From an uncultured Exiguobacterium sp. (GTDB lineage Bacteria; Bacillota; Bacilli; Exiguobacteriales; Exiguobacteriaceae), in the NCBI GenBank assembly GCA_913775715.1, contig CAJYMC010000005.1:124001-188000 (forward strand): a stretch of 64,000 nt of DNA, given 5' to 3'. A program made the position numbers and the translations under genes. Shown here piece by piece: positions 1-64,000 of the stretch. The notes beneath the pieces are model-generated. The model worked only from the letters and a program-made list of their open reading frames with translations, had not been told where the DNA came from and did not search any database. The first letter of the stretch is position 1; every line of letters begins with the position of its first letter.

Positions 1-62
1 CCACAGCGACGGTAGACGGGGAAGTCGCCTGCACTGCCGAATTGACATTCGCAATTAAGTGA
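1..62 (+). CDS. fabZ: FabZ (3-hydroxyacyl-ACP dehydratase), C-terminal end only
   Basis: The first complete codon is at position 3 and the frame ends in TGA at 60-62. The 19 visible residues, ending VACTAELTFAIK, resemble the C-terminus of bacterial FabZ, which dehydrates 3-hydroxyacyl-ACP in type II fatty acid synthesis in the cytoplasm. The catalytic part lies outside the window, so the call rests on this tail alone. The next gene starts 7 bases later and is probably co-transcribed. Confidence 0.6.
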   Translation, partial: TATVDGEVACTAELTFAIK

Positions 63-69
63 CGACCAG

Positions 70-492
70 ATGAAACGCTGGTTGCTTCCTCTCGCGATTT
101 CCTTATTGATCATTCCTGGCTGCCAGCGTGCTGAAAAGGTCGAGACCGCTTCCCCATCGGTCATCGTCGACCCGATCAAACGGGCCGGTCAGACAGAGAA
201 TATTTCTGCTCAGATTTCCTTGACGAATAAGGACCGGATGCGGTTGACGATCAAGACGACGAATGACATTCGTCTCGACGATCAACAAGTCGACATCCGG
301 TTAGAGGTCTCGAATCAATCGATTCCGTTCCCATTCGTGTCGTTTTCCGCTAAAAAAATGGGTGAGATTCGCACCTATACTTCAGATACGACCGTTGAAG
401 AGGAAGTCTTCAACGAAAACCGCCTGCCTGTCCTCGTCATTGACGCCGGTGCAGGACGTGGGATCGAGATTCCACTTGAAATCATCCGATGA
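70..492 (+). CDS. Small secreted lipoprotein, function unknown
   Basis: 140 residues. The N-terminus has two charged residues, a hydrophobic stretch and the lipobox IIPGC with Cys18, so the protein should be lipid-anchored on the outer face of the membrane after signal peptidase II cleavage. The rest is hydrophilic and probably beta-rich, with no family I recognise. It follows fabZ by 7 bases and is closed by a strong hairpin overlapping its stop codon, so it is the last gene of the fabZ transcript. Confidence 0.75.
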   Translation: MKRWLLPLAISLLIIPGCQRAEKVETASPSVIVDPIKRAGQTENISAQISLTNKDRMRLTIKTTNDIRLDDQQVDIRLEVSNQSIPFPFVSFSAKKMGEIRTYTSDTTVEEEVFNENRLPVLVIDAGAGRGIEIPLEIIR

Positions 493-538
493 ACGATAAA
501 GCGCCGACTCCTGTCACAGGAATCGGCGCTTTATCGTT
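492..538. terminator. Bidirectional terminator between lipoprotein and subtilase
   Basis: A perfect 16-bp inverted repeat (492-507 and 523-538) with a further CCTG/CAGG pairing inside the loop. A-rich and T-rich outer ends suit use from both sides. It overlaps the stop codons of both convergent genes. Confidence 0.85.
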
Positions 539-2055
539 TATTTGACGAGCGAGACGGCACGGTTCGCATCGAGACGACCGTAGCCGTATGACGTGTCGTA
601 GCCTTTTGTTCCAAGATCACGGGCGGACGACTTCAAGAGTTTCTCTGTCGCACTCGGTGACAAGCTCGGTTTTAAGCTCATCAAGAGACTCGCGACAGCC
701 GTGACGTGAGGGGCTGCCATCGAGGTCCCACTCGAATAGGCGAGTTCACCGTCACCGATATAACTCGGAATCTCAACCCCTGGTGCGACGAGATCGAGTC
801 CTTTTCCGCGGTTCGAGAACGAGGCGCGGACATCTTTTCGGTCCGTCGCACCGACAGATAGGACGTGGGCGTAGCGTGCAGGATAACTGATCGTCTTCGC
901 ACCGTCATTACCGGAAGCAGCGACGACGAGGACTTTCTTCTGATCGGCATACGCGATCGCCTCTTCGATGGCGCGCGATTTTTCATCCATTTCTAGACTG
1001 AGGTTGATGACGCGGGCACCTTTTTTGACGGCATGGAGTATGCCGCGTGCGACGTCCGACGTGGAGCCTTGTCCGTGTGCATCAAGGACGCGAATCGGGA
1101 TCAAGGAAGCCGCTGGATTGATCCCTTGAATGCCATACAGATTATCGGCATTCGCGGCGATGATCCCGGCGACATGAGAACCGTGACCGTCTGGATCGGT
1201 GACGGAAGTCTTCCCGCGAATGAAGTCGTACCCGAGATCGGTCCGGACGCGTCCTGCGAAATCGGCATAGGTCGAGTTGATCCCGGTATCAACGACAGCG
1301 ACCAGTGTTGGCTGTAACGTTTTCCCGGCAAGGCGTTTTAAGGCAGCGGCGTACTGGATGTCAGCCCCGACTTTTCCTTTTCGTTGCCCTGTGTTCTGGA
1401 GCGACCATTGGTACGGGCGATACATATCCTTTGCCGTCCGGACGGTCTGTGTATGTTCGACGTAGTCGACAGCAGTTGATCGTTCCAAGTAACGTTTTGC
1501 TTGCGTTGCGGCGGTCTCCGTCTTGAACGTCCATTCTTCGAGGGACAGGGCCGGAAGCGACGACCGTGTCGCATGGAGCGACGTCGAGACGGATTGTTTC
1601 AGACTGCCGTGCTTCATCTTGACGAGGAGACTCGCGGTCTTCGACGTTGTCGCACTTGGCTTCATCGGCAGGAGCGGCTGGAGTTTACGGAGAATGAAGG
1701 GAATCTTGTAGCGGGTCCCCGGTTTTCCTTCGAAGACGACGTACTGTGTCCCGGACCAGCTGAGTGGGAAGATCAACGCTTCATCCTGCAGTTGACGATA
1801 CCGGCTGTAGGTTACGCCTTTGCTGTAATTCGTCTTTGAGGTATAAACGGAACCTTTCGAGCGATCCAAGTCGAACTCGAGATGCGTCGCTCGTTCGATA
1901 TAGAGGGCTGACGGTAGTGTGAAGACGGCACGTCCGGATGCATCGTATGTACCGCGTAACGTCTGACTCGTCACCGGAAGGGGTGTCGTAGCAGCCGAAA
2001 CGACGGACGGAGTCAGGAGACTGACGCCGAGTAGGAGTGGAAGGATACGTTTCAT
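538..2055 (-). CDS. Secreted subtilisin-like serine protease (S8 family)
   Basis: 505 residues. A signal peptide covers about residues 1-21 (cleavage near SAA). A long N-terminal region (about 25-210) ends in a segment resembling an I9-type propeptide or spacer. The S8 catalytic domain follows with the full triad: Asp256 (VAVVDTGIN), His291 (GHGSHVAG) and Ser445 (SGTSMAAPH), plus oxyanion Asn382-383 (ASGNDG). It should be an active extracellular endopeptidase. No sortase motif or wall-binding repeat follows the catalytic domain. It is transcribed convergently with the lipoprotein and divergently from the wall-anchored protein at 2195. The ATG at 2055 is preceded by AAAGG at 12-13 bases. Confidence 0.93.
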   Translation of the reverse strand: MKRILPLLLGVSLLTPSVVSAATTPLPVTSQTLRGTYDASGRAVFTLPSALYIERATHLEFDLDRSKGSVYTSKTNYSKGVTYSRYRQLQDEALIFPLSWSGTQYVVFEGKPGTRYKIPFILRKLQPLLPMKPSATTSKTASLLVKMKHGSLKQSVSTSLHATRSSLPALSLEEWTFKTETAATQAKRYLERSTAVDYVEHTQTVRTAKDMYRPYQWSLQNTGQRKGKVGADIQYAAALKRLAGKTLQPTLVAVVDTGINSTYADFAGRVRTDLGYDFIRGKTSVTDPDGHGSHVAGIIAANADNLYGIQGINPAASLIPIRVLDAHGQGSTSDVARGILHAVKKGARVINLSLEMDEKSRAIEEAIAYADQKKVLVVAASGNDGAKTISYPARYAHVLSVGATDRKDVRASFSNRGKGLDLVAPGVEIPSYIGDGELAYSSGTSMAAPHVTAVASLLMSLKPSLSPSATEKLLKSSARDLGTKGYDTSYGYGRLDANRAVSLVK

Positions 2056-2194
2056 GAAAAATCACGACCTTTACGGAAAATGGTGGAAAGTTGAAAAAAA
2101 GGACAGTTCAAACAAAATTATCTGGTTTAATTTTACGTTGTTGTTTAAAATTTAGATATGTTTTTCTTACAGAAACGGAGCTGAATGAGACATC

Positions 2195-3634
2195 ATGAAA
2201 AAAATCATCATCTTTTTGTTACTCCTGATGTGGAGTGGAACGGGTATCGCTCCGGTCCAAGCCGAATCGAAATGGGACGTGACAGCAAGCGGGACAGGAC
2301 CGTATACGTTGACCTTCACAGGAGAAGGCATCGTCGATGTGACGAGTGAGACGGCGCTTGCGTTCTCAGACGGGCTGACGGGAAGCGGCATCGATATCGC
2401 TGCGCATCCGACGGTGACGTTCACAGCGGAGACGGCACCACGGATTGTCGTTACGGAACCAACGACACAGCAATCGATCCTCCTTGAGTTTCCGAAAGTC
2501 GACGCCGAGGAGCCGGCAACGGACGATCCTGCGACACCGGAAGAACCCGTCACGGAACCGGAAGTTAAACCAGACGTCAAACCGGATACAGAACCGGTTA
2601 CACCGAGTAAACCAAAACCGACGACGCCGACAAAGGAAAAGCTGGTCACAGAAACAAAACCAGCTCCGGCGACGAACGTCAAAGCGACGAAGGGGCAAAT
2701 TACGGGAACGGTCTGGTATGACGCGAACGAAGACGGAATTCGCCAAGAGACGGAAGCCCTTCTTGATGACGTCAGTGTCTTCTTGATCACGCCACGTGGC
2801 GACGTCACGGACATGGCGATCACGGAACAAGGGAACTACATATTCGAACAGGTGACACCGGGAACGTATCAAGTTAAGATTGATGGCTATGACATCGGCT
2901 TGTATACGTTCACGAAGCCGCATCAGGATTCGGATGTCAACGGATTCGGAACAACGAACGTGACGATCCAGGCAGGGGACGTCCGGGTCATCGATGCCGG
3001 TATGACAGAAGGGGACGAGATGACGGAGCCGTCGCACTTCCTGACACTGACAAACTTCGTCGATGCGAATGGGGACCAACAGCCGCAGGAAAAAGAAGAG
3101 ACCGTCCCGATGACGTACACGTTACTGGATACCGTCACGGGTGAAACGGCATGGACGATTGAAGACGAAGGAGATGATCACGCTTTTGCGGGCGGAGACA
3201 GCTTCCCGGTCGGCACATACATTTTAAAAGTCAAAGCGCCTGCCGGTTATACAGTTAAGGCGATGCATCATCTCGATTACATTGCGTTTGAAGAGGACAT
3301 GAGTGAGGCAAAGGATGCTCAGGCGCACCTCTTAAAACACTTGAAGCGTCAATCGGTCGACGCCGTCCTTGATCTAACACGCGATGGTGGCGGAACGATG
3401 GTTGCCGTCGAACTGGCGCCACCGGCGAAACCGGTCAAGGAAACACCGACAAAAGTCGTCAGTCCGGTCAAATCGACAGCACCGGTCGCAGCAAAAGCAG
3501 ATACTGCTAAGTCGACTCCAGCCGTTACAGCGGAACGTCTACCGCAAGCAGGGGAAGACAAGCCGTTTCCGTTCGCGGTCGTCGGTGGCATGAGTGCCGT
3601 CGTCGGAGTATGGTTGCTTGTCCGAAAACGATAA
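2195..3634 (+). CDS. Sortase-anchored wall protein with SdrD-type B domain (LPQAG motif)
   Basis: 479 residues. Signal peptide about 1-23; a small beta domain to about 105; a Pro/Glu/Lys/Thr-rich linker (about 106-165) with repeated EP/KP pairs; an SdrD/Cna B-like domain from about 168 opening GTVWYDANEDGIRQ, an EF-hand-like Ca-binding signature typical of these domains; a second beta domain (about 280-400); a Pro/Ala-rich stalk; then the sorting signal LPQAG (449-453), a hydrophobic helix and the tail RKR. Sortase should link it to peptidoglycan. LPxAG differs from the usual LPxTG at the fourth residue, and no sortase gene is in the window. Adhesion or scaffold is a reasonable role but is not shown. 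Confidence 0.85.
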   Translation: MKKIIIFLLLLMWSGTGIAPVQAESKWDVTASGTGPYTLTFTGEGIVDVTSETALAFSDGLTGSGIDIAAHPTVTFTAETAPRIVVTEPTTQQSILLEFPKVDAEEPATDDPATPEEPVTEPEVKPDVKPDTEPVTPSKPKPTTPTKEKLVTETKPAPATNVKATKGQITGTVWYDANEDGIRQETEALLDDVSVFLITPRGDVTDMAITEQGNYIFEQVTPGTYQVKIDGYDIGLYTFTKPHQDSDVNGFGTTNVTIQAGDVRVIDAGMTEGDEMTEPSHFLTLTNFVDANGDQQPQEKEETVPMTYTLLDTVTGETAWTIEDEGDDHAFAGGDSFPVGTYILKVKAPAGYTVKAMHHLDYIAFEEDMSEAKDAQAHLLKHLKRQSVDAVLDLTRDGGGTMVAVELAPPAKPVKETPTKVVSPVKSTAPVAAKADTAKSTPAVTAERLPQAGEDKPFPFAVVGGMSAVVGVWLLVRKR

Positions 3635-3642
3635 GGTTTAAA

Positions 3643-3676
3643 TAGAACGTCTCCTGAGTGAGGCGTTCTTTTTTTA
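3643..3676 (+). terminator. Terminator of the LPQAG protein gene
   Basis: Stem AGAACGTCTC / GAGGCGTTCT (one mismatch) followed by a run of T residues. Confidence 0.8.
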
Positions 3677-3684
3677 TGGATCAA

Positions 3685-3724
3685 TGTGTGTTGATTGACA
3701 CACACGCACACATATGCGCATAAT
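3685..3724 (+). promoter_or_regulatory. Promoter with overlapping palindromes for the HTH regulator
   Basis: A consensus -35 TTGACA (3695-3700), an 18-bp spacer and -10 CATAAT (3719-3724). A 7-bp-arm inverted repeat TGTGTGT-N6-ACACACA (3685-3704) covers the -35 box. A perfect 10-bp palindrome TATGCGCATA (3713-3722) covers the start of the -10. The layout fits repression by a dimeric regulator, possibly the downstream gene product itself. Confidence 0.65.
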
Positions 3725-3756
3725 AGTGGTATCAAATCACAGGAAAGAGGGATTCG

Positions 3757-4188
3757 ATGTTGACGACAAAACAGATCAGTGAATTGTTACGCGTATCGGA
3801 AGAGACGGTCCGGCGCTGGATTCGGACAGGGGAATTGCACGCGGAGCAAGACGGCAAAGGCTATCGTGTCGATGAATTGGCGTTGAAACGGTTAGTCGAT
3901 GAGAAATCACAGATTCCGGGAACCGCATTGAACAAGATTCTCCCGATCATCCAAGACATGTTCGGACCGGAAGCAGCCCAGTTCGCGAAGTCGAACGTCT
4001 TTGATCCGCTCCAAGCGACGATGCAATCAAGTGAGACGACGGCAACACCGGAAGCCTCGAAAGCGTCGATGGAAGCAGAACTCGCCCGCTTAAAACGGAA
4101 GAAACGTCGCCTTGAGCTCGAACACGAATTGAAGTTACTCGATATTGAGGAACAGATCGCATCGATGGAACGTAAACAACAATCCTAA
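3757..4188 (+). CDS. MerR/excisionase-type HTH DNA-binding protein
   Basis: 143 residues. Residues 1-50 form a helix-turn-helix of the MerR/excisionase (HTH_17) type: LTTKQISELLRVSEETVRRW followed by IRTGELHAEQDGKGYRV, the recognition-helix and wing pattern of these proteins. The middle (about 55-95) is of unknown type. The last 40 residues are a charged helix rich in Lys/Arg/Glu/Leu, probably a coiled coil for dimerisation. It is a single-gene unit between its own promoter and terminator. The operator-like palindromes over its promoter suggest autoregulation (inference). The ATG is preceded by GAAAGAGGG. Confidence 0.8.
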   Translation: MLTTKQISELLRVSEETVRRWIRTGELHAEQDGKGYRVDELALKRLVDEKSQIPGTALNKILPIIQDMFGPEAAQFAKSNVFDPLQATMQSSETTATPEASKASMEAELARLKRKKRRLELEHELKLLDIEEQIASMERKQQS

Positions 4189-4191
4189 ACC

Positions 4192-4229
4192 AAAGCGCAC
4201 GCAGGGACAACTCCCTCGTGCGCTTTCGT
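4192..4229 (+). terminator. Terminator of the HTH regulator gene
   Basis: Stem AAAGCGCACGCAGGGA / TCCCTCGTGCGCTTT with a short loop. Confidence 0.8.
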
Positions 4230-4240
4230 ATGTCACAGGA

Positions 4241-4274
4241 AAAGACGCCTTCACTGATCCGAAGGCGTCTTTTT
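4241..4274 (-). terminator. Terminator of the small membrane protein gene
   Basis: Perfect 12-bp stem AAAGACGCCTTC / GAAGGCGTCTTT. It lies over the 3' end of the minus-strand gene and faces the regulator's terminator. Confidence 0.75.
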
Positions 4275-4493
4275 GACGGAACGTTGTTTACGTTTCCAGT
4301 ACCAATAGCCGAGCCCGAGTGCGATCGGGATGGCCGCCAAGTACGGATTGGCTTCGATATATCCAATGATCTCAAATAACGCGAACCATCCACTGATTAA
4401 ACCAAGGACGAGTAAAATCGACCGCAGGACTTCTGGAAGCTTACGGATCCGATACGCGAAGAGACAAATGAGGCTAAAAATGATGATCGCCAC
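4251..4493 (-). CDS. Small membrane protein, function unknown
   Basis: About 80 residues with two or three hydrophobic helices (MAIIIFSLICLFAY; ILLVLGLISGWFALFEIIGY; YLAAIPIALGLGYWYW) and a basic C-terminal tail, so an integral membrane protein. I chose GTG at 4493 because GGAGG sits 7 bases upstream of it; the ATG at 4499 lies only one base after that GGAGG. No family recognised. It is divergent from ugd. Confidence 0.6.
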   Translation of the reverse strand: MAIIIFSLICLFAYRIRKLPEVLRSILLVLGLISGWFALFEIIGYIEANPYLAAIPIALGLGYWYWKRKQRSVKKTPSDQ

Positions 4494-4545
4494 ATGCATT
4501 CCTCCATTCCGTACTCAGTATAGCGTATTCGGAAAGCTTTTTCGA

Positions 4546-4574
4546 TGCACAAATCGGCTTTCCTCCCGTATAGT
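4546..4574 (+). promoter_or_regulatory. Putative sigma-A promoter of ugd
   Basis: -10 TATAGT at 4569-4574, 17-bp spacer and a weak -35 TGCACA at 4546-4551. About 36 bases separate the -10 from the preferred start of ugd. Confidence 0.4.
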
Positions 4575-4609
4575 GAAGACAGAGAAAAATGGACAAGGAC
4601 GTGATGGAG

Positions 4610-5845
4610 ATGCAAGCAACAGTGATTGGGACAGGATATGTCGGACTCGTCACCGCGATCGGACTCGCAGAAAACGGGCATGAGGTGACGTGTGTCGACT
4701 TGAATGCAGAACGGATGGAACGGTTAGCGCAAGGGATCGCACCGATCACCGAAGAAGGAATCGAAGACGCGCTCCGCCTCAATCGCGAACGCTTGACGTT
4801 CACGACGGACTATCCGGCGTCCGATTTGTACTTGATCGCCGTCGGGACTCCGGAACGGGCAGACGGTAGCTGTGATCTATCGGCTGTCGAAGCCGTCGCA
4901 CGCTTGATTGAAGAAACACGCCCCGGTGCCAGTGTCATCGTCAAGTCGACAGTGCCACCGGGAACGACAGCACGCCTGCAAGACGAGCACCCGATGTTAC
5001 GCTTTGCGATGGTGCCAGAGTTTCTGCGTGAAGGAACGGCACTCGCGGACAACCGTCAGCCGAGCCGTCTAATCATCGGGACGACGGATGCCGCCTTTGC
5101 GAAAACGGTCGAACAGTTATTTCAAACGACAGCCCCGGTTGTCGTCGTTGATCCAACGACAGCGGAATTGACGAAGTATGCGGCGAACAGTTTCCTCGCC
5201 GTCAAAATCAGTTTCATTAATGAGATCGCTCGCCTCGCGGACGCAGTCGGTGCCGACGTGACGGAAGTCGCCCACGGGATCGGACTCGATCCGCGGATCG
5301 GTTCTGCTTTTTTGCGAGCGGGTGCTGGTTACGGCGGATCTTGTTTCCCGAAAGACATCGCCGCATTGACGACGCTTGCGCGAACGCACGAGACGACGCT
5401 GCACGTCATCGAAGCAGCTGACCGGACGAACGAGGCCCAGCTCGACTACGTACTCGCGAAGATCCGACCGGAGCGGGGGATGCGTGTCGCGCTACTCGGT
5501 CTTGCCTTTAAGCCAGGCACGGACGATTTACGGGACGCACCAGCCTTACGCCTCGCGGAACGGCTCGAGCAACTTGGTGTCGTCGTCGTCGGCTATGACC
5601 CGGCGGCGCGGACATTGCTTGACCAGAAGCCGACGCTTGAAGAAGCGTTACGCGGAGCGGACGTCGCCGTCATCATGACGGAGTGGCCGGAGATGAAGAC
5701 GATGGCACCGGAACTGTTGACGCGCGTCATGCAGACGCCACGCTTGATCGACGGACGGAACTGTTGGCAGTACGTTGATGCCCCAGCGGGCGTCGCCTAT
5801 GAAGCAATCGGACGTCCGGGAAAAGAATTTTCGAACAAACGCTAA
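4610..5845 (+). CDS. ugd: UDP-glucose 6-dehydrogenase
   Basis: 411 residues. Oxidises UDP-glucose to UDP-glucuronate with two NAD+, supplying uronic acid to surface polysaccharides such as teichuronic acid. The N-terminal Rossmann motif is GTGYVG; the NAD domain holds the usual VGTPE, KSTVPPGT and EFLREGTA segments; the catalytic cysteine is Cys245 in GYGGSCFPKD; the C-terminal UDP-binding domain has GLAFKPGTDDLRDAPAL. Length is normal for the family. AAGGAC at 4595-4600 fits the ATG at 4610 best; in-frame starts exist at 4589 and 4604. It is monocistronic, closed by the hairpin at 5860. No teichuronic acid cluster is adjacent, so the polymer it serves is unknown. Confidence 0.93.
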   Translation: MQATVIGTGYVGLVTAIGLAENGHEVTCVDLNAERMERLAQGIAPITEEGIEDALRLNRERLTFTTDYPASDLYLIAVGTPERADGSCDLSAVEAVARLIEETRPGASVIVKSTVPPGTTARLQDEHPMLRFAMVPEFLREGTALADNRQPSRLIIGTTDAAFAKTVEQLFQTTAPVVVVDPTTAELTKYAANSFLAVKISFINEIARLADAVGADVTEVAHGIGLDPRIGSAFLRAGAGYGGSCFPKDIAALTTLARTHETTLHVIEAADRTNEAQLDYVLAKIRPERGMRVALLGLAFKPGTDDLRDAPALRLAERLEQLGVVVVGYDPAARTLLDQKPTLEEALRGADVAVIMTEWPEMKTMAPELLTRVMQTPRLIDGRNCWQYVDAPAGVAYEAIGRPGKEFSNKR

Positions 5846-5859
5846 GTGCGACCTGTCAT

Positions 5860-5896
5860 TAGGGATGAGACCAGTCATGGTGTCATCCCTATTTTG
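5860..5896 (+). terminator. Terminator of ugd
   Basis: Inverted repeat TAGGGATGA-ACC / GGT-TCATCCCTA with one internal mismatch, followed by ATTTTG. Confidence 0.7.
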
Positions 5897-5918
5897 CTAG
5901 ACGAAAGGACGAAGCGAC

Positions 5919-6326
5919 ATGCAGATCGATTATTTCGCGGTTCAACCGAGTGGTCCTAAAGGAGCGCTCGAGGCACATGTGTTATATCCCGGATGGAATC
6001 AACGACAAAACGAAGAGTGGGAACGGGCCGTCCATTACGGGGCAGGACTGATCCGGATCCGTCAACGGGGAACGGAGCTCCGAATTCCAATTGAGTTCGG
6101 ATTCGGCTATGTCCTGCAGTACATACGTCAGTTCATGGAAGCAGAACACAAGGGCGGAAGTATCCGCCAAAAGATGCAAGCCCAGCTCGACTGGATCGCG
6201 GAAGGACTACCGGTCCATTTTAAACGTGACAAAGAAACGATCATCGTCACAGCAGAACGGAGCCATGCCTTTGCGGAGCGTCCGTTTCTTGAAGCACTGG
6301 AAAAGTCGATGTATGCTCTAACGTGA
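5919..6326 (+). CDS. Conserved-looking cytoplasmic protein, unknown function
   Basis: 135 residues with AAAGGACG about 8-10 bases before the ATG. No signal peptide or membrane segment. The sequence is mixed alpha/beta with aromatic-rich stretches (GFGYVLQYIRQFMEAE) and a short C-terminal helix. I do not recognise a family. It stands alone between the ugd terminator and the element at 6343. Confidence 0.65.
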   Translation: MQIDYFAVQPSGPKGALEAHVLYPGWNQRQNEEWERAVHYGAGLIRIRQRGTELRIPIEFGFGYVLQYIRQFMEAEHKGGSIRQKMQAQLDWIAEGLPVHFKRDKETIIVTAERSHAFAERPFLEALEKSMYALT

Positions 6327-6342
6327 CTTTTATAAGAAAGAA

Positions 6343-6400
6343 GCTAGTGGGAGGTAGTCAACGCGTCGGAGCAGAACGCTGTGCTCAGGCGAATACTAGC
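6343..6400 (+). other. Structured RNA-like element, possible leader or small RNA
   Basis: An outer 6-bp pairing GCTAGT (6343-6348) / ACTAGC (6395-6400) encloses an inner hairpin GAGCA (6369-6373) / TGCTC (6382-6386). A strong terminator follows 11 bases later, so a short terminated RNA is possible. It could instead be the 3' UTR of the gene at 5919. No known RNA family recognised. Confidence 0.3.
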
Positions 6401-6411
6401 AAGTCGACTTT

Positions 6412-6442
6412 AAAAAGAAAGCCCGCGTGGCTTTCTTTTTTC
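6412..6442 (+). terminator. Rho-independent terminator
   Basis: Stem AAAAAGAAAGCC / GGCTTTCTTTTT around a CGCGT loop, followed by T residues; 114 bases before the PPC-domain gene. Confidence 0.85.
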
Positions 6443-6555
6443 ATATTGCTGATTTTTAAGAACCGGTTCCCATCCTCCTGAAAAGAACAAATCTCTTCCA
6501 TCAGGTGGTTTCGTATACTGAGAAAGGCATGATCTAAAAACGAGGAGTGAAAGCG

Positions 6556-7899
6556 ATGAACGGAATACGTATGATCGGGCGAGCGAGTGTGCTGAGCTTA
6601 CTACTGATGATCTGGTTGAGTGGCGCTGTCGAAGCGGACGGTCCACTCGTATGGGATCAACCGGTATCCGGTGTACTTAAACCTAATGAGGCGGAGAAGT
6701 ATGATCTCACCGTGACACGTCCAAGTAAGCTGATTGTCGACGTCAGTGGGTTCGGTGAAAATACACGCGTGACCTTACAGGATGAACGCAGCAAGCAAGT
6801 TCTCTATCAGAGTTTAACGAGTGACGGCGTCAGACCGGCACAAGCTGTCCTGTCTGAATACGTTGAGCCGGGCAACTACCGTCTGATTGTATCGGAATAC
6901 ATCTTAAGTAAACGACTGGCAGCCTATACGCTTCGTGCGACAGCGGATACCATCACGACGGATGACCAGGAACCGAATAACGGTACGTTAGAAGCGCAAG
7001 TCTTACCGTTTCAGCAAGCGGTCCGTGGAATGCTGTCCGCTCAAGATGAAAAAGACATCTATCAACTGAATGTTCCAAAAAACGGCAAGCTATCACTAGC
7101 CATCGATACATACCTGCGCGGCAACGCAACGATTAGTCTAACGGACAGTTTAAACGAGAACGTCTTCTCGAGCTATCTTGTCAGTGAAGAGAAGTCGCCG
7201 GGAAAAATCCGTCGAGCGGTTTATGTAGAAGCGGGGACTTACTTTCTGACCTTGTCACGAACGAGTACACAAACCGGTCGTTATCAGGTCCAGGCAGCGC
7301 TGAAACCGGTAACGACGAATGAACAGGAACCGAATGACGGAGTCCTTGAGGCAACACGCCTTTTGTTTGCGCAAGACTACAGTGGTCTGCTGACGTGGCA
7401 GGATCATCACGATTACTATCGCTTGACGCTGCCGAAAAAGAGTCAGGTAACGTTTGACGTTACGACGTTGATTGATCCGTCCATGACGATTGAATGGACG
7501 GACCCGATGAACAAGTCGCTCTATTACCGAAGTCTGAGCGGAAGTGAAAAGACACCAGGGAGGTTGAAGGACAGTCTTGAACTTCCGAAAGGCACCTACT
7601 ACTTCCGGATTGGGAGTGCGTATTACAGCGGGTACTATCACTTCCGGATGACAGCGAGTCACCTGTTCCCAGTCTTACAAATCACTCCGGTGAAAGTGAG
7701 AGCGCGACAGGTCAGCGGGACGACGGAGAAGAATGCTACAGTGCGAGTAACGATCAACCAGCGGACGTATACTCAAATAGCGAATCAAACGGGTCGCTAT
7801 ACATTTTCAATCCCTAAAGCAAAGCGTGGCACAAAGATCACGATCTCTTCTGAGAACCGGTACGGGAAAACGACGAAGCAGACGTTCGTAACGCGCTAG
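6556..7899 (+). CDS. Secreted protein with three PPC-like domains and an Ig-like tail
   Basis: 447 residues. I chose ATG 6556 because GAGGAG lies 8 bases upstream. A signal peptide covers about 1-28. Three repeats of about 110 residues follow; repeats two and three open with DDQEPNNGTLEAQVL and NEQEPNDGVLEATRL and contain D-Y/D-Y-R-L segments, the hallmark of bacterial pre-peptidase C-terminal (PPC) domains, which are beta-sandwiches on secreted proteins. The last 75 residues look like a small Ig-like domain (VRARQVSGTTEKNATVRVTI). No catalytic domain is present, so this is a stand-alone extracellular binding or structural protein. The basic C-terminal end carries no sortase signal. Confidence 0.8.
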   Translation: MNGIRMIGRASVLSLLLMIWLSGAVEADGPLVWDQPVSGVLKPNEAEKYDLTVTRPSKLIVDVSGFGENTRVTLQDERSKQVLYQSLTSDGVRPAQAVLSEYVEPGNYRLIVSEYILSKRLAAYTLRATADTITTDDQEPNNGTLEAQVLPFQQAVRGMLSAQDEKDIYQLNVPKNGKLSLAIDTYLRGNATISLTDSLNENVFSSYLVSEEKSPGKIRRAVYVEAGTYFLTLSRTSTQTGRYQVQAALKPVTTNEQEPNDGVLEATRLLFAQDYSGLLTWQDHHDYYRLTLPKKSQVTFDVTTLIDPSMTIEWTDPMNKSLYYRSLSGSEKTPGRLKDSLELPKGTYYFRIGSAYYSGYYHFRMTASHLFPVLQITPVKVRARQVSGTTEKNATVRVTINQRTYTQIANQTGRYTFSIPKAKRGTKITISSENRYGKTTKQTFVTR

Positions 7900-7914
7900 T
7901 CATCTTATAGAAAG

Positions 7915-7945
7915 AACGCATTCCTGACAGACAAGGAATACGTTT
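7915..7945 (+). terminator. Terminator of the PPC-domain gene
   Basis: Stem ACGCATTCC / GGAATACGT (one mismatch) followed by TTTT. Confidence 0.6.
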
Positions 7946-8719
7946 TCATGATTTCGACACAATTTGTGAGTAGGGACAATTAGGGGAAAAGCGATGAAAG
8001 GATCAAAAAACATCTAAAAAAATTTTTTTTGATCTCTTTTGGATCGAAAATCAGAGCGTGACTTTCGAATCATTTCCGCGTTTTTTAAAATCAGACTAAA
8101 AGCAGAGAAGTTAGTCTGACTTTTTTGATAAAAAAATCATTCGACACCCAGTCGCGAAAACGTGTCACTTTTTGTCGAAAAAAAGGTGTTTTTTAACAGT
8201 AGGGTAACCGGAAAATCATTTTCCATAAGACACCATGTAAAAAATTTTTAATAAGACCATTAGATTGCATTTTAGTTACAAATTTAGGGTTGTTGAAATG
8301 AAACACTTTCGGTATATTTATTCTTGTAGGTCGAGACAACTGGTAAACAGTGGGATTAACCTGCAAATTCATGAAAAACGATTTTTCTTTGATAAATCGT
8401 TAAACATTGGAGTATCAGGTGTCGATAAGAATTATGGAATGACGATTACATACTAATTCGATATAAAAGGAAAAATTAGGTTTCTAATATTACCTATTTT
8501 ATCTAATTATCAATTTTCGTCAGGACGTAAGACTTCTTCCTTTATCTGACTTGGATTTGAAATACAATTGAAATTTTGTTGGTAGAAATAGCAACTCAAT
8601 TACCATTGTATGGACGAGAAAAGGCTGGGTGAAGGAGATCCTGAAGTTTGTCTTTTGTCTTTTATTGGAGGCAAGTCGTCAAGTCAACTAGTAGTTTAAT
8701 TAAGGGAGGATTTTTACAC
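7946..8719. other. Long AT-rich spacer and structured leader before the S-layer-like gene
   Basis: About 770 bases with no supportable gene. It holds a GATCAAAAAA / TTTTTTTTGATC hairpin (about 8002-8033), a terminator-like stem TCAGACTAA / TTAGTCTGA followed by T residues (8091-8126), and nested pairings GGTGT/ACACC (8185-8234) around the perfect hairpin GGAAAA-TCA-TTTTCC (8210-8224). Long structured leaders are usual for highly expressed S-layer mRNAs. No promoter could be fixed with confidence. Confidence 0.5.
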
Positions 8720-11700
8720 ATGGGCACGAAGAAATCGAACAAACTTTACGCTGCAGCAGCTGCTCTTGCAGTGACAGCTTCAGCAGTAGCACCAGGCCTT
8801 ACGGCGGATGCTGCATCGAAAGTCACAGTTAAATCTGTTACAAACCCAGCTTCAATCTCACACTACGGTGGTTACACATTCGCAGTGAAAAAATTGTCAC
8901 TTCCAAAAACGGTCAAAGTATTGCTCTCAAACAAGAAATACGAAAACCGTTCAGTCAAATGGGGCAAAGTCTCTTACGACAAAAAATACATCGGTAAATA
9001 CCAAACGATCTCTGGTACTGTTTCAGGTACTACGAAAAAAGCTTCGATCAAAGTGAAGTTGAACAACTACCCAGTTGACGTTGTTGAGCCAAAGCTCGCT
9101 CCTGTCGCAGTTGGTGAGAAACTCAACCTTCCTTCAACAATCGACGTGAAATACAAAGATGGTAAAGTCATCGCTCGTTCTGCTAAATCGTTCAACCTCA
9201 CGGCTGAAAAAACAGACAAAGCTGGCATGATGAAATTGTCTTACAACTACATGGGCAAAAACTCTTCAATCAAGGGTTCAATCGCTTATGAAGTCAAAGC
9301 TGCTGAAATCACAAACGTGATGGACTCAGTTAAAGAAGATACACTTTCAGTATCTGCTGACGTGAAATTCCCAGCGAAAGATGCTAAAGCGCAGCTTCTC
9401 ATCTTCCCAGGTAAAGACGAAAGCAAGGCACTTCCAGCAATCGACGGTAAACTCGAAGGCGGTAAGTTCACTGCTGAAGGTAAAATGATTCCAGACGGAA
9501 CGCATTCTTACTCAATCAAAATCGGTGATATTGTTACTCCTGCGAAAGAATTCAAAGTAGATAACGCTGCTAAAGTTGAAAGCGTAAGTGCAGTAACTTC
9601 TAAATCTTTAAAAGTTACATTCAACAAAGCTGTTGACGATACAAAAGCTATGTTTGAAGTTAAAAAAGATGGCTTTAAAGTTAACTCATCTACTATCAGT
9701 TTCAGCGCTGATAAGAAAACTGCTACTGTCGAACTTACAAGCAAAATTACAAAAGGTGAGTACGCAGTATCAGTATCAGGATTAACACAATCAGCTTTAA
9801 CTGGATCAGTAGTAACTCAAGATGAAACAGTTTCAAATATTGAGATTCTCTCAGAAACTGCACCTTTAGATTCTCTTGGTAAAACTGCTACTGTTGGTTA
9901 CAAAGTAGTGAACCAATATGGAGAAGATATTACAAAATTAACGAATCTTGAAAAGAGTGCTGGTGGAGCAAAAGCAGATATTGATGGACTTGGTAAAATC
10001 ACATTAACTCCATCAGGAAATGTTGACTTTAAAGAAGGAGATAAAGTAGTAATTACTTTAATTCATCCGTCTACTGCAAAATCAGTGACTAAGACTATTA
10101 CTATTTCTGCTTCATCTAAAATCGCTGATTTAACAATTGGAGCGCTTTACAATAAAGATGGTAAAACAATTAACGAAGATACTGATCTTTCAAAAGATCT
10201 CTTCTATCTTCCTGTAGCTGTTAAAGATCAATATGGCAATGCTGTAACAGAAGCTAAACGCCTTAATGGATTAACTTCTGAAGTACTCCTCAATAATGCA
10301 AACCCTACAGTAGTTGAGTTTGGAGCATTTGAAGTAATCAAAATCAACAATGTAGATACTCTAGTCTTGCCTGTTAAAGGTGTTAAAGACAACAAAGCAA
10401 CTGTTGGAGAGTCGTTTGTCACTTTGATTGCTAAATCTAACGGTAAATCAGCGCAATCTTCAGTTAAAGTCTCTGAATCAGTGCGTTCTGATGTTGTTAA
10501 CTTACAAGCTCCTTCTGCTTTAGTAGTAGCTAACGAAGAAATTCTTTTCCCAATCAGTATTACTGATAAAGAAGGAAAAGCTATCACTGACGTTAAAGTT
10601 GCTACAGATGTAGTAAAAGGCGCTAAAGTTACAAGTGGGAATGGTACGATCGTCGCAATCGACGGTGCTTTGTATGTTAAAGTTGTAAAAGAAAGCGTTA
10701 AAGAAAATGCTCCAATCACAGTAGTAGTTCAGTCATCGACTAACAAAGTTGCTACTCAAACTGTAATCCCTAAAGCGGTAGCTGCGCCTAAAGTAATTAC
10801 AGGCACTACATTGTCAACTCAATCATTGCGTCCGGGTAAATCACTTGATGTTACGTATGATAAATTAAAAATCGAAGACCAATATGGTCGTGTTATGTCT
10901 AAAGAAGCATTAGCAGGCGCATTAAATGCTGGTTATTCAATTAAAGCTACAGCTGGTGAAAATGCTAATATCACTCTTGGAAACAAAACGATTACAACTA
11001 CTGACAGTGTAATTCAAGTTCTCGCAAAAGCTGGTGTCACTACAAAAGTAAGTGAAAACATCACGTTTACACTTGTTGATACTAAGAAGGATGAATTAAA
11101 AACAAGTGCTTTTGATACTAAGTTTAACTTGGTACCAGATGCTGAGTTTTCTTCTTATGAGGTAGCTGATCTAGGAACTATTTATCTTCCAGCAAACAAA
11201 ACTATCGATAGCAAATATGCAAAAGAAATCGTTGTTAAAGCGGTTACTAAAGACGGTCAAAAAGTGAAATTGGACGCTGGAAAAGACTACACTGTGAAGT
11301 CAACTACTTTAGTTGATGTTGACAACAACAATAAAATTGACTCAACAGACGCAACAAATGTTGATTACGGTGACGCTTCTACTGCAACTGCTAAAGTGAC
11401 TGTTACAATTAATAGTACTGGTGAAGAGTTCGTTAAAGAAGTTAAATTCTCTAAAGAAGCTCCTAAAGTAACTAAAGTAGAGCTTGTTGAGAACAATAAA
11501 GCAGATGAATTTATTGCAGGTGGAGACGTTGATACAGTAACTGTTTCAGCATACGACAAATCTAGTGCATTCAACCTTGATGAATTAGAGAAATTGGCTG
11601 ATGTTGTTGTTACTGATCAATATGGAGTATCCGTTGCATTGGATGAGGATACTGAAGTTGCTAAATTTACTAAAGCTGATGTTACTCAACCAGCTACTGT

Positions 11701-12262
11701 AACATTTACAAAAGTATCTGGAGATGTAACGTTTGCATCTAACGGAACTACAACAGCTGCTGTTAAAGAAATTGGTGCTGGTTCAGTATTTAACGTCCGT
11801 GTAAATGTTTCAGGTGTAGCAGGCACAATTGCGAAAGTTACTGCTAAACAAGCTTATTCTAATATTTCAGCTTTATTAATCGCTGAAAAAAATCTTTCTG
11901 ATGCTAAAACTGCAGAATCTACAGCGAAAACTGCTTATGATACTGCAACAGCTAAAACAAAAACAACAAAAACTGCTTATGATACTGCGGTAACTGAAGA
12001 AGTGGCAGCAAAAACTGCTTATGATACTGCGGTAACTGAAGAAGCGTCAGCAAAAACTGCTTATGAAAATGTTGATGATGCTGATGTAGCTAAAAAAGAA
12101 GCAGCAAAAACTGCTTACGACAATGCAACAGCTAAAAAAGAAGCAGCAAAAACTGCTTATGATACTGCGGTAATTGAAGAAGCGGCAGCAAAAAAAGCTT
12201 ATGATGATGCTGTTAAAACTACTGAGGAAGCTCAAGCATCTGTCGATAAATTAAAAGCATAA
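8720..12262 (+). CDS. S-layer-like giant surface protein without SLH domains
   Basis: 1180 residues. GGGAGGA at 8704-8710 sets the ATG at 8720. A signal peptide of about 32 residues ends at TADAAS. Residues about 35-190 contain two Big_4-like Ig modules; the first has the pattern HYGG..FAVK.LSLPKTVKV and RSVKWGKVSYDKKYIGK that recurs in the proteins at 17938 and 22552. The middle is a series of Ig-like domains with a dominant Lys/Val/Thr/Ala composition and hardly any Cys or Trp, typical of S-layer proteins. The last about 100 residues are a 14-residue Ala-rich repeat. There is no SLH, LysM, choline-binding or sortase motif, so the wall anchor is unknown. Codon use changes near 9,550-9,600 from C-ending to A/T-ending codons. 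A strong hairpin follows. Confidence 0.8.
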   Translation: MGTKKSNKLYAAAAALAVTASAVAPGLTADAASKVTVKSVTNPASISHYGGYTFAVKKLSLPKTVKVLLSNKKYENRSVKWGKVSYDKKYIGKYQTISGTVSGTTKKASIKVKLNNYPVDVVEPKLAPVAVGEKLNLPSTIDVKYKDGKVIARSAKSFNLTAEKTDKAGMMKLSYNYMGKNSSIKGSIAYEVKAAEITNVMDSVKEDTLSVSADVKFPAKDAKAQLLIFPGKDESKALPAIDGKLEGGKFTAEGKMIPDGTHSYSIKIGDIVTPAKEFKVDNAAKVESVSAVTSKSLKVTFNKAVDDTKAMFEVKKDGFKVNSSTISFSADKKTATVELTSKITKGEYAVSVSGLTQSALTGSVVTQDETVSNIEILSETAPLDSLGKTATVGYKVVNQYGEDITKLTNLEKSAGGAKADIDGLGKITLTPSGNVDFKEGDKVVITLIHPSTAKSVTKTITISASSKIADLTIGALYNKDGKTINEDTDLSKDLFYLPVAVKDQYGNAVTEAKRLNGLTSEVLLNNANPTVVEFGAFEVIKINNVDTLVLPVKGVKDNKATVGESFVTLIAKSNGKSAQSSVKVSESVRSDVVNLQAPSALVVANEEILFPISITDKEGKAITDVKVATDVVKGAKVTSGNGTIVAIDGALYVKVVKESVKENAPITVVVQSSTNKVATQTVIPKAVAAPKVITGTTLSTQSLRPGKSLDVTYDKLKIEDQYGRVMSKEALAGALNAGYSIKATAGENANITLGNKTITTTDSVIQVLAKAGVTTKVSENITFTLVDTKKDELKTSAFDTKFNLVPDAEFSSYEVADLGTIYLPANKTIDSKYAKEIVVKAVTKDGQKVKLDAGKDYTVKSTTLVDVDNNNKIDSTDATNVDYGDASTATAKVTVTINSTGEEFVKEVKFSKEAPKVTKVELVENNKADEFIAGGDVDTVTVSAYDKSSAFNLDELEKLADVVVTDQYGVSVALDEDTEVAKFTKADVTQPATVTFTKVSGDVTFASNGTTTAAVKEIGAGSVFNVRVNVSGVAGTIAKVTAKQAYSNISALLIAEKNLSDAKTAESTAKTAYDTATAKTKTTKTAYDTAVTEEVAAKTAYDTAVTEEASAKTAYENVDDADVAKKEAAKTAYDNATAKKEAAKTAYDTAVIEEAAAKKAYDDAVKTTEEAQASVDKLKA
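11930..12235 (+). repeat. 42-bp tandem repeat encoding 14-residue TAYDTA units
   Basis: About seven units of the form TAYDTAVTEEVAAK, two heptads long, predicted as coiled coil. Two copies (11971 and about 12013) are nearly identical in DNA; others diverge, and one unit is lengthened by an ENVDDADV insertion. It ends the S-layer-like protein. Confidence 0.85.
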
Positions 12263-12325
12263 GGTTTTTTACAAAAAGATGTATAATTTAAAAGTGACTT
12301 ATTTATAGGTCCTTTCAATTTCAAT

Positions 12326-12373
12326 AAAACGACTGATGATTCTTTCTTTCCATAGAATCCTCAGTCGTTTTTA
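12326..12373 (+). terminator. Terminator of the S-layer-like gene
   Basis: 18-bp stem AAAACGACTGATGATTCT / AGAATCCTCAGTCGTTTT with one mismatch, followed by TT. Confidence 0.85.
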
Positions 12374-12539
12374 TTCGTAACGATGTAGTAATTATAATGA
12401 TGCGCATGAAAGAAATATCATCGAGGTGTCTCAAACCTTATCATAGTCTGCATTTTCAGATGAAATTCTTAGGTTTTCATGCATATCCTCAGAATCGCCT
12501 TTTTGCGTTTTTAATTTAACTTTCAATCTGATTAAACAG

Positions 12540-13265
12540 TATCTCGCAATGACCGAGGAGGGCGTAATCACAGCTGTTATCGTGACGTCCGGCGAAGCAA
12601 CTGACCAGCCTCGTTGAGAAGAGCCATATAGCTGGTGCCGAGTTCGACTACATCGTGGGTGACTCTGCCTATTCTAGTCGTGAGAACCTAGTTTCTATCG
12701 CTTCGCAAGGATGTAAGCTCGTCGCTCCATTGAATCCACGGGTCTTTTCTATCTCTACGAATCGAGCTGAGGGGTTCACCTATAGTAAAGATGCAAACCG
12801 CTACGTCTGCCCTACCGGGCATATGGCCGTCCGAAAGTCTCGAACAGGCAAAAAAATGTAGGTGCAAGTCAACAAGAGAGAAACTTTTTCGATATCGTAC
12901 TATGTAAATGTTGTCCGTTGCGCGAGGGATGTTATAAAGATGGGGAAAAATCTAAAACGTATAGCGTATCGTTAAAGTCAAGGGAGCACAGCGACTAGAT
13001 TGAGTACGAACAGACTGACGAATTCAAAGCGTATCGTCGCAAACGATATGCGATTGAATCCAAGAACAGTCAACTGAAGAATACGTACGGTTTGGCGCGA
13101 AACAAAACGTCAGACCTAAAAGGCATGACGTTGCAGAGCGTGATGGCAATCATCGCGGTCAATTTGAAGCGAATTATCAGTCTCCAAAAAGAAAAAAACA
13201 GACTAATAGCAAAGGAAAAAAGGCGATTGAATCGACTCAGTCGAACCAATCGCCTTTCCTCTTGA
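12540..13265 (+). pseudogene. IS1182-family transposase remnant
   Basis: Fragments of a DDE transposase in several frames: GVITAVIVTSGEA, then after a frameshift near 12600 LVEKSHIAGAEF and DYIVGDSAYSSRENL (the second catalytic Asp region), a stop at 12859-12861, further frameshifts, and an intact tail from about 13005 with RRKRYAIESKNSQLKN and GMTLQSVMAIIAVNLKR, the family's C-terminal signature. The N-terminal half is missing. A hairpin AAGGCGATTG / CAATCGCCTT overlaps the 3' end, and AGGTTTTTCAGTGCCCTCG at 13285-13303 resembles the terminal repeat of this family. It is inactive and marks the accessory region. Confidence 0.8.
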
Positions 13266-13303
13266 TTACGCTCGAAGAGCGCGCAGGTTTTTCAGTGCCC
13301 TCG

Positions 13304-13890
13304 TACAATACCAAAGCCATCTCATAGTAGCTTAAAACGTTAAGAGTACTTTATTAAACTGTCCAAACTCTAATATTCAGTTCAACCTCTTGTCTCATAA
13401 GGATATTGATGTTTTCTGTTTTATTGCAAGACCACTACGGTTTAAATGAATCTTTTTTTGTAAATATAGCCATAGATCGTATTGTATAAAGGATTCTTTT
13501 TTAGTTAGTAACTGTGGGTTCATTAAAAGCTATCATCCTAGATGCTAAGAGATCTTTCACATTGAAAACTCAACTTCTATATAAATAAGTTTTTATTTTG
13601 ACTTTTTCTGAGGTAGTAAGGTGAACAAAGGTCTTAACGAATTCTCTATTGAATGTGGTGAGATAGCTTTATTCTTCACTTGGTTAGTATAATTTTTTTG
13701 TATTTTTAGTCAGGGGTTGTAGTTGATATTTCAATTCATCATAAAAAATGCCTTATAATATTATATAATCATTTCTTACTATCATATTCAATTCAGTATG
13801 AACTATCAACAATAAGCATTAAAAACAAGTGTGATATAATTGATAAAATAATACTGAAAAATCTCATTTTCCTCAAGGAGTGATGATCAT
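13304..13890. other. AT-rich spacer with no recognisable gene
   Basis: Very AT-rich, with stops in all frames and no ribosome site followed by an open frame except that of the small ORF at 13891. TATAAT at 13835-13840 could be the -10 for that ORF. Otherwise I see nothing. Confidence 0.5.
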
Positions 13891-14058
13891 ATGTCTTCAA
13901 AAATAAAAGACTATACTCTTTCTACCTTGATTGTTGTGATTGCAGTAATTGTCATCGTTGTTCTTGATTTACCAAAGGGTACAAGTATTATAGCTGTTTT
14001 AATTGTTATAATACTTTCTGTAATTCTTGATAAGTTTAGAGAAGCGAACGCAGAATGA
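13891..14058 (+). CDS. 55-residue small membrane protein
   Basis: Short ORF with a strong ribosome site AAGGAG about 10 bases before the ATG. Two hydrophobic helices (TLIVVIAVIVIVVL and TSIIAVLIVIILSVIL) are joined by the short loop DLPKGT; the ends are charged. It is a predicted hairpin membrane protein. It sits between two transposase remnants in AT-rich DNA, so it may have arrived with mobile DNA. Function unknown; it could also be a remnant. Confidence 0.55.
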   Translation: MSSKIKDYTLSTLIVVIAVIVIVVLDLPKGTSIIAVLIVIILSVILDKFREANAE

Positions 14059-14084
14059 ATTGAACCAAAAAAGTTAGATATCAA

Positions 14085-14460
14085 ATAATTTTTTAATCGT
14101 CTTTTGATAAGACGATAGTCATAATATTCTATATAACGCTTAAGCTCACATTTGAAGTGTCCTGTGTCAGCGAGCTCCTTGAGTTAAAGGAGCTCTGACT
14201 TGAGCAAGGCAAAGAAGCTTTCGATGGCTGCGTTGTCGAGCTTTCCGAGTGCCTGGACCAGAATTTCACTAACGAATCGATATGTAGGACGGTACGATGT
14301 GGTATAGGCAATGATCTCAAGGTTTCCCAAGTCCATCATCGGTGAGAAAAAGAACTTCTCCCCGAACAGGTAACACTCAGTGAAGTCAGTCACTCTATTT
14401 CTAGTTCAGGCCGGTGTCATGAAGTTCCGTTGGAGAAGGTTTGGCGGTAAATTTCGATTT
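14085..14460 (-). pseudogene. IS3-family (IS150-like) OrfB transposase remnant
   Basis: Read on the minus strand the pieces match the rve integrase core of IS3-family Orf[39 protein letters not shown], then, after loss of the segment before it, [18 protein letters not shown] (DDE Glu region), a stop codon at 14184-14186 inside an imperfect duplication of GAGCTCCTT, and finally KRYIEYYDYRLIKRRLK. Upstream pieces near 14400-14460 are in other frames. The internal deletion and stops show it is dead. Confidence 0.8.
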
Positions 14461-14874
14461 TGTATAATATTGTCGATATTCGGATCGTGCTTCTCACTCG
14501 ATGGAACACGCCATCCGTGCACTTAACGTTTCTTGTTCCTATTTGTAACGTTCCAATTCATGACGAAGGAGCATGATCATGATAAGGAATTTAGCTATCG
14601 TGAACGGATATAGGGTTTTCTTGGTATCTGAATACACTTAGCGAGTTTCTATTTATTCTTCATGGCAATGTGGAAACAACGAGAAAACAAATAGTCTCCT
14701 CGATGAATTATTTCCAAATAGAACGATCTTCGAAGAAGTTACCTGATAAAACTGGAACACACATTTTTCTGAATCAATACCGACGGCGAAAGTGTCTCTA
14801 TTGGAAAACAAAATGCGAGATTTTTTCGAAAGAATTGTTGCGCTTGATTTAATAAATAGTTCAACTATTTTAGA
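14461..14874. other. Spacer with degraded, probably IS-derived sequence
   Basis: About 410 bases between the IS3 remnant and the HNH gene. Short open frames occur but none has a ribosome site or a recognisable product. Composition is mixed, less AT-rich on the IS side, suggesting more transposon debris (inference). Confidence 0.4.
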
Positions 14875-15873
14875 TTAATAATAAGTTAAGAGTTGATCAA
14901 TTTGACAATTAATTCCGACATGCTTTAATTTTTCTTTTCGTCTATTATAAAGTTTTTTTACCAAATCATGTCTAAATTCTTTATTTGCATGATGAATCGC
15001 TCTGTGACAGTTTGGACATAGACTTACAATATTACTTTGAGTATCTAAATCACAATCGTGCTCTGATTGTGCTTTCATTGGAATAAGATGATGTGCCTCC
15101 ATGTATTGTCGATTACTTTCAGTATAAGGAAAACTTTTATGTGATGGATCCAATTCACATTTGTATTCCGCTTGATGTAAGGCATTTGTAGCTATTTTTG
15201 AGTCTCGTGCCCAAGTAGTTCCTTTTTTATCCAATTTATTCTTCCTACTTCTTCCTCCTTGGATTTCTTTGCTGACTTCAACAAAATAATCATTTGAATT
15301 AACTTCATCTTGATATTGACTATATTTAACATTATCATCCTCTATTACGAAGGAAGTATCTAAAAAGTCAATTAATTCAGTAAAGTCTTTAAATTTTTCT
15401 TTCTTTAATATGTCTTTTCCTTCGAAAACTCTTATGAGACGTTGATGTGTATAATTTATTGAAAGACCAAATTTCCTATTAAAATCTTTGCGACTTATTA
15501 CAATTTTTTTTAAATCTTTAAGAAGAATTAAGTACTCATAAGTTTTTTTATTGTCATGATGAATCTTCCATACATTTTTAGATATTTCAGAGTCTTGATG
15601 AATAGCGATAATTGTCCCATAATAAATAAATTCATTAGAGCTAAAGAAAATCACTGTATCATCAGCTTGCATAGATCGCCAAGCACTAATTCTCTCGACA
15701 TTTGTACCCCATAAATTTATTTTTCCTCCGCTGCTCTCAACTTCTTGTAATTTTTCTTGGAGATTCTTTGGGAGGTTGACAAGATACTTTTTGTAGTCAA
15801 ATGTTTGCCTTATAGTCTGATTGAGATGCTTTTGAGAATCCGAGTTACTAGCTGGTAAAATAAATAAGTTCAT
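14875..15873 (-). CDS. HNH endonuclease with N-terminal PUA/EVE-like domain, candidate type IV restriction enzyme
   Basis: 332 residues; ATG at 15873 chosen because AAGGAGG lies 8 bases upstream. The N-terminal third has the pattern WGTNVERISAW-(3)-QADDTVIFF and FIYYGTIIAI, resembling PUA/EVE-like folds that read modified bases. The C-terminal part is an HNH/beta-beta-alpha-Me nuclease: CELDPSH, YMEAHHLIPM (catalytic His pair), NIVSLCPNCHRAIHHA. EVE-HNH and SRA-HNH fusions are known modification-dependent endonucleases, so defence against modified phage DNA is likely; the sensor assignment is inference. There is no methylase next to it, as expected for a type IV enzyme. AT-rich codon use and the transposase remnants nearby point to horizontal acquisition. 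Confidence 0.75.
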   Translation of the reverse strand: MNLFILPASNSDSQKHLNQTIRQTFDYKKYLVNLPKNLQEKLQEVESSGGKINLWGTNVERISAWRSMQADDTVIFFSSNEFIYYGTIIAIHQDSEISKNVWKIHHDNKKTYEYLILLKDLKKIVISRKDFNRKFGLSINYTHQRLIRVFEGKDILKKEKFKDFTELIDFLDTSFVIEDDNVKYSQYQDEVNSNDYFVEVSKEIQGGRSRKNKLDKKGTTWARDSKIATNALHQAEYKCELDPSHKSFPYTESNRQYMEAHHLIPMKAQSEHDCDLDTQSNIVSLCPNCHRAIHHANKEFRHDLVKKLYNRRKEKLKHVGINCQIDQLLTYY

Positions 15874-16292
15874 ACAATTAACCTCCTTATAAAAATGGAA
15901 AAAAAACAAATGTAACTTAATACACAGATTATAATCATTAAAACTTCTATTAACCTATTTCTAAAAAATAAATTTTATAGCACATACATCAAAAGTACCA
16001 TACAATTTTATTTTTAAAAGAATGATAATTAAAAGACTACTTAAGTATAGTTTTCTAAAACGTATTTTAATTAACTTTTCAATATTATTTAAGAAAAAGG
16101 ATAATGCAAAGTTAACATAACTAATTAATAAATTAATTTTTTACTTATGATTGAGTTTTAATTGTTAAGTGTAATCTCTAGCTGAAAATGCAAAAACTAT
16201 AAAGGTCTTGTGTATAATAGAGTCACTGAACAAAATTCAATAAATGGAATCTTTCACACAAGGCGATTAATATCTAAAATAAAGTAAACTAA
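15874..16292. other. Very AT-rich spacer upstream of the HNH gene
   Basis: About 420 bases, strongly AT-rich, with no open frame that has a ribosome site. It presumably contains the promoter of the HNH gene and remnants of inserted DNA. Confidence 0.45.
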
Positions 16293-16334
16293 TTAAAAGC
16301 TGTCCCGACGTATGTCGAGATAGCTTTTTCATTG
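16293..16334 (-). terminator. Hairpin ending the 26-residue small ORF transcript
   Basis: Imperfect stem AAAAGCTGTCCCGACG / CGAGATAGCTTTTT. On the minus strand it lies 22 bases after the small ORF and is followed by a TTTTAATT tract; the other orientation also has a T run. Confidence 0.55.
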
Positions 16335-16356
16335 TACCGGACATTGGGAAGATAAA

Positions 16357-16437
16357 TTAACGGAAGGGTAATAAGAAGACAAGGATACTAAAAATAATCA
16401 CAGCCAAAGAAGGTAGGTAACGCGTTAAACGGTTCAT
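16357..16437 (-). CDS. 26-residue hydrophobic small protein with strong ribosome site
   Basis: The minus strand reads MNRLTRYLPSLAVII then a Phe/Leu/Val-rich helix ending LLPFR. AAAAGGAG is placed 9 bases before the ATG. The product is one membrane helix with basic residues at both ends, the size and shape of type I toxin or membrane micro-proteins. A promoter with a palindrome in its spacer lies upstream and a hairpin downstream, giving a complete tiny transcription unit in otherwise empty DNA. No homologue recognised, and no antisense RNA could be shown. Confidence 0.5.
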   Translation of the reverse strand: MNRLTRYLPSLAVIIFSILVFLLPFR

Positions 16438-16472
16438 GAATAGTAGCTCCTTTTAATTAGAAAATTGAGGGA

Positions 16473-16502
16473 TTAATATTGGTTTAAAACCAAATAATGT
16501 AA
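16473..16502 (-). promoter_or_regulatory. Promoter with palindromic spacer upstream of the small ORF
   Basis: Minus strand: -35 TTACAT (16502-16497), 18-bp spacer and -10 TATTAA (16478-16473). The spacer contains a 7+1+7 perfect inverted repeat TTGGTTT-A-AAACCAA (16479-16493), a good candidate operator. Confidence 0.4.
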
Positions 16503-16800
16503 CCTTCTTTAGTTTAAAGGAAAAAATCTTTAATTATAGGCTTTGATTAACTTTTTATGGAAATGTGTTTTTCGATTTATTCCTTTTCAAGATAATTTTT
16601 AATTGTGGAGGAAAGGAAAAAGTACGGATAATTCAAACGTTTGAAGAAAAAATGTGTAAACATGAATCTCTATAAATTATTTGAATATAAAGAAATTTAA
16701 TCATTATATTGTTAATAATAGTAATATAATGTATCTTAATTTAAGAAAAGAAACATATTTTATAAGTGAGGGAAGTTAGTAGAAAAAATATATTAAGTCA
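16503..16800. other. AT-rich spacer without a recognisable gene
   Basis: About 300 bases of AT-rich sequence with no ribosome site leading into an open frame. Confidence 0.45.
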
Positions 16801-16801
16801 T

Positions 16802-16841
16802 AAAAAGGAAGTGCGACGTAACGATGTCGCACTTCCTTTTT
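16802..16841 (-). terminator. Terminator of the Asp/Gly-rich protein gene
   Basis: Perfect 16-bp stem AAAAAGGAAGTGCGAC / GTCGCACTTCCTTTTT with a short loop, 10 bases beyond the stop codon. Confidence 0.9.
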
Positions 16842-16850
16842 ATAGTTTGA

Positions 16851-17783
16851 TTACTTGTATTTTTTACGAAGTGCTTTACTGAAACCGTCCGCATCACGAT
16901 TCCCAACGACATAGAAGTCAACGCTCGCATCTTTCTTGTACAATTTCTTGTTGATCGACATCTTATACGAACCATTACTGCGTGGCTTCGCCTTACCGAG
17001 TAGTTTCCATGATTTGCTCGATTTATGATAGACATAAGCTTCGACGCGTACATCTTTGTCCGACACAGAACCCGTTACGGTCCGAGTCGTGCGTGTCAGT
17101 GTTTTTGTATCGACGGTTGCTGCTTTTGGAATGAATGTGCGCACCGTGAGATCGATTGGATCGAAGTCGTACGAAATCGGATCTTGTGGCTCTTCTGTTG
17201 TATCGCCATCATCCTCTCCGGGCTCGTCCCCTTCATCGCCGTCGTCATATCCATCATCATACCCGTCATCATCACCATCACCGGGTTCGTCGCCGTCATC
17301 TCCTCCGTCGTCATCGCCGTAAGAAGCGGCACGCGTTACATAATACTCGTCCCAGCCATCATCCATTCCATCATCATCGCCTGTGTAATCATCAACGCTT
17401 ACGACTTCAAGGAAATAGTTCGGTGTGACGTCGGAAGAGCTGTCTTCGTCCTCTTCATCATAGTCATACTCATCGGAATCAGATTGATGGTAGTCGTAGA
17501 AATCCTCGCCGATCAATCCTTCTTCGGGTAACTCGATCGAATAGTTCCCATTCGCATCCGCTTTTGCATGAGCGACTTCTTGTAAGTCTTCTTCCTCTGT
17601 GTCGTCCGACTGTAAAACGACGATTGCTCCGGCAGGTGCCTTTCCTTTTAAGACTTCTGTCCGTGTATTGATGTTTTTCGTTTCTACTGTGAATTCGTCC
17701 GTCGCTGCTTCAACAGGCGAGAGGTAGACTGCGCTACTGAGACCAAGCGTCACGAGTGCTGTCCATGTCATACTTTTTTTCAT
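16851..17783 (-). CDS. Secreted Asp/Gly-rich acidic protein with flanking Ig-like modules
   Basis: 310 residues; AAAGGAGG 8 bases upstream sets the ATG at 17783. Signal peptide about 1-26 (PVEAAT). An N-terminal Big-like module (about 27-90) has ADANGNYSIELPEEGL, typical of bacterial Ig domains. The middle (about 95-205) is extremely acidic, made of irregular DDG/DGYDDGYDDGDEGDEPG runs that would bind divalent cations and stay extended. A C-terminal basic Ig-like module (about 215-310) has TRTVTGSVSDKDVRVEAYV and a Lys-rich end. The charge split (acidic centre, basic tail) suggests a Ca-dependent or electrostatic link at the cell surface; this is inference. No anchor motif is visible. Confidence 0.75.
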   Translation of the reverse strand: MKKSMTWTALVTLGLSSAVYLSPVEAATDEFTVETKNINTRTEVLKGKAPAGAIVVLQSDDTEEEDLQEVAHAKADANGNYSIELPEEGLIGEDFYDYHQSDSDEYDYDEEDEDSSSDVTPNYFLEVVSVDDYTGDDDGMDDGWDEYYVTRAASYGDDDGGDDGDEPGDGDDDGYDDGYDDGDEGDEPGEDDGDTTEEPQDPISYDFDPIDLTVRTFIPKAATVDTKTLTRTTRTVTGSVSDKDVRVEAYVYHKSSKSWKLLGKAKPRSNGSYKMSINKKLYKKDASVDFYVVGNRDADGFSKALRKKYK

Positions 17784-17893
17784 CGTAAAACGCCTCCTTT
17801 TTCTGTAGTATAGCAAGGAAATTACTGGATATATTTTCAGTTTTAAATGATAAAGAAATGAGATTTTAAAAAAACGTTAGGATAGAGAAAATT

Positions 17894-17928
17894 AAAAATC
17901 CCTCTGTACCGAAACACATACAAAGGGA
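17894..17928 (-). terminator. Terminator of the 13-repeat protein gene
   Basis: Stem TCCCTCTGTA / TACAAAGGGA (one mismatch), followed on the minus strand by TTTTTAATTTT. Confidence 0.7.
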
Positions 17929-17937
17929 AAAGAAATC

Positions 17938-20900
17938 TTATTTTTTTGCTGGAACCTTGATGAGGAATGGTACCGGTTTAGGAACATCTCCGAACTTTGC
18001 GAACAAGACGACGAGGTGTTCGTATTTGTCTGGTGTCACGACGGCTTGACTTCCTTGAATCGTTACGATGTCTGGATGAGAAGATTTCCATTCACTTATA
18101 GATTTTGATCCAATACCAAGAACACCACCATAACTTTGAGGAAGCGAAGCTGACTTACCTAACGTGAGTGAATCGACGATCGGATTGACGATGCCTCCGA
18201 GGACATTCAATAAACTTGAGAGTAAGGATGTCTGAGTATCTTGCGTAGCGAGTGACAATATACTTGAAGTATTACCAGTTGTCGCAGAAAGCGTGAAAGG
18301 CGTAATTTGTGATCGATTCTTAACGATACCGAGACTCGTTAAAAGACTTTCATTACTTGATTTCCAGGTAAGTGGAGATCCGTTTAACGTAGTCGGTAAC
18401 TTTAAATCGAGGTAGACGTTCAGCGTCGGACTGACGGCTGCGATGCGCGCGAGATCTTCTTTAAGGATCAGACTGAGATTCCCAGCAATCGTTCCATCGA
18501 ATGTCTTGCTTTTTAAGACGCCGTCTTTCGTGATCCATGCCGTCAAAGAGAACGCCTGTGAAGAAACGGCTGGAATGATGGTACCGGTATTACTAATGAT
18601 GTTCGTATTGCTTGATTTCCACGTGATCGGTAATCCGTTGATTTGAGTCGGCAAGTTGAGGGAAGACGTCAAATCTGTTAGTGAACTGAGGGAGAGGTCT
18701 TGTAACGCCTTATCTAATAGTTTTGTTGGACTCAAGGGAACTTTGATACCTGTAATCGTTCGATTTTTAGTAACACTATCTTTCGTCGCGGTTATTGTGA
18801 TATCGACGAGTTCGTCAGTGAGACCTTGGGTGACGACTCCGCCACTTGCTACAACAGAAGGCTTGTCGGATTTAATCGAAACAGTGATTCCAGTGGGCGC
18901 TTGAAGAACCAGATTAGTCGTCAAAATGTTTGGAATGCTCAGGCTATCAAGATAAGACTGGACAATATCAGCAGCAGATGGATCTTTCATCGGAACCGTT
19001 AGCTGATCAAAGGTTTTGGTTTCCGTAGCCTCTCCTTTTTTAGCGGTCACTGTTAATGACAACTTAGTGTTGGTTGCAGCTGGAATGATGGATCCGTCAT
19101 TTAAAAGAACCGCAGTATTGCTGGAAGATAAGGTAACTGTAATGCCTTTCGCACTCGCTTCGTCGATTAAATTAAGCTTTTCGGTGAGTAAAGAAGGAAG
19201 CGTTAGTTGATCGAGATATTTTTGTAATTCTTCGGCATCTGTCAATGCACGTTTCGGTACTGAAATACTTTCAAATTGTTTCGATAGTGATATCCCATTT
19301 TTCGAGGCGATTATTGTAATATCAGTCGTTCGATCTACGATATCGCGTGTGAGAATGCCGGTACTAGACAATAGTGAAGTAACCGAGGGTTCAATCCGAA
19401 CGTCTATCCCTGCAGGTGGATCCAATGAAAGATTAGTTTTGAGTGGACCTGTGATTGAAAGACCTTTTAAATAGTTCGTCAATTCTTCTGTCACTGTCAG
19501 AGGACGTGCGGGTACAGAAAGATTTGAAAACATCTTCGTCTTTGAAACACCGTTGAGCACAGCTGTCACACTGACTGTCACAGATTGAGCAGTATCTGCT
19601 AGTTTAACCACGCCTGACGTTCCCACGACATCCGGCTGGGAAGAGGTCAGGTATACGGTCAGTCCCTCAGGTGCGGGAGGTAACTGAATGTTTTGATTCA
19701 ACGGACTAGCAATCTCGACTTGATTCAAATAAGTGTCGATCAAGGCATCCGGTAACACCTCTTGTTTTGGAATCGTGATCAATGGAAACTCCTTCTTACG
19801 AATAATTCCGTCTTTTGACGCCGTCACCGTCACAGAGACGATCTGATCAGTCAGACCGCGTGTCACGCTGCCGGTATTCGAAAGGACAGCTGTGTTCGTT
19901 GAGAAGAAAGAAGTCTCGATTCCCGGTGTCATCGGGGTTGGCAAGTAATAATCAGCTGTCAAAGGTGATGGGATTTCGACCGTTTTCAGATAATCATCGA
20001 GCAAATCAACTGTCGCATTCTCTTTTTTCGGGACAACGTATTTCGAGAACGTCCGTGTCCGCGAAATGCCGTCTTTCGTTGCTGTAATCGTGAACGTCAC
20101 TGTTTGATCAACAGATGAGCGAGTCACTATTCCGGCACTAGATAAGATCGCATTGTTGTCTGAAACAATCGAGGTCGTGATTCCCGAAGCGATGGGAAGC
20201 GACAGACTCGATGTCAATGGATTTGAAATCGATAAAGTATTCAGGTAGGTGTCGAGGAGTTCTTCCGTTGCACCCTCTTTTTTTGGAACGACGAGTCCGG
20301 AGAACGTCCGTGTCCGCGAGACGCCGTCTTTCGTTGCGATGATCGTCACGGAAACCGTCTTATCTGTTAAGCCCCGCTTGATTTTCCCGCTTGTTGCTAG
20401 TACAGACGTGTCATCCGAAGAAAGTGTTGCAACAATGCCATCCTCCTCCGGTAAGACGATATCCGACAAAAGCGGACTCGAAAGAGCGATCCCATCCAGA
20501 TAGTTTTGTAGCAAATCACTCGTAGCCCCATCTTTTTTCGGAATCGTTAAGTTTGAGAAGGTGCGTAATTTAGTGACGCCATCTTTTGTCGCAATGACTG
20601 TCAAGGAGACGACTTTATCCGTCAGACCACGAGTGACTTGACCGGCATTCGATAAAATCGAGGTATTGGTCGAAGACAGTGTCGTCCGAATGCCGTCGAC
20701 AGTCGGAAGCGTCACGTCACGCGTCAACGTACTTGGGATATCAAGCTTGTTCAAGTAATCTGCTAACAGTTCGTCAATCGCTGTATCTCGTTTCGGGACT
20801 TGATAATTCCAAAAGCTACGTGTGCGTGTCACGCCATTTTTTGTCGCCGAGACAAGGAAGGATAGGGATTGATCGGTCAGGCCGCGTGTCACTTTCCCCG

Positions 20901-22383
20901 TCGACGAGAGAACGTCCGGAAGCGAAGAAGTCAGAGAGAGCGTTGTTCCCGATGCGGCAGGCAATACCAGGTCTTTTAGTAAGGGATTCGGGAATGTCAG
21001 ACGACTCAGGTAGTCATCTAAGAACAACTCCGTTGCATTGTCGACTTTCGGGACAGTGATATTCGAGTAAAGACATGTTTTTTCAAGACTACCTTTTGAA
21101 GCCTTCAACGTGAGCGTGACGAGTTGATCTGTCAGGTCACGGCGTACTTTACCGTCCGGTGTGACGATTTTTTCATTTGAAGATATCAATTGGAATGTTA
21201 TACCTTCTGCTTGCGGTAACTGAATGTCCTTCGTCAACGGACTCCCGAGTTTGAACTTGTCGAGAGTAAAGTCGATCAGCTCCTCGTCCGTCAGGTCACG
21301 TTTCGGAATCGTAACGCCCGAGAAGGAGCGCGTTTCTTCAAGACCATTCAATTTCCCGACGATCGTGAACGCGACGTCCCGTTCTTGATCCGTGCGAATG
21401 ACTTGTCCGGTAGGCGATAGATTGCCGTCCGTGGAACGGATGCTGAATGTGGCCCCATCCACTTGCGGAAGCTGAATGTCTTGTAGGAGCGGACTTGCAA
21501 TCGTAATTCCTGCAAGCAATGCCTTCAAGATTTTTCGTGAGTCGTCCGGTGCTGGAGGCGTGACGACGTTACGAATCGTAACAGTGGAAGGAGCTGCATT
21601 TTGCGATCCGCTTAAAATCGAAACGTCATAGCGTCCGACCGGCAATACATTCGTTTCGATTCGGAAGTATCCTTGTCGATCACGTTTCAGTGGATACATC
21701 GATACACGGTCTTTATCGTCGATCAGATACAGGTGATGTGTCATACCTTTTGCCGGATAGAGGATGCGACCGGTGACGAGTAGTCGGCGACCACTTTCAA
21801 ACGGCGTATACCTCACGTTTTCATGTTTGACGTCTGAAACGCGTAATGTATTTTTTCCAGCAATCAAGACGTTGCGTCCAACGGCTGTGTACTTCACGCT
21901 TTTGTTCCCAAAGGACGCTGTTGTCGTCCGTGTCCACTTCAGTGGATACGAATAGCGCTGCCCACCAGCGAAAATCGTCGATAGCCGTTCTGGAAGTTTA
22001 GTCGGTTGGTTTTTTCCAACCGTTTTAACGACAGGTGGAAGAATCGATTTCGGATAGTTTTTGATCGTGACGTACCAGTAGGCACTTTTAGAAGTTCCAG
22101 CAACATTCCCTTTAATTTTTTGTTTTCGATCAATGATTTTTTTATCGAAACGAACACTACTCCATTTCACGGATCGTTTCACTTTTTTACCGTTCGCAAG
22201 TTTAACACGAACGGTCTTTGGTGGAGAAAGGGGTTTGACCGCAAACACATCGCCGCCATAATGGACGGTTGATGCAGGACGGTATACTTTTTTGACGCTG
22301 CTTGATTTAGCGGCAGCAACGGATTGGAATGAGGCGGGGAAGGAAAGCAACAGACAGAGAAGAACGATAAGACTCTTTCGCAT
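17938..22383 (-). CDS. Giant secreted protein with 13 atrophied Ig-like repeats
   Basis: 1481 residues; GGGAGG 7 bases before ATG 22383. Signal peptide about 1-25. Residues about 30-170 carry the module shared with the S-layer-like protein (HYGGDVFAVK..SPPKTVRV, RSVKWSSVRFDKK, NYP) and its second Big_4-like part. A short beta domain is followed by 13 tandem repeats of about 82-87 residues (DNA about 18,225-21,535), each of the form LLxxYLxxLxIxxPLTxxxxLP, a Ser-Ser/Thr stretch, G.VTRGLTDQ.VS.T..ATKDGV...RTFS...VPK. This matches atrophied bacterial Ig (aBig_2-like) domains. A distinct C-terminal domain of about 95 residues (QSYGGVLGIGSKSISEWKSS) ends in KVPAKK. It is a paralogue of the next gene upstream. 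Probably a long surface fibre or S-layer-associated protein; anchor unknown. Confidence 0.8.
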   Translation of the reverse strand: MRKSLIVLLCLLLSFPASFQSVAAAKSSSVKKVYRPASTVHYGGDVFAVKPLSPPKTVRVKLANGKKVKRSVKWSSVRFDKKIIDRKQKIKGNVAGTSKSAYWYVTIKNYPKSILPPVVKTVGKNQPTKLPERLSTIFAGGQRYSYPLKWTRTTTASFGNKSVKYTAVGRNVLIAGKNTLRVSDVKHENVRYTPFESGRRLLVTGRILYPAKGMTHHLYLIDDKDRVSMYPLKRDRQGYFRIETNVLPVGRYDVSILSGSQNAAPSTVTIRNVVTPPAPDDSRKILKALLAGITIASPLLQDIQLPQVDGATFSIRSTDGNLSPTGQVIRTDQERDVAFTIVGKLNGLEETRSFSGVTIPKRDLTDEELIDFTLDKFKLGSPLTKDIQLPQAEGITFQLISSNEKIVTPDGKVRRDLTDQLVTLTLKASKGSLEKTCLYSNITVPKVDNATELFLDDYLSRLTFPNPLLKDLVLPAASGTTLSLTSSLPDVLSSTGKVTRGLTDQSLSFLVSATKNGVTRTRSFWNYQVPKRDTAIDELLADYLNKLDIPSTLTRDVTLPTVDGIRTTLSSTNTSILSNAGQVTRGLTDKVVSLTVIATKDGVTKLRTFSNLTIPKKDGATSDLLQNYLDGIALSSPLLSDIVLPEEDGIVATLSSDDTSVLATSGKIKRGLTDKTVSVTIIATKDGVSRTRTFSGLVVPKKEGATEELLDTYLNTLSISNPLTSSLSLPIASGITTSIVSDNNAILSSAGIVTRSSVDQTVTFTITATKDGISRTRTFSKYVVPKKENATVDLLDDYLKTVEIPSPLTADYYLPTPMTPGIETSFFSTNTAVLSNTGSVTRGLTDQIVSVTVTASKDGIIRKKEFPLITIPKQEVLPDALIDTYLNQVEIASPLNQNIQLPPAPEGLTVYLTSSQPDVVGTSGVVKLADTAQSVTVSVTAVLNGVSKTKMFSNLSVPARPLTVTEELTNYLKGLSITGPLKTNLSLDPPAGIDVRIEPSVTSLLSSTGILTRDIVDRTTDITIIASKNGISLSKQFESISVPKRALTDAEELQKYLDQLTLPSLLTEKLNLIDEASAKGITVTLSSSNTAVLLNDGSIIPAATNTKLSLTVTAKKGEATETKTFDQLTVPMKDPSAADIVQSYLDSLSIPNILTTNLVLQAPTGITVSIKSDKPSVVASGGVVTQGLTDELVDITITATKDSVTKNRTITGIKVPLSPTKLLDKALQDLSLSSLTDLTSSLNLPTQINGLPITWKSSNTNIISNTGTIIPAVSSQAFSLTAWITKDGVLKSKTFDGTIAGNLSLILKEDLARIAAVSPTLNVYLDLKLPTTLNGSPLTWKSSNESLLTSLGIVKNRSQITPFTLSATTGNTSSILSLATQDTQTSLLSSLLNVLGGIVNPIVDSLTLGKSASLPQSYGGVLGIGSKSISEWKSSHPDIVTIQGSQAVVTPDKYEHLVVLFAKFGDVPKPVPFLIKVPAKK

Positions 22384-22482
22384 GACCAAACCTCCCTAGA
22401 AAGTGTAATGTCCAGGCAAATGATTGGCTCTCAGGTGTTGAAGTTCCCATGATGTATGTAGCAGAAAAATCAGTTAGAAAAA

Positions 22483-22523
22483 TATGCGATGAACCTGATT
22501 AGGAAAGTCAGATTCATCGCATA
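22483..22523 (-). terminator. Terminator of the 8-repeat protein gene
   Basis: 16-bp stem TATGCGATGAACCTGA / TCAGATTCATCGCATA (one mismatch), followed on the minus strand by TTTTTCTAAC. It separates the two paralogues, so each has its own transcript. Confidence 0.8.
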
Positions 22524-22551
22524 TGAAATTCAGAAACGCAGATTTGAAAAA

Positions 22552-25500
22552 TTAACGTTTAGGGATTTTGACAAGAACCGGAACAGGTTTCTCGAGACCC
22601 TCATAGTCTGCATAGAGCACGACGAGGTGATCAACATCATCACGTTTTACAGTTAAGTTATACCCCTGGATTGTCACAAGGTCCGGGTGTGAACTACTCC
22701 AGCCGGTAATATCACGTGCTCCAATACCAAGAAGACCACCGTAACTTTTCGGAAGTGTTGCTGTTCCTTGACCGCTAGCTAGTGTGTTGACGACAGGATT
22801 TAATACATTCCCAAGTAAATCAACGACGCCGCTTAGCAAACCACCAGAAGGACGTTGGATAGCAAGATTTAACGTTTCCGTTGTTCCTCCAGATTTCGCA
22901 GTAAGTGTGAATGGTGTCGCACTCGAGTCGCTTAGGATCACCCCGCTATTGTTTAGAAGCGATGGTGCACTAGATGTCCAATCGATCGCTGAACCATTCA
23001 ATGAAGTCGGAAGGTTGAGGTTATAGGCAACATTCAACGTACCAACGCTTGACTTGATTTTTGCGATATCCGTTTTAAGGGATAGACCAAGATCAGCCGC
23101 AACTGATCCCGCGAACGTTTTCGTTTTCGTAATGCCACCTTTTGTGACACTTGCCTTGAGTGAGAAGTTTTGTAGATTCAATGCACTTTTTACGACACCG
23201 TCGTTTGAGATGACGTCCGGGTTGTTCGAAGTCCATTGAACAGCAATTCCTTTAGAACTACTTGGCAGATTGACGTTACCTGTTAAGTTGATGAGATTGA
23301 GATTGATCGCATCTAGTGCAGCATCGAGTTCTGCCGAGAGACTGATTGGGACAAGAATGTTCGAGAATGTCCGTGATTTCGTGACACCGTCTTTAGAAAC
23401 GTTGACCGTCACGGAAATCGTTTTATCAGCATCAGGTCGTGTCAGGATACCTGTGTTAGATAAGATGCTTGGATCCGACGCGCTGATTGACAAGTTCGCA
23501 CCAGCAGGTGGTGTCAGTGAAAGATCTGCTGTCAACGGACTGTTGATCGATAGACCTGCTAGATATAGATCAAGTAATTCGCCAGTCGTGACATCACGTT
23601 TTGGAACAAGGATGTTCGAGAAGACTTTTGATTTTGATTTGCCGTCTTTTGCGACGATGATCGTCAGTGAAACCGTTTGGTTCGCGTCACCACGCGTGAC
23701 GACACCTGCATTTGAGACGACTTTCGTGTCAGAAGAACTGATCGTGACCGTTCCACCGTCAAGTGATGGAAGAGAGAGATTCGTTGTCAGTGGGTTGGCG
23801 ATGACGAGTGCGTCCAAGTACGCTTGTAACGCTCCTTCCGTGACACCATCACGTTGCGGTACTTTGATGTTCGAGAACGTCCGTGTTTTAACGACATCGT
23901 CTTTAGAGACGGAAATCGTCAATGAAACGGTTTGATCCGTAAGACCACGCGTGACTTTACCGGCATTCGAGACGACATTCGTGTTCGAAGAACTGATGGC
24001 GATTGTCGCACCTTCTGGTGGCGTCAACATGAGATCTTTTGTTAATGGATTGTCGATCGTTAATTTGTCGAGATAGTCTTGCAATGAGATCGCTGTTGCG
24101 TCATCACGTTTTGGAACGTTCAAGTTCCAGAAGTCGCGTGATTTTGTGATACCATCTTTTGTGACCGAGACGACGATCGAGACCGTTTGATCCGTCATAC
24201 CGCGTGTGACGACTCCTGTGTCTGAGATGACGCTAGGTTTAGTCGATGTGATCGAGACTGTAGCACCTGGAAGTGCTGGAAGGACGATATTTTTCGTCAC
24301 CGGACTCTTGATATCGAGTTTATCAAGATAGTCTTGCAACAGGCTATCTGTCGCATTGTCGACTTTCGGGACGAGGATGTTCGGGAAGTTCTTCGTTTTT
24401 GTCAAGCTACCTTTCGTCGCGCGTAACGTCAAGTCGACTTGTTTGTCTTCGAGGCCACGTTTAACGATTCCGTTGCTTGAGACGACGGCTTCATTCGAAG
24501 AAATCAGCGAGAACGAGATTCCTTCAGCTGTTGGCAATGTGATATTCGTTTTGAGTGGATTGGCGATTGTGAAGTTCTGAAGCGTGAAGTCAATCAACTC
24601 TTCGTCCGATAAGTCTTTTCGTGGAACGAGGATGTTCGAGAACGATTTACTTTCCGTTACACCATCAAACGTCGCCTTGATTTTGAAATTGACCGTTTGA
24701 TCGGTCGCGCCACGCATGACTTTCCCGCTGCTTGAGACGACTGGATTGTCTGAATCGACCGAGAACGAGACACCATCGACTTCTGGGAACTCGATGTCAC
24801 TTAACAGGGGATTCGAGACATTGATGACGAGAAGTAATTTTTGGAGCAGTTCTCGTTTTTGTTCATCCGTTGGTTCCGTAACCGGTTTTTTGATCGTAAT
24901 CGAGACGGATTTCGTCTTTTTCGAACCCGACAGGATGTAGACCGTGTAGTCTCCTGGAGCGAGTTCCTGACTTGTCACGTAGTAATGTCCTTTTTTATCG
25001 AGTTTGAGGTACATCTTCGTGCTCTCACCCGTCTTTTTATCCGTGATGACGAGGTAGCTTTTTACGCCTTTTGCTTCATAGAGAATTTTGCCGGTTGCCC
25101 GAATCTTTTTCCCGTACGAGACGAGATAATACTTCTGCATCGACTGGACGACATCAGATACTTTTAGCTTAGCAGCCCCGTAGATTTCGAGGTTGCGTCC
25201 GACTGTCGAATACGTCAGATTTTTCGTACCGAATGAAGCTGTTGAGACCTTACTCCATTTGAGCGGATACGAGTAGCGTTGTCCACCCTCGAAAATCGTT
25301 GAAAGACGTGTCGGCAAGTTCGCTGGTTGATTCTTTCCGACGGTCATGACATTCGGAGCAAGCACCTTCGCTGGATAGTTTTTGACTTTGACATACCAGT
25401 ACGCATTTTTTGATGTACCGTAGACATCCCCCTTGATCTTCTGTTTCTTTCCGATGTACTTCTTATCAAAGCTGACCTTACTCCATTTGACGGATCGATA

Positions 25501-25710
25501 CGCATACTTCCCATTCGAGAGCTTGACCTTGACGGATTTTGGATACGTCAATTTCTTCTTGGCATACTTCACGCCACCGTAGTGAACAAGATACTTTGGT
25601 GAGTAGACGGTCTTGACGCTACTCGAAGAAGCGGCAGAAGCACCCAATGGGGTCAACCCATAGGACAGAATGAGAAGAAGACTCAGAACAATCGCCAACC
25701 CTTTTTTCAT
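22552..25710 (-). CDS. Giant secreted protein with 8 atrophied Ig-like repeats
   Basis: 1052 residues; GAGGAGG 8 bases before ATG 25710. Signal peptide about 1-27. The architecture equals that of the gene at 17938: shared N-terminal module (HYGGVKYAKKKLTYPKSVKV, RSVKWSKVSFDKKYIGK), a second Big_4-like part, a short domain with TGESTKMYLKLDKKGHYYV, then 8 rather than 13 repeats of about 83 residues, and the same C-terminal domain (KSYGGLLGIGARDITGWSSS). The length difference of 429 residues equals about five repeats, so the paralogues differ almost only by repeat number. Repeats 1-3 and the last two pair off clearly between the proteins; the central ones expanded separately. Confidence 0.8.
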   Translation of the reverse strand: MKKGLAIVLSLLLILSYGLTPLGASAASSSSVKTVYSPKYLVHYGGVKYAKKKLTYPKSVKVKLSNGKYAYRSVKWSKVSFDKKYIGKKQKIKGDVYGTSKNAYWYVKVKNYPAKVLAPNVMTVGKNQPANLPTRLSTIFEGGQRYSYPLKWSKVSTASFGTKNLTYSTVGRNLEIYGAAKLKVSDVVQSMQKYYLVSYGKKIRATGKILYEAKGVKSYLVITDKKTGESTKMYLKLDKKGHYYVTSQELAPGDYTVYILSGSKKTKSVSITIKKPVTEPTDEQKRELLQKLLLVINVSNPLLSDIEFPEVDGVSFSVDSDNPVVSSSGKVMRGATDQTVNFKIKATFDGVTESKSFSNILVPRKDLSDEELIDFTLQNFTIANPLKTNITLPTAEGISFSLISSNEAVVSSNGIVKRGLEDKQVDLTLRATKGSLTKTKNFPNILVPKVDNATDSLLQDYLDKLDIKSPVTKNIVLPALPGATVSITSTKPSVISDTGVVTRGMTDQTVSIVVSVTKDGITKSRDFWNLNVPKRDDATAISLQDYLDKLTIDNPLTKDLMLTPPEGATIAISSSNTNVVSNAGKVTRGLTDQTVSLTISVSKDDVVKTRTFSNIKVPQRDGVTEGALQAYLDALVIANPLTTNLSLPSLDGGTVTISSSDTKVVSNAGVVTRGDANQTVSLTIIVAKDGKSKSKVFSNILVPKRDVTTGELLDLYLAGLSINSPLTADLSLTPPAGANLSISASDPSILSNTGILTRPDADKTISVTVNVSKDGVTKSRTFSNILVPISLSAELDAALDAINLNLINLTGNVNLPSSSKGIAVQWTSNNPDVISNDGVVKSALNLQNFSLKASVTKGGITKTKTFAGSVAADLGLSLKTDIAKIKSSVGTLNVAYNLNLPTSLNGSAIDWTSSAPSLLNNSGVILSDSSATPFTLTAKSGGTTETLNLAIQRPSGGLLSGVVDLLGNVLNPVVNTLASGQGTATLPKSYGGLLGIGARDITGWSSSHPDLVTIQGYNLTVKRDDVDHLVVLYADYEGLEKPVPVLVKIPKR

Positions 25711-26215
25711 CAATACAACCTCCTCTAAATCAATAGACTAAAGTGTGCATGGATGAACGTGCATCTCAGGTGTATAAAATAAAATTACCCTTTTATTATG
25801 GAAAATATGTAATATTTTTAACATAATTATATTAAATGGTATTTATTAGGTATCTTATGTGGGTCTATAGTTCTGAATCGTTGGTATAAGAGGATTTTAG
25901 ATATGTAATAAATATTCATCTTTTGAAGGTCTATATACTCATAAAGTTTCAATGAATAGTAATTTTGGTCTAAATTTCAAATATATGACATACTTGTTTC
26001 TTTTATTTTCAAAAAGTACTAAATTCGGTCATCCAGCGTATGAATTGAGTGTTATTTCGAAATAAAGGTCATGAAAAAACGATAAAAATTGAATAAAAAT
26101 GTAAAAATAAAAACTAAAAAGGAAAAATAGATAGAAAAAACCAATAAATCCATTATAATGAGATGAGGTATGAATGATGCATTCATGAAATGAACAGAAG
26201 AAAGAGGATGATCGA
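25711..26215. other. AT-rich divergent promoter region
   Basis: About 500 bases without a supportable gene between the 8-repeat gene (minus) and a small secreted protein (plus). TATAAT at 26155-26160 is a good -10 for the plus gene; no clear -35 is seen. The part next to the minus gene is its leader. Confidence 0.5.
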
Positions 26216-26899
26216 ATGAAACGTATGACAACAACGGTACTTGCAGCAATGATCGCAGGCGCGACAGTATGTGCTGGAAGTGCATCGGCTGCTACGAAAG
26301 AGGAAACGCAGTACACGACGCAGTACACGAACTTGAAGACCGGTATGACGATGACGGAAGCGGCAAAAGTCTTATACGGTAAAGATTACAAAAATCAATT
26401 GGTGAAAAAGAGTGGCAGTACGGTCTTGAAGAAAAAAGCTGAATCGACGGAAATCTCGTATGGTCAAAAAACGAAGTTCTACTTCTTCACGAACGGTAAG
26501 AACGGAAACAGCGATACGTCACTCATTTTCATGACGAAAAAGAACAGCTCTGTGTATCGATTGATCGGGAAAACGTTCGATATTTATCGTGAAAATACGA
26601 AATCCGGTGCGCGTGAAAGCACACGTAAGCTCGCAAAGGGTGCGAAAGTCAAAGTCGGTATGACATCAAAACAACTCGATGCGATTCTTTCTGGAACGGG
26701 GCTTGGAGAATGGACAGGAATCGATGCAACAGATTGGTCGTCGATTCAATCGAAAGCGGAACTTGCTTCGATCGGTGCAGAGAAGTCATCTTATAAGACT
26801 TATGTCTTCCCGACTTCGACAGGTGGACGGAAGATGGTCATCATGAGTTACGACTATAAGAAAAAAACCTTCAAAGTCGCAGATCATACGTCACTATGA
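26216..26899 (+). CDS. Secreted protein with tandem BLIP-like repeats
   Basis: 227 residues with GAAAGAGGA before the ATG. Signal peptide about 1-25 (GSASAAT). Two similar halves: the first begins YTNLKTGMTMTEAAKVLYG, the second LAKGAKVKVGMTSKQLDAIL; both read as GMT + helix + G, then a beta sheet ending in an aromatic strand (KTKFYFFTNG; RKMVIMSYDYKKK). This is the signature of beta-lactamase-inhibitor-protein/SmpA-like folds, which bind proteins. No target is suggested. It is a single gene with its own terminator. Confidence 0.65.
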   Translation: MKRMTTTVLAAMIAGATVCAGSASAATKEETQYTTQYTNLKTGMTMTEAAKVLYGKDYKNQLVKKSGSTVLKKKAESTEISYGQKTKFYFFTNGKNGNSDTSLIFMTKKNSSVYRLIGKTFDIYRENTKSGARESTRKLAKGAKVKVGMTSKQLDAILSGTGLGEWTGIDATDWSSIQSKAELASIGAEKSSYKTYVFPTSTGGRKMVIMSYDYKKKTFKVADHTSL

Positions 26900-26905
26900 A
26901 TACAT

Positions 26906-26941
26906 ACAGGAGTCCATCTTTTGCTAGATGGACTCCTGTTG
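26906..26941 (+). terminator. Terminator of the BLIP-like gene
   Basis: Perfect 14-bp stem ACAGGAGTCCATCT / AGATGGACTCCTGT. Confidence 0.85.
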
Positions 26942-27006
26942 TCTAAGCAGGTCAGAAACTGATGCAATTGAGCAGATGAAACTACTTGGCTGAAGGGGGA
27001 ATTTCG

Positions 27007-27825
27007 ATGCAACATGGCGAGTACTTGCACGACTATCTCATCTCACACCCGACGTTTGCAAAACCGACGATTAAAGCCTACCGCAGTGACGTTCGACATA
27101 TGGAACGTGCCGGTGTCTCGTGGTCGATCGCGTCGCTCCAGCACTACTTCGATCAGATGCGTATGACCTATCAGCCGTCGACGATCCTACGGCGGTTCCA
27201 TGCCTTGCGTTCACTCGGAAATGTACTTGTCCGAGCCGGGAAGTTGCAAGAGAATCCACTGCATGACGTGTCACCGATCACGCATCAATGTTTTCCGGAT
27301 GAGACCTATCATGACTTACAGGAAGGGCTGTCAATTGTCCGCAGCATCGAGGACCCGGTGTACCGTTTGTTTTTCGAAGTGATTTGCCAGACCGGTCTTC
27401 GCTTCACCGAAGCACGCCTCTTATCCGTTACAGATATTGATTTCAAGACGCATACGCTATTCGTCCGCTACGGCAAGGGACGCCGCCTGCGTACGATTCC
27501 GATCGGAATGATGCTGTCGCATCGTCTCCTGCATTTCATTGGCGAGCGTAAAGAGGGTATCCTGTTTCAGTCTGTGACTGGACGCCATCTGCATGAACAG
27601 ACGGCACGTGTGATTCTTCGAGACACCGCCCTGCGCTTGAGCGGCGCACCGCTCCGACCACATGCGCTCCGGATTGCATATGCGACCTATCTGCATCACG
27701 AAGGGGGCTGTACAATCGTTGAAATCCAGCGCCTACTCGGTCATGCGCATCCGACGACGACCGTCGGCTATATCCGGAGTCGTACGAACCGGATTCGGGA
27801 GGTCCTCAATACGTTGTCGGCTTGA
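27007..27825 (+). CDS. XerC/D-like tyrosine recombinase (copy A)
   Basis: 272 residues; AAGGGGGAA upstream favours ATG 27007. The N-terminal SAM-like core-binding domain includes TIKAYRSDVRH. The catalytic domain has all expected residues: Arg in TGLRFTEARLL, Lys in YGKGRRLRTIP, His-x-x-Arg in HALRIAYATY, His in LLGHAHPTTT and nucleophile Tyr in VGYIRS. It is shorter than chromosomal XerC/XerD (about 300) but complete. It converges on and overlaps copy B by 20 bp. The two share KAYRSDVRH and overall layout and look like an old duplication, as XerC and XerD are. Likely substrate: the dif-like sites at 29128-29294 (inference). Confidence 0.88.
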   Translation: MQHGEYLHDYLISHPTFAKPTIKAYRSDVRHMERAGVSWSIASLQHYFDQMRMTYQPSTILRRFHALRSLGNVLVRAGKLQENPLHDVSPITHQCFPDETYHDLQEGLSIVRSIEDPVYRLFFEVICQTGLRFTEARLLSVTDIDFKTHTLFVRYGKGRRLRTIPIGMMLSHRLLHFIGERKEGILFQSVTGRHLHEQTARVILRDTALRLSGAPLRPHALRIAYATYLHHEGGCTIVEIQRLLGHAHPTTTVGYIRSRTNRIREVLNTLSA

Positions 27826-28639
27826 GCCGGTTGACTGAGGCACGATCAATGTCGCTGGAAGGCAAGATATAGTGTTGGGTCGTCCGGACGTCGCGATGAC
27901 CGAGCAGACGCATGATCGTCAATACGTCCGTCTCGTGTTCATGGTAGAGCGTAGTCGCAAAGGTCACCCGAAGATCATGCGGATGAAGAATCCGGCCGAG
28001 CTGCGTTAGACTCGCTTCGCGTAACGTCGACCGAATCCGTTTTGCCGGGAAACGACGACCTGTTTCCGTTGAAAACAATTCCTGAGAAGGAACAGATGTC
28101 GTCTCAAGATAACGTAATAAGACACGATGTAATTCATCATGTAACGGAAGGTGACGCATGCGTCCTCCTTTTCCGTGACGAACGAATAGTTGCTTGGTGT
28201 CCCAATCGATATCCGTCAGGCGTAAGGCATGTGCCTCGGCGAAACGAAGTCCCGTATGGAGCAGTAAGAAACAGAATACGTAAATGGTCTCGTCCGTAAT
28301 CCGTTCGAGGACGGACCGGATCTCATCGTACGAAAAGTGTAGGCGTCGACGGGCAATCGGGTGAGGACGTTTCGTTTGCGCGAGGGGATTGTGTGCTAAT
28401 GCGCGTTCGGTGACGAGTTGGTCGAACAGTGTCGACAGGGCATGGAGACGACGGGCGACAGTCGTCGAAGCATACGACGTTCGCAGTAAGGTACCGTACC
28501 GTTGCATCGAAGGAACATCGATTCGGGTCACGTTGCGACACAGGTGACGGACGTCGCTTCGGTAAGCTTTTTTTGTCAATGGACTGTAGGGTCCTTGTTC
28601 GATCAACGTTAATAATCGTTCTTCATAGAACACCATCAT
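27806..28639 (-). CDS. XerC/D-like tyrosine recombinase (copy B)
   Basis: 277 residues. Core-binding domain with TKKAYRSDVRH; catalytic residues Arg (TGLRFAEAHAL), Lys (HGKGGRMRHLP), His-x-x-Arg (HDLRVTFATT), His (LLGHRDVRTT) and Tyr (QHYILP) are all present. Its start codon overlaps the stop of the sigma-like gene (ATGA, 28636-28639), so the two are translationally coupled. The 3' end overlaps copy A on the other strand by 20 bp. Probably acts together with copy A as a heterotetramer, or independently, in site-specific recombination. Confidence 0.88.
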   Translation of the reverse strand: MMVFYEERLLTLIEQGPYSPLTKKAYRSDVRHLCRNVTRIDVPSMQRYGTLLRTSYASTTVARRLHALSTLFDQLVTERALAHNPLAQTKRPHPIARRRLHFSYDEIRSVLERITDETIYVFCFLLLHTGLRFAEAHALRLTDIDWDTKQLFVRHGKGGRMRHLPLHDELHRVLLRYLETTSVPSQELFSTETGRRFPAKRIRSTLREASLTQLGRILHPHDLRVTFATTLYHEHETDVLTIMRLLGHRDVRTTQHYILPSSDIDRASVNRLKPTTY

Positions 28640-29070
28640 CCGAGCAAATACTCGACTTTCTTGCGGAGTTCGGATTTCAAGGATCGGAGCCGGGCGTGCG
28701 AGTACCCGAGCGTCTCTTCCGTCCCGTTTATCAACGACTCGAGAAACGTGAACTCCGTCGCTGATAAGTCTCGCTTGAGTTCATTCATAAGATAAGTGAA
28801 CGATAGGTGCGGGGTACGCGGGCGTTCCGGTAACGCGTCGGAGACGACTTCGGTCGCAAGCGTCCGGTTACGGGTCGCCAGGTAATCGAGCATTGCTCCT
28901 TTTGCGCGAATCCGAACGAAGGTGACGGTCAATGTTTTGCCGTCCTCGATCGATTTCCATAGACGCAACAAGGCAGCTTGCCGGCATTCATCCTGTTCAT
29001 TCGGGTGGATCGACAGGCGAGAGAGAAGAGAGTTGATGAGGGGGAGCCAGTTGCGAAGAAGTTCATTCAT
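28636..29070 (-). CDS. Sigma-70-family-like protein coupled to recombinase B
   Basis: 144 residues; AAAGGA 9 bases before ATG 29070. The N-terminal half resembles sigma region 2: ECRQAALLRLWKSIEDG followed by VRIRAKGAMLDYLA, compare the helix WxxIxK and RIRGAMxDYL of Bacillus sigma factors. The C-terminal third (SATEFTFLESLINGTEETLG then YSHARLRSLKSELRKK) could be a short region 4 HTH. A small alternative sigma factor or a related regulator is likely; a ComX/ArpU-like activator is possible. Coupling to recombinase B suggests control of recombinase expression or of the neighbouring promoter. Confidence 0.65.
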   Translation of the reverse strand: MNELLRNWLPLINSLLSRLSIHPNEQDECRQAALLRLWKSIEDGKTLTVTFVRIRAKGAMLDYLATRNRTLATEVVSDALPERPRTPHLSFTYLMNELKRDLSATEFTFLESLINGTEETLGYSHARLRSLKSELRKKVEYLLG

Positions 29071-29397
29071 CGGAGGGAGTCCTTTGACGAGATATGCATA
29101 TCTGCTATGTATTCCGCGGTAGTTTCAGTATAAGTAGAGTTATCCTCGGCTTTCAACGTCACTTTTTTGAATCGTGCCAACGGTTTTCTCATCTTTTACG
29201 ATGCGTATATCCTTCAATACAGAAAAAATCCTCTTCTTTAATCGAGAAAAACCCCATGAAATCAGACTCCTGTATCGGATAACTCTACTTATCCTCGAGC
29301 GTGTTCGAAAAAAGATTTATTTTTGGGAAAAGAAGGGGAATGTTGAGAATTTCATTATACTTATGAATAAGACGCTACTAAAAAGGAGAAACCACAT
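29071..29397. promoter_or_regulatory. Divergent control region of the recombinase cassette and secreted-protein gene
   Basis: A 327-bp intergenic region holding a perfect 14-bp palindrome AGATATGCATATCT (29090-29103), two inverted dif-like sites (29128-29145 and 29277-29294), and TATACT at 29356-29361 as a possible -10 for the plus gene. No strong sigma-A promoter was found inside the segment between the sites; candidate -35/-10 pairs there match only 4 of 6 at each box. Confidence 0.6.
29128..29294. repeat. Inverted pair of dif-like recombination sites
   Basis: Site 1 (29128-29145) is GTATAA-GTAGAG-TTATCC; site 2 (29277-29294) is GGATAA-CTCTAC-TTATCC. The two contain a perfect 16-bp inverted repeat (ATAAGTAGAGTTATCC at 29130-29145 and its complement at 29277-29292). 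Each site has itself the ATAA-N6-TTAT dyad of Xer dif core sites, and the 6-bp centres are exact inverse copies. Recombination between them would invert about 143 bp upstream of both flanking genes. No target-site duplication flanks the repeat. Confidence 0.6.
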
Positions 29398-31113
29398 ATG
29401 AAAAAATTGATCGTCGGTCTTGCTGCGACCGTATTGTATTCTGCAACGTCGATCCATTCGTCGGCAGAAGTCAAAATTCCGTTCGTCACGTCACTCACTC
29501 CGTCATCCGCTTTTCAAGTCGTTCCGGATGAGTCGCGTGTCTGGCGCTGGGGGACTTATGAAGCACCACGACTCTTCGATTTCGAGCAAGCGCGCGACGT
29601 GCGGGTGCTATCGACTGAAGAGGGGGCACCGGTACAAGACTTCACGGTCTCGGACGATCAACAACGATTCGTCTTTGTGAAGGATCAAGTGCTTGAGGTA
29701 CGCGATGCGACAGGGAACGTACTGCGCGTCATCGACCAGATCAAGACACCTGCAGGAACGCTCCAATCGTTCACTCGTGCTCGATTCTTCCCAGACTCAC
29801 ATCTCCTTGCTGTGAGTGCGAAACAAGAGGGGGTCGAGCAGACAGCCGTCTACGATTTAGATTTAGCAACCGTTCGTTCTGTCCAGGAGACGACAGGAGC
29901 AAAAACGATTCGGACGTCGACTGCTTATTTAGCGATTATCCGCGCGACAAGCGTTGACGTCTACGAGAAAGACGGAACGCTCGCAAAACGTCTCACGCAT
30001 CCAGCGGGCTACGCCGCATATGAGATGGGACGCGAGGGCACACTCGTACTCGCGAAGGCGAATGACCGCCGTCTGTATGTCTATGATGGAGCGCATCAAT
30101 TCAAGGAAAGCACCTCCTCGCAGTTCATCACGGGGATGACCGGAACGTATAAAGACATCGCGGTCGATGAGAGTGGGAAGTTCATCGGTGCCTTGTATAC
30201 GGGACGGGACGGTTACTTCTCCTTGTTTGAGAAAAACGGTCACCGGATCGAGACATCACTGGATCGGGATGATTCCGTCAGTTACTCGTCTGTGCTCGGC
30301 ATCACGAAAGGAGCCCGCTACCTTATCGCGAATGCCGATGGCGGTGAGCGGACGAACATGTACGATGGTCGCCTGTTAGTCGAGCGACCGGTCGCGCTCT
30401 CGATCCCGTCTTCCTTCAAAGAAGTGAAGGTCGGATCACCTGAGCCGCTTCTTCTCAATGTCACGCAAGCAGACGGCAAGAAAAAACAAGTCACGGCAAA
30501 AGTGAAGTGGGTCTCGGATCAACCAACGATCGCGAGTATCTCGTCCGGAAAACTATACGGGAAAAAAGCGGGAACCTACACGTTACGAGCATCTTACGGA
30601 GGCTACACTGCGACACTCACAGGAAAAGTCATCCCGTTACCGAAGCTGTCAACTGTCTCCGACAGCAGTTGGTTGAAACGTCAAAAGCAGGCGATGCAAG
30701 AGAAGCAAGGGTTTGAAGGATCACCACGCGTCGGAGCTAGTTATGTCTCGTGGACAGGTACGTCAGGTAGCCTCGTTCAAACAGGAGAAAAGGTCCTCAA
30801 CGGAAAGTGGAAAGGTCGTCATTTTGTAGCCCGTTATCCGCGCTTCGGCAGTCAAATCGACCGAATTGATCTCGTCACGCTCGCACCATCGCTTGAGAAA
30901 CGGACGCTGACGAAAGCAGAAGTCAGCGCTGTATTCGGGAAACCAACGTTCAAGGAAACGTATGCAACGTCCTACTCGCAACGCGTCGTCGAAGGCAAAA
31001 CGACACGCGCGACGTACGCAATCCGCAGCGTCTACGAATATCGGATCGGGCAAGTGACGTGCCAGTTTGCCTTTGACGCGAAAGGAATGGCGCGGTTGAT
31101 TCATATGAATTGA
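29398..31113 (+). CDS. Secreted beta-propeller-like protein with Big_2 domain and BLIP-like tail
   Basis: 571 residues; AAAAGGAG before ATG 29398. Signal peptide about 1-23. Residues about 30-330 are repeated beta strands of WD40/propeller type (RVWRWGTYEAPRLFD; DDQQRFVFVKDQVLEV; GRDGYFSLFEKNGHRI). A Big_2 domain follows (about 340-415) with VKWVSDQPTIASISSGKLYG and KAGTYTL. The last about 155 residues share the pattern EVSAVFGKP...YEY...F.FDAKGMARL with the next gene. It faces the inverted dif-like sites and so may be phase-variable (inference). Confidence 0.7.
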   Translation: MKKLIVGLAATVLYSATSIHSSAEVKIPFVTSLTPSSAFQVVPDESRVWRWGTYEAPRLFDFEQARDVRVLSTEEGAPVQDFTVSDDQQRFVFVKDQVLEVRDATGNVLRVIDQIKTPAGTLQSFTRARFFPDSHLLAVSAKQEGVEQTAVYDLDLATVRSVQETTGAKTIRTSTAYLAIIRATSVDVYEKDGTLAKRLTHPAGYAAYEMGREGTLVLAKANDRRLYVYDGAHQFKESTSSQFITGMTGTYKDIAVDESGKFIGALYTGRDGYFSLFEKNGHRIETSLDRDDSVSYSSVLGITKGARYLIANADGGERTNMYDGRLLVERPVALSIPSSFKEVKVGSPEPLLLNVTQADGKKKQVTAKVKWVSDQPTIASISSGKLYGKKAGTYTLRASYGGYTATLTGKVIPLPKLSTVSDSSWLKRQKQAMQEKQGFEGSPRVGASYVSWTGTSGSLVQTGEKVLNGKWKGRHFVARYPRFGSQIDRIDLVTLAPSLEKRTLTKAEVSAVFGKPTFKETYATSYSQRVVEGKTTRATYAIRSVYEYRIGQVTCQFAFDAKGMARLIHMN

Positions 31114-31188
31114 ACAGATGGATGGATTTGGAAAAATAAAGGAGTTGTGTTAGGGTAACAGTAATCCACGACAAAGGAGGAACATCGA

Positions 31189-31749
31189 ATGAAATGGATG
31201 AAAGGATGTATGGCACTACTACTAGTGCTTGTATTACTTGTTCCAATGACGGTTGATGCGAAAACGATGTCGAATGCCGCGTACTTGAAGAAACAATTCG
31301 CAGCAGCAGAAAAAGGAACCTTGCTTGAGGCGAAAGAGAAGCTGTATGATCGTTTCACGATTAAAGGGAAGGACGCCAGCTATGGGGTCGATCAGACCGA
31401 TTGCTGTGTCTTCGGGAAGTTGAAAGGGACGTATCTGTATTCCGATTTTCGGTTTAGTGCGAAGTACCCGAAGCATGTCGGAGTCTTGATGACGTTACCG
31501 CAGCTCAACGACCGTAAAATCAAGCTGAGTGAGGTCAAACAGGCACTCGGGAAACCGAGTCAACACGAAACGTTACAAAAGGATGAAGTCCCAGCAAAGA
31601 TGAGCTTTCAAATTAAAAAAGAAGAATATCTCCGATTCGAACAAAAGGGTACGTACTATTACAACGTAAGTAAAAAAGCCTTACTTTGGTTTGACTACGA
31701 TACTAAAGGCTATGTCCGCGCATTTGGTGTTTCAGCGACGGATCGATGA
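31189..31749 (+). CDS. Small secreted protein related to the tail of the preceding gene
   Basis: 186 residues; AAAGGAGG before the ATG. Signal peptide about 1-24 (MTVDAKT). The C-terminal part has EVKQALGKPSQHETL ... EYLRFEQKGTYYYNV ... WFDYDTKGYVRAFGV, parallel to the last domain of the protein at 29398, so the two probably share a BLIP-like fold by duplication. A CC pair at about residue 66 is unusual for a Gram-positive exported protein. The gap to the upstream gene is 75 bases without a terminator, so co-transcription is possible. Confidence 0.65.
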   Translation: MKWMKGCMALLLVLVLLVPMTVDAKTMSNAAYLKKQFAAAEKGTLLEAKEKLYDRFTIKGKDASYGVDQTDCCVFGKLKGTYLYSDFRFSAKYPKHVGVLMTLPQLNDRKIKLSEVKQALGKPSQHETLQKDEVPAKMSFQIKKEEYLRFEQKGTYYYNVSKKALLWFDYDTKGYVRAFGVSATDR

Positions 31750-31782
31750 AGGAAAATACACAATATAGAACACGTCATCAGT

Positions 31783-31824
31783 CTACTGGACGCCATCTAT
31801 CGATGGTGTCTGGTAGCTTTTTTT
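31783..31824 (+). terminator. Terminator after the small secreted protein
   Basis: Stem CTACTGGACGCCATC / GATGGTGTCTGGTAG with wobble positions, followed by seven or more T. Confidence 0.8.
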
Positions 31825-31966
31825 GTAGTGAACGAGGTGAAAATAGGTTTATTTCTTGAAGGAATGATTTCTTAAACAAATTAACATGGTTAGCTTTATT
31901 AAGTGATGAAAGAATGGTATATTTTTGAATAATCTATCATTTATATCAATAAGGACGGTGCAAATT

Positions 31967-32506
31967 TTGAAAAAGAATACGATGAGGTATACGGTGATCG
32001 CAATCATCGTACTGTTTGTCGCTGCCATAGCCATTCGTTACGTGTATCCGTACAGTGCTCTCAGCATCAACAAAAATGTTGAAGTGGATCCGGATCAAAC
32101 AACGAGTCGTTATCACAACAACCTTCAAAAGTTGTCTTCACACGTTCCGACTCTGTCGGAAGATGAAGAATACAATGAAAAAATAAAGGCGCAGGTGGAG
32201 AACGTCCTCGCTTCTTCCACACTACAAGAGAAAGATGTACGTAAAGCGGATGTACTACAATTATTGAATGACATGAACGGTTTAGTGAAAAGCATAGGAC
32301 ATCACGTTAGATATCAACCGGAGTATTTTAATGAAAAGCAGCGATCGTATCTGATTGCATTCAAAAATCATCTTCAAGCGAACTCCTATAATACGAATCA
32401 AATTATTGAAGACTCCTTTTCAAGCAACGATGAGATCGTCACTTCGATCCATGAGTTATATAAAGGAATGAATCAAGATATCGAAGCCTTGCTACGGCTT
32501 AGTTGA
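31967..32506 (+). CDS. Membrane-anchored helical protein, unknown function
   Basis: 179 residues with TTG start at 31967; AAGGACGG is 8 bases upstream, while the first ATG further upstream has no such site. One N-terminal membrane helix (VIAIIVLFVAAIAIRYV), then a mostly helical extracytoplasmic domain rich in Glu, Lys, Asn and Gln with no Cys. Family not recognised. It lies between two terminators as a single gene. Confidence 0.6.
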   Translation: MKKNTMRYTVIAIIVLFVAAIAIRYVYPYSALSINKNVEVDPDQTTSRYHNNLQKLSSHVPTLSEDEEYNEKIKAQVENVLASSTLQEKDVRKADVLQLLNDMNGLVKSIGHHVRYQPEYFNEKQRSYLIAFKNHLQANSYNTNQIIEDSFSSNDEIVTSIHELYKGMNQDIEALLRLS

Positions 32507-32520
32507 ATCGTTTTTACGTC

Positions 32521-32564
32521 AAAGCACCTGCATCCATTTTGATGATGGAGGCAGGTGCTTTGCT
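32521..32564. terminator. Bidirectional terminator
   Basis: 17-bp stem AAAGCACCTGCATCCAT / ATGGAGGCAGGTGCTTT (one mismatch) between convergent genes. Confidence 0.8.
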
Positions 32565-32627
32565 TGTTGGCGCGAATGTGTACCCACTAGATTATCGCTT
32601 TTGCGTGACGCCGATAATAAAACATAG

Positions 32628-34958
32628 TCATGCACTTCCGTCCGATTGAAGCATTCTTACATATTGAAATAAATCTTCTTCTTTTAATGGGCGACTAAAA
32701 TAATAGCCTTGGAAATAGTCACATCCCTCTCGAGCAAGCCAGTCAGCTTGTTCAGCTGTTTCCACTCCTTCAATCAAGACCTCGATATCAAGATTATGTC
32801 CCAGTTGAATCATCGATTGGACGATTGCTTGCTGGTTCGTCTCTTCAAACAAGGAACTGATGAAAGAACGATCAATCTTTAACAACTGAATTGGCAATGA
32901 GCGAAGCTGTTTAAAAGAGGAATAACCGGTACCGAAGTCGTCTAATGAGACGCGAATCCCAAGTTGTTGCAGTCGAGCTAATTTTTCGTAAATTGCTGTC
33001 TCATACGATAAGGCGGCAGACTCCGTAATTTCGAGCTCGAGGTAGGCTGGGTTCATCCCTGTCTCAGCAAGGATTACCTCAACACGTTTCAGGAACTTTT
33101 GGCTTGCAAACTGAAGCGGTGAGACGTTGACGGCAATCGAGAACGACTCAGGCGTGACATCTTGCCATGCCACCCAGCGCAGGCAGGCAGTCCGTAACAC
33201 CCAGTCACCAAGGGCGTGAATCGCTCCAGTATTTTCAGCGACCGGAATGAATTCTGCTGGGGAGACGAAGCCAAGTTCATCGTGCGTCCAACGTGCTAAA
33301 ACTTCAACACCAGTCATTCGATCTGTAGCCACAGCAATTTTCGGTTGATAGACGAGCTCGAACGCTTCTGTTTCAAGTGCTTCAGTCATGAATTTTTCAA
33401 TCTGTACGGTTCGTAAAATATCATTTCGATTCTCAATCTTGAACTCCTTAATCGTATGTTGTGCTTCATTGAACGAAGCGTGCAGTGCTAGTTTTGCATA
33501 TTCGATCAACTCTTGTGCGATTGTCGTATCTTCCGGGTAATGGCTAATGCCAGCTCGCATCGTAAGCGTGATGACCGTTCCATCAATATCAAACGGTTGC
33601 GATAAGGCGGCGTAACATTTCTCGGCTTTCTGTGTCGCGAGTTGACTCCGTTCGTCGCTGAGGATGACGAGAAATTCGGACGAATCGAGTCGCGCTAGGA
33701 CGTCTTTTTCATGAATCACCGATTGCAATCGTTCTGCAATCTGAAGTAATAGGCTCTCTACACCTTGATGTCCGAGCATGTCACTGAGGAAACGCCAGCG
33801 ATCTACACTGAGTGCCAGACATGAAATCGGAATCGCTTGTTTGATTTGTTCTTCAATGAACAGGGAGACTTTGTTTCGATTCGGTAAATCCGTCAACCGA
33901 TCGTGAAAGGCGAGATACTCGAGCTGACGCTGAGATGATACTTGATCTGTAATGTTTCGGAAGAACCAAAGCGTCTGATTCAAGTTCTCTCCCTTGAGCG
34001 GATGATTGACGACTTCAAGAATACATTCGTCGACGTGTAGTATCTGACGCGTATGATCCGGAACATCAAGACATAGAGCAGCACTATGTTCCGTTAAGTA
34101 CAAATGACGCTCAGGAAAGAACTGATAGAATAGTGAATTTGCATATTGGATTGTTCCGTCGGGATTCGTCGTTACGACACCGTCTTCGGTTGATTCAAGA
34201 ATCGTCGCTTGGACGAGATCCCGCTTGCGTAGCTGGAGATCAAATAAAACAGAAGCGAAGAAGACGATGAACAAAAACAGAGTGACAACCGAAACAAGAG
34301 TCAAAAGCATTGTCGGTTCGATCACTCGATCACTCGTGAACGATGGAATCATACGGAATTTTAAACCAAGCATACCGACGTGATGCATTCCGAAAATTGC
34401 AATTCCCATGATGAAGGCAAAGAAAACTTTTGTCTGAATCATCATCTGTTGCTTCGCATATCGAGAGAAAAAGCCAATCCAGAGCGCAGTCCAAGAAGCG
34501 ATAATCGCAATCAAAATCGATAGCAAAACATATCCTAGGTGATATTGAAGCGTCATTCCTTGCAAAGCCGCAATCCCGACATAATGCATCCCCGCGATCG
34601 CACTTCCCATTAAAAAGCCACCGAGAACGAATGACTCACGGGACATCTGGCGTGAGACAAGATAAAATCCTAAAATACATCCAATCACCGCGATGATGAC
34701 GGACAGAAAGACGAGCGGGAATGAATAGGTCGCATCCTTCAAGGTGCCGTGTCCAAGCATCGCGACGAAGTGCATCGACCAGATGCCAAGACCTAAAATC
34801 GATCCACCGGCAATCAGCCAAACATGTTTTGAACGATTAGTTGCCGTTTTGACGCGACCAGCGAGCTCGATCGCGATGTAAGCGGATGTCGCTGCAATGA
34901 GATAAGACAACGTGATGAGTAAAAAGTCGGTATGAGAATGCATCGTGTGGGTTGGCAT
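32628..34958 (-). CDS. MHYT-PAS-GGDEF-EAL c-di-GMP phosphodiesterase
   Basis: 776 residues from ATG 34958 (GAGGTGA about 10 bases upstream; a GTG lies at 34973). Residues about 10-235 form a seven-helix MHYT sensor with repeated GMHYVG, GMHHVG and SMHFVAML motifs, thought to bind Cu or gas ligands. A PAS-like segment, a GGDEF domain and an EAL domain follow. The GGDEF signature is DSSEF, so cyclase activity is unlikely. The EAL domain keeps EVLARW, NVSPLQF, LEITES, DDFGTGYSS, KIDRSFI, EGVET and QGYYFSRP, so it should hydrolyse c-di-GMP. It would oppose the local cyclase at 43327 and lower signal to the Pel system. Confidence 0.9.
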   Translation of the reverse strand: MPTHTMHSHTDFLLITLSYLIAATSAYIAIELAGRVKTATNRSKHVWLIAGGSILGLGIWSMHFVAMLGHGTLKDATYSFPLVFLSVIIAVIGCILGFYLVSRQMSRESFVLGGFLMGSAIAGMHYVGIAALQGMTLQYHLGYVLLSILIAIIASWTALWIGFFSRYAKQQMMIQTKVFFAFIMGIAIFGMHHVGMLGLKFRMIPSFTSDRVIEPTMLLTLVSVVTLFLFIVFFASVLFDLQLRKRDLVQATILESTEDGVVTTNPDGTIQYANSLFYQFFPERHLYLTEHSAALCLDVPDHTRQILHVDECILEVVNHPLKGENLNQTLWFFRNITDQVSSQRQLEYLAFHDRLTDLPNRNKVSLFIEEQIKQAIPISCLALSVDRWRFLSDMLGHQGVESLLLQIAERLQSVIHEKDVLARLDSSEFLVILSDERSQLATQKAEKCYAALSQPFDIDGTVITLTMRAGISHYPEDTTIAQELIEYAKLALHASFNEAQHTIKEFKIENRNDILRTVQIEKFMTEALETEAFELVYQPKIAVATDRMTGVEVLARWTHDELGFVSPAEFIPVAENTGAIHALGDWVLRTACLRWVAWQDVTPESFSIAVNVSPLQFASQKFLKRVEVILAETGMNPAYLELEITESAALSYETAIYEKLARLQQLGIRVSLDDFGTGYSSFKQLRSLPIQLLKIDRSFISSLFEETNQQAIVQSMIQLGHNLDIEVLIEGVETAEQADWLAREGCDYFQGYYFSRPLKEEDLFQYVRMLQSDGSA

Positions 34959-35227
34959 GATGGACGAAGTCACCTCGACAGAGTGGAATGATTAATCGAA
35001 TAATAAAGATGTAATCTAGATACCCTTTTTTGATGGAGCGTATACATGTTCTAAAAATGTATAAATAAGCATCAAAATTTTGAGTGTTTTATCAAGCATT
35101 CATACAGGTGATGAGACGTTGATTATCCGAAGTATATTTATAGTTATGATGAAAGTGAGCTGACCGTGTAAACGATTCCATGATACGCTAGGGAACAGAA
35201 AAACCTGTTCAGAAAGAAGGAATTCCT

Positions 35228-35899
35228 ATGCATATTCTTGTCATTGACGATGAGGCGAGCATCCGGCATCTCGTCAAACTTCAACTTGAGCTCGATGGTC
35301 AAACGGTCGAGACGGCAGCGGACGGGGCAACGGCACTCGCATTGCAAGAGACAAAGACGTTTGATTTAATCGTTCTCGATTTGATGCTCCCGGATACGAC
35401 CGGCTTCGATTTGATTCCCAAGCTGCGGAAGACGACACCTGATTTACCAATCTTGATGCTGACAGCACGTGATCAAATGAACGATAAAATCATCGGTCTG
35501 CAGCTCGGAGCGGATGATTATATGACGAAACCGTTTAATGGAACAGAGCTCGTCTTACGTGTGAAAAATCTATTGAAACGCGTAAAGACGGTCGTACCAC
35601 CCATGCCTGTCGTGACGGATCCTTTCTTATCGGTTGATCCGGAAGAACGCGTTATCCGGCTCGACGGTCAACCATTGCCACTGACATACCGAGAGTATGC
35701 GTTGCTCGCGCTCTTCTTAGCGCATCCGAAACGGGTCTTTGAGCGTGACGAACTGCTTGAACAGGTCTGGGGCTTTGACTTCTCCGGTCAGACCCGTGCT
35801 GTTGATATCATGGTCCAGCGCTTACGGAAGAAACTCGGAGCGCAAGGGGAGCGGATCAAGACGATTTACGGTGTCGGTTACAAGTGGGTCGACGCATGA
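35228..35899 (+). CDS. OmpR/PhoB-family response regulator
   Basis: 223 residues. Receiver domain with acidic pair Asp7-Asp8, phospho-acceptor Asp51 (VLDLMLP), Thr79 and Lys101 (MTKPF), followed by a winged-helix domain (RVFERDELLEQVWGFD, VDIMVQRLRKKL, IKTIYGVGYKW). It is coupled to the kinase gene by an ATGA overlap (35896-35899). Given the UhpT and binding-protein genes downstream, it probably controls hexose-phosphate uptake through the direct repeats at 37304-37337. Staphylococcal HptR is an AraC-type regulator, so this is an analogous rather than identical arrangement. Confidence 0.92.
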   Translation: MHILVIDDEASIRHLVKLQLELDGQTVETAADGATALALQETKTFDLIVLDLMLPDTTGFDLIPKLRKTTPDLPILMLTARDQMNDKIIGLQLGADDYMTKPFNGTELVLRVKNLLKRVKTVVPPMPVVTDPFLSVDPEERVIRLDGQPLPLTYREYALLALFLAHPKRVFERDELLEQVWGFDFSGQTRAVDIMVQRLRKKLGAQGERIKTIYGVGYKWVDA

Positions 35900-37281
35900 A
35901 GCTACGTCAAGTGATCACGGAAAACTTCGTTTTGCTCCTCGTTCCGGCATTACTTGTCCTCTTCTTGATTCTTTATGCCTTCATCCAATCGAACCTGTAT
36001 GAGAACGCCGTCGAGTCTGTCCAAAAACTGAGTCGGGAAGCGGAACTCTATACAACAAACTACCTCGCAAGTGAAGAGACGGATTCGCTCGCTGATACGG
36101 CAGTCCCGATTGCTTCATACTTAGCAGACCGGTTCGACGCGCGCGTCCAGTTGTTCGGACCGAACGCGGAACTACTTGCCGATTCGGAGCGCGATCAATT
36201 GCCGCTTCTCGCAGGGGACATTGATCAAGCCTTAAAAGGAAAATCGAGTTATCTGTTCCTCAAAGAGACCGATGTTCCCGTACTGTTCTTCTCAAGCCCG
36301 CTGTATGGTGAGACAGACGTCATCGGGTCAGTCCGCTTTCTCGTCGATCTCCGGACGGAAGCGGAACTGCTTCGACAATTTACCTATGTCTTTACCGGTG
36401 TGTTTCTAATGTTGATCGTGATTGCCGTTTGGACAGCGCGGCGGATGGCGAAGACGTTAATTGGACCAATCGACGATTTACGTAGCGTCTCGCATGCCTT
36501 GACGAAAGGACATTATGCAAACGCCCTTCCAGCCTATCCATACGAAGAACTAAATCGACTGGCAGCGGACTTCTCGACGCTTGCTGACGCAATACAGTAC
36601 AACATCGGGCAACTGGAGCAACAACGAAACGACCAACAGACGTTCATTGATCACATTACCCATGAACTCCGGACGCCGATGACGGCGATCATGGGCTATG
36701 TCGAGTTGATCCCGAAACTACCGCCGGACGAAGCGGCACACTGTTATCACTACATCGAAGTCGAGAGCCAGCGCTTATTGCGACTCGTCTCACACAATCT
36801 TGAACAGGCGAAACAACAACGCAACGAACGCCACGCGACGTCGACGATGTTCGCACTCGATGCCTTGCTCGCAGACGCCTTATTCATCATGCAACTGCGA
36901 CTTGACGGACAAGGGATTCAAGTCGAACAAGATGTTCCTTCTATTTACGTGCTCGGACAACCGGATCAGACGAAACAAGTCTTGTTAAATCTTCTCGAGA
37001 ATGCCGTCAAATACAGTGACGCGATGACGGTGACGTTCTCAGTAGTCAGTACGGACACGAGCTTACAACTTCTCATGACAGATGACGGAATTGGTATGGA
37101 TCCAGCCGTCTTGACCGAATGGAAGGAGGAGCAACATAGTCTGACGACGGCGAGCGGGAATGGACTTGGTCTACCGCTTTGTCGGCGTTTGATGCAGGAA
37201 CAAGGCGGTGATTTTGCACTGGAAAGTGATGCGAGTGGCACACGTATCACACTCACCTTCCGATTAGCCGACCAAACATGA
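35896..37281 (+). CDS. Sensor histidine kinase, partner of the response regulator
   Basis: 461 residues from ATG 35896. Two membrane helices (about 8-30 and 164-181) flank an extracytoplasmic sensor region of about 130 residues; HAMP follows; HisKA has FIDHITHELRTP with His256; the ATPase domain has the N box NLLENAVKYSD, G1 DDGIGMD and G2 GNGLGLPLCRRL. All catalytic motifs are intact. It likely senses the ligand state of the binding protein at 38150, as in Hpt/Pgt systems (inference). Confidence 0.92.
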   Translation: MKLRQVITENFVLLLVPALLVLFLILYAFIQSNLYENAVESVQKLSREAELYTTNYLASEETDSLADTAVPIASYLADRFDARVQLFGPNAELLADSERDQLPLLAGDIDQALKGKSSYLFLKETDVPVLFFSSPLYGETDVIGSVRFLVDLRTEAELLRQFTYVFTGVFLMLIVIAVWTARRMAKTLIGPIDDLRSVSHALTKGHYANALPAYPYEELNRLAADFSTLADAIQYNIGQLEQQRNDQQTFIDHITHELRTPMTAIMGYVELIPKLPPDEAAHCYHYIEVESQRLLRLVSHNLEQAKQQRNERHATSTMFALDALLADALFIMQLRLDGQGIQVEQDVPSIYVLGQPDQTKQVLLNLLENAVKYSDAMTVTFSVVSTDTSLQLLMTDDGIGMDPAVLTEWKEEQHSLTTASGNGLGLPLCRRLMQEQGGDFALESDASGTRITLTFRLADQT

Positions 37282-37295
37282 TGTAATCGCTTACA
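37282..37295 (+). promoter_or_regulatory. cre site (CcpA binding)
   Basis: TGTAATCGCTTACA matches the consensus TGWAANCGNTNWCA at every position. It starts directly after the kinase stop codon and upstream of the accessory, binding-protein and uhpT genes, so glucose repression of this uptake operon is likely. Confidence 0.75.
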
Positions 37296-37303
37296 AATGA
37301 TAC

Positions 37304-37352
37304 ATTTACGAAACATTTCGACCGGATTTACGAAACAATTGCCCCGTAATCT
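37304..37352 (+). promoter_or_regulatory. Direct-repeat operator and promoter of the uptake genes
   Basis: ATTTACGAAACA occurs at 37304-37315 and 37326-37337, 22 bp apart (two helical turns), the usual spacing for OmpR-family dimers. A -10 like TAATCT lies at 37347-37352, so repeat 2 covers the -35 position, as for an activator-dependent promoter. Confidence 0.6.
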
Positions 37353-37376
37353 AAGAATCAAGCAAGGAGAGGAATC

Positions 37377-38153
37377 ATGAAAGTATCGACCATCGCCTAT
37401 CTCTTCCTGATGGGGGTCTTGTTTGCCCTCGGTCTTCTTTTGCTTCAGCAGACAGTCTTCGGACGCTTACATGTCCTCGATGGACCAAAACGACTGAATG
37501 CTTCCGATGACTCGCTGCCGACGGAGTTGACGTTACGTCACCGGGCATGGGGGGAGCAGACGGTAGAAGACGGAACGGAAGTCCAGCGCATCACGACGCT
37601 ATTGAAGCAAATGAAGACGGTGACAAACGGGACCTGTCCAGCAGATACTGCGACATTTAACGGGACGCTTCGTTTCTTAAACGGAACGATGTGGACGTTC
37701 TCGCTCGGGGAAAGAATGACACTGAATGGACAATGTGTTGCAAAACGTCCCAGCACCCAGACGACGACATTAAAAGCACGGTTCTTAAACGCTTACCACG
37801 AACCGGAACAGCTCGCGCGTCAGTTTGCTGAGGCGGAAGTCGTGACATGGTATGCAGCGGGACGGTCGCGTACTCTAACCGCACGCGAGCGTGAAGACGT
37901 CAAGCGTCGCCTGGTGCAAGCAGAGCCGATGACGGACTACGAAGAAGTCGGTCAGGCACTTGATGCGAGTCAGCGGCAGCCGCGCATTCTCAAGCTCCAG
38001 CGGTTCAAGAATGAGCAGAATACGCGTGCCAATCTGCTGAACATCACCGTATACGAGACGTTGTTTAGCGTCCAGTACATGGATGATGACAATGGGAACA
38101 CTTTCTATTTAAAAGGACAACTCCTGCCGACCGGGAAGGAGGCGAAACGATGA
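37377..38153 (+). CDS. Membrane-anchored accessory protein of the sugar-phosphate locus
   Basis: 258 residues; AAGGAGAGG before the ATG. One N-terminal membrane helix (about 5-27), then an extracytoplasmic part that includes two similar segments around TEVQRITTLLKQMKTV and REDVKRRLVQAEPM. No family recognised; the layout recalls YycH-type membrane-tethered modulators of kinases, but similarity is not established. Its stop overlaps the start of the binding-protein gene by 4 bp (ATGA), so the products are made together and may interact. Confidence 0.6.
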   Translation: MKVSTIAYLFLMGVLFALGLLLLQQTVFGRLHVLDGPKRLNASDDSLPTELTLRHRAWGEQTVEDGTEVQRITTLLKQMKTVTNGTCPADTATFNGTLRFLNGTMWTFSLGERMTLNGQCVAKRPSTQTTTLKARFLNAYHEPEQLARQFAEAEVVTWYAAGRSRTLTAREREDVKRRLVQAEPMTDYEEVGQALDASQRQPRILKLQRFKNEQNTRANLLNITVYETLFSVQYMDDDNGNTFYLKGQLLPTGKEAKR

Positions 38154-39139
38154 GAAAAGGAATGCTCTTCTTGCTGAGTATCATTTGTCTCATGAGCATT
38201 TGGATCGTCCGCAATAATGAACAGACGAAGCAGGGGACAGCCGCGCGGGAAACCGTTCCGCATTTGACGGCGTATGTCTCCGCGAAAGAGGATATCGGTC
38301 GCGCCTTGCTGTCGTCATATTGTGAGCAGGCGGGTTGTACGTATGAGTTCGTGCGTCTCTCGACAGAAGAACTCGTCCGGCGTGTAACGAAGGAAGCGGA
38401 TCATCCACGCGCTGACGTCATCATCGGCGGAACGTGGGATGCCCACCAGACGCTCAAACAACGCGGCTTGTCGACACCGTTCCCAAGCGACATGGATCAA
38501 GCAGAACTGCAGGATCCGGATCGCTACTGGATCGGCTATGAAGTCGAACGCTTAGCGATCGTCATCAATACAGACGTTTGGAACGAGCGGTTCGGGGCAG
38601 TAGCTTATCCGAAAACGCTCGCTGACTTGACGGCGAAGCGATATCAGAACGAGTTGATTTTGCCGGATCCGAACCATTCTGGTACCGGTGCGACGATCCT
38701 GCAAGCGGTCTTTGACGGATACGGAACGAAGGCGGAAGAGGTCTTACGCCAGCTAATCGAGCGAACACGACTATTCACGGCGAACGGCTTTGCACCGACG
38801 TCGTACGTCGCTAGTGGGGAAGCGATGCTTGGGGTCAACTTCATCGGGGATCAACAATCGCTGCGCGAAAAGTATTATCCGGTCAAAAGCATTCCGCTCG
38901 ATACGTACTCGATCAACGCGATTTCAAAGCTGAAAGGACGGACGCAACAAAAGCAGGCGAACGCCTTCATGCGTTTCGTGCTCTCAGCAGACGGTCAAGC
39001 GATCCTGCGGAAAGTCTCGTTCGGTACGCCGACCTATGCGATCGCGAAGACACAACCGATCCAGCAAAACGTTGGACAGGACATCGTCGCCGATTACCGA
39101 GATTATCTCCGTCGATTCAATCAGCTCCAGGACAAATGA
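38150..39139 (+). CDS. Extracellular substrate-binding protein (PgtC/HptA/AfuA-like)
   Basis: 329 residues. The N-terminal hydrophobic segment (about 3-21) lacks a lipobox and acts as a signal anchor. The fold is a type 2 periplasmic-binding protein of the iron/sugar-phosphate group: LTAYVSAKEDIGRALLSSY, ADVIIGGTWDAH, VNTDVW-like VINTDVW, LPDPNHSGTGATILQAVF, GVNFIGDQQSL and a C-terminal helix DIVADYRDYL. In HptARS and PgtABC such proteins detect sugar or glycerate phosphates and signal to a kinase instead of feeding an ABC transporter; no ABC genes are here, which supports the sensing role. Confidence 0.8.
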   Translation: MRKGMLFLLSIICLMSIWIVRNNEQTKQGTAARETVPHLTAYVSAKEDIGRALLSSYCEQAGCTYEFVRLSTEELVRRVTKEADHPRADVIIGGTWDAHQTLKQRGLSTPFPSDMDQAELQDPDRYWIGYEVERLAIVINTDVWNERFGAVAYPKTLADLTAKRYQNELILPDPNHSGTGATILQAVFDGYGTKAEEVLRQLIERTRLFTANGFAPTSYVASGEAMLGVNFIGDQQSLREKYYPVKSIPLDTYSINAISKLKGRTQQKQANAFMRFVLSADGQAILRKVSFGTPTYAIAKTQPIQQNVGQDIVADYRDYLRRFNQLQDK

Positions 39140-39174
39140 TGCGAAGACTCTGATTCAGATAGGGGAAATGGAAG

Positions 39175-40584
39175 ATGGGCTTCTTCAGCATCAAAAAATT
39201 GCCGAATGCCGGCATACCAATCGAAGTACAACGCAAACAATGGTTACAACAATTCTTAAAGGCCTTCTTAGTCGTCTTCTTCTCATATATGGCGATGTAT
39301 CTCATCCGGAACAACTTCAAGGCAGCGCAACCGCTCTTGAAAGAGGAACTCGGCTTTACGACGACTGAACTCGGATATATCGGTTTCGCCTTCTCGATTA
39401 CATACGGAATCGGGAAAACGTTACTCGGTTATTTCGTTGACGGGAAAAACACGAAACGTGTCATCTCGTTCTTATTGATCTTATCTTCTTTAATTGTCAC
39501 CGCGATGGGACTGTTGATGAGTGCCGGTGGAAGTCCGGTCGGTTTATTGATGGTTTTATGGGGGCTTAGTGGCTTTTTCCAATCGGTTGGGGGACCGTCG
39601 TCGTATTCGACGATTGCTCGCTGGACACCGTTTGAAAAACGCGGACGCTACCTCGGCTTCTGGAACGTTTCGCATAACATCGGTGGAGCGATTGCCGGGG
39701 GTCTCGCCCTTTGGGGAGCGAACGTCTTCTTTAACGGCAGTGTCGTCGGGATGTTCATCTTCCCAGCTGCGATCGCGCTCGTCATCGGGATCGTCGGTCT
39801 GTTCATCGGGAAGGATGATCCGGAGGAACTCGGGTGGAATCGGAGTGAGGAGATTTTCGAAGAACCGATCGAACCGGAAAATATCGCTGCTGAAAGTATG
39901 ACGAAATGGCAAATCTTCAAGACGTACGTCATCTCGAACCCGTGGATCTGGACGCTCTGTATCGCGAACGTTTTCGTCTACATCGTCCGAATCGGGATTG
40001 ATAACTGGGCGCCGCTCTATGTCACGGAACACCTACACTTCAGCACGGAGAGTGCGGTCAATACGATCTTCTTCTTTGAAATCGGTGCGTTATGCGGCAG
40101 TATGATTTGGGGCTACGTATCCGATTTACTCAAAGGACGACGGGCGCTCGTTGCAGCGATCTGTCTTTTGCTGACGGCTGTCGCGGTCCTCGGTTATCGT
40201 TACGGTACGAGTGAACTTATGATTTACGCGTCACTATTTGCACTCGGTGCGCTCATCTACGGACCACAGCTCTTGATCGGTGTCTCGGTCATCAGCTTCG
40301 CACCAAAACAAGCGACAACGGTCACGAACGGGATGGTCGGGACGTTCGGTTACTTGTTCGGTGATTCAATCGCAAAAGTCGGTCTAGCAAAAATCGCTGA
40401 CCCGGAAACGAACGGTCTAACAATCGGTTCCGTCACATTACACGGCTGGAGTGATACATTTATCATCTTTAATGCGGCGTTACTGTTCGGTTTGATCGCC
40501 CTCGCGATCGTTGCCGTCGTCGAGGAGAAAAAGATTCGTCGTCTTGGACTGCTGGAACGTCAAGCGGACAAATTAAGTTCATGA
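39175..40584 (+). CDS. uhpT: Hexose-6-phosphate:phosphate antiporter
   Basis: 469 residues, 12 membrane helices, organophosphate:Pi antiporter group of the major facilitator family. Near-identical motifs to UhpT along the chain: MYLIRNNFKAAQ, YGIGKTLLGYFVDGKNTKR, LSGFFQSVGGPSSYSTI, RGRYLGFWNVSHNIGGA, VRIGIDNWAPLYV and ALIYGPQLLIGV. It exchanges sugar phosphate for inorganic phosphate. GlpT is the alternative, but the central motifs follow UhpT. It ends the regulated operon and has a terminator. Confidence 0.85.
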   Translation: MGFFSIKKLPNAGIPIEVQRKQWLQQFLKAFLVVFFSYMAMYLIRNNFKAAQPLLKEELGFTTTELGYIGFAFSITYGIGKTLLGYFVDGKNTKRVISFLLILSSLIVTAMGLLMSAGGSPVGLLMVLWGLSGFFQSVGGPSSYSTIARWTPFEKRGRYLGFWNVSHNIGGAIAGGLALWGANVFFNGSVVGMFIFPAAIALVIGIVGLFIGKDDPEELGWNRSEEIFEEPIEPENIAAESMTKWQIFKTYVISNPWIWTLCIANVFVYIVRIGIDNWAPLYVTEHLHFSTESAVNTIFFFEIGALCGSMIWGYVSDLLKGRRALVAAICLLLTAVAVLGYRYGTSELMIYASLFALGALIYGPQLLIGVSVISFAPKQATTVTNGMVGTFGYLFGDSIAKVGLAKIADPETNGLTIGSVTLHGWSDTFIIFNAALLFGLIALAIVAVVEEKKIRRLGLLERQADKLSS

Positions 40585-40590
40585 ATCAGG

Positions 40591-40622
40591 CAGTCCCTTT
40601 CTAACAAGAGGGGCTGTTTTTG
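40591..40622 (+). terminator. Terminator of uhpT
   Basis: Stem CAGTCCCTTT / AAGAGGGGCTG followed by TTTTT. Confidence 0.75.
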
Positions 40623-40847
40623 TATGGTCCCGACGAGAAAATCAATATACGAAAGGTATGTTTTGGATTCGATTAGGGAATGAAAAAAAGAAGTAGAATG
40701 ACGACGTGAACGTGTCCATTTCTTGAAAGAAATAAGAGATCAGTGAATTATCAATCGCACAGTGCTCCGTTTTAGGTTTTTTCAGGACAAAGAGCGGCAA
40801 TAAAGAGAAGACGAAGTCGTGTAAACGAAAAAAAGGACGTGTGAACC

Positions 40848-42320
40848 ATGCTATATACGATCACTTCGACATTGCCGGCGCAACATGGGGGGCGCACAAA
40901 GTCGCTCCTCAGTCGAATCGCAATGATCGAAAAACACCTTGGCTATGCGACAACGATTCTTACGACCAATTATGATGCGGCATATGATCGCGTTGTCCAG
41001 TCGTTTCGGGACAAGAAGATTCTGAGCGAGACGACACAAATCGAGAATATCTACGAATGGCTCTCCGGAAATCGATTATATGAAGCTACGACACCGCTTG
41101 TGACTTCCCGGGAAATCGAAGGATTACGAGCTGTGCAGGTAGACACAGACACAGTTCGGTACTATGACGGGGACACATATGTCTTATACCGGAAGTATCA
41201 TGAAGCGAGTGATCAGCTATCATTTGAAGACTTCATGAGTCCTGCATCGAAGAAAAAAGTCGAACGTTGGCAATATAATGATAACGGTCGACTGCATCGC
41301 AAGATTCGATACTCACCAAAAACGCATAAAAAAATTCATGAACAATTCTATGATCAAGAAGGTCATATCTACTGCGAAAAACATTATGAGGAACAAAAAC
41401 GCAATAAATTGATTTCGGTTCAAACCTATGAACACGGACGTCCCGTCCAGACCTTTCAGACTGAAAAGGAATTATTTCTCTACTACTTCAATCATCGTTT
41501 GACGGATGGGGACATTGTCTTCAACGATGCGCGACTACTCGACTGGTCGTTACTCAACTGTCAGGCGCAGACGAAAAACGTCCTCGTGTTCCACAACTCC
41601 CATTTGGATTTGGATCAGCAACAAATCAAAAAATCTTACCAAACCGCGCTCGAAGGGGCGGATCGTGTAGCAAAATACCTCGTTTTGACGACGCATCAAA
41701 AAGACGAGATTCAAGCGCGTTTTCCGATACCGGATGATCAGTTCGCAGTCATTCCGCACTCGATCGAGCCGGTCAAGATCGACCGGACGCATGTAGAGGA
41801 TCAATTCTGTTTCATCGGGCGCTTTGGAAAACAAAAGCAACTCGAGCACTTGCTCCGTAGTTACGCAATCTTCAAACGATCAGGACATCCGACGAAGCTT
41901 GCGCTGTATGGCGCGGATGAGGATGGACAACTGGCGTTGATGAAGCAGATGATGTATTTACTGAATATCGAGGAAGATGTTCTCATCCACGACTTCACAT
42001 CGACACCGGACCAAGTCTTCGCGGCGTCCCGTGCGTCGTTATTGACGAGTCGCTTTGAAGGATTCGGACTAACCGTCATGGAAAGCATTAATGTCGGCTG
42101 TCCTGTCATTGCCTACGACGTTCGGTACGGACCGCGTGAAATCATCGAAGATGGTCAAAATGGTTATCTCGTCCCTGAAGGAGACGTCACGGGATTCGCA
42201 GAAAAGATGGCCAAAATCGTCGAACGACCACTTCCGCATGTGCGGACGAAACCTGAGTTATTTGAAACACAAGGTATCGAAAATTACCGCAACCTGATGA
42301 ACTGGCTGCATACTGAATGA
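40848..42320 (+). CDS. GT4 glycosyltransferase, TagE-like (teichoic acid glucosylation)
   Basis: 490 residues. The long N-terminal half has an insert with repeats of MORN-like character ([33 protein letters not shown]), as in TagE-type poly(glycerol-phosphate) alpha-glucosyltransferases. The C-terminal GT-B domain has [16 protein letters not shown] and the nucleotide-sugar site [20 protein letters not shown] with the E-x7-E pair. It likely transfers glucose from UDP-glucose to wall teichoic acid inside the cell. The UDP-glucose-making gtaB gene follows at 17 bases, a functional pairing. AAAAGGACG precedes the ATG. Confidence 0.8.
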
Positions 42321-42337
42321 TCGAAGGAGCGAATGTC

Positions 42338-43204
42338 ATGAAAAAACCAATTAAAAAAGCCATTATTCCAGCTGCGGGGCTCGGCACGCGTTTTTTACCG
42401 GCAACAAAAGCGATGCCAAAAGAGATGTTACCGATTCTCGATAAACCGACGATTCAATACATCGTGGAAGAAGCCGCTGCCGCAGGAATCGAAGATATCA
42501 TCATCGTGACCGGAAAACATAAACGTGCGATCGAGGATCATTTTGATCATCAATATGAACTAGAAGCTGCGCTTCAAGCGTCGGGAAAAACAGAGCTACT
42601 GGAGAAGGTGTGTGCTTCGACGAATCTCGCGAATATTTTTTATGTCCGTCAAAAGGAACAGAAAGGACTTGGTCACGCGATTTGGACAGCTCGTCAATTC
42701 ATCGGAGACGAGCCATTCGCTGTCTTGCTCGGAGATGATATCGTCGAATCGGAGACGCCGGCAATCCGGCAATTGATGGACGCCTACGAAGAGACCGGTC
42801 AGTCCGTCATTGGTGTCCAAGAAGTCGAACCGAAAGAAACACATCGCTACGGAATCATCGATCCGCTCGATAAAGAGGGACGACTTTATCCGGTCCGACG
42901 GTTCGTCGAGAAACCGGAGCCTGGGACGGCGCCTTCGAATCTTGCGATCATGGGTCGGTACGTCTTGACGGCGGATATCTTTGATTACTTGGAAAATCAG
43001 TCGGAAGGCGCTGGTGGCGAGATTCAATTGACCGATGCGATCGAACGGTTGAATGCGGACCAAGCAGTCTATGCGTTTGATTTTGAGGGGAACCGTCATG
43101 ATGTCGGTGAGAAACTCGGTTTCGTCAAGACGACGATTGAATATGCGATGAAGGATCCTGAAATGCATGAAGAATTAAAAGCGTTCCTTAAACGATTCCA
43201 GTAA
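42338..43204 (+). CDS. gtaB: UTP-glucose-1-phosphate uridylyltransferase
   Basis: 288 residues from ATG 42338 (GAAGGAG upstream; an in-frame ATG at 42317 overlaps the end of the previous gene). Makes UDP-glucose for teichoic acid glucosylation, glycolipid and, through Ugd and GalE, other sugars. The N-terminal nucleotide site is [28 protein letters not shown] and [14 protein letters not shown] are also typical of GalU/GtaB. Complete and of normal length; in operon with the TagE-like gene. Confidence 0.94.
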
Positions 43205-43206
43205 AT

Positions 43207-43245
43207 CAGACGTGTCCGCCCGAAGGGGGTGTACACGTTTTTTTG
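43207..43245 (+). terminator. Terminator of gtaB
   Basis: Stem CGTGTCCGCCC / GGGGTGTACACG with a GAAG loop, followed by TTTTTTT. Confidence 0.75.
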
Positions 43246-43261
43246 ATTAATCGTAAACGCT

Positions 43262-43313
43262 AAAAACTCCACCCTATACGTTGGACGATTTGTCCTGTAT
43301 GAAGTGGAGTTCG
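43262..43313 (-). terminator. Terminator of the diguanylate cyclase gene
   Basis: AACTCCAC / GTGGAGTT outer pairing with an inner GGAC/GTCC hairpin; TTTTTAG follows on the minus strand. Confidence 0.6.
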
Positions 43314-43326
43314 TATATCGAAGTCT

Positions 43327-44352
43327 TCACAATAGATGACTCGCGATCCGGACGATGTTTCGTCCCGATCGTTTCGCTTGATAAAGCGCTTGATCCGATA
43401 GTTCCATCGATTGCTGGACAGGGATGTCGCGCTTTCCGGAAGAGAGTCCGATCGATGTCGTGACGTGAATCGAAGAGCCGTCGAGCAAACGGAACGTATG
43501 CCGTTCAACTTCCTGACGGATCCGTTCAGCGATGGTAGTCGCGTGTTCTGCTGTCAGATCGGTCAGGAGCACGATGAATTCTTCACCACCCATGCGGGCG
43601 ACTAAATCTTCCGGACGGGTATTACGCTCCAGTATCTTCGCGAACTGTTCCAATACCGCATCACCATTAGAATGACCGTACTGGTCGTTTACTTGTTTGA
43701 ACTGATCCAAATCCAGGATGATCAAATGATAGGTCGAAGATTGACCGGCTAGTGTCTTGGCGCGTAATTCCCACGCCCGTCGGTTGGCAAGACCCGTCAA
43801 GGCATCATATTCTGCTAGTTGTTGATAGACCTCGAGTTGCTTCCGGTAGCGTTGCTGCAGCGGTAACAGATAAAGGAATATACCGTACATCAATAACGTG
43901 AGACTTCCGTGAAAGGCAATCGTGGACAGCGTTCGCTCCGGTAGGAAGAACAAAATGGTACTTCCGATCAGAAGATGCAGCAAGCTAAAGCGTAGAGCAA
44001 GATATGTCTTTTTTTGTAAAATTGACGAGAGAATGACGATGCCTACCCCCGACAGGAGCACTTGCTCGATATCTGTCGTTATTCCTGTATGGATTAAAGC
44101 AATGAGCGCTATACTACCGAACGCTCTTTTTTCTCGATGATAGGCCAGTATAACAAAAGGGATGACCTGCCAAATCAAAGATTGTGATGCAAATAGAATA
44201 TCAATAATCAGTAGGTAACTGCCAAACCAGATTATGAGCATTAAGGTACCAATGAATTCACTATTTCTATTACGAATCAGTTGGTATGTGGCTAAAAGGA
44301 GATACGTCAGGGCAAACATCATCGACCCTTGAATCACCCAATTTTGAATCAT
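43327..44352 (-). CDS. Membrane diguanylate cyclase with intact GGEEF and I-site
   Basis: 341 residues from ATG 44352; GGATG is a weak ribosome site, and a TTG further up is possible. Six hydrophobic helices span about 5-170, a membrane sensor of unassigned type, followed by a short linker and a GGDEF domain with DALTGLANRRAWE, LDLDQFKQVND, HSNGDAVL and ARMGGEEF. The product-inhibition site RPED lies exactly five residues before GGEEF. It should make c-di-GMP and be feedback-limited. It sits next to the riboswitch-controlled glycosidase and pel operon, whose signal it probably provides. Confidence 0.9.
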   Translation of the reverse strand: MIQNWVIQGSMMFALTYLLLATYQLIRNRNSEFIGTLMLIIWFGSYLLIIDILFASQSLIWQVIPFVILAYHREKRAFGSIALIALIHTGITTDIEQVLLSGVGIVILSSILQKKTYLALRFSLLHLLIGSTILFFLPERTLSTIAFHGSLTLLMYGIFLYLLPLQQRYRKQLEVYQQLAEYDALTGLANRRAWELRAKTLAGQSSTYHLIILDLDQFKQVNDQYGHSNGDAVLEQFAKILERNTRPEDLVARMGGEEFIVLLTDLTAEHATTIAERIRQEVERHTFRLLDGSSIHVTTSIGLSSGKRDIPVQQSMELSDQALYQAKRSGRNIVRIASHLL

Positions 44353-44388
44353 ATATAAGACATCCAATCTATACAAATAGTTTTCTAA

Positions 44389-44440
44389 AATATATAATTA
44401 AAAACGATTAGTGTCAAATACTGTATATCAGTATTTGACA
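44389..44440 (-). promoter_or_regulatory. Consensus promoter of the cyclase gene with palindrome over the -35
   Basis: Minus strand: -35 TTGACA (44417-44412), 17-bp spacer and -10 TATATT (44394-44389). The -35 is one end of a perfect 12-bp-arm inverted repeat TGTCAAATACTG-TATAT-CAGTATTTGACA (44412-44440), so a bound dimer would block RNA polymerase. Confidence 0.65.
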
Positions 44441-44463
44441 TGATGGTTTTTTATGGAGACAAA

Positions 44464-44503
44464 AAGGACCATTTTCCTCGGATTGCAGAGGGAAATGGTC
44501 CTT
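44464..44503 (-). terminator. Terminator of the PelA-hydrolase-like gene
   Basis: Stem AAGGACCATTTTCCTC / GAGGGAAATGGTCCTT, followed on the minus strand by TTTTTGTC. Confidence 0.8.
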
Positions 44504-44584
44504 CATCTTCGAAGTAGGGAATATGCCAGTTACTTGACAAGTGATGGAATTCACTGTCACTTTATAAGGTGGTATACGATGCGT

Positions 44585-45442
44585 TTAGAATTTATTGTAA
44601 TTTAAATCGACGTTTGATTTCATGTGAAGGAATCCGTTCTTTTGAGCGAGTGACGCACTCTTCGTTCCTTGTACCGAAGAAATCGTCAATGTTTTGATGT
44701 CCTGAGATTGACTCAATTTTTGGAGGTCTGTCATCCGATCCTTTGACCACTGATCGTTGGCAACCGTTGAATAATTGAAGTTCTCCCACATGATGCCATC
44801 GACATAAGGATACGTATGATACTTCAACGTTCCGAATCCCCAGTTTTGGATCAGTGATAGAGACGCGTGTTTTGTTTTCAGTGATTTGAGGAAGTTCGTC
44901 ATTCCTACCCGTTGTTGTTCGAGAACGACAGGTTGGTCGGCATGTTCGTTATCGATGTTACCGACTGTGTCGAGAAAAACGCCATCTAGTCCTTTTTGGA
45001 CGATTTGTTTTTCGACTTCCTTCATTAGAACCGCTTGATAATGCTTCGATGTGATATCCGTTAAGTACGAATCCCATTCAGCGTAATGGATCCGCTGACC
45101 ATCCCGGTGGAAGAAGTCTGATTCGACGAGTTGCCCCATCAAATCCGTGTTCCAGTTGTCTGCTTCCATCGTATTGATGTAGCCATATACTTTTGTTCCG
45201 TTTTGTTGAATCTGTTTGATTTGTGCAGCGGTATAAAAGACGGGTTCGATGATCATGACATCGTATTGTTGCATCTTCTTGATTTTTGCTGCTGACGGTG
45301 CGTCGTAGTAAACCTTATACGACTTCGCATTGTCTAGTGGATTGGATTTCGCTGCTTTTGCGTCTAGTGACGACATGAAGAACACTCCTAATAAAAGAAT
45401 GCACAAAATAGACGTCATGCGCTTGAGTGAGATAATACCCAT
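44585..45442 (-). CDS. Secreted PelA-hydrolase-like (GH114/GH166 type) glycosidase
   Basis: 285 residues; AGGAGG 8 bases before ATG 45442. Signal peptide about 1-33 (LDAKAAK). The mature part is a TIM barrel of the endo-alpha-1,4-polygalactosaminidase group: YDVMIIEPVFYTAAQIKQIQ, KVYGYINTMEADNW, GLDGVFLDTVGNID with acidic catalytic candidates, LIQNWGFGTL and GIMWENFNYST. In Gram-negative Pel systems such a barrel is the N-terminal half of PelA; here it is a separate protein, while the deacetylase half is in the pel operon. It probably trims or releases Pel outside the cell. A c-di-GMP-I riboswitch precedes it, and its own terminator follows. Confidence 0.8.
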   Translation of the reverse strand: MGIISLKRMTSILCILLLGVFFMSSLDAKAAKSNPLDNAKSYKVYYDAPSAAKIKKMQQYDVMIIEPVFYTAAQIKQIQQNGTKVYGYINTMEADNWNTDLMGQLVESDFFHRDGQRIHYAEWDSYLTDITSKHYQAVLMKEVEKQIVQKGLDGVFLDTVGNIDNEHADQPVVLEQQRVGMTNFLKSLKTKHASLSLIQNWGFGTLKYHTYPYVDGIMWENFNYSTVANDQWSKDRMTDLQKLSQSQDIKTLTISSVQGTKSASLAQKNGFLHMKSNVDLNYNKF

Positions 45443-45474
45443 GTTGATAGCCTCCTGATTAATTATCAGAGAGC

Positions 45475-45562
45475 GGCCGCGGCATTGCAGACTGGCGATC
45501 GGTATCCGAAGATCGACGACCCATGTCTTTGCGCCCTTACTTTTCAGTAAGTTTGCCCTTCT
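45475..45562 (-). ncRNA. c-di-GMP-I (GEMM-I) riboswitch
   Basis: On the minus strand: AGGGCAAAC, a P1b stem CTTACT-GAAAA-AGTAAG with GNRA-like loop, GGGCGCAAAG (the conserved GCAAAG element), a second stem with a GATC-TTCG-GATA top, then CGCCAGTCTGC and a closing TGCC pairing back to GGGCA. This order and these conserved segments match the GEMM-I aptamer. Downstream, CTGAT-AATTA-ATCAG overlaps the start of AGGAGG, suggesting control of translation start. TACAAT (45577-45572) is a plausible -10. It controls the glycosidase gene at 44585. Confidence 0.85.
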
Positions 45563-45639
45563 CGATATGAAATTGTAGTGTTCCAACGATACATTTCTTC
45601 CATCTTCATACCGATAAAAAACAAAAGGAGTGAATGAAA

Positions 45640-46866
45640 ATGATATATACTCAGCACCGTCAAGGCATTAAGTGGATTGAGATGATCGTTAGTATTCTTA
45701 TTATCGGCACTTTAGACTATATGTTTAATCTTTCAATCTTAAAATGGACGATTGATCCACTTATTTTTTATATTTTACTTTTTTCGCTTCGTTACGGACT
45801 CCTTGGGGCATTCGCGAGTTTCCTGTTTACGATGATCTATCACCTGAGTGCGCTCGCCTGGGCGGGAGAAGACGTTTTACTCTTCGTTTATGACCGCGGT
45901 GAGATGTCATGGATCATCCTGCATTTCCTCGTCGCGATCTCTTGCGGTACGTTCAGTACGTCGTTTCAGGAGCGCTATCTGTCTTTGCGTCTCCGTCAGG
46001 AAGAAGTTTTGGCGGAAAACGAACAGCTACGTGATACGCTCGAAAAGCTGCGTGTCGCTCAAGAAGCAATGCGAAATAAGGTACTAGAATCCAATCATAC
46101 GTTGACGAACATCTACCGGATCGGAACAGAACTCGATCAGTCCGTCGCGGATATCGTTCGCGATAAACTCGTACAAATCTTACAAGACTCCTTTGATGCG
46201 AAGGAAATTGCAATCTATCACGTCGATGCGTCGCGGCGTACCTTACGATTACACATCCGTTTCGGAGATAAGGAACAGTTGCCGCAAACGATGTTCATTG
46301 ATCCAGAACAAGGCATCTATCAACGGGTGTTCCAAAAACAAGCAATCGCGATCCGGACGATTGATGAGACGGATGTACCGCTACTCCTCGCGCCGATTCG
46401 TTACGACGGACGCATTCAGGAAGTCGTCGTCATTCAATCGATCGCCTTTGAGCGCTTGACGAACTATGAGATGCACGTCATGCAATTGATCGTCGATTGG
46501 ACAGGCTCACGCATCGAGAAAGCAATGCTGATGGAATGGATCGAGACGCGTCATGAATTGATCGAAGGGACGCGCATCTTCAAACGGGAGCACTTCGAAG
46601 AGAAAGTGAAATATCAAGAATACAGACGTGAGCATTACGGTCAACCGTACAGTCTCGTTCAGCTTGATATTCGCAATACACCGTTCTCACTGATCGAACT
46701 AGAGCTGATTTTACGACAATCGATGCGCGAAATTGACTTGATCGGTTTTGATGAGGACACGGAAAAACTCCAATTCCTACTACCCGGAACACCTCAAGAA
46801 CATGCCAACCGATTCCTCGAACGAATCAAAGCTGTGTATGCGCAAAAGGGAGGACGTGTCCAATGA
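45640..46866 (+). CDS. pelD: PelD, c-di-GMP receptor of the Pel machinery
   Basis: 408 residues; AAAGGAG is 9 bases before ATG 45640 (only 3 before ATG 45634). Four membrane helices (about 15-100), a coiled-coil linker (about 115-150), a GAF domain (about 155-290) and a degenerate GGDEF domain. The active motif reads EDTEK instead of GGDEF, but the inhibitory-site motif REID (about 363-366) lies five residues before it, exactly the pattern by which PelD binds c-di-GMP without making it. It starts the pelDEAFG operon, divergent from the riboswitch gene, and should activate PelF-dependent synthesis. Confidence 0.92.
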   Translation: MIYTQHRQGIKWIEMIVSILIIGTLDYMFNLSILKWTIDPLIFYILLFSLRYGLLGAFASFLFTMIYHLSALAWAGEDVLLFVYDRGEMSWIILHFLVAISCGTFSTSFQERYLSLRLRQEEVLAENEQLRDTLEKLRVAQEAMRNKVLESNHTLTNIYRIGTELDQSVADIVRDKLVQILQDSFDAKEIAIYHVDASRRTLRLHIRFGDKEQLPQTMFIDPEQGIYQRVFQKQAIAIRTIDETDVPLLLAPIRYDGRIQEVVVIQSIAFERLTNYEMHVMQLIVDWTGSRIEKAMLMEWIETRHELIEGTRIFKREHFEEKVKYQEYRREHYGQPYSLVQLDIRNTPFSLIELELILRQSMREIDLIGFDEDTEKLQFLLPGTPQEHANRFLERIKAVYAQKGGRVQ

Positions 46867-47771
46867 TGACACTCCTGTCCGTTCTATATGTACTCCACCT
46901 TTTGCTCGTCGTGTTGGTCTATCGTTTACTCGTCTTTCGATTACCAGAGCATGAGCGGGGAATCCTGACGTTCATCTGCCTGTTCAGTGCCGTCCTGCCA
47001 CTCTTTGGTGAAGTACTTGGAGGGATCGCTTACTTGATTTCGAGACGTTTTGCGTCATCGGATACGTTATTGGATTACGATGAATATGTGCAATTTGATG
47101 TCATGAATCTTGAAGGATTGCAACAACAGGCAGCCGATAACATGGAAATGGTTCCAATCAAAGAGGCGTTGAACATGGATGCGAAACGCCGGAAACAGTC
47201 GATGATCCATTTAACGACATCCTCTCTGAAGGACAGTGGAAAATATCTGCAATACGGACTCGACCATGATGACTCGGAAACCGTCCACTATGCAGCGACG
47301 GTCCGAAACTCCTTGTTTGATCGATATGAAGCCAACCTTCGTCTGCGGGAACAACAACTCAATCCCGTCGACGTGACGACGTATCATGTGTTCATTCAAG
47401 AATGTAAAACTTTCCTCGATAGTGGTCTATTAGATGAAGGCGGTATCGGTCGACTCGATGATCGCCTTCATCTAGTGCTAGAACAAATGCGTATTCTTTA
47501 TCCGACGGATCTCGTCCGAATCGAAGCGGAAGCGGAAATGGCGATACGTCAAGGGGAAGAGGAAAAAGCGATTTCCTCTTACAACGAAATGATTCAGATC
47601 CATCCGACCTTACCGGACGGATACTTGGCGTTGATTCGTTATTACTTTCACCGACAGGATTGGGTTGCGCTCGGACCGGTGCTCCGCCAGTTAAGAGCAA
47701 CGGTGGCGGAGGAAGACATACCAGAAGAACATCGATTTATATTGGAACGTTTGGAAGGAGGAGACCAATGA
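46863..47771 (+). CDS. pelE: PelE, membrane-anchored TPR scaffold
   Basis: 302 residues; ATGA overlap with pelD. Two N-terminal membrane helices (about 3-60), then helical repeats (KYLQYGLDHDDSETVHYAAT; AEMAIRQGEEEKAISSYNEM; HPTLPDGYLALIRYYFHRQD) of TPR type. Known PelE links PelD to the rest of the inner-membrane synthase. Position and size fit; sequence alone would give only a TPR membrane protein. Confidence 0.85.
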   Translation: MMTLLSVLYVLHLLLVVLVYRLLVFRLPEHERGILTFICLFSAVLPLFGEVLGGIAYLISRRFASSDTLLDYDEYVQFDVMNLEGLQQQAADNMEMVPIKEALNMDAKRRKQSMIHLTTSSLKDSGKYLQYGLDHDDSETVHYAATVRNSLFDRYEANLRLREQQLNPVDVTTYHVFIQECKTFLDSGLLDEGGIGRLDDRLHLVLEQMRILYPTDLVRIEAEAEMAIRQGEEEKAISSYNEMIQIHPTLPDGYLALIRYYFHRQDWVALGPVLRQLRATVAEEDIPEEHRFILERLEGGDQ

Positions 47772-49603
47772 AGAAGAAACCTTATGGCTACCTCATTGGA
47801 TTGTTTGCCGTGTTATTCGTGACGATGGGCATCGTACAATTGTTTCGTCTCGATTATCCGCATCGACTGATTCCTTCTGAAAAATCGAAGGTTCGTTCAT
47901 TCGAGACGACGAATACGAAAACAACCGAAGCAAAAGGAGAGGCATTGCGTGTCTACTTGCTTCAAAACGATAGTGATCTATCAAAAGGCGTCATTCAAAA
48001 CTTTTCGTATGCATTGAAATATGCGAAAATCGATTATCAACGGATTCGTACATCTGACATCAAGACACTCGATCCAAGCGATCGCACAGTCCTTGTCGTA
48101 TCGGGGGAACATACGAAGGAATGGCCGTACGAGACCATTCGAAAGTTCGTCCAGCAAGGAGGAAAGCTCTACGTCGCGGGTCGATTCATCGATCCGAAGT
48201 GGGGGGACTTGGTCGGTGTGAAACGTTTTGGTGACTTCAAGGAAAACATACAAGGGATGACGTTCAAAAAAGATCTATTTCCCGGGTATATCGATTTGCC
48301 AAAAACCTCTACATTATTCGTTCATAGTATCGCGGATGTGACATTGCAAAATGCCGACGTCAAAATCGAAGCGGAGGGAAACCCAATCTTGTGGACGCAT
48401 GCATATGGAAAAGGGGAAGTCCTGTTCTGGAACACCTCTTCGCTGCTTGAAAAAAACTCACGCGGCTTACTCGTCCAGTCGCTATCGTTGCTGTTTCCGA
48501 CGTTCGTTAGTCAACAAGTCGGCATCAAGCTGGCGCACTTCGATGACTTTCCAGCACCCGTACCAGATGCCTCCAATCCAGCGATTCAAAAAAACTATGA
48601 TTTGACCGTCAAGGATTTCTTTGCGGAAGTCTGGTGGAAGGACATGCAACGGATCGCGAAGGAACAGGATGTCATCTATTCCGGATTCATCATCGGAAGC
48701 TACAAGAATGCGATTTATGATACGGAAAAACAATTGATCGAAAATATTCGTTTTCCGATGTTGAATTTCGGACGCGGCTTATTGAAGATGGGTGGGGAAC
48801 TCGGACTACACGGATACAATCACCAACCGCTCGTCATCAACGGAGAGACGATGGATCCGAGTCTCGGTTATATCACATGGAAGAATCGGGCGCAGATGAT
48901 GAAGGGAATCAAGGAAGTCAAGGCGGCACATCAGTATTTCTTCCCGAAAGAGAAAATCCGTAGTTATGTCCCACCATCAAACATCATCGGTCCAACTGGC
49001 TTATCGGTCTTGAATGAAGCGTTTCCGGATGGATTGATCATTGCGTCTCTTTATATCGGGGATGCTTCAAAAGGAAGTTACATTCAGGAGTTCGAACCAG
49101 ATTCTACATATAAGAATCTGTATAACTTTCCACGGATCACAAGCGGATATAATGAATCGCCTGAAGACATGTTCGTCTTAGCCGATGCTGTCGCGAACTT
49201 CGGACTCGTCTCGCACTTCATCCACCCGGATGACGTCCTCGATGAACGACGCTCAAAAGGACAAGGATGGCCGAAGATGGAACGTTCAATCGAAAAGATG
49301 TTCCAGACGATCCATACGGATTATCCGTACCTCGAGAGCATGACACAGTATAATGCATATCAAAAATTAAAGTTGTATCAAGAATCGAAGATCGATATCC
49401 GCTATTCCAAGACAGCAATCGAGATTTCAGGAAGTCAGATGCTTCTTCCTTCTAAGATGATCGTCCGGGTCAACGAAGGGAAATTGAAGACCGGATCCTT
49501 CGCATACGGAAAGGTGCGGAAATTAGGAGAAGCGAACGGTTTATACGAAGTGGAACTCAAGAAGAACTTCGCGCACATACCGGTACTGGGGGTGTCTCAA
49601 TGA
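47768..49603 (+). CDS. pelA: PelA deacetylase half (DUF2194-type polysaccharide deacetylase)
   Basis: 611 residues; GGAGGAG before ATG 47768, with ATGA overlap to pelE. One N-terminal membrane anchor (about 7-24), a Rossmann-like part (about 55-240) and a CE-type deacetylase barrel with HFDDFPAPVP (metal Asp), GELGLHGYNHQP (His-x3-His) and VSHFIHPDD; a C-terminal beta domain follows. It corresponds to the deacetylase part of Gram-negative PelA without the hydrolase, as described for Gram-positive pel operons. It would remove N-acetyl groups from Pel on the cell surface and make the polymer cationic. Confidence 0.9.
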   Translation: MKKKPYGYLIGLFAVLFVTMGIVQLFRLDYPHRLIPSEKSKVRSFETTNTKTTEAKGEALRVYLLQNDSDLSKGVIQNFSYALKYAKIDYQRIRTSDIKTLDPSDRTVLVVSGEHTKEWPYETIRKFVQQGGKLYVAGRFIDPKWGDLVGVKRFGDFKENIQGMTFKKDLFPGYIDLPKTSTLFVHSIADVTLQNADVKIEAEGNPILWTHAYGKGEVLFWNTSSLLEKNSRGLLVQSLSLLFPTFVSQQVGIKLAHFDDFPAPVPDASNPAIQKNYDLTVKDFFAEVWWKDMQRIAKEQDVIYSGFIIGSYKNAIYDTEKQLIENIRFPMLNFGRGLLKMGGELGLHGYNHQPLVINGETMDPSLGYITWKNRAQMMKGIKEVKAAHQYFFPKEKIRSYVPPSNIIGPTGLSVLNEAFPDGLIIASLYIGDASKGSYIQEFEPDSTYKNLYNFPRITSGYNESPEDMFVLADAVANFGLVSHFIHPDDVLDERRSKGQGWPKMERSIEKMFQTIHTDYPYLESMTQYNAYQKLKLYQESKIDIRYSKTAIEISGSQMLLPSKMIVRVNEGKLKTGSFAYGKVRKLGEANGLYEVELKKNFAHIPVLGVSQ

Positions 49604-51018
49604 AAATCGGTCTAGTGCTAGAGGGGAGTTATCCCTATGTTAGTGGTGGCGTCGCCAGTTGGGCACATATGTTGATCCAACAAATGACCGAGCATGAGTT
49701 CGAGCTGATCACGATCACACCTACACGTATGACGGAAGCAGACTTTAGGTACACCCTTCCGGCGAACGTCGTCGGTGTGACGAATCTTCCACTCGATCAA
49801 ACCCATGAGACGCGTCCGTTGAAACAGACGTTGACGCCGGAACAGGAAGAGGATATCAAACGGTGGATGCGATTCCAAGCGACGAACACGTCGATTTTTC
49901 CACTCTTCGGTCAGGCGATCGGAACATCGACGCAATTTTTCTCGAGCCGTCTCTTTTTTGATCTCGTCAAGACGAGCTACCGGGAAGAACAACAGGCTGG
50001 CTCCTTCATTGATTACCTATGGATGTGGCGCAGCATGTATGCACCTGTTCTGGAACTGCTCCAAGCCGACTTACCGACCGTCGATTTGATCCATTCCGCG
50101 TCGACGGGATATGCGGGACTCGTCGCGGCGGCGATCAAACAACGCCAACACGTCCCGTTCGTCCTAACGGAACACGGGATCTACTCCCGTGAACGAGAAG
50201 AGGAGCTCGTCCAAGCGATGTGGATTCCGCAAGAATACCGCATGCACTGGGTGCAGTTCTTTCATCACTTATCACGCGAAGCCTACGCTGGGGCGGACAA
50301 TATCATCACGCTTTTTGACCGAAACGGTGAATTGCAGCGTGAACTTGGAGCACCTGCCGAAAAAATTCGCGTCATCCCGAATGGAATCGATGCGACGGGA
50401 CTTGCGGCGCTAGGACATACTCCGAAGCAGGACGTGCTCCGGATCGGCGCAATCGTCCGTATCGTTCCGATCAAGGATATCAAGACGATGATCCATGCTG
50501 CGAAGGTCTTGCAGGAAATGCACGTCCCGTTCGAAATGACGATCATGGGTCCGCTCGAAGAAGATCCGGAATATGCCCGTGAATGTCAGGAACAAATCGA
50601 TCTGTTTGAGTTATCGGAGAGTGTGACGCTCGTCGGAAAGGTCGATATCCGGAGTTATCTGCCGTCGTTTGATGTTTGTTTATTGACGAGTATCTCCGAA
50701 GGTCAACCGCTGGCTGTCCTAGAAGGGATGGCTGCAGGTATTCCATGGATCGTCACCGACGTCGGCGCTTGCTCCGAGCTGATCAACGGACGGGAAGATG
50801 ATCCTTACGGTCCGGCCGGATTCGTCGTGCCACCGGTCAATCCACGACGGATCGCGGAGCGGTGTGCCTGGTTCCAGTCACACCCGGAAGAAGCGGTTCG
50901 TTTCGGACAAAATGGGAAAGAACGCGCGCTTGCGTATTATCAGACGCGCCGTTTTATCTCGGAGTATCAAACATTGTATCAAGAGAGGGGGGTGACATAT
51001 GGCGGGCATCGGGTTTAA
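49600..51018 (+). CDS. pelF: PelF glycosyltransferase
   Basis: 472 residues, GT4 family, ATGA overlap with pelA. The N-terminal start LVLEGSYPYVSGGVASWAH is a PelF hallmark; the donor domain has RVIPNGIDATGL, GAIVRIVPIKDIKTMIHA and SEGQPLAVLEGMAAGIPWIV. It is a soluble cytoplasmic enzyme that polymerises the Pel chain from a UDP-hexosamine (UDP-GalNAc in studied systems). Its 3' end overlaps pelG by 20 bp. Confidence 0.93.
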   Translation: MKIGLVLEGSYPYVSGGVASWAHMLIQQMTEHEFELITITPTRMTEADFRYTLPANVVGVTNLPLDQTHETRPLKQTLTPEQEEDIKRWMRFQATNTSIFPLFGQAIGTSTQFFSSRLFFDLVKTSYREEQQAGSFIDYLWMWRSMYAPVLELLQADLPTVDLIHSASTGYAGLVAAAIKQRQHVPFVLTEHGIYSREREEELVQAMWIPQEYRMHWVQFFHHLSREAYAGADNIITLFDRNGELQRELGAPAEKIRVIPNGIDATGLAALGHTPKQDVLRIGAIVRIVPIKDIKTMIHAAKVLQEMHVPFEMTIMGPLEEDPEYARECQEQIDLFELSESVTLVGKVDIRSYLPSFDVCLLTSISEGQPLAVLEGMAAGIPWIVTDVGACSELINGREDDPYGPAGFVVPPVNPRRIAERCAWFQSHPEEAVRFGQNGKERALAYYQTRRFISEYQTLYQERGVTYGGHRV

Positions 51019-52459
51019 GCTTCAAAAATTGTTTCAAGAAGACTATTTCTCATCACGACTAAAAGCATACGCCTTTGCCGGGCTCGTCACGTCCGGCCCT
51101 TGGTTGATCGTCATCTTGACGATCGCCGTGACTCAGTGGCTGACGACGTTCCTGTCGATTGCTTCTTTTGAAGAACGGACGACGTTCAATCTGGTCGTCT
51201 CGTACAGCTTCATTTTTTCACAAGTGTTACTTGGCATTCAGCAACTCGTCGTTACGCGGTATTTGGCGGACTGTTTCTACGAGAAACGATATGAGGACTT
51301 GTTTCCCGCATTTCTAGGCATGACGAAGATGACGATGGCGCTAGGTAGTATCGTCTTTCTTATCTTCCTCAGTTTTTCAAAACTTCCGTTCTTATTGAAC
51401 GGTCTGATTTTCATTTTGTTCATGACGATCAATTTAATCTGGGTGCATTTCCTATTCTTAAGTGCCGCGAAGTTCTATCAGTCCGTCGCGTACAGCTTTT
51501 TGATCGGTGGTACGGTAGCCGTTGGATCTGTTTTACTGATTGACCAGTATCTGATGGGCTATCTAAACGGTCTCTTCACACCGAGCGTTGCGTTGACGGC
51601 AGGTTTCACATTCGGGATGATCATCATATTGTTCGGTCTCTTCACCTCGATGTTGCTGACGTTTCCGCAACGCGGAACAAAAAATCAGTTCACCTATTTG
51701 AGTTACTTTGATCGTTACCCAGCTCTCTTTTGGACGAGTTTTCTCTACAACATCGGTGTTTGGGTCGGGAACTGGGTCATCTGGTTCTCTGACGGTGGTG
51801 CCGTTCATCTCGGAACTTTCCGTTATCATCCGTTATACGATACGGCAATCTTCTTATCCTATTTGACGGTCATCCCAACGATGACGATCTTCGTCGTTTC
51901 CGTCGAGACGCGTTTCTATGAACGATACCGCATCTTTTATGGATACGCGAATGAAGGAGGAACGCTGGAGCAAGTCGAAAAGGCACGAGATGCGATGTTG
52001 CTCGTCTTACGCCAAGAGTTACAACGACTGTTTCGAAATCAAGGGTTGTTCACGTTGTTCACCTTGTTGTTCGCTTCGACGTTACTTGGTTACCTGGCAT
52101 TGCCGGAAGAGACGATCAGCATTTTCCAGATGACGACGATTGGTGCTTTCTCAAACGCAATGGTTCTCGTCTTGACACTCTTATTACTGTATTTTGAAGA
52201 TCAAAAAGGGGCAGCGTGGATTTCATTTATCTTCTTTTTCGCTAACGGAATCCTCGCCTTGTTGATCGCACCGTTTGGTTTTTCCGGATACGGTCTCAGT
52301 TTCGCGATCGGATCGACCTTGACGTTTGCGTTTGCGCTCATGCGACTCATCCAGTATGTCTCAGATATTGATTACCATACGTTTTGTCGGATGGTGTTAC
52401 CGCCACGCTCGCTACGTTTTACCCGCTGGAGTGAACGACTGAACCGTTCGTGGTTATGA
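50999..52459 (+). CDS. pelG: PelG polysaccharide exporter
   Basis: 486 residues with 12 or so membrane helices, MOP/PST-type flippase fold. The start AGIGFKLQKLFQEDYFSSRL and GLVTSGPWLIVILTIAV are typical of PelG. It moves the growing chain across the membrane together with PelD/E. GAGAGGGGGG lies before the ATG, inside pelF. It ends the operon; pelB and pelC, needed for an outer membrane, are absent as expected in a Gram-positive. Confidence 0.92.
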   Translation: MAGIGFKLQKLFQEDYFSSRLKAYAFAGLVTSGPWLIVILTIAVTQWLTTFLSIASFEERTTFNLVVSYSFIFSQVLLGIQQLVVTRYLADCFYEKRYEDLFPAFLGMTKMTMALGSIVFLIFLSFSKLPFLLNGLIFILFMTINLIWVHFLFLSAAKFYQSVAYSFLIGGTVAVGSVLLIDQYLMGYLNGLFTPSVALTAGFTFGMIIILFGLFTSMLLTFPQRGTKNQFTYLSYFDRYPALFWTSFLYNIGVWVGNWVIWFSDGGAVHLGTFRYHPLYDTAIFLSYLTVIPTMTIFVVSVETRFYERYRIFYGYANEGGTLEQVEKARDAMLLVLRQELQRLFRNQGLFTLFTLLFASTLLGYLALPEETISIFQMTTIGAFSNAMVLVLTLLLLYFEDQKGAAWISFIFFFANGILALLIAPFGFSGYGLSFAIGSTLTFAFALMRLIQYVSDIDYHTFCRMVLPPRSLRFTRWSERLNRSWL

Positions 52460-52500
52460 AGGGGATTCTGTAAAGAAGTGTCGTAGGATCTTCTCTTAAA

Positions 52501-52549
52501 AAAGAGCGACCCGTTTTCCGATCAATATTCGGAAAACGGGTCGCTCTTT
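52501..52549. terminator. Bidirectional terminator between pelG and galE
   Basis: Perfect 21-bp inverted repeat (52501-52521 and 52529-52549) with A-rich and T-rich ends. Confidence 0.92.
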
Positions 52550-52573
52550 ATGTTTGCCTGACGAGGTGACTAA

Positions 52574-53581
52574 TCACTTTTGGTAACCGTCCGGATTTTT
52601 AGACTGCCAGCGCCAAGCATCCTTGCACATGTCATACAAGTCTTTCTCCGCCTTCCAACCGAGTAGGCGTTCCGCTTTGGAAGCATCCGCATAACACGAT
52701 CCGACATCACCCGGACGTCGTGTTGTGATCTTTCGATCGATCGATACGGACGTCGCATCTTCGAACGTTGCTACGAGTTCGAGTACACTTGTCCCTTGTC
52801 CTGTTCCGAGATTGAAGGCTTCGATTCCAGAATGGTCATGGTAGAGTGCCTTGATGTGTCCTTTCGCCAAGTCGACGACATGGATGTAATCGCGGACACC
52901 CGTACCATCTTCCGTATCGTAATCATTTCCGAAGATTTGAAGAGTATCGAGTTTTCCGGCAGCGACTTGTGTCACGTAAGGCATCAGGTTGTTCGGAATA
53001 CCATTTGGATCCTCACCGATCAGACCACTCATGTCTGCACCGATCGGATTGAAGTAACGGAGTAATGTGATATCCCACGTCGGATCAGCGAAAGCGATGT
53101 CTTCAAGCATTTGCTCGATCATCAGTTTCGTCGCACCATAAGGATTCGTCGCAGAGCGCGGTGCCGATTCGGTGATCGGCGTCGTCTCCGGCACACCGTA
53201 GACGGTCGCAGATGAGCTGAAGACAAGCTTCTTGACGTCGTGCCGATCCATCACTTCGAGTAGGACGAGTGAACTGATCAGGTTGTTTTGATAATAGAAC
53301 AACGGGCGTGAAACGGATTCGCCGACTGCTTTTAAACCCGCAAAATGAATGACAGCATCAATCGCATGGTTTTGGAAGATCCGTTCGAGTGCCGATTCAT
53401 CCCGCACGTCTGACTCATGGAATGTGACCGTCCGGTCTGCGATCCGTTCGACACGTTCAAGAGCACTCCGATGACTGTTGCTTAAATTATCGACGACGAT
53501 AACCTCATGACCCTCTCGTAGCAATTCGAGACAGGTATGGCTTCCGATATAACCAGCGCCTCCCGTTACTAAGATATTCAT
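52574..53581 (-). CDS. galE: UDP-glucose/UDP-hexosamine 4-epimerase
   Basis: 335 residues, short-chain dehydrogenase fold. NAD site GGAGYIGSH; catalytic Ser-Tyr-Lys in SSSATVYG and NPYGATK; RYFNPIGAD and DYIHVVDLAKGH are GalE motifs. It converts UDP-glucose to UDP-galactose and perhaps UDP-GlcNAc to UDP-GalNAc. Because pelF needs a UDP-hexosamine and galE lies tail-to-tail with the pel operon, a role in precursor supply is likely. Whether it accepts N-acetylated sugars cannot be read from sequence alone. The gene upstream (53655) is on the same strand 73 bases away without a terminator. Confidence 0.93.
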   Translation of the reverse strand: MNILVTGGAGYIGSHTCLELLREGHEVIVVDNLSNSHRSALERVERIADRTVTFHESDVRDESALERIFQNHAIDAVIHFAGLKAVGESVSRPLFYYQNNLISSLVLLEVMDRHDVKKLVFSSSATVYGVPETTPITESAPRSATNPYGATKLMIEQMLEDIAFADPTWDITLLRYFNPIGADMSGLIGEDPNGIPNNLMPYVTQVAAGKLDTLQIFGNDYDTEDGTGVRDYIHVVDLAKGHIKALYHDHSGIEAFNLGTGQGTSVLELVATFEDATSVSIDRKITTRRPGDVGSCYADASKAERLLGWKAEKDLYDMCKDAWRWQSKNPDGYQK

Positions 53582-53654
53582 AATATGACCTCCGTTTTAT
53601 TCCATTATTTATCTAATAATAGCATGATAAGAGGGTTTTTTTCTTGATTTTGCT

Positions 53655-54635
53655 TTACATTCGTTTTGTTAATCGAATCAATTGAATCCGTGACTCGGAC
53701 TCGATGATCTGTAGATGGTAATGGGTACTTAACCGCAGTCGCCCTGCTGTGTTCGCTCGCTGAAACGTTCCAAGGCGCGCTAACTCTTTTTGAGAAAGGT
53801 TTGGGCTCTTCCAATCGATGGCGTATGCCCGATCATCGATGAGGTGTACGGTGAAGGACTCATACATCCATGTTTCGTCTACAGCCGTTTTGACTTTTTG
53901 TGTCGGTGGTCCGAGACCTGTCCAGGTCGTAGCAGGATCGTCTAGTAGATCTGTCGCCTGTGTCTGTTTCGGGAGTACCATGTAGTCTTTTATCCATTCT
54001 AGCAGCGCCTGATCTGTCATCATGGAGCCAATCGTTTTTTTGGACAGATCGCTCGCTTTCATATAAGCCTGCGTCTTGTCAGGAAGTTGAATACGCGCGC
54101 GACCCTTGACGATGTCGAGGACAGGGAACGCATCACCAAAGTCAGCGGATTGAAGAACAGTCGAGGAATCCGAATGACGATAAATCGGACTCGATTTCGT
54201 AGAGACAAAGTGATAGATCACGTCTTTCTTCGCCCATGTCTGGTACCCCCATGTAGCAAGCGCACCAACACAAAAACAAACGAGAGCGAGAAGGACGAGT
54301 CGCCAGGACAAGACTCGCTTTTTTGGTATTGAAGTGGGTGTCGTCTGCTCAAGCGGCATCTCGTCTCCTTCGTCCAGTAAAGGAACGGATGTGAGGAAAC
54401 CATAAAAGTCAGCGATGCTCTCGTTTGGATGACCGTCCAAAAATCGTTGCCACTCTTCTGGACGAACCGTATCTTGCTGAAACGGTCGCGAAGGAGCCAT
54501 ACCTGTCAGATGAAGGCAGGTCGCATGAAGAGAGGAGGAAGAAGATAAGGACAACTGAATGCGTTCGTGAAGGCGTTTGACATCGGTTTCCGTGTGCGAA
54601 GTATAAAATTGTAAAGCGGATAAGGCGCGATGCAT
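53655..54635 (-). CDS. Membrane protein with extracytoplasmic SH3-like domain, unknown function
   Basis: 326 residues; GGAAGGAGG before ATG 54635. A cytoplasmic N-terminal part (about 1-105) resembles small regulatory regions with Trp/Phe-rich helices, then one membrane helix (VLLALVCFCVGALATWGYQ, about 113-131), then an SH3b-like domain (SSPIYRHSDSSTVLQSADFG, FPVLDIVKGRARIQL) and a C-terminal domain with WTGLGPPTQKV and a final strand pattern. This is the layout of a wall-sensing or wall-binding single-pass protein. It may share a transcript with galE. Confidence 0.6.
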   Translation of the reverse strand: MHRALSALQFYTSHTETDVKRLHERIQLSLSSSSSLHATCLHLTGMAPSRPFQQDTVRPEEWQRFLDGHPNESIADFYGFLTSVPLLDEGDEMPLEQTTPTSIPKKRVLSWRLVLLALVCFCVGALATWGYQTWAKKDVIYHFVSTKSSPIYRHSDSSTVLQSADFGDAFPVLDIVKGRARIQLPDKTQAYMKASDLSKKTIGSMMTDQALLEWIKDYMVLPKQTQATDLLDDPATTWTGLGPPTQKVKTAVDETWMYESFTVHLIDDRAYAIDWKSPNLSQKELARLGTFQRANTAGRLRLSTHYHLQIIESESRIQLIRLTKRM

Positions 54636-54739
54636 AGAGCATCCTCCTTCCTTCTAACGTCAGGATATGTATGAATTTTCCGTTTCCTTTTATGATATCA
54701 TTTTTTATGGGACGACGAATGAGAAAAGGGGGAAGGACG

Positions 54740-55441
54740 TTGATTGATATCCATAACCATCTTTTGCCGTTGATTGATGAGGGAGCGACTCATGTCGAAG
54801 AGACGATTCGCATGGCACGACGTGCTGCTGCGGAAGAGGTTCGCCGAATCATCGCGACACCTTATGCCACGCATGCGACAGCAGAAGAAGTCCAATTGAT
54901 CGTAGCAGAGCTGAATGTTTTACTGGCCCAGCGACAGATTCCTGTCCTCGTCTATCCGGGACAACAGACCCGTTTGACACTCGGATTGCGTGATGCGGTC
55001 AACCAGGGGCACGTCTTGACACTAGCGGATACCGCCTATCTGTTAATCGATTGCCCTGACGATTCGTTACCGGTCTACACGGAAGAAATCATGACCGGGT
55101 TAATCGAGGACGGATACCTGCCAATCCTTGCGCAACCGGAAGATAACGCAGAACTTCTCGAACATCCTGAACGTCTGATGCAGCTGATTGAAAAAGGTGT
55201 GCGCTGTCAACTGGCGACATATAGTATTCTCGGCCATCACGGAGAAGAGAAACAGCTGTTTTGTCAACGTGCCATTCAAAAAGGGTGGGTACACTTCATC
55301 GCATCCAATGCTAAAAAAGCAACAGACGGTCTTCATCTTGCACCGGCGTATCATCAGATTGAAAAGTGGTCTGGAGCGAACGTCGTCGATCGATTAAAAT
55401 GGAACGCTGAACAGATTTTGGTGTCACCGCCAATTGTCTAA
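54740..55441 (+). CDS. CpsB/YwqE-like PHP-family protein with substituted metal ligands
   Basis: About 233 residues from TTG 54740 (LIDIHNHLLP, where family members begin MIDIH); a GGGGGAAGGAC stretch sits just upstream. CpsB/YwqE proteins are Mn-dependent phosphotyrosine phosphatases that control capsule synthesis. The first ligand motif DIHNH is kept, but the others are changed: TPYATH where TPHH or TSHR is usual, PGQQTR for GxEI, LAQPED for AHPER/AHIER, and IASNAKKA for SDAHN. At least five ligand positions are thus substituted (His to Tyr, Glu to Gln, His to Gln, Asp to Asn, His to Lys). Probably a non-catalytic paralogue or one with a new role. No cpsC/D partners are in the window. Confidence 0.75.
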   Translation: MIDIHNHLLPLIDEGATHVEETIRMARRAAAEEVRRIIATPYATHATAEEVQLIVAELNVLLAQRQIPVLVYPGQQTRLTLGLRDAVNQGHVLTLADTAYLLIDCPDDSLPVYTEEIMTGLIEDGYLPILAQPEDNAELLEHPERLMQLIEKGVRCQLATYSILGHHGEEKQLFCQRAIQKGWVHFIASNAKKATDGLHLAPAYHQIEKWSGANVVDRLKWNAEQILVSPPIV

Positions 55442-55450
55442 TACTCGACG

Positions 55451-55483
55451 GTAGCTTTTCCAATCGGAAAAGCTATTTTTTTT
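55451..55483 (+). terminator. Terminator of the CpsB-like gene
   Basis: Perfect 10-bp stem TAGCTTTTCC / GGAAAAGCTA with AATC loop and a long T run. Confidence 0.9.
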
Positions 55484-55693
55484 AAAACTTTTTTAATAAA
55501 TCAAAATTCAGGATAATATGTGATATGATATCATTACTTGGTACTAAAAATATTCAAGCGATTAATCAATACGGACATGATTACGTTCGGATCTCCGAGT
55601 ACATCGTCACGTGCGCCGCTCCATTCTTTCATTTTTAGGCATCATCATCATTAGCGTCGTGAACGCTGGAACAACTCGAGGAGGAAGTAATAC

Positions 55694-56713
55694 ATGAGTA
55701 AAGAAAAAATCGCACAGCTGCGTAAACATGTCTCACCTTTTGAAAAGGCAGACATCAAGGCCAGCATCCGACAGATGATCAATACGATCCTGCCGTTTCT
55801 CGTCATTTGGTTTTTGGCGTATCAAGCACTTCATGTTTCAGTCTGGCTTGCAGTTCCGCTTGCGATGATCGCCGCAGGATTCGTCGTGCGGATGTTCATC
55901 ATCTTCCACGACTGTACACATGGTTCGTTTTTCAAAAACAAAAAAGCGAATGCGATCGTAGGAACCGTCACAGGCGTCCTGACACTGTTTCCTTACGAAA
56001 AGTGGAAGCGTGAACATGCGATTCACCATGCGTCAAGTGGTAACTTGGACAAGCGTGGTGTCGGTGATATCTGGGTGATGACGATTGAAGAATACATCGC
56101 GTCATCGAAATGGACGCGGTTGAAATATCGCCTCTACCGGAATCCACTCGTCATGTTTGGACTAGGTCCGTTGCTCTTGATTTTAGTGACGAGTCGTTTC
56201 AACCGGAAGGATGCACGGAAGAAAGAGCGTCTCAACACCTATTTAATTAACGGATCACTCGTCGTTTTATACGGTGTCTTGATTTATTGGATTGGCTGGC
56301 AAGCATTCTTGATCATCCAAGGGACAACGATGTTCACGGCAGGCGTACTCGGTATCTGGTTATTTTATGTCCAGCATACATTCGAAGATTCCTATTTTGA
56401 AGATGAGAGTGAATGGGATTACGTTAAAGCTGCGATCGAAGGCAGTTCGTATTACGAACTTCCGAAAGTATTGCAGTGGGTGACAGGAAACATCGGTTTC
56501 CATCACGTCCATCACTTGAGTCCGCGTGTACCGAATTATCATCTAGAGAAGGCACACGTCTCGACGCCACCGCTTCAAAAGGCGACGACGATCGGCTTGT
56601 TCTCTAGCTTAAAATCTTTACGTTATAAACTGTATGATGCGAAAAACAAGACATTCGTCACGTTCCAAGATATTAAACATCTCTTGCGTGAACCGAAACC
56701 GTCATCACTTTGA
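55694..56713 (+). CDS. des: Membrane fatty-acid desaturase
   Basis: 339 residues; GAGGAGG before the ATG. Integral membrane di-iron desaturase with the three histidine boxes HDCTH, HAIHH (in KREHAIHHASS) and HHVHH (in GFHHVHHLSPR) and four to five membrane helices. It introduces a double bond into membrane acyl chains, as DesA/Des of Bacillus, to keep membranes fluid in the cold. The leader of about 200 bases before the start is long and could carry cold-dependent control. No DesK/DesR pair is in the window. Confidence 0.92.
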   Translation: MSKEKIAQLRKHVSPFEKADIKASIRQMINTILPFLVIWFLAYQALHVSVWLAVPLAMIAAGFVVRMFIIFHDCTHGSFFKNKKANAIVGTVTGVLTLFPYEKWKREHAIHHASSGNLDKRGVGDIWVMTIEEYIASSKWTRLKYRLYRNPLVMFGLGPLLLILVTSRFNRKDARKKERLNTYLINGSLVVLYGVLIYWIGWQAFLIIQGTTMFTAGVLGIWLFYVQHTFEDSYFEDESEWDYVKAAIEGSSYYELPKVLQWVTGNIGFHHVHHLSPRVPNYHLEKAHVSTPPLQKATTIGLFSSLKSLRYKLYDAKNKTFVTFQDIKHLLREPKPSSL

Positions 56714-56719
56714 AACAGC

Positions 56720-56755
56720 AGCACTTTATCTTTTTTTAGATAAGGTGCTTTTTCC
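56720..56755 (+). terminator. Terminator of des
   Basis: AGCACTTTATCT / AGATAAGGTGCT stem (one wobble) followed by TTTTT. Confidence 0.8.
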
Positions 56756-56875
56756 TTTGAAATAACAAAAACTTGACCGATAAAGAGTAAGGAATGGAAA
56801 AATATAGGCACGATAAAAACGGAAATGTTATTCTAGACTAAAGAATATTGAGAAAAAGTCGGCAGGAGGACTGAA

Positions 56876-58234
56876 ATGAAAGGAAAAATATACTTTTGGC
56901 TCCTATTCATCAATGCCATTGCGACAGTCGGAATACTCGTCTATCTGTCCTTTGAACTGCATGAGATCGGGCTCGTATTGATGGGGCTTGCGATCGGATG
57001 GCTCGCTTGGAAAGTGTTACGTATATTTTCGTCGGTGATTCGCTTGCAACAAGAGGGAATCGAAGTGAACGAACATCGCTTTCCGGAACTCTATCAGGAT
57101 ATCGCGATGCTATCGGCACGCTTGAATCTGAAGACTCCTCGTATCTATCTCGTTGGGAACGATGCGTCGCCCGTTAGAGGCGTCAGTCTGTTTCGGACGA
57201 ATGTATTGTTCATACCAGAGAAAGCCATGTGGGAACGAAATGAGTTCGAACGGGTGCGGGAGTTGCTTCGTTTGAAGCATAACGATGAAGAGAAACGATT
57301 TGCACTGTTGTTAGGCAGCTGGATTCCCTTTTTACAATCGGCGTATTTAAGAACCGTATCCTTATACCGGGATCGACAAGCGTTTGATCTTGTGGAAGAT
57401 CAGGATAGTGTCATGCAAAGTATCTTAAAAGAAAATGGGCGTCATCGATTGATGGATGAGATCGATATCGCTGACTACCTAGCGGAAAAAAAACAGATCA
57501 CGCTAGCAGAAGTCGTCAGTGAGATGGTCCATGCGCAACCGACGACAGATCGCCGGTTGGTCGAGTTAGGATGGTTGGCGCGCGAGACACCGACTGGACA
57601 ACAGATCGTTCGCTTTTCACTCGTGGCGTCCAGTCTGATAGTATTCGGATTCATTGGTTGGAGCGTCCAGAACGTATCGTTTCCAACTGACTCTGCGAAA
57701 GCGGTCGTCACATCATCGAATGAATCAAAGGCAGATGGATTGCAGGAAACGAAGTTGATGGCTGCGATTCAAAAGGGAACGTTAGAAGAAGTGCGGGCAG
57801 AGCTTCCGGATGGTGATATGAAAGCAGTGGACGCGGATGGCGATACGGCATTGCACTATTTAGGATACCGGAAGTCAAGTAAAGGATTGAAGGAAATCTT
57901 TGATGCGTTAATCAAACAAGGAAGTGATGTGGACGCGATCAATGACTTCGGAGAACGTCCATTCATCACGGCGGTATATAGCAACAACAAGGAATTGGTA
58001 GAGCTATACCTCGAAAAAGGGGAAAAAATCAATCAGTTGGATGAACAGAAATATACGCCATTGCACCATGCAGTTGAAGGGGAAGGTACTCAGACCGTAA
58101 AAGTGTTACTTGATCAAGGCGCAGACGTCTCGATCAAGAACAAGGATGGATTGACCCCTCTCATGCTGGCACAGCAATATGAATTGGACGACATCATTCG
58201 ATTGTTAAAACAACATACCTCTCAAACGCTATAA
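56876..58234 (+). CDS. Degenerate M48-like membrane protein fused to ankyrin repeats
   Basis: 452 residues. Two N-terminal helices (about 5-50), then a region like the start of M48 (HtpX-type) peptidases: FPELYQDIAMLSARLNLKTP, RIYLVGNDASPV. The zinc motif HExxH expected after it is missing (LLRLKHNDEEKRFALLLG instead), so proteolysis is unlikely. A third membrane helix (about 240-260) precedes about four ankyrin repeats: DADGDTALHYLGYRKSS, NDFGERPFITAVYSNNKELV, DEQKYTPLHHAVEGEGTQTV, NKDGLTPLMLAQQYELDDII. A pseudoprotease with a protein-binding tail is the best reading. AGGAGG lies before the ATG. Confidence 0.7.
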   Translation: MKGKIYFWLLFINAIATVGILVYLSFELHEIGLVLMGLAIGWLAWKVLRIFSSVIRLQQEGIEVNEHRFPELYQDIAMLSARLNLKTPRIYLVGNDASPVRGVSLFRTNVLFIPEKAMWERNEFERVRELLRLKHNDEEKRFALLLGSWIPFLQSAYLRTVSLYRDRQAFDLVEDQDSVMQSILKENGRHRLMDEIDIADYLAEKKQITLAEVVSEMVHAQPTTDRRLVELGWLARETPTGQQIVRFSLVASSLIVFGFIGWSVQNVSFPTDSAKAVVTSSNESKADGLQETKLMAAIQKGTLEEVRAELPDGDMKAVDADGDTALHYLGYRKSSKGLKEIFDALIKQGSDVDAINDFGERPFITAVYSNNKELVELYLEKGEKINQLDEQKYTPLHHAVEGEGTQTVKVLLDQGADVSIKNKDGLTPLMLAQQYELDDIIRLLKQHTSQTL

Positions 58235-58235
58235 G

Positions 58236-58274
58236 AAAAGTGCTCCTCCCGAAATCGGGAAGGAGCACTTTTTA
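58236..58274. terminator. Bidirectional terminator
   Basis: 12-bp stem AAAAGTGCTCCT / AGGAGCACTTTT with an inner CCCG/CGGG pairing, between convergent genes. Confidence 0.9.
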
Positions 58275-58279
58275 CGAAC

Positions 58280-60397
58280 TTATTTACCTTGAAGAGCTGG
58301 ATCCACGTTAAGGATACGTCCTTCAATCTTATAGTCGAGTGTTTTCTTCGAGATGGCATAGTCACGGAATGTTTCCCAGTCAGAGAGACCGAGGTCTTTC
58401 ACACGTCCTGATTTATACGCATCTTCAAACGGTGTCAAGAAGTCGCTTCCTTTAGCTGTGAAAGCATTTGTGGCAATCGTGTACGTTTTTGCTGGGTCAA
58501 TGGCTTCTTCTACACCGCCATCTTTCGTAAGCGTCATTTTCGTGACACGTTGACCTTTCGCTTTTGAACCATCGTACTCAAGTTTCATGCCGGATACTTG
58601 TAAGAATCCACCATTTTCAAGTGGTGCAAGTCCAACACTGATTTCAAAGAGATCTTTAAGTTGTGAACCGTTCATTGTTACGAGTGCAAGGGTGTTACCG
58701 AATGGTAAAGTAGTTAAAATTTCACCAGTCGTTAATGGACCTGCATCGATAGCAGCACGAATACCGCCACTGTTTTGAACAGCAATAACAGTTTCTGGAT
58801 TAATCGATTTTGCTTTTGCAAGCATACCGTCAGTAATCAAGTTACCGAGGGCAGTTTCACTGTTTCGCACGCTTACAGTATTTGTACTGCTTGTACGTGG
58901 GTTTGGAAGTGCAGATACGACATCAACACCGACCTCTTGATTCTTGATTGCAGTAATTTTATCTGCGTACGGTTTTAAAATCGCTGCTGCTCCAGAATCT
59001 GCGGCATACGGTTTTACGTCAATCGTCGAACCATTGAACGATTTAATTTTTCCTTTGTAATCAAATGTTACGTTGACATCACCAAGAAATTCACTGTACT
59101 GATAAGCTTGAGCGATGACTGTTGGTTCTTTTTTCTTTGTTTCCTCACTTGCAGGAATCAATACAGGTTTAGTGAGATTCGTATGTGTGTGACCACCAAT
59201 GATGACATCGATGCCGTCAACATTTTGAGCGAGCAATGGGTCATTATCGATTTCTGGATTATCATCATAGCCAATATGTGTCAATGCAACGATTTTATTG
59301 ATACCACGTGCCTTGAATTTATCAACCGTCGCTTGAGCGCTCTTGATGTAGTTTGAGAACGCAATCGTTCCAGGACTCGAAATTCCAACCGTCTCTTCTG
59401 TCGTCAAGCCGAAGAATCCGACTTCTTCACCGTTAATTTTTTTGATAACACCTTGATAAATGTGTCCATCTTCAGGACCAGACGTGATTGTTTTCTTTTG
59501 CATGCCATTGAAGAGTGGATTTTTACTGAAATCCACGTTAGCTGTGATGAACGGGAAGTCCGCACCGGCAACGAAGGCTTGTAAAGCAGCACCTTGATCT
59601 TGGTCACCGAGATCAAACTCATGGTTACCGAACGTCATCATGTCATACTTCATGTAGTTCATGAGTTCGAGATCAGCTTGTCCTTTGAACTCGTTGAAGT
59701 AGAGTGATCCTGAGAAGACATCACCAGCATCAAGAAGAAGAGATGGTGTACCTTCCGCGCGGTAAGCGGCACGGCGCTCTTTAATGACGGTCGCACGTTT
59801 TGGAGCGTTATCGAGTGAAGCATGTGTATCGTTCGTATGGAGCAAGGCAAGGCTGAAATCATCCGTATTGATGTCACGGACGATGATTTTTGCTTTTGTC
59901 GTGACTGTTTTCCCCTTATGCGTCAAGCTACCTGTCGCATAGAAGGTACCCGATTCACTCGTATCAACTTTGCTCCATTTGATTTCTTTATCGTAGACTT
60001 TGCCGTTCGCGTAAAGAACAGCTAGTTTTTTAGGAAGGACTGGTTTTTGATCGACTGAAATCACTTGTTCCTTGACGGACTCGATGATTTTAATCACATA
60101 GTTCTCGACGTGAATCTTTACTTCGATTGGGAGCTTTTTCTTACCGTATGTGCCATGAACCGTTTGATAACGATTGAAGATGTGCTTATTGTATGCACCC
60201 CATGAGATTTTTTCTCTCTTGTATGTAGCCGGAAGTTTAACAGGCTCACCCTTCGTGAAAGTGAGAGACTTCAATTTGACCGTCTTGACTTTGACATGTG
60301 TTGCAGCAGATACGGTCGTTTGTGCAGCCGGCACGATTGCCGATGTCGTCAATGCGACAGCTACTGCTGCCGCGTAAAGCGGTTTTGATTTGTACAT
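58280..60397 (-). CDS. Secreted 5'-nucleotidase/2',3'-cyclic phosphodiesterase with surface module
   Basis: 705 residues; GGGAGGATTTTT before ATG 60397, the same leader end as the S-layer-like gene. Signal peptide about 1-32. Residues about 33-185 are two Big_4-like modules (VKTVKLKSLTFTKGEPVKLP; LPKKLAVLYANGKVYDKEIK) distantly like those of the three large surface proteins. The metallophosphatase domain has LLHTNDTHASLD, DAGDVFSG, FGNHEFDLG, IGGHTHTN; the C-terminal 5'-nucleotidase domain has NSGGIRA and LPFGNTLA. It should release phosphate and nucleosides from extracellular nucleotides. The modules probably hold it on the cell surface. A cre-like site lies upstream. Confidence 0.9.
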   Translation of the reverse strand: MYKSKPLYAAAVAVALTTSAIVPAAQTTVSAATHVKVKTVKLKSLTFTKGEPVKLPATYKREKISWGAYNKHIFNRYQTVHGTYGKKKLPIEVKIHVENYVIKIIESVKEQVISVDQKPVLPKKLAVLYANGKVYDKEIKWSKVDTSESGTFYATGSLTHKGKTVTTKAKIIVRDINTDDFSLALLHTNDTHASLDNAPKRATVIKERRAAYRAEGTPSLLLDAGDVFSGSLYFNEFKGQADLELMNYMKYDMMTFGNHEFDLGDQDQGAALQAFVAGADFPFITANVDFSKNPLFNGMQKKTITSGPEDGHIYQGVIKKINGEEVGFFGLTTEETVGISSPGTIAFSNYIKSAQATVDKFKARGINKIVALTHIGYDDNPEIDNDPLLAQNVDGIDVIIGGHTHTNLTKPVLIPASEETKKKEPTVIAQAYQYSEFLGDVNVTFDYKGKIKSFNGSTIDVKPYAADSGAAAILKPYADKITAIKNQEVGVDVVSALPNPRTSSTNTVSVRNSETALGNLITDGMLAKAKSINPETVIAVQNSGGIRAAIDAGPLTTGEILTTLPFGNTLALVTMNGSQLKDLFEISVGLAPLENGGFLQVSGMKLEYDGSKAKGQRVTKMTLTKDGGVEEAIDPAKTYTIATNAFTAKGSDFLTPFEDAYKSGRVKDLGLSDWETFRDYAISKKTLDYKIEGRILNVDPALQGK

Positions 60398-60747
60398 AAA
60401 TAAAAATCCTCCCTCGAGATGATATGAGGTCAACCAGCGATCGGTAACCTCTTCTTCTACTATAAATGCTTAACGGACGATCGTGTCATGAACCTTTTGT
60501 AAAATGCGTAAATTCTTAGGTCCGACGACAATACAACTCCTGCAAGTCGTTTGTTTTTCTTCTCCTAAAAGAAGACTAGTTAAATGATTGCGCTTACATT
60601 ATATCTTGTTCATCCTCCAAAAGAAACGTAAATTATAACGGATCATAGGAAATTGTCCTCATTTTGAGAGAATCGCATAGTAAACATTTTCAAAAAAATG
60701 TATAATTTATTATATGAAAGACATGTGATGAGGAGGCGGGAGTACGA
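60398..60747. other. Divergent promoter region of the nucleotidase and a small membrane protein
   Basis: About 350 bases without a gene other than the small ORF that begins at its right end. It contains the nucleotidase leader of about 190 bases, the cre/-10 at 60585-60603, and TATAAT at 60701-60706 for the small ORF. Nothing else seen. Confidence 0.5.
60585..60603 (-). promoter_or_regulatory. Putative -10 and cre-like site of the nucleotidase gene
   Basis: Minus strand TATAAT (60603-60598) followed by TGTAAGCGCAATCA (60598-60585), one mismatch to the cre consensus TGWAANCGNTNWCA. The -35 is weak (TTTCTT). The arrangement suggests CcpA repression just downstream of the start of transcription. 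Confidence 0.5.
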
Positions 60748-60870
60748 ATGGATGAAAAGATACGTAGGAGTCTACTCGTAGGCATACTTTGTATAATGGG
60801 AATTTTGATTATATGGGGGCTCGCCTCTCCACCGACAACGATTGAATTTCCTAACTTTACACATACCTAA
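60748..60870 (+). CDS. 40-residue small membrane protein
   Basis: Short ORF with GAGGAGG (60730-60736) about 11 bases before the ATG, TATAAT upstream and a strong terminator directly after. The peptide has one membrane helix (SLLVGILCIMGILIIWGLA) and a short polar tail (PTTIEFPNFTHT). It is a complete small transcription unit. Function unknown. Confidence 0.6.
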   Translation: MDEKIRRSLLVGILCIMGILIIWGLASPPTTIEFPNFTHT

Positions 60871-60881
60871 TCCTGTGAATG

Positions 60882-60913
60882 AATCGACAAGGAGTCCTTG
60901 TCGATTTTTTTGT
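60882..60913 (+). terminator. Terminator of the 40-residue protein gene
   Basis: Perfect 12-bp stem AATCGACAAGGA / TCCTTGTCGATT followed by TTTTT. Confidence 0.9.
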
Positions 60914-61039
60914 TTCAATGGGAAAGCTACAGTTTGGTGTCGGTTCATGCTATACATTGACACGCTTTTTACGGATGGCTAGAATTGATTAAGTGTACTT
61001 CATGTATACACGACCGAAGGAAGAGTAAGGAGGGGATGG

Positions 61040-61162
61040 GTGACTAGACATGATTCATCATGTCGACCGGTGGAATGTTCGTTTGAGGAATCGCGGACAG
61101 GATCCGTTTTTTTATTTGAATTTGATACAGAATTCATTGAATTACAAATACATGCTCCATGA
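61040..61162 (+). CDS. Possible 40-residue leader ORF before tagG
   Basis: GTG start at 61040 with AAGGAGG (61027-61033) 6 bases upstream; 40 codons ending 21 bases before the tagG ATG. The peptide is polar with Cys and Glu and has no recognised features. A hairpin GACATGA-TTCA-TCATGTC lies over its start (about 61046-61063). It may be a leader peptide, or the ribosome site may be fortuitous. Confidence 0.25.
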   Translation: MTRHDSSCRPVECSFEESRTGSVFLFEFDTEFIELQIHAP

Positions 61163-61183
61163 AATCGGAAGGAACTTACACTT

Positions 61184-61993
61184 ATGTTGAAAGAAATGAA
61201 AAGTATCATCCGGGAACAGGTTGAAAATTTTCCTTTAATTCGCCGGCTCGCGCGATATGAAATTAAATCCGCGCATGCAGAACAACGTCTTGGTCTTTTA
61301 TGGGAGCTCCTCAATCCAGGACTCCAGATTTTCATCTACTGGTTCGTCTTCGGTGTCGGTCTTCGCGGAAATAAGGATGTTGACGGAAATATTCCGTTCA
61401 TCGTCTGGCTGCTCTGTGGGATCGTCGTCTGGTTCTTCATTAATGATGCGTTGCTACGTGGATCTAATTCGATTAACAGTCGACTTGCGATGGTAACGAA
61501 GATGCGTTTTCCGATGAGTGCGATTCCGTCGTACGTCATCTTGTCACGCATGTATCAACATTTTGCGATGCTATTGATCGTATTCGTCGTCATCGTTGCA
61601 AACGGGATCCCACTGACGTGGAAATTGCTACAGTTGCCTTATTACATGGTAGCGACATACATTTTCGTCTACGCGTTCTCGCTCTGTTTTTCAACGCTCA
61701 TCACACTCGTTAAGGATATTCAGCTCTTCTTACAATCCATGATGCGGATGCTTTTTTATATGACACCGATTCTTTGGAATATCGAGCGATTCCCGGACGC
61801 CCTGCATGGTGTCCTTCGCCTGAATCCGGTCTACTATCTCGTTGAGGGCTACCGTGCAAGCTTGCTCGGAGGACATTGGGTCTGGCAGGAATGGCCGACC
61901 GGACTGTACTTCTGGAGTGTGACGCTCCTCTTGTTCACAGCGGGAACATTCCTGCATATCAAGTTCCGTAAATCATTCACTGAGCTCGTCTAA
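61184..61993 (+). CDS. tagG: Teichoic acid ABC exporter, permease TagG
   Basis: 269 residues, six membrane helices of ABC-2 type. RYEIKSAHAEQRLGLLWELLNPGLQIFIYW-like start (seen as RYEIKSAHAEQRLGLLWELL) and RLNPVYYLVEGYRASLLGG near the end are characteristic of TagG and related O-antigen/teichoic acid exporters. GGAAGGA before the ATG. With TagH it moves undecaprenyl-linked wall teichoic acid to the outside. Confidence 0.92.
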   Translation: MLKEMKSIIREQVENFPLIRRLARYEIKSAHAEQRLGLLWELLNPGLQIFIYWFVFGVGLRGNKDVDGNIPFIVWLLCGIVVWFFINDALLRGSNSINSRLAMVTKMRFPMSAIPSYVILSRMYQHFAMLLIVFVVIVANGIPLTWKLLQLPYYMVATYIFVYAFSLCFSTLITLVKDIQLFLQSMMRMLFYMTPILWNIERFPDALHGVLRLNPVYYLVEGYRASLLGGHWVWQEWPTGLYFWSVTLLLFTAGTFLHIKFRKSFTELV

Positions 61994-62008
61994 GGGAAGG
62001 AAATCGCC

Positions 62009-62962
62009 ATGTCTATGATTAAACTCGACCATGTCACGAAACGTTTTGACATGGTCACGACTACGAAAGAAAAATTCAAACTCTTGTTCAAGAGTCAAAG
62101 TAAAAGTGTCAAAACATTTACGGCGCTGCGGGATATCTCGCTTGAAATCGGATCTGGTGAAGTTGTCGGGCTCGTCGGAATCAATGGATCCGGTAAGTCG
62201 ACATTATCGAACTTGATTTCAGGCATCATCTATGCGAATGAAGGAGACGTCGCAATTAACGGAGAGGTCGCGATCATCGCGGTTTCTCAAGGATTGAAGA
62301 ACGTTCTGACAGGACGAGAGAACATTCGTCTAAAATGTCTCATGTTAGGAATGGATGATGCAGAAATCGAGCGCCGGATGCCTGGAATCATTGATTTTGC
62401 AGATATCGGTGATTTCATCGATCAACCAATCAAAAAATATTCGAGCGGGATGAAATCTCGACTCGGATTCGCGATCGCGGTCAACGTCGATGCGGATATC
62501 CTCATCGTCGATGAAGCGTTATCAGTCGGTGACCAAACCTTCTACAACCGTTGTATCGATAAGATGAACGAGTTCAAGGACGAAGGAAAGACGATTATCT
62601 TCGTCAGTCACTCGCTCTCGCAGATCAAAAGTTTCTGTGAGCGTGTCGTCTGGCTCGAATACGGTCAAGTCCGTTTGGATGGTAAGACGAAGGACGTTTT
62701 ACCAGAATATAAAAAGTTTCTTGCGGAATATAAAAAATGGTCGAAAGAAGAGCAACATCAATTCCGTCGTGATCGTTTAAAGGCACAGGCCGCGAATGCA
62801 CGATCCGGAAAACAAAACACGGATGCTGATGAAAACATCAAACATCCGGCATTGATCTTATCTGCGTTAGGAATTCTTGTTCTCGCAGCAGGGAGTTTAA
62901 TGGTCGTGGATGAAACGCCATCCTTGACGAATCTAAGCGATGCCATCTTGAATTTCTTTTGA
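62009..62962 (+). CDS. tagH: Teichoic acid ABC exporter, ATPase TagH
   Basis: 317 residues, 15 bases after tagG with AAGGGAAGGAAA as ribosome site. Walker A GINGSGKST, signature YSSGMKSRL, Walker B ILIVDEALS and the late His in FVSHSLSQ. After the ATPase (about 1-240) comes a Lys/Gln-rich linker and a membrane helix (LILSALGILVLAAGSLMV) with a short extracytoplasmic tail, as in Bacillus TagH but shorter. It powers TagG. Confidence 0.92.
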   Translation: MSMIKLDHVTKRFDMVTTTKEKFKLLFKSQSKSVKTFTALRDISLEIGSGEVVGLVGINGSGKSTLSNLISGIIYANEGDVAINGEVAIIAVSQGLKNVLTGRENIRLKCLMLGMDDAEIERRMPGIIDFADIGDFIDQPIKKYSSGMKSRLGFAIAVNVDADILIVDEALSVGDQTFYNRCIDKMNEFKDEGKTIIFVSHSLSQIKSFCERVVWLEYGQVRLDGKTKDVLPEYKKFLAEYKKWSKEEQHQFRRDRLKAQAANARSGKQNTDADENIKHPALILSALGILVLAAGSLMVVDETPSLTNLSDAILNFF

Positions 62963-63084
62963 TTTCTCGCCAGGTGCCGATTGGTATCTGGCTTTTTGTA
63001 TCATGTAAGTAGGAATTCGTAAGGGAAGTGAAGAAGGCTTAAGGTGAGCGGAAAAGAAGGAATAATTGAAACTCCAAAAAACTG

Positions 63085-63119
63085 TGATAAAAACGGAGTC
63101 AAGGACTCCGTTTTTATCA
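63085..63119. terminator. Bidirectional terminator between tagH and the LOG gene
   Basis: Perfect 16-bp stem TGATAAAAACGGAGTC / GACTCCGTTTTTATCA with AAG loop; its right end contains the stop codon of the minus-strand gene. Confidence 0.9.
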
Positions 63120-63698
63120 GGTTTGTGAACGATCCATATACGTTTTGACTTGTGGTGCTTCATACGTCGCGAAACGTTCCAACAGACGATCGGGATCAGA
63201 TTCGACGATGAGCATCGCACGATGTTCGGGAATCAAGAACCCTTGATGTTCCATCGTATCAAATAATGTAATCAAGGCGTCATAATACCCGTCGATATTG
63301 AGTACACCACACGGTTTGTCGTGCAGACCGAGCTGTGCCCACGTAAAGACTTCAAAAAACTCTTCCATCGTTCCAGGACCGCCAGGAAGGATGATGAATC
63401 CATCCGCAAGCTCTGACATCTTCGCTTTTCGTTCGTGCATCGATTGAACGAGATGCAGCTCAGTCAGACCAGGATGAGCGAGTTCTTTTTCTTGCAGAAA
63501 ATGAGGTAAGACACCGATTGCCTGACCTTTAGCAGCTAGCGCGGCGTCTGCGACAGCCCCCATCGTTCCAACGCGAGATCCACCGTACACGAGTCCGATG
63601 CCGTGGGTAGCGAGTGCTTGACCGAGTCGGCTGGCCGCCTCTCGAAAGATGGGGGTGGCACCATCTTTGGAACCACAAAATACAGCAAGTCTATTCAT
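63117..63698 (-). CDS. LOG-family nucleoside 5'-monophosphate phosphoribohydrolase
   Basis: 193 residues from ATG 63698 (GGAGG 8 bases upstream). Rossmann-type fold with LAVFCGSKDG, LVYGGSRVGTMGAVADAAL and the catalytic signature ILPGGPGTMEEFFEVFTW (PGGxGTxxE). Members (YvdD, plant LOG) cleave the ribose-5-phosphate from cytokinin or other purine nucleotides; the bacterial role is probably nucleotide salvage or housekeeping. Single gene, divergent from the small membrane protein. Confidence 0.9.
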   Translation of the reverse strand: MNRLAVFCGSKDGATPIFREAASRLGQALATHGIGLVYGGSRVGTMGAVADAALAAKGQAIGVLPHFLQEKELAHPGLTELHLVQSMHERKAKMSELADGFIILPGGPGTMEEFFEVFTWAQLGLHDKPCGVLNIDGYYDALITLFDTMEHQGFLIPEHRAMLIVESDPDRLLERFATYEAPQVKTYMDRSQT

Positions 63699-63776
63699 GA
63701 ACAAAACCTCCTTCGTTGCTTCCACCATAGCATATTCAATGACAAGGCGGCAGAGTAGACCAGAAAGGAGAGAGAC

Positions 63777-63950
63777 ATGCGACCACGTACGATCGTTTGG
63801 CTCGTCCTAATGATTGCAGCAATCAATTTAGGACTTGGGATTTGGATGCCGGATACGTCGACCCGTACGACGATTAGTTCGATATTACTAGGTGTGATTC
63901 TAATACTAGGAGTATTTTATGTCATTGCGTTGAGACAATCTTCTAAATAA
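63777..63950 (+). CDS. 57-residue small membrane protein
   Basis: Short ORF with AAAGGAGAG before the ATG. Two hydrophobic helices (TIVWLVLMIAAINLGLGIWM and TISSILLGVILILGVFYVIA) joined by a polar loop (DTSTRT), with a basic start and a polar end. It is closed by a perfect 18-bp terminator stem overlapping its stop codon. Function unknown. Confidence 0.7.
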   Translation: MRPRTIVWLVLMIAAINLGLGIWMPDTSTRTTISSILLGVILILGVFYVIALRQSSK

Positions 63951-63994
63951 AAATGCTAGTTCGACTCTAATGGGTTGAACTAGCATTTTTATTT
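63945..63994. terminator. Terminator of the 57-residue protein gene
   Basis: Perfect 18-bp stem (63945-63962 and 63977-63994) with A- and T-rich ends, usable from both sides. Confidence 0.9.
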
Positions 63995-64000
63995 AGAATT

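Follow-up and report, generated by a model that had tools for sequence, protein, structure and literature searches.

A probable invertible promoter switch upstream of a sigma factor–recombinase operon in Exiguobacterium

FimE is the second recombinase of the Escherichia coli fimS switch. In fimS/FimB, as far as the available part of the description goes (PMC9993118), a short invertible promoter segment is likewise combined with tyrosine recombinases, and two recombinases also lie beside the switch in most of the genus termed g1 here. In contrast to fimS, the locus described here would control a sigma factor together with the recombinase rather than pili, in g1 the -35 part alone seems to move, and one recombinase lies inside the controlled operon. 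In Clostridioides difficile, RecV serves several unlinked switches. The flagellar, cwpV, pdc and cmr switches of this species are also site-specific flips of short upstream segments and, in the available parts of the sources, include phase variation of regulators (PMC5386303, PMC2784873, PMC9286219, PMC8844915), whereas the regulator at the present locus is a sigma factor that forms a single unit with recombinase and switch. SigH of Staphylococcus aureus, again in the available part of its description (PMC3486894), is a secondary competence sigma factor whose activity is confined to a minority of cells and arises in part from a DNA rearrangement. We liken it to the present system by that description; SigH depends on a rare gene duplication and 5' leader control, in contrast to inversion between dedicated sites. 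Small comK-linked sigma factors of other Bacilli belong to the 20 sigma factors from outside the order that are most closely related to the present one, but no recombinase of the kind found here was seen in the 20 stretches around them and the Exiguobacterium sigma gene is not beside comK. Finally, XerC/XerD-dif shares the recombinase family and, in g1 and seven of 20 g2 loci, an ATAA-N6-TTAT site core, but the present locus has a short inverted site pair rather than one dif site and its recombinases score under the XerC/XerD cut-offs.

The invertible promoters compared here control surface genes or regulators of signalling, whereas at this locus an alternative sigma factor and its own recombinase seemingly lie behind one. 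We consider it likely that the locus is an invertible promoter switch controlling the sigma–recombinase operon. Among the matches listed for titles and abstract beginnings of openly searchable papers, no description was found of DNA inversion in Exiguobacterium or of an invertible promoter before a sigma factor, which argues only weakly that none exists. The available part of one paper (PMC13114119) contains both an invertible promoter and sigma factors and does not join them.

Inverted sites and inversion of the segment between them

The window, the whole 64-kb stretch of DNA that was analysed, carries recombination site 1 on the sigma side (29128-29145, plus strand; GTATAAGTAGAGTTATCC), whose outer arm supplies five of the six bases of a fixed -10 box, and recombination site 2 on the far side (29277-29294, minus strand; GGATAACTCTACTTATCC as read in the window), which is an inverted copy of site 1. 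The positions, symmetry, 149-bp spacing between centres and perfect 16-bp inverted repeat of the two sites were all as originally predicted, and the repeat extends to 19 nt at 95%. Counting perfect inverted repeats with arms of at least 16 bp and a separation of more than 20 to approximately 230 bp, the window held two, namely this pair and one near 63941. The latter, longer than 16 bp, occupies 63941-63998 with its arms approximately 20-26 bp apart. A search of the whole genome for further copies, as had been proposed, found the exact 16-mer at sites 1 and 2 and nowhere else. One further place matched with two mismatches and appears chance-like because a reversed-pattern control also gave one; it adjoins repeats that we take to resemble DnaA boxes.

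The comparison across the order covered two genera, g1 (19 genomes) and g2 (20 loci), amounting to 38 genomes and 39 loci. An inverted site pair was located upstream of the sigma gene in all 39 loci, with centres 117-152 bp apart (best pair, at least 12/14 matching, 100-175 bp apart), against a chance expectation under this rule of an estimated 0.05 pairs per locus. Since the pair occurs in 39/39 loci, a chance origin of the repeat is excluded, and the genome-wide 16-mer search and the window repeat count also speak against it. The repeat was present in every one of the 38 searched genomes that carry the sigma gene.

The 16-bp core was identical in both copies in 18 of the 19 g1 genomes. In the nineteenth (G006), GTCGAG replaced GTAGAG at the 6-bp centre of both copies. 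The g2 site types differ from those of g1 and still form inverted pairs (e.g., ATAATGGTTGTTAT, AATCGTTGTTCTT, AAACGCTATTC, ATATTCATCGATAT). Because the sites are always paired (39/39) despite their clade-specific sequence, the two copies evidently change together, as strand exchange between them requires. The Xer-type core that the original prediction had recognised held for g1 and the seven g2 loci with ATAA-N6-TTAT and was absent in the other 13 g2 loci. One genome (G022, 8% contamination) contained two different switch types (L060 and L076), perhaps from two organisms.

Between the sites lies an inner segment of 131 bp (29146-29276; 133 bp in six g1 genomes) that was found in both orientations among relatives. 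Compared with the window, the g1 segment was direct in 13/18 genomes and reverse complemented in 5/18 (G002, G004, G012, G013, G015), with both flanks unchanged whichever way the segment lay. Orientations among the 20 g2 loci were split 10/10, the relative orientation between g2 site types resting on weaker similarity. Under the thresholds applied, 237 of the 741 pairings of the 39 loci gave an unambiguous sign, with none inconsistent. Segments in opposite orientation were up to 96.5% identical (G019/G020), followed by 96.2% for G012/G017 and 92.5% for G001/G002. On trees built from sigma and recombinase 1 DNA, in which five inner branches are too weak to resolve forks, there were at least four orientation changes in g1 (18 rows) and at least six in g2 (19 rows). 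The inversion that had been predicted was thereby observed between species, as repeated and precise inversion between the same two points with fixed flanks. With both orientations among relatives and the repeat in all 38 genomes, the prediction of an invertible segment withstood the refutation test that had been set for it. An assembly artefact is an unlikely source of these inversions because the 18-bp repeat is shorter than reads and the inverted G012 is a single-contig assembly. Judged from these alignments, the segment has flipped many times during Exiguobacterium evolution, and the locus displays the structural features of invertible promoters, with inverted repeats by a gene, both orientations and fixed flanks.

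The sigma factor gene and its linked recombinases

The two recombinase genes, the sigma gene and a gene at 29398 were as the original prediction had described them. The sigma gene (28636-29070, minus strand) codes for a small sigma-70-family protein of 144 aa with region 2 and a predicted C-terminal helical domain. It was detected in 19/19 genomes of the genus and 38/38 of the order, with a single sigma match in each of 37/38. The window protein shares 99% identity with its counterpart in E. indicum HHS 31; all six further named loci that were found likewise belong to Exiguobacterium. Domain analysis placed PF04542 above its cut-off and returned a FliA profile match (E 2.7e-4). The predicted structure is all helical (mean pLDDT 84.9, pTM 0.48), and the top 50 among 115 fold matches were sigma or RNA polymerase entries, none of which reached E 0.001. 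Region 2 together with this sigma-like predicted fold supports placing the protein in the sigma-70 family. No specific curated model was matched; one NCBIfam model, TIGR02937, scored below its cut-off.

Overlapping the sigma gene by 4 nt is the gene for recombinase 1 (27806-28639, minus strand), a tyrosine recombinase of 277 aa, and converging on it is the gene for recombinase 2 (26986-27825, plus strand), a tyrosine recombinase of 279 aa in which the catalytic residues are present. Both carry a Phage_integrase domain. In recombinase 1, R132, K157, H221, R224, H248 and Y257 were invariant across 40 aligned rows (the window copy counted twice). A recombinase gene was located downstream of sigma in 38/39 loci, the 39th ending at a contig end. 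The g1 genomes retain recombinase 2–recombinase 1–sigma–switch as a unit amid variable neighbouring genes, recombinase 2 being found in 18/19 genomes (interrupted in G004, none seen in G006). Recombinase 2 was not seen in the g2 stretches, in which 19/20 carry one recombinase 3' of sigma and the 20th lies at a contig end. In G004 (L026:8746-11936), a genome with its switch in the minus orientation, an element of two genes that resembles an IS21 istA/istB transposon has inserted into recombinase 2 and split it. Because of this split, the strain may reveal the action of recombinase 1 alone. The window also encodes two large, adjacent proteins that look secreted and seem similar to one another (17938-22389 and 22552-25713), the second of which has seven aBig_2 matches.

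The original prediction had taken the sites to be dif-like, and this was not borne out. The two window recombinases scored 111.5 and 96.8 bits with the XerC model (cut-off 335) and 93.7 and 87.5 bits with the XerD model (cut-off 329.6), and membership of the dif/Xer system was rejected on these scores. The ATAA-N6-TTAT core itself is of mixed occurrence across g2. Owing to its invariant catalytic residues, the low Xer scores and the occurrence of the exact site nowhere else in the genome, recombinase 1 is the best candidate for the enzyme inverting the segment. By analogy with FimB/FimE, recombinase 2 may bias the direction. It is unlikely that the sites are served by a host Xer-type or otherwise unlinked recombinase, with the linked enzymes doing something else; six of the eight Phage_integrase matches in the genome lie away from the locus and the g1 sites have an Xer-like form, but the genome's only exact sites adjoin two recombinase genes, and this linkage persists in both genera while the site sequence varies by clade.

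Candidate promoter elements and the gene probably controlled

In the window orientation, a -35 box, TTGAAA (29151-29156, minus strand), lies inside the segment and is aimed at the sigma operon, and a -10 box, TATACT (29127-29132, minus strand; TATGCT in 7/39 loci), stays in place on the sigma side when strands are exchanged. With the g1 segments set in this orientation, TTG stood at this place in 18/18 genomes, exactly 18 bp from TATACT. The box was clear (TTGAAA or TTGAAG) in 12/18 and weaker (TTGCGC or TTGCAT) in 6/18. In an in silico comparison whose -35 weights are approximations, the -35 score was lower in the other orientation in 16/18 g1 genomes. The other orientation scored higher in G001 and G002, both among the six with weak boxes, because of a TTGCTT at 16 bp. 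A scan of 28950-29450 gave a single promoter-like match, TTGAAA-18-TATACT spanning the near site. Shuffled versions of the region gave a mean of 1.0 matches, the same as the real one, so that the support for this promoter comes only from its position and conservation. For g1, in which the box is clear in most genomes and weak in six, there is good support for the reading that inversion would move the -35 box. No convincing sigma-A -35 box was found in either orientation in g2, which must therefore follow a different promoter logic, possibly one that involves an activator or the sigma factor itself.

Several other elements are conserved around the switch. Upstream of the -35 box and within the segment is AACCGTTGGCACGATT (29170-29185, minus strand), of which CCGTTGGCA is invariant in 18/18 aligned g1 genomes and which is possibly an activator or accessory-factor site. 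The fixed leader, kept in both genera, contains ACCGCGGAATACATA (29106-29120, minus strand), and ACCGCGGAA or ACCTAGGAA follows the -10 box by 11-12 nt in 38/39 loci. A leader palindrome, AGATATGCATATCT (29090-29103), has its counterpart GAGCGCTC at the same place in 13/20 g2 loci, its place being kept while its sequence differs between clades, and is possibly an operator or a small RNA hairpin. Just outside site 2, GTGTTCG (29301-29307) is kept in 17/18 g1 genomes, and the DNA beyond it differs between groups.

We propose that recombinase 1, with recombinase 2 in most of g1, would exchange strands between the inverted sites and flip the 131-bp segment, and we infer that this would also occur in growing cultures. 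In the window orientation, TTGAAA would stand 18 bp from the TATACT outside the exchange and the sigma–recombinase operon would be on, while in the other orientation the -35 box would face away and the operon would be off or low. Because the recombinase would be made together with the sigma factor, ON cells would tend to flip back, and expression of the sigma regulon would be confined to part of the population.

The original prediction had allowed for an effect on either neighbour, and the sigma–recombinase operon is much the likelier of the two. Inversion into the other orientation would set TTGAAA 18 bp from a TATCCT facing the secreted-protein gene at 29398, and the segment might therefore flip to switch this far-side gene, the sigma operon supplying the recombinase only. 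We regard this as very unlikely; the gene adjoins the switch in just 3/19 g1 genomes, and the far flank varies beyond GTGTTCG whereas the sigma-side -10 box and leader are kept in both genera. A switch of the secreted-protein gene was set aside because that gene is not conserved at the switch, and it is probably a bystander.

A dedicated switch also accounts better for the sites than a role as paired regulator operators, at whose inverted repeat inversions would happen by accident. Operators, too, can overlap a -10 box, as site 1 does, and be partly palindromic, as both sites are, but at least ten inversions between the same points on two trees, a linked recombinase in 38/39 loci and the 6-bp centre altered in both copies of G006 fit strand exchange and leave the operator reading highly improbable. 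There is similarly little to recommend the unit as a mobile-element remnant whose sites are attachment sites without a regulatory role, since, for all that the flanking genes vary and recombinase 1 is distantly related to phage integrases (227 records, all <60% identity), the sigma factor has a single match in nearly every genome and no plasmid match, and the sites bracket only the segment upstream of sigma and not genes. Among the 38 genomes of the order there was none without the unit, and hence no empty site to compare. One exact 18-mer of the site was detected in viral contigs, in a hairpin between phage genes; no second site was found in the surrounding 601 bases, and a phage origin was rejected along with a mobile-element one.

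Competence as a possible output, and significance

The sigma regulon may include DNA-uptake genes, given the kinship of the protein to comK-linked sigma factors. Of 299 genomes of the class that were searched with a sigma profile, 91 gave a match, 27 from this order and 64 from outside. In 12 of the best 20 of these 64 outside sigma loci (L162, L163, L165, L167-L169, L171, L172, L174, L175, L177, L179), a ComK homologue was located within approximately 3 kb. No recombinase of the recombinase 1 kind was found in the 20 stretches around these best outside sigma genes. The first ComK model was made from four ComK genes, two of which came from these same loci; Pfam ComK confirmed all 12, with 45 matches across the 20 genomes. 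This density of approximately two per genome of 2.6-4.1 Mb corresponds to an estimated chance of well under 1% per 6-kb stretch. The 12 loci are not independent because they come from three families only and ten of them from one (10/14 loci of that family, 2/6 of the others). ComK was found around none of the longer sigma genes (0/20 stretches), a control without genomes of the main comK-linked family, for which reason the genome-wide Pfam count is the better control. Of the comK-linked sigma factors, the six tested had their best score with model PRK06759, below its cut-off.

The window genome has two ComK genes, located on other contigs than the sigma gene. Upstream of comGA in 13 genomes, no promoter motif common with the switch was found (the gene start in G006 is unsure), and the alignment consisted of conserved coding, terminator and ribosome-site DNA. 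As a possible target motif of the sigma factor itself, the pattern TATACT-N9-CGGAATA gave 53 genome matches and its reversed control 51, a comparison that carries no weight because the gap was one short of the window's own 10. That the sigma factor governs competence is plausible, although we hold it clearly below an even chance because the comGA upstream regions lack a shared motif. A wider reading, which we offer tentatively and as the less probable side of the question, is that an order-wide competence or other stationary-phase programme is bet-hedged by inversion. A cell lineage would be committed when the segment in front of a competence-type sigma factor flips, and reset by the co-made recombinase; the switch would predate the split of the genera, and sites and recombinase would have changed together into at least five types.

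This candidate sigma–recombinase switch was present in all searched genomes from an order of environmental bacteria. If it works as we read it, it would be a compact genetic memory that resets itself, and the site types occurring naturally in the two genera offer material on how tyrosine recombinases evolve in step with their sites. Exiguobacterium has, in the available part of the literature, a full competence gene set and two comK genes, and its natural competence has been suggested, not demonstrated (PMC8706201); if true, a competence sigma factor under an invertible promoter would give a testable reason why.
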